A DNA stretch of 6,652 nucleotides from Chloroflexota bacterium. GTDB lineage: Bacteria; Chloroflexota; Chloroflexia; JAMDCE01. Position numbers and translations under genes: made by a program. Shown in pieces: positions 1 through 6,652 of this stretch. The stretch is from assembly GCA_023489135.1 (NCBI GenBank), contig JAMDCE010000383.1, forward strand, positions 1 through 6,652, written 5' to 3'. Under the pieces are notes generated by a model that ran no database searches, was not told where the DNA came from, and worked only from the letters and a program-made list of their open reading frames with translations. Each line of letters opens with the position of its first letter. The stretch's first letter is position 1.

Positions 1-129
1 TGCTTGCTGTGCCTGAAAGCAGGCCCACTCGAAATTGCCTGCTCTGGAGCTAGAGCGCGCCGCTGCCAGATCGTGTTCTGCCTGCTTGGACCAGCGCTCG
101 AATTCCGTCACGTTAGCATCCTCTCCCAT
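1..129 (-). CDS. HEPN domain protein, N-terminal part (runs off the left edge)
   Basis: An open minus-strand frame starts with ATG at 129-127 and stays open for 43 codons to base 1, so only the N-terminus is present. Residues 13-22 read WSKQAEHDLA and residues 34-43 read WACFQAQQA after NFE. This W-x2-QA-x2-DL ... (Y/F)EWACFxAQQA pattern is the hallmark of the first helices of HEPN proteins (PF05168 type). A Shine-Dalgarno GAGG lies five bases before the ATG, and a good promoter lies further upstream. HEPN proteins of this size are usually small all-helical proteins encoded beside a MNT nucleotidyltransferase, with which they often form a toxin-antitoxin pair; others are stand-alone. The catalytic R-x4-6-H motif of RNase HEPNs would lie outside the window, so activity cannot be judged. 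The gene seems functionally unrelated to the nitrate genes upstream. Confidence 0.8.
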   Translation of the reverse strand, partial: MGEDANVTEFERWSKQAEHDLAAARSSSRAGNFEWACFQAQQA

Positions 130-207
130 GGCTACCTCGCACTGTCTGACATACCGTGGTCATGGTCGTTTCTCACGTGCTCGCGTGCGTTCAGTCTTCT
201 AAGTCAG

Positions 208-236
208 ATAGTATCTTACGGCAAGCTACTAGTCAA
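208..236 (-). promoter_or_regulatory. Sigma70-like promoter for the HEPN gene
   Basis: On the minus strand, TTGACT (231-236, five of six consensus bases) is followed by exactly 17 bases and then TACTAT (208-213, four of six). Transcription would start near 201, giving a leader of about 70 nt before the HEPN start codon at 129. The site lies just after the narK stop codon (252-254), in the 122-bp gap 130-251, so the HEPN gene is probably its own transcription unit. I saw no convincing rho-independent terminator in this gap, so read-through from the nitrate operon remains possible. Confidence 0.55.
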
Positions 237-251
237 TGATCACCTGCACCC

Positions 252-1415
252 CTACTTCGTCAGGTCATTCGCTTTCCTTTGAATTACCGAAAGGTTCAGA
301 ATAAGCGCCGCCAGCGCAAACTCGGATAGGAGCATAAATCCTATAGCAAAGGAGCCAGTAGCATCTCTGACGAAGCCCATAACTATCGGCGGGAAAAACC
401 CACCGATGCCACCCCCGGCGCCAACCAGGCCGGTTACAGTGCCCACTTCAGTCGGATAGTACTGGGAAACCAGCTTGAACACCGCTCCGTTGCCAAGACC
501 CAGGCTCGCTGCGATTCCGAGAAACGCTACTGTGGCCAGCCGCATTTCCGGCCCGAAGGCCAGCACAACTGCTAGCGCTGCGATGACGACGAATATCCAC
601 GTCAGTACTCTGCCTCCTCCCCAGCGATCGGACAGTAATCCTCCGACTGGACGAGTGAGCGTTGCCACGATAACAAATCCCGCTGTCCGTGCTCCAGCAT
701 CGGCTTTCATCAGTCCGAAAGTGTCGACAAGGAAAGTTGGTAGATAGATCGACAGGGCGACGAATCCGCCAAAGGTGATGCAATAGAAAAGCGTCAGAAT
801 CCAAACCAGCGGTCGCGTCAAGGCCTTGAGACGAGTGCCGATGGGCTCCAACTGTGCAGGAGGTGCGGCCTCGCGTCCAAATAGAGCGAAGATGACGGCC
901 ATGAGCAGCAGGGCCGGTAAGAAGAGCCAGAAGACGGTTGGCCAGCTGTAAGCGGTAGACACCATCGGAGCTAGAAAGCTCGATAGAGCGGTGCCAATGT
1001 TCCCCATCCCGTAGATGCCTAGCGCGAATCCCTGCTGCGCGGGCGGGAACCACTGGGCAACGTAAGGAACACCGATGGCGAAAGTTGACCCGGCCGTGCC
1101 CAGCCAGAATCCCCAGAATAGCAGCAAGGGATAGCTATTGGCGAAGCCGATCAATAGTGTTGGAATCAATAAGAAGAGCAGTAAGGCAGTGAAGACGATT
1201 CTGGCGCTATAGCGATCTGTGAGAAGCCCTACTGGAATTCGTGCCAGCGAGCCGAGGAGAACAGGCACGGCCACGAGGATGCCGGCCTCGGTGCTCGACA
1301 GATCGTACATCTCCTTGAACTGTGGTGCCAGGGGCGCAATAAGTCCCCACACGGCAAAGCACAGGGTAAATGCCACGGTCGCGAGCGCCAGAGCAACGTT
1401 GCGATAGTGAAGCAT
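252..1415 (-). CDS. narK: NarK-type nitrate/nitrite transporter (MFS, NNP family)
   Basis: A 387-residue, strongly hydrophobic protein of 12-TM major facilitator type, typical in length for single NarK/NasA porters. Both nitrate-signature regions of the NNP family are present. The first is around residues 133-150 (GIYGMGNIGTALSSFLAP). The second is around 306-343 (GLGNGAVFKLV, then VTGLVGAGGGIGGFFPP). R59 (in ARIPVGLLTDR) and R255 (in TRPVGG) sit where the two substrate-binding arginines of NarK lie. The family carries nitrate and/or nitrite across the inner membrane, by proton symport or nitrate/nitrite antiport; which applies here cannot be told from sequence. The ATG at 1415 lies three bases after the stop of the upstream small membrane gene and has only a weak Shine-Dalgarno, suggesting translational coupling. 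As last gene of the operon it presumably supplies the molybdoenzyme with nitrate. Confidence 0.92.
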   Translation of the reverse strand: MLHYRNVALALATVAFTLCFAVWGLIAPLAPQFKEMYDLSSTEAGILVAVPVLLGSLARIPVGLLTDRYSARIVFTALLLFLLIPTLLIGFANSYPLLLFWGFWLGTAGSTFAIGVPYVAQWFPPAQQGFALGIYGMGNIGTALSSFLAPMVSTAYSWPTVFWLFLPALLLMAVIFALFGREAAPPAQLEPIGTRLKALTRPLVWILTLFYCITFGGFVALSIYLPTFLVDTFGLMKADAGARTAGFVIVATLTRPVGGLLSDRWGGGRVLTWIFVVIAALAVVLAFGPEMRLATVAFLGIAASLGLGNGAVFKLVSQYYPTEVGTVTGLVGAGGGIGGFFPPIVMGFVRDATGSFAIGFMLLSEFALAALILNLSVIQRKANDLTK

Positions 1416-1418
1416 CGG

Positions 1419-1646
1419 CTATTCTCGATATGCCAGGATGGCGCCCAGGCTGATCAGGAATCCCAGTCCAGATACGACCGCCGAGGTAACAGCGCCAGTC
1501 GTATCTCCCGAGAGCAAAAGGTCCAGCCCGACGGTGAGCAGCCAGAGCTGGCCGACGACCACTAGTGCCACGATGGCGATTTGAGCGTGAACCGCCGCGA
1601 TGTTTCCTGACGTTCTGCGCACGTCCGGAGCACGGTAAATCTTCAT
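1419..1646 (-). CDS. Small two-TM membrane protein (75 aa), unknown function
   Basis: ATG at 1646-1644 overlaps the Rieske stop TGA (ATGA), with AGGAG seven bases upstream. The frame is open further upstream to 1775, but that stretch lies inside the Rieske coding region and reads like an out-of-frame shadow, so the short start is chosen. The product has a basic N-terminus (MKIYRAPDVRRTSG) and two predicted membrane helices, about residues 21-46 and 53-73, joined by a short loop (SGDTTG). The N-terminus is positive and the tail AYRE is short and polar, which suggests a helical hairpin with both ends in the cytoplasm. It has no cysteines and only one histidine (H20), so no obvious cofactor site. 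I do not recognise the family. Its position between the Rieske gene and narK, with tight coupling on both sides, suggests an accessory or anchor subunit of the reductase complex; this is inference. Confidence 0.72.
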   Translation of the reverse strand: MKIYRAPDVRRTSGNIAAVHAQIAIVALVVVGQLWLLTVGLDLLLSGDTTGAVTSAVVSGLGFLISLGAILAYRE

Positions 1647-2161
1647 ACAGTCACTCCTGTGGCGAAGATCACTCCATCTTCGATCTGCAAGGCTATTCGC
1701 GGCAGAGGACGCGGCGGCGGACCGGCGATAACCAGGCCCGTCTGAGGATCGAAGTAGCCCTCGTGACAGGGGCATTCGAGCCTGTTGGTCTCTCTGGCGT
1801 AATAGACTGCGCAGGACAGGTGGGTGCAGACCTGGCTATAGGCCGCAAAGGCCGCACCCTGCAGGTGTACCATAATGGCCGGGTCCTCGGGGCTTGGATA
1901 GGCGAAGTTGATAGCTGTGCCTTCCGGCACCTCAGCTACCCGAGCTATCGCAACTCGCGGAGTTGCCGCAGGCCGGGTGGTGATTGCTCGAATGGCTACG
2001 ATGATATTGCCGACAAATAGTCCCAGTGAGGTCAGCGCCAGAAGGCGCAGGAAATCTCTCCTGGTGACCAGGGCATCGAGCGAGCGATGATAGGGGAAAT
2101 TGAGCGTATGATACGGAAACGGCTGCTCCCGTTCGAGCTCGAGCTCCGTTTCGGGCATCAT
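1643..2161 (-). CDS. Rieske [2Fe-2S] protein with twin-arginine membrane anchor
   Basis: 172 residues. Residues 33-41 read TRRDFLRLL, a twin-arginine (Tat) motif, followed by one hydrophobic helix (about 41-60), so the protein is likely an exported, N-terminally anchored iron-sulfur protein. The soluble domain has both Rieske boxes: CTHLSC (112-117; ligands C112, H114) and CPCHEG (130-135; ligands C130, H133). C117 and C132 can form the disulfide seen in bc1-type Rieske proteins. The serine and tyrosine that hydrogen-bond the cluster in mitochondrial bc1 (CPCHGSxYD) align with G135 and F137 here, which predicts a lowered redox potential. It overlaps the FeS gene stop by ATGA. No cytochrome b/b6 gene of the bc type is nearby, so it probably serves the molybdoenzyme complex rather than a bc complex. 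The position of the Tat motif after about 32 residues gives a long N-region. Confidence 0.9.
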   Translation of the reverse strand: MMPETELELEREQPFPYHTLNFPYHRSLDALVTRRDFLRLLALTSLGLFVGNIIVAIRAITTRPAATPRVAIARVAEVPEGTAINFAYPSPEDPAIMVHLQGAAFAAYSQVCTHLSCAVYYARETNRLECPCHEGYFDPQTGLVIAGPPPRPLPRIALQIEDGVIFATGVTV

Positions 2162-2171
2162 CGTTCCTCCT
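2156..2171 (-). promoter_or_regulatory. Strong ribosome binding site and double start of the Rieske gene
   Basis: A perfect AGGAGG (2166-2171, minus strand) lies within the last codons of the FeS gene. Two consecutive ATG codons follow: 2161-2159, four bases from the AGGAGG, and 2158-2156, seven bases from it. The second has the better spacing, so the mature start may be one residue shorter than annotated. The first overlaps the FeS stop TGA. The strong site suggests high independent initiation of the Rieske gene in addition to coupling. Confidence 0.6.
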
Positions 2172-2775
2172 CGTTTGCCGATTGTTCCGCCAGCGCGTCG
2201 GCAAAGCTAGGCACCAGCTCAACAGGTACGATCTCCAACTCAGGAGGAGATACCACGTACACTCTGGTGTGGACTGTCTGTTTCCCGAACCGATGGACGT
2301 TCACGGGCTTCCCCCGCTGGCGGGCCACCATCTCCTCGTAAGTGCCATAGAAAATGGCGCCGCTCGGGCAAACCGTGGCGCACATTGGCTTCAGCCCATT
2401 GACCACCCTGTCATAGCACATATTGCACTTGTACTGGAGATTGTGCGCTGGCTCGTACTTGGGAATGCCAAAGGGGCAGGCGTTCACGCAGTTGAGACAG
2501 GCGATGCAGCGCTCCTTCAGCGCCTCCTGCACGACGCCGTCGGGAGTGATCAGGATCGCCTGCGTCGGACAGACCTGGGCGCATGGGGCTGGCGGCTCCT
2601 GGCAGTGCATGCACAAGGAAGGATTTGTCGCGAAGGAGTTGAAGCGATCAAGGAAATCGACGAAGATCATCGCCAGTCCTCGATGAGTCTCGCACTCCCG
2701 ACATCCGACCACGCAGGCGCGGCAGCCGATGCAGTGCTGTGGGCTAAGAATCATGGTGCGCTGCAAGTCCAGCAT
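2158..2775 (-). CDS. Ferredoxin-like electron-transfer subunit with four [4Fe-4S] clusters
   Basis: A 205-residue protein of the DmsB/NrfC/HybA/NarH-like ferredoxin type, without signal peptide. Sixteen ligand cysteines fall in four motifs: C15-x2-C18-x2-C21-x3-C25; C55-x2-C58-x6-C65-x3-C69; C90-x2-C93-x2-C96-x3-C100; and C117-x2-C120-x11-C132-x3-C136. All positions are cysteine, so four [4Fe-4S] clusters are expected rather than the [3Fe-4S] plus three of NarH. C28 is an additional cysteine. Such subunits form an electron wire between a membrane quinol oxidase subunit and a molybdopterin catalytic subunit. The ATG at 2775 follows the catalytic gene by 11 bp, with a purine-rich GGGGAAGG before it; an alternative start at residue 8 (MILSPQHC) also looks family-like. 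Absence of an export signal matches the catalytic subunit, so both should be cytoplasmic. The C-terminal tail after about residue 185 is acidic and probably flexible. Confidence 0.9.
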   Translation of the reverse strand: MLDLQRTMILSPQHCIGCRACVVGCRECETHRGLAMIFVDFLDRFNSFATNPSLCMHCQEPPAPCAQVCPTQAILITPDGVVQEALKERCIACLNCVNACPFGIPKYEPAHNLQYKCNMCYDRVVNGLKPMCATVCPSGAIFYGTYEEMVARQRGKPVNVHRFGKQTVHTRVYVVSPPELEIVPVELVPSFADALAEQSANEEER

Positions 2776-2786
2776 CTACCTTCCCC

Positions 2787-4955
2787 TTAAGGCAACTCCA
2801 GGGCGGCGGCGCAGACCTTGTACTCCGGGATTTTCGCGACGGGGTCGAGGACTGGATTCGTCAGCAGATTTGCCGCCTTCGGAACTCCCCAGTGATATGG
2901 GATGAACAGCGTGTCGGGCCGTATGGTGCGCGCCACCAGCGCTTTCAATACTACTTCACCACGTCTGGTTCGCACCTTCACTAACTCGCCGTGGCCCACG
3001 CCGATGCGCCGCGCCGCGTCAGGGTGAATCTCCACCCACGGATCGGGCGCCTGATCAATTAAGAAGCCAAGCCGACGTGTTTGGTTGCCGGACAGGTAGT
3101 GATAGACCACACGGCCTGTGCTCAGATAAAATGGATAATCCTCGTCGGGAACCTCGGCCGGCGGACGATGCCCCACAGGGATGAACGCGGCGCGCCCGTT
3201 AGGATGGAAAAAACGATGCTCGAACAGATGAGGCGTGCCAGGATGATTCAGGTCAGGGCATGGCCAGAAGACGCCTTTTCGGGCCTCCACCTTCTCGTAA
3301 GTGATCCCGTAATAATCCGCCAGTCCCCCTCGGGAAGCCTCTCGCAGTTCGTCGAAGATGGCACGGGCCGATTCGAACTGGAAGTACTCGCCCTTGCCTA
3401 GACGCCGGGCCAGGTCGCAGATTATCTGCCAATCGACTCTCGCTTCACCAGGCGGATCGACTGCCTTGTTGTACTTGACTACTCTGCCCTCCATTTGCGT
3501 GACCAAGCCCTCGTCCTCTGCCCAGGCTGACCCAGGCAACAAGACGTGCGCGAATGGAGCGGCGGTTTCCGACAGGAAAAAGTCTACGACAGCGTACATT
3601 TCCAGGCGGCCAAGCGCCTCCCGCAGCCAGTTGAGATTGGGAATCGAGACCATCGAGTTGTTGCAGATCGAGATGAGGCCGCGGATTTTGCCTTCGCCTA
3701 TCAAACGCATCATCTCGACCGCCGAGGCGCCTGCATAGGGCAGGTCTTCTTCGCGAATTCCCCAGACACGTGCCACGTGCTGTCTGGATTCGGGATTGTC
3801 GATGCGGCGCATCCCAGGCAATTGATCGGCTTTCTGGCCGTGCTCGCGCCCTCCCTGGCCGTTGCCCTGTCCCGTCAACGTGCTGTAGCCGCAGCCTGGT
3901 CTGCCAATCTTGCCCGTGGCCAGCACCAGGTTTATGGCAGAGAGGCAATTATCAACCCCTTTCGACTGGTGCTCTACCCCTCGCGCGGTGAAAAGAATCC
4001 CTCGTGGCGCCCGTCCCCACATTCTCGCCGCCGAGACGATGCTTTCGGCGGGAACGCCGCATATCTCGGCAACGCGGTCGGGCGCATAGTCGGCCACGAC
4101 CTTTGTGACGGCATCGAACCCGTCCGTTCGCTGCGCCACGAATTCCCTATCGACGTAGCCCTCCTCGATTATCACCTTCAGCAGGCCGTTGAAGAGAGCC
4201 AGGTCGGAACCGGGGCGAATCTGAAGGTGGATGTCGGCAGTGCGGGCGAGTTGGGTCTTGCGCGGATCGACGACAATCAACTTGGCCCCTCGGTCGCGCG
4301 CCCGCCAGGGATAGTGAATCATGACTGGAAATGTCTCAGGGATATTGCTGCCGGCGACCAGGAGGCAATCGGCGATCAAGACGTCAGTTAGCGGAAACGG
4401 CATGCGATCGATGCCGAAAGCCTTGAGGTTAGCGCCCGCCGCCGACGTCATACAGAGGCGACCATTGTAATCGACGTTCGCTGTTCCGAGGCCCACGCGA
4501 GCAAACTTACCGATCAAATAGGCTTTCTCGGTAGTGATCGACGAGCCTCCGTACACCGCCACCGCGTCTTTCCCGTATCGTTCCTGAATCTCCTTGAACT
4601 TCCCGACTATGAGATCGAGCGCCTCGTCCCAGGTTGCCCTCACAAGTTGCCCGTTCTTGCGGATGGTTGGGTACGTTAGCCGCGCGGGATGTGTCACTTG
4701 CTGATAAGCAGATACGCCCTTGGGACATAATCTCCCCTCGTTGACGGGGAAGTCCTCCCTCGGCTCGACGCCAATGACCCTGCCTCTCGAAACCTTCAGG
4801 TACATCGCGCATTGGACGCTGCAGAACGGGCAGTGCGTCGGCACGAGTCGGTCGATCTTATCGCTCGTCGTCCAGTCGGCCGGCACAGGCCCACGTTCCA
4901 GGAAATCGATTGCTTTATCCACTTGGCGTTCGAAAACGTACTTGTCTACCGACAC
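2787..4955 (-). CDS. Molybdopterin nitrate reductase catalytic subunit, NarB/NasC type
   Basis: A 722-residue Mo-bis-MGD oxidoreductase expected to reduce nitrate to nitrite. The N-terminal [4Fe-4S] motif is C42-x2-C45-x3-C49-x27-C77 (THCPFCSVQC ... GRLCPKG), with K79 in the usual electron-transfer position. C168 in NGRLCMTSAAG is the likely Mo ligand; cysteine followed by methionine is the NapA/NasA/NarB form, unlike formate dehydrogenases. Residues 361-382 (TGQGNGQGGREHGQ then KADQLPGMR) match what I know of actinobacterial assimilatory nitrate reductases. The C-terminal MGD-binding domain runs from about 608 (FYLSTGRVVYHY) to the end (HWGVPKAANLLTN). There is no Tat signal, so it is cytoplasmic, and no C-terminal [2Fe-2S] domain as in NasA of Klebsiella. 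Length fits NarB (about 710-730). The start is GTG at 4955, 12 bp after the membrane subunit gene, with GGTGG upstream. The FeS and membrane partners suggest quinol or ferredoxin-like feeding. Substrate is inferred from motifs plus narK. Confidence 0.88.
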   Translation of the reverse strand: MSVDKYVFERQVDKAIDFLERGPVPADWTTSDKIDRLVPTHCPFCSVQCAMYLKVSRGRVIGVEPREDFPVNEGRLCPKGVSAYQQVTHPARLTYPTIRKNGQLVRATWDEALDLIVGKFKEIQERYGKDAVAVYGGSSITTEKAYLIGKFARVGLGTANVDYNGRLCMTSAAGANLKAFGIDRMPFPLTDVLIADCLLVAGSNIPETFPVMIHYPWRARDRGAKLIVVDPRKTQLARTADIHLQIRPGSDLALFNGLLKVIIEEGYVDREFVAQRTDGFDAVTKVVADYAPDRVAEICGVPAESIVSAARMWGRAPRGILFTARGVEHQSKGVDNCLSAINLVLATGKIGRPGCGYSTLTGQGNGQGGREHGQKADQLPGMRRIDNPESRQHVARVWGIREEDLPYAGASAVEMMRLIGEGKIRGLISICNNSMVSIPNLNWLREALGRLEMYAVVDFFLSETAAPFAHVLLPGSAWAEDEGLVTQMEGRVVKYNKAVDPPGEARVDWQIICDLARRLGKGEYFQFESARAIFDELREASRGGLADYYGITYEKVEARKGVFWPCPDLNHPGTPHLFEHRFFHPNGRAAFIPVGHRPPAEVPDEDYPFYLSTGRVVYHYLSGNQTRRLGFLIDQAPDPWVEIHPDAARRIGVGHGELVKVRTRRGEVVLKALVARTIRPDTLFIPYHWGVPKAANLLTNPVLDPVAKIPEYKVCAAALELP

Positions 4956-4967
4956 TTGACCACCGTA

Positions 4968-6014
4968 TCACAGGAATTCCCGCTGGACCCTGGCGAAATA
5001 GGTGTTTGCGCGGAGCATCCGCTTGCATTCTGGGCAGTAGTCCTGGAGCCATTGCCCTTGAGGACCCATCGAATAATCCTGGTTGAGATCGCGCAGCGTT
5101 TGCTTGAGGTCTTCGACGAATTGCTCTGCAGCAAACGTTCGTCCGCAGCGCACGCAGGCCCGTCCAGCAGTGAGAGTGGTCACTTGCTTGTATAATCTGA
5201 TGCCGACGCTCGCTGGCCTTTCGAGCACGTGCCAGAACTTTCCGAAAGGAATGTAGAGAATAGCCAGGATGACCAACCCTTGATGGGCCAGGGCGATGAA
5301 CCAGTAGAAACTCCCTGCCCAGAGCATACTGCTGGCGGTGAGGAGCAACCCGCTCACGGAAATCGCCAGCAAAAGAAAGAGCGGCAGGAAATCGAAGCCA
5401 AACTCTTGCTCGGGCATCAAGCCCCTGTCTGTCCAGCGCCGCCACAGTGCGATGGCCACGCCGATTATTACCAGTATCGCGGTAACGTCCAGGAAGTGAA
5501 ATATGAGGAAGCCGAGGGCCGCTCGCACAGGAAAGGTTAGTATTGGAATTCCGACGACGAGCAACTGGTAATCCGCGGTGCCAACCAAATGGAAGCGAAT
5601 CCAGCCGAAGACGAGGGGAAAAGTAATCGCGCTGGCCAGTATCACTCCCCAAAACAGGCAGAAGTGCATAATCCATCGCTCTATACCGCGTGGAAGAATG
5701 AAGTTCTGAACTGCTATGTCGCCGATGATAGCCTGGGGAATGAGCCAGCCGTAGCGACGGAAGTTCCTCCAGGAGGCGAAAAGCTGCCAGCCGCGAGCCC
5801 AGTAGAGGCGAGTGGGCGGACGGGATAGCCAGAGGACAAAGCGGTAAGTTACGCCCAGGGCGGCAAATACGGTGGCTGTTGCATAGCCGATGAGCGCGGC
5901 GTCGAAGTCACGCAGGTTTCGCGAGCCAATAATGATAGCCAGCGTTAGCAGAACAGCTACCGACAGCGCGATGGTTCCTGCTCGCAAGTCAAGCTTCGGC
6001 ATGTTGCACCGCAC
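4968..6014 (-). CDS. NarI/HdrE/DsrM-like membrane subunit with C-terminal two-CxxC domain
   Basis: 348 residues with about six membrane helices (roughly 13-30, 38-62, 116-138, 150-190 as one or two, 207-226 and 237-257). H117 (RWIMHFCLFWG), H173 (FHFLDVTAILVIIG), H244 (ALAHQG) and H262 (FGKFWHVLERP) resemble the paired heme-b ligands of NarI and its HdrE/DsrM/TmcC relatives, implying two b hemes and quinol oxidation. After the last helix comes a soluble tail with C287-x2-C290 and C327-x2-C330, a zinc-ribbon or rubredoxin-like knuckle, probably cytoplasmic. GTG at 6014 is preceded by AGGGAG; an ATG at 6002 (MPKLDL) is a possible alternative with weaker spacing support. As first gene after the promoter it probably anchors the complex and passes electrons from menaquinol or another quinol to the FeS subunit. 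Heme content and partner quinone are inferred from the family. Confidence 0.78.
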   Translation of the reverse strand: MRCNMPKLDLRAGTIALSVAVLLTLAIIIGSRNLRDFDAALIGYATATVFAALGVTYRFVLWLSRPPTRLYWARGWQLFASWRNFRRYGWLIPQAIIGDIAVQNFILPRGIERWIMHFCLFWGVILASAITFPLVFGWIRFHLVGTADYQLLVVGIPILTFPVRAALGFLIFHFLDVTAILVIIGVAIALWRRWTDRGLMPEQEFGFDFLPLFLLLAISVSGLLLTASSMLWAGSFYWFIALAHQGLVILAILYIPFGKFWHVLERPASVGIRLYKQVTTLTAGRACVRCGRTFAAEQFVEDLKQTLRDLNQDYSMGPQGQWLQDYCPECKRMLRANTYFARVQREFL

Positions 6015-6093
6015 TGGCTCCCTGTCTTCGAAACAGGTCGCTCTTGACGACTCCGATGGCCTTCAAACGCGTGCAGTTACATTACTTATTATC

Positions 6094-6102
6094 ATTATAG
6101 CA
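6094..6102 (-). promoter_or_regulatory. Extended -10 promoter of the nitrate reductase operon
   Basis: The minus strand reads TGCTATAAT: a perfect -10 hexamer (6094-6099) with the TGn extension (6100-6102). No good -35 lies at 17 bp (CCTTTG); a TTGTCC occurs at a short 14-bp spacing (6114-6119). Extended -10 promoters often work without a -35 or with an activator. Transcription would start near 6087, giving a leader of about 73 nt before the GTG at 6014. The surrounding stretch 6080-6105 is clearly more AT-rich than the rest of the window. I found no clear FNR (TTGAT-N4-ATCAA) or NtcA (GTA-N8-TAC) site. Confidence 0.6.
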
Positions 6103-6130
6103 TAGGTATCCTGGGACAAAGGCGGGAGTT

Positions 6131-6178
6131 TGGGCGCGTGCTGTTGCGTCCGCGAACCCTATCTTTGCAACGCGCCCA
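6131..6178. repeat. 9-bp perfect inverted repeat at the end of the hydrolase gene
   Basis: TGGGCGCGT at 6131-6139 is the exact reverse complement of ACGCGCCCA at 6170-6178, with a 30-base loop. One arm lies in the last codons of the hydrolase gene (stop at 6161-6159), the other in the intergenic gap. Transcribed leftward it could form a GC-rich stem between the hydrolase gene and the nitrate operon, but there is no T-run after it, so it is not a classic intrinsic terminator. It may be chance in GC-rich DNA. Confidence 0.3.
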
Positions 6179-6652
6179 CGTATTCGAGGACTTCGCCGAG
6201 TGTGACGACGTCGGCGTACTTGGCATTCATCTCATAAAGGCTGACGAGATGCGACATCTCGGCTCGATCGAAGGTGCATTCTTCGATGACGAAAACGGGA
6301 AATCCGTGTGAGTGAGCGTCCACGACTGACGCTCGGACGCAGCCTGAGGTGCTTACTCCTGTCACAAGTACGGAATCCACCCCTTGCTGGTGAAGGTAAA
6401 CTGCCAGCGGTGTCCCGAAGAATGCAGACGCGCGAGGCTTCTCCAGGACCCACTCACCAGCCCGTGGAGCTATCAGGTCGGGAATCTCCTCCCTGTCCCC
6501 GCTCAGTTCCGCTTTGCCTGATCGGGTGTGCCCCTTTGTGGCGACGCCGATGAATTCTCTCGTGACGGGATTTCCGCGAGTATAGACTACGCATAGTCCC
6601 TTCTCGCGGCAAGCATCCAGAAGTTTCTTTATGTTCGGCAATGTCGTCCACA
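6159..6652 (-). CDS. N-carbamoylsarcosine amidase-type cysteine hydrolase (isochorismatase superfamily), 5' end missing
   Basis: The frame is open to the right edge, so the N-terminus lies outside; a TTG at 6641 could be read as a start but gives a protein lacking the first beta strand. About 163 residues are visible. Counting from that TTG, K68 in VLEKPRASAFFGTPL and C101 in VTGVSTSGCVRAS are the catalytic lysine and nucleophilic cysteine of isochorismatase-like hydrolases; the catalytic aspartate would be in the missing part. The SAFFGTxL block and the C-terminus NAKYADVVTLGEVLEYVGAL closely follow the N-carbamoylsarcosine amidohydrolase group, whose type enzyme releases ammonia and CO2 to give sarcosine. 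Maleamate amidohydrolase (NicF) and other amidases are close relatives, so the substrate is not certain. It lies upstream of the nitrate operon on the same strand but is separated by about 145 bp and a promoter, so it probably belongs to a different transcription unit. Confidence 0.82.
   Translation of the reverse strand, partial: WTTLPNIKKLLDACREKGLCVVYTRGNPVTREFIGVATKGHTRSGKAELSGDREEIPDLIAPRAGEWVLEKPRASAFFGTPLAVYLHQQGVDSVLVTGVSTSGCVRASVVDAHSHGFPVFVIEECTFDRAEMSHLVSLYEMNAKYADVVTLGEVLEYVGALQR

Follow-up and report, generated by a model that had tools for sequence, protein, structure and literature searches.

The window, by which we mean the whole 6,652-nucleotide stretch of Chloroflexota DNA that was analysed, carries five tightly packed genes on its minus strand (1419–6002), with narK next to them:

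4968..6002, minus strand: membrane subunit, a cytochrome b of the NarI/QmoC type (motifs, profile matches, predicted structure)
2787..4955, minus strand: catalytic subunit, a Mo/W-bis-MGD oxidoreductase (profile models, motifs, tree)
2158..2775, minus strand: four-cluster [4Fe-4S] ferredoxin subunit of the FDH-beta/DmsB type (profile models, alignment)
1643..2161, minus strand: Rieske [2Fe-2S] subunit (profile models, box motifs, PDB matches)
1419..1646, minus strand: two-TM protein, DUF6755 (PF20540; 28.0 bits against a cutoff of 27; DUF6755 is annotated in this position in Deinococcus, too)
252..1415, minus strand: NarK/NNP-family nitrate/nitrite MFS transporter (251 bits with TIGR00886, short of the 311.7 cutoff)

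Each of these genes lies where the sequence-only reading had placed it. The membrane and catalytic genes are 12 bp apart, the catalytic and FeS genes 11 bp, and DUF6755 and narK 3 bp; the FeS/Rieske and Rieske/DUF6755 gene pairs overlap by 4 bp each. The start of the membrane gene, previously set at a GTG at 6014, is probably an ATG at 6002, giving 344 aa as in the database protein P0001. No near-identical plasmid DNA was found by megablast. The gene block and the families, clade, motifs, fold similarity, conservation and linkage reported below were all computed.

The catalytic subunit has an N-terminal 4Fe-4S site, Cys168-Met169 at the Mo site, TGQGN and the TGQGNGQGGREHG motif. Neither a Tat signal nor a hydrophobic N-terminus was seen in it. 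Comparison with curated models placed it outside NarG (TIGR01580, 75 bits against a cutoff of 1084) and NapA (TIGR01706, 269 against 931; NapA is also disfavoured by the lack of a hydrophobic N-terminus). It scores 877 bits with the NasC model NF047855, below the curated cutoff of 1100, but this cutoff is also missed by the stand-alone NasC of Ktedonobacter (873) and Pyrinomonas (865), and the model does not separate the two forms.

Formate dehydrogenase identity was ruled out by motifs, model cutoff and tree. The window protein falls short of the formate dehydrogenase model (TIGR01591, 634 bits against 666), and the formate dehydrogenase rows for which the motif was printed have CH and RGQ[NS]N rather than Cys-Met and TGQGN. 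In one member of the complex, L036, the FDH-alpha score of 668.1 barely exceeds the cutoff of 666.25, though its NasC score is higher (910).

In trees of 63 and 42 chosen rows, drawn from 164 extracted sequences plus the window, the complex-linked catalytic subunits form one clade (support 97/94). It is the sister of stand-alone NasC encoded near nirB, each of the two clades having its own support, and it lies apart from formate dehydrogenases, cyanobacterial NarB and enterobacterial NasA. The trees did not include E. coli FdhF, whose reading frame is interrupted by a TGA, or B. subtilis NasC. The nitrate-reductase-like placement proposed earlier thus stands as far as formate dehydrogenases are concerned. 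The label "NarB-type" was not borne out: NarB and NasA form a separate clade (100/100) with a TGQPNAMGGRE motif that the window protein lacks, so NarB identity was rejected and the label should read "sister of NasC". The Cys-Met and G[GA]RE motifs, together with the neighbouring NarK, SLAC1 or HPP transporter, point strongly to nitrate as the likely substrate.

The membrane subunit shows the features of a NarI-type cytochrome b anchor. By our own reading of the sequence it has six TM helices, and it carries four histidines (H113, H169, H240 and H258 in the 344-aa numbering, equal to H117, H173, H244 and H262 from the GTG start) and a C-terminal CxxC...CPxC domain. H173 is likely an outer-haem ligand; in 7 of 98 rows Asn or Lys takes its place, which counts against the reading favoured below. 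The database records examined annotate this protein as "MFS transporter" or "hypothetical protein".

The window membrane subunit has no Pfam match and matches the QmoC model weakly (20.7 bits, E 2.3e-4, cutoff 300). Within its family, QmoC is matched by 77 of 81 members (E<=0.01) and Nitrate_red_gam by 16 of 81 (E<=0.1). A structure model built from 81 rows reached a pLDDT of 92.6; an earlier 24-row model (pLDDT 81) had ranked the same VIA families highest, with lower Z. A Foldseek search with the model returned no match at E<=0.001, and profile comparison with E. coli NarI was weak (probability 1.2%, E 0.045). Against PDB sequences the membrane-subunit profile gave nothing at E<=1; the best matches of the 81-row profile among PDB sequences, HycF (E 0.14) and NarI (E 1.1), were not significant. 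The QmoC/DsrM/HmcE/TmcC and EtfD anchors, which function in electron transfer linked to sulfur, hydrogen or flavoproteins, belong to the same cytochrome b superfamily.

The FeS subunit has 16 cluster cysteines and one further conserved Cys; it is short, FDH-beta/DmsB-like, and scores 36 bits with the NarH model. The Rieske subunit combines a twin-arginine motif (TRRDFLRLL), one TM anchor and disulfide-type boxes (CTHLSC and CPCHEG), and is thus of the bc1 type: CTHLxC and CPCH boxes with two extra Cys. Its best PDB matches are the quinol-cytochrome c reductase Rieske proteins 3fou and 1nyk, presumably of Thermus origin. The strict box pattern occurs in 89 rows, all of which lack Ser at the CPCHGS position of box II, a feature that points to a lower potential. 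As for DUF6755, a single starting sequence was extended to a profile in successive rounds (1, 21, 27, 74 and 89 matches), and single calls are therefore less sure; no match was found in 5 of the 80 loci with more than 2.5 kb of downstream sequence.

The window NarK is 25% identical to E. coli NarK and retains both arginines aligned with its binding residues R89 and R305. At other loci the neighbouring transporter is SLAC1 or HPP. Of 98 loci, a set from which 27 loci repeating or shortening others were left out and which is weighted towards Actinomycetota (30, mostly Streptomyces), 56 have a nitrate/nitrite-type transporter within 3 kb. None was found within that distance in the other 42, or in 27 of the 72 loci with more than 3.5 kb downstream. 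Neighbouring SLAC1, HPP and NirK genes were counted by profiles that each started from a single locus; confirmation by Pfam was limited to SLAC1 in L009, although that protein is below the tdt model cutoff (107 against 237), and to HPP in L068, L131 and L132.

The arrangement recurs widely. The membrane gene adjoins the catalytic gene in 79 of the 80 genome loci returned, the remaining locus being cut by a contig end, and the exact five-gene order is kept in 61, most of the others again being cut by contig ends. An annotated Deinococcus plasmid has the same order. Two phylum surveys (catalytic E limits of 1e-170 for Chloroflexota and 1e-240 for Actinomycetota; membrane matches to 1e-20) separated the matches by score: every catalytic match above 1049 bits had an adjacent membrane gene (33/33), whereas none of the full-length matches at 861–981 bits did (0/14). 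Partial matches were left uncounted, namely a catalytic one without a membrane gene (G079, model 264-645, 672 bits) and two membrane ones without a neighbouring catalytic gene (G070, model 7-225; G121, 7-78).

This recurrence (exact order, Deinococcus plasmid, surveys) rules out chance co-occurrence or a single odd contig. It upholds the earlier claim of a NasA/NasC/NarB-class catalytic subunit in a conserved membrane complex, and among full-length members of the clade (the 33 survey matches and the 80 loci) there was no sign that the catalytic gene regularly occurs without the membrane gene. The complex appears under about ten phylum labels, in distantly related bacteria, and 26 of 30 genomes bearing it have no NarG match at E<=1e-100. 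One Streptomyces genome (G008) carries both the complex and the stand-alone form.

Stand-alone NasC (NF047855) is 47–51% identical to the complex form in six compared catalytic subunits, and shares the DYNGR[F/L]CM and TGQGNGQGGREHG motifs. Its 13 distinct loci (5 to 15 kb each) lack the membrane, FeS, Rieske and DUF6755 genes. NirB lies within 81 bp on the same strand in 11 of them and at 1.5 kb in one; the last has only weaker matches, at least 4.8 kb away. NarB/NasA of cyanobacteria, Klebsiella and Paracoccus belong to the same superfamily and have the Cys-Met Mo site, but their loci, as read, contain no membrane module.

Like NarGHI, the complex unites a Mo subunit without an export signal, a four-cluster FeS protein and a NarI-fold cytochrome b, with narK nearby. 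It differs in its Cys-ligated, NasC-like Mo subunit, its short FeS subunit, and the addition of a Rieske protein, DUF6755 and a Cys4 domain on the cytochrome b. NarJ had no BLAST match in the 80 complex loci. Haloarchaeal pNar, as described in excerpts of PMC7754194, comprises NarGH, a Rieske protein (NarB) and a dihaem NarC, with proposed quinol electron transfer. It resembles the complex in that genes for a dihaem cytochrome b and a Rieske protein accompany those of a nitrate reductase, but it is NarG-type and outward-facing, and NarC is described as no homologue of NarI (PMC7754194). The window encodes no exported NarG-type catalytic subunit.

We consider it probable, judging from the sequences, that the products of the five genes form a single membrane-bound nitrate reductase that faces the cytoplasm, depends on (mena)quinol and would work like NarGHI with other parts. 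The NarI-like cytochrome b fits the quinol feeding proposed in the sequence-only reading. From these data we infer quinol as donor, the haem count, the electron path, the coupling and the roles of the Rieske and DUF6755 proteins. The NarI-fold, usually dihaem cytochrome b would oxidise (mena)quinol at the outer face, and the four [4Fe-4S] clusters would pass electrons from it to the NasC-derived Mo enzyme, which would reduce nitrate in the cytoplasm. Since quinol would be oxidised outside and nitrate reduced inside, the reaction would be coupled to the release of protons on the outer side, as in the redox loop of NarGHI. The Rieske protein, presumably exported by Tat, would be anchored outside beside the outer haem, where it probably joins quinol oxidation or connects the complex with carriers on the outer face. 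DUF6755 may be a small anchor or assembly subunit, and NarK (elsewhere SLAC1 or HPP) would move nitrate/nitrite.

The same enzyme might instead be assimilatory, using quinol rather than ferredoxin or NADH and providing nitrite for a nitrite reductase that the genome encodes elsewhere. We regard this as unlikely. The sister clade is assimilatory-type NasC, an NIR_SIR protein is present in 23 of 32 genomes, and NirB is found near some complexes: NirB/NirD directly follow it in Pelagicoccus L070, and strong NirB matches lie 2.9 kb away on the opposite strand in Hydrogenedentota L066 and 5–7 kb away in Streptomyces L051 and L055, which fits assimilation in these four loci. However, NirB-model matches within 8 kb occur in just 7 of 98 complex loci (three below 125 bits), as opposed to 13/13 distinct stand-alone NasC loci. 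Moreover, among 20 complex-bearing Chloroflexota genomes, 9 have a separate NasC- or NarB-type match on a contig with an NIR_SIR gene, and 6 have no match to this siroheme nitrite/sulfite reductase, including G103, a nearly single contig of 5.07 Mb. Thus, assimilation does not appear to be the general job of the complex. Of the roles first suggested (respiration, redox balance or assimilation), the last has become less likely as a general one, and our best reading is mostly dissimilatory or redox-balancing nitrate reduction, which may feed NirK in some lineages; NirK adjoins the complex in 3 of 98 loci.

A plain NarGHI-like loop leaves a p-side Rieske protein without a role beside an n-side Mo enzyme, and this counts against our preferred reading. 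So do the NF047855 and L036 scores, the weak or missing Foldseek, NarI and PDB matches of the membrane subunit, the loci without DUF6755 or a nearby transporter, and the four loci with a strong NirB match. A further reading is a chimera of NarI-type and bc1-type quinol oxidases, a single complex splitting quinol electrons between acceptors on opposite sides of the membrane. The outer Rieske protein would pass one electron to carriers on the outer face (NirK, cytochrome c, oxidase), and the second would cross the membrane via the haems to nitrate inside. We think such splitting quite unlikely.

Very unlikely, in our view, is that the catalytic and FeS subunits, already folded, cross the membrane by means of the Rieske Tat signal, so that the active site faces outward as in haloarchaeal pNar. 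The twin-arginine motif is present in 91/91 Rieske rows, and hitchhiker export via one signal-bearing partner is known for hydrogenases. On the other hand, the sister enzyme NasC is regarded as cytoplasmic, anchors of the NarI type deliver electrons to the inner face, the window catalytic subunit has no hydrophobic N-terminus, and the transporters within 3 kb (56/98 loci) would be useful only for an inward-facing enzyme. Hardly credible is a reversed complex acting as a nitrite oxidoreductase (nitrite to FeS clusters, haems, outer Rieske and cytochrome c): a cytoplasmic nitrite oxidase would, on bioenergetic grounds, need a higher-potential outer-face acceptor such as this scheme offers, but the enzyme of the sister clade is reductive, the complex is found in heterotrophs (Streptomyces and Deinococcus, for example) and has NirK beside it in three loci, and its Rieske box II (89/89 rows) points to a lower potential.

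In the open-licence PMC papers, as far as their searched text extends, we found no description of the five-gene complex. Streptomyces coelicolor nasA (SCO2473) is called a putative or assimilatory nitrate reductase in excerpts of PMC10704036 and PMC3073908. These excerpts name no complex and the gene may be either Streptomyces form, so we did not take it as an experimental precedent.

The cytoplasm-facing, quinol-dependent reductase that we favour is seemingly another bacterial way of linking nitrate reduction to the membrane, in which a NasC-class enzyme is set into a NarI-like framework. It also allows the pairing of a Rieske protein with a NarI-type cytochrome to be put to the test. In genome surveys where narG/napA stand for respiration and nasA/nasC/narB for assimilation, the complex would be counted as assimilatory. 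Since it is found under about ten phylum labels, often without a NarG match, the nitrite that soil Chloroflexota, Acidobacteriota and Actinomycetota produce may be wrongly attributed.

The window, 6652 bases long and apparently a whole contig, carries on its minus strand, in order, an isochorismatase-family gene, the genes of the membrane (a NarI-like cytochrome b), catalytic, FeS, Rieske and DUF6755 proteins, and narK. An earlier reading had described five genes in direct succession with gaps of at most 12 bp, and the coordinates agree: no spacing within the block exceeds 12 bp, and at three junctions the genes overlap or stand 3 bp apart. Two genes at its 5′ side deserve a remark:

4968-6002, minus strand: membrane subunit; public records of several MAGs and of a Deinococcus plasmid label it 'MFS transporter', which looks wrong here and in locus L086 (6820-7932)
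6159-6650, minus strand: isochorismatase-family hydrolase, 5′ of the block and running off the window end, with no sign of belonging to the block

The nearest organism-labelled relatives are Chloroflexota MAGs. Among the genome loci listed, the nearest is that of a groundwater Chloroflexi MAG (L001), whose catalytic subunit is 67% identical and which shares the gene order, narK included.

A genome scan with the catalytic alignment gave 589 confirmed stretches, of which the best 80 were used. Near the catalytic gene and on the same strand, a membrane gene is present in 79 of these loci, an FeS gene in 78, a Rieske gene in 73 and a DUF6755 gene in 65; the exact five-gene order, whose recurrence was to be checked, is found in 61. 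Seven loci show the order minus the DUF match, five stop after FeS, two have the membrane and catalytic genes alone, and in four FeS-Rieske-DUF is placed ahead of membrane-catalytic. The contig of the one locus without a membrane gene begins 29 bp upstream, and in each of the seven Rieske-less loci the contig ends no more than 1.6 kb downstream. Complex-bearing loci are labelled Chloroflexota, Acidobacteriota, Actinomycetota, Armatimonadota, Verrucomicrobiota, Myxococcota, Sericytochromatia and Hydrogenedentota, with one MAG each labelled Bacillota and Pseudomonadota. A Deinococcus plasmid has the same order, with DUF6755 annotated. Thermosporothrix hazakensis (G004) carries two copies about 120 kb apart (L098, L104), and in a Dehalococcoidia MAG (L018, 1-7686) NarH-like and distant NarG-like frames lie beside the complex on the opposite strand.

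Two independent phylum surveys, in which catalytic and membrane genes were paired by coordinates, separated two kinds of catalytic match. In 151 Chloroflexota genomes, all 20 matches of at least 1051 bits adjoin a membrane gene on the same contig and strand, vs none of the eight full-length matches at 906-981 bits. In 198 Actinomycetota genomes, pairing was observed for 13/13 matches of at least 1049 bits and for 0/6 at 861-878 bits. Pooled, this gives 33/33 high-scoring vs 0/14 lower-scoring matches. Partial membrane-subunit matches in G070 and G121 have no catalytic neighbour, and a partial catalytic match in G079 (672 bits, half of the model) has no membrane gene.

The catalytic subunit contains Molybdop_Fe4S4, Molybdopterin and Molydop_binding domains. 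Its top NCBIfam model is NasC, with 877 bits against an equivalog cutoff of 1100, followed by FDH-alpha (634, cutoff 666), NAPA (269) and NarG (75). At the Mo ligand the sequence is DYNGRLCM, and the second motif reads TGQGNGQGGREHG. The first alignment, of 23 rows including that of the window, shows no change in Cys168-Met169 or GGRE; in L052, L053, L066 and L075, which are more distant members, GARE replaces GGRE. Judged by rows with a printed Mo region and by invariant columns, many rows having first matched the N-terminal Fe4S4 region, formate dehydrogenases differ in carrying RLCH with RGQ[NS]N, and NarB/NasA rows carry NSRLCM with TGQPNAMGGRE.

Two FDH-rooted trees, a quick one (63 rows) and a careful one (42 rows), both without B. 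subtilis NasC, place the catalytic subunit outside the FDH group. Complex-linked subunits form a single clade (SH-aLRT 95 quick; 97/94 careful), sister to stand-alone NasC (100; 100/100), with NasA/NarB branching next; NapA is a long branch grouped with NasA/NarB in the quick tree. The B. subtilis control genome does give a match to the NasC model NF047855. The label 'NarB-type' given by the sequence-only reading therefore needs changing: the subunit is of the NasA/NasC/NarB class, but its clade is the sister of stand-alone NasC and lies apart from NarB. None of the 13 different loci of stand-alone NasC examined, which span 5 to 15 kb, contains a membrane, FeS, Rieske or DUF6755 gene. In 11 of them NirB is matched on the same strand at a distance of no more than 81 bp; the exceptions are L169 (NirB at 1.5 kb) and L168 from Streptomyces (weaker matches only, at 4.8 and 6.5 kb).

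Across 97 rows of the FeS subunit, each of 16 cluster cysteines and one further Cys is kept in 98% or more of the rows present. The Rieske boxes CTHLxC and CPCH, of the disulfide type, were recognized by strict pattern in 89 rows and failed in three; the nearest PDB proteins are Rieske proteins of quinol-cytochrome c reductases (3fou, 1nyk). Of 91 rows, 90 have an RR pair ahead of a hydrophobic stretch, and L070 has RR with a weaker stretch; a further row, L006, breaks off before the boxes. These features argue for a Tat-exported protein whose domain would lie on the outer face. Tat-dependent Rieske proteins with an uncleaved signal as anchor are described in PMC5449189. The Ser of CPCHGS is present in none of the 89 rows. 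Loss of this residue lowers the Rieske potential, which would suit menaquinol. In seven membrane subunits (L020, L041, L052, L053, L066, L070, L077) the fourth haem-ligand His, H173 counted from the GTG start, is Asn or Lys, so these may hold one haem only. At the C-terminus of the 344-aa protein, residues 283-326 form a Cys4 domain similar to the tail of formate hydrogenlyase HycF.

Judging from fold and ligands, the membrane subunit would take electrons from quinol at the outer face and hand them inward, first to the FeS subunit and then to the Mo site, mirroring NarGHI. The Rieske protein is an addition to that plan; it might either form a quinol site of the bc1 kind or connect the complex with outer carriers. 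That it enables electron splitting seems improbable.

We also observed a changing transporter beside the block. Of 98 complex-bearing loci, 33 encode NarK, 12 SLAC1 and 11 HPP at a distance of up to 3 kb from the catalytic gene and on its strand. No locus combines two of these families there, and 42 have none; where more than 3.5 kb of downstream sequence is available, a transporter is present in 45/72. SLAC1 proteins are anion channels, and those of the HPP family transport nitrite in cyanobacteria and chloroplasts. Three unrelated families would fill one role. The usual place is after DUF6755 (e.g., L009 13173-14396, L131 10526-11308, L042 12955-14133); NarK lies ahead of the membrane gene in L041, L052, L065 and L066 and after the catalytic gene in L035. 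A database protein of 558 aa (P0048) is a natural fusion of an HPP domain with the membrane subunit. NirK matches within 8 kb occur in 3/98 loci (L038, L040, L068). In L068, from an Acidimicrobiia MAG, a NirK-containing frame (5575-7845) exceeding the Cu nitrite reductase cutoff lies upstream, with 43 bp between its end and the start of the membrane gene at 7889; the locus would be a compact nitrate-to-NO unit.

Compared feature by feature, none of NarGHI, NasC and pNar fits the complex fully. A large superfamily survey, in the text examined, treats NasC/NasA/NarB as one family devoted exclusively to nitrate assimilation; its methods count four-cluster, Rieske and membrane-anchor subunits among the general operon partners of the superfamily, and the text examined does not describe the five-gene complex (PMC10100899). 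In B. bataviensis, according to the portion of PMC3475470 consulted, nasC is linked to genes of a Rieske-type and a hybrid iron-sulfur protein, a different arrangement. No report of the complex was found in the open-licence PMC literature searched.

As to its role, NIR_SIR (siroheme nitrite/sulfite reductase) proteins are missing from 9/32 complex-bearing genomes; NarG exceeds its cutoff in 4/30, NirK in 5/32 and NrfA in 2/32. Many of these genomes are MAGs, so absences are possibly gaps, although the G103 assembly consists almost entirely of a single contig (5,069,607 of ~5.1 Mb). Nine of the 20 Chloroflexota complex genomes have a second nitrate-reductase-type match on a NIR_SIR-bearing contig:

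G002, G025, G119, G143, G159: NasC-like, 906-939 bits
G046, G055, G089, G113: 615-622 bits; G055 NarB-type by tree, the other three judged by score and place

In six others of the 20 (G044, G095, G103, G111, G139, G140) NIR_SIR was not matched at E<=1e-10. Because of these two groups, assimilation, one of the roles proposed earlier, does not hold as the general one. More likely roles are respiration, redox balance or the first step of denitrification, and lineages may differ in this respect.
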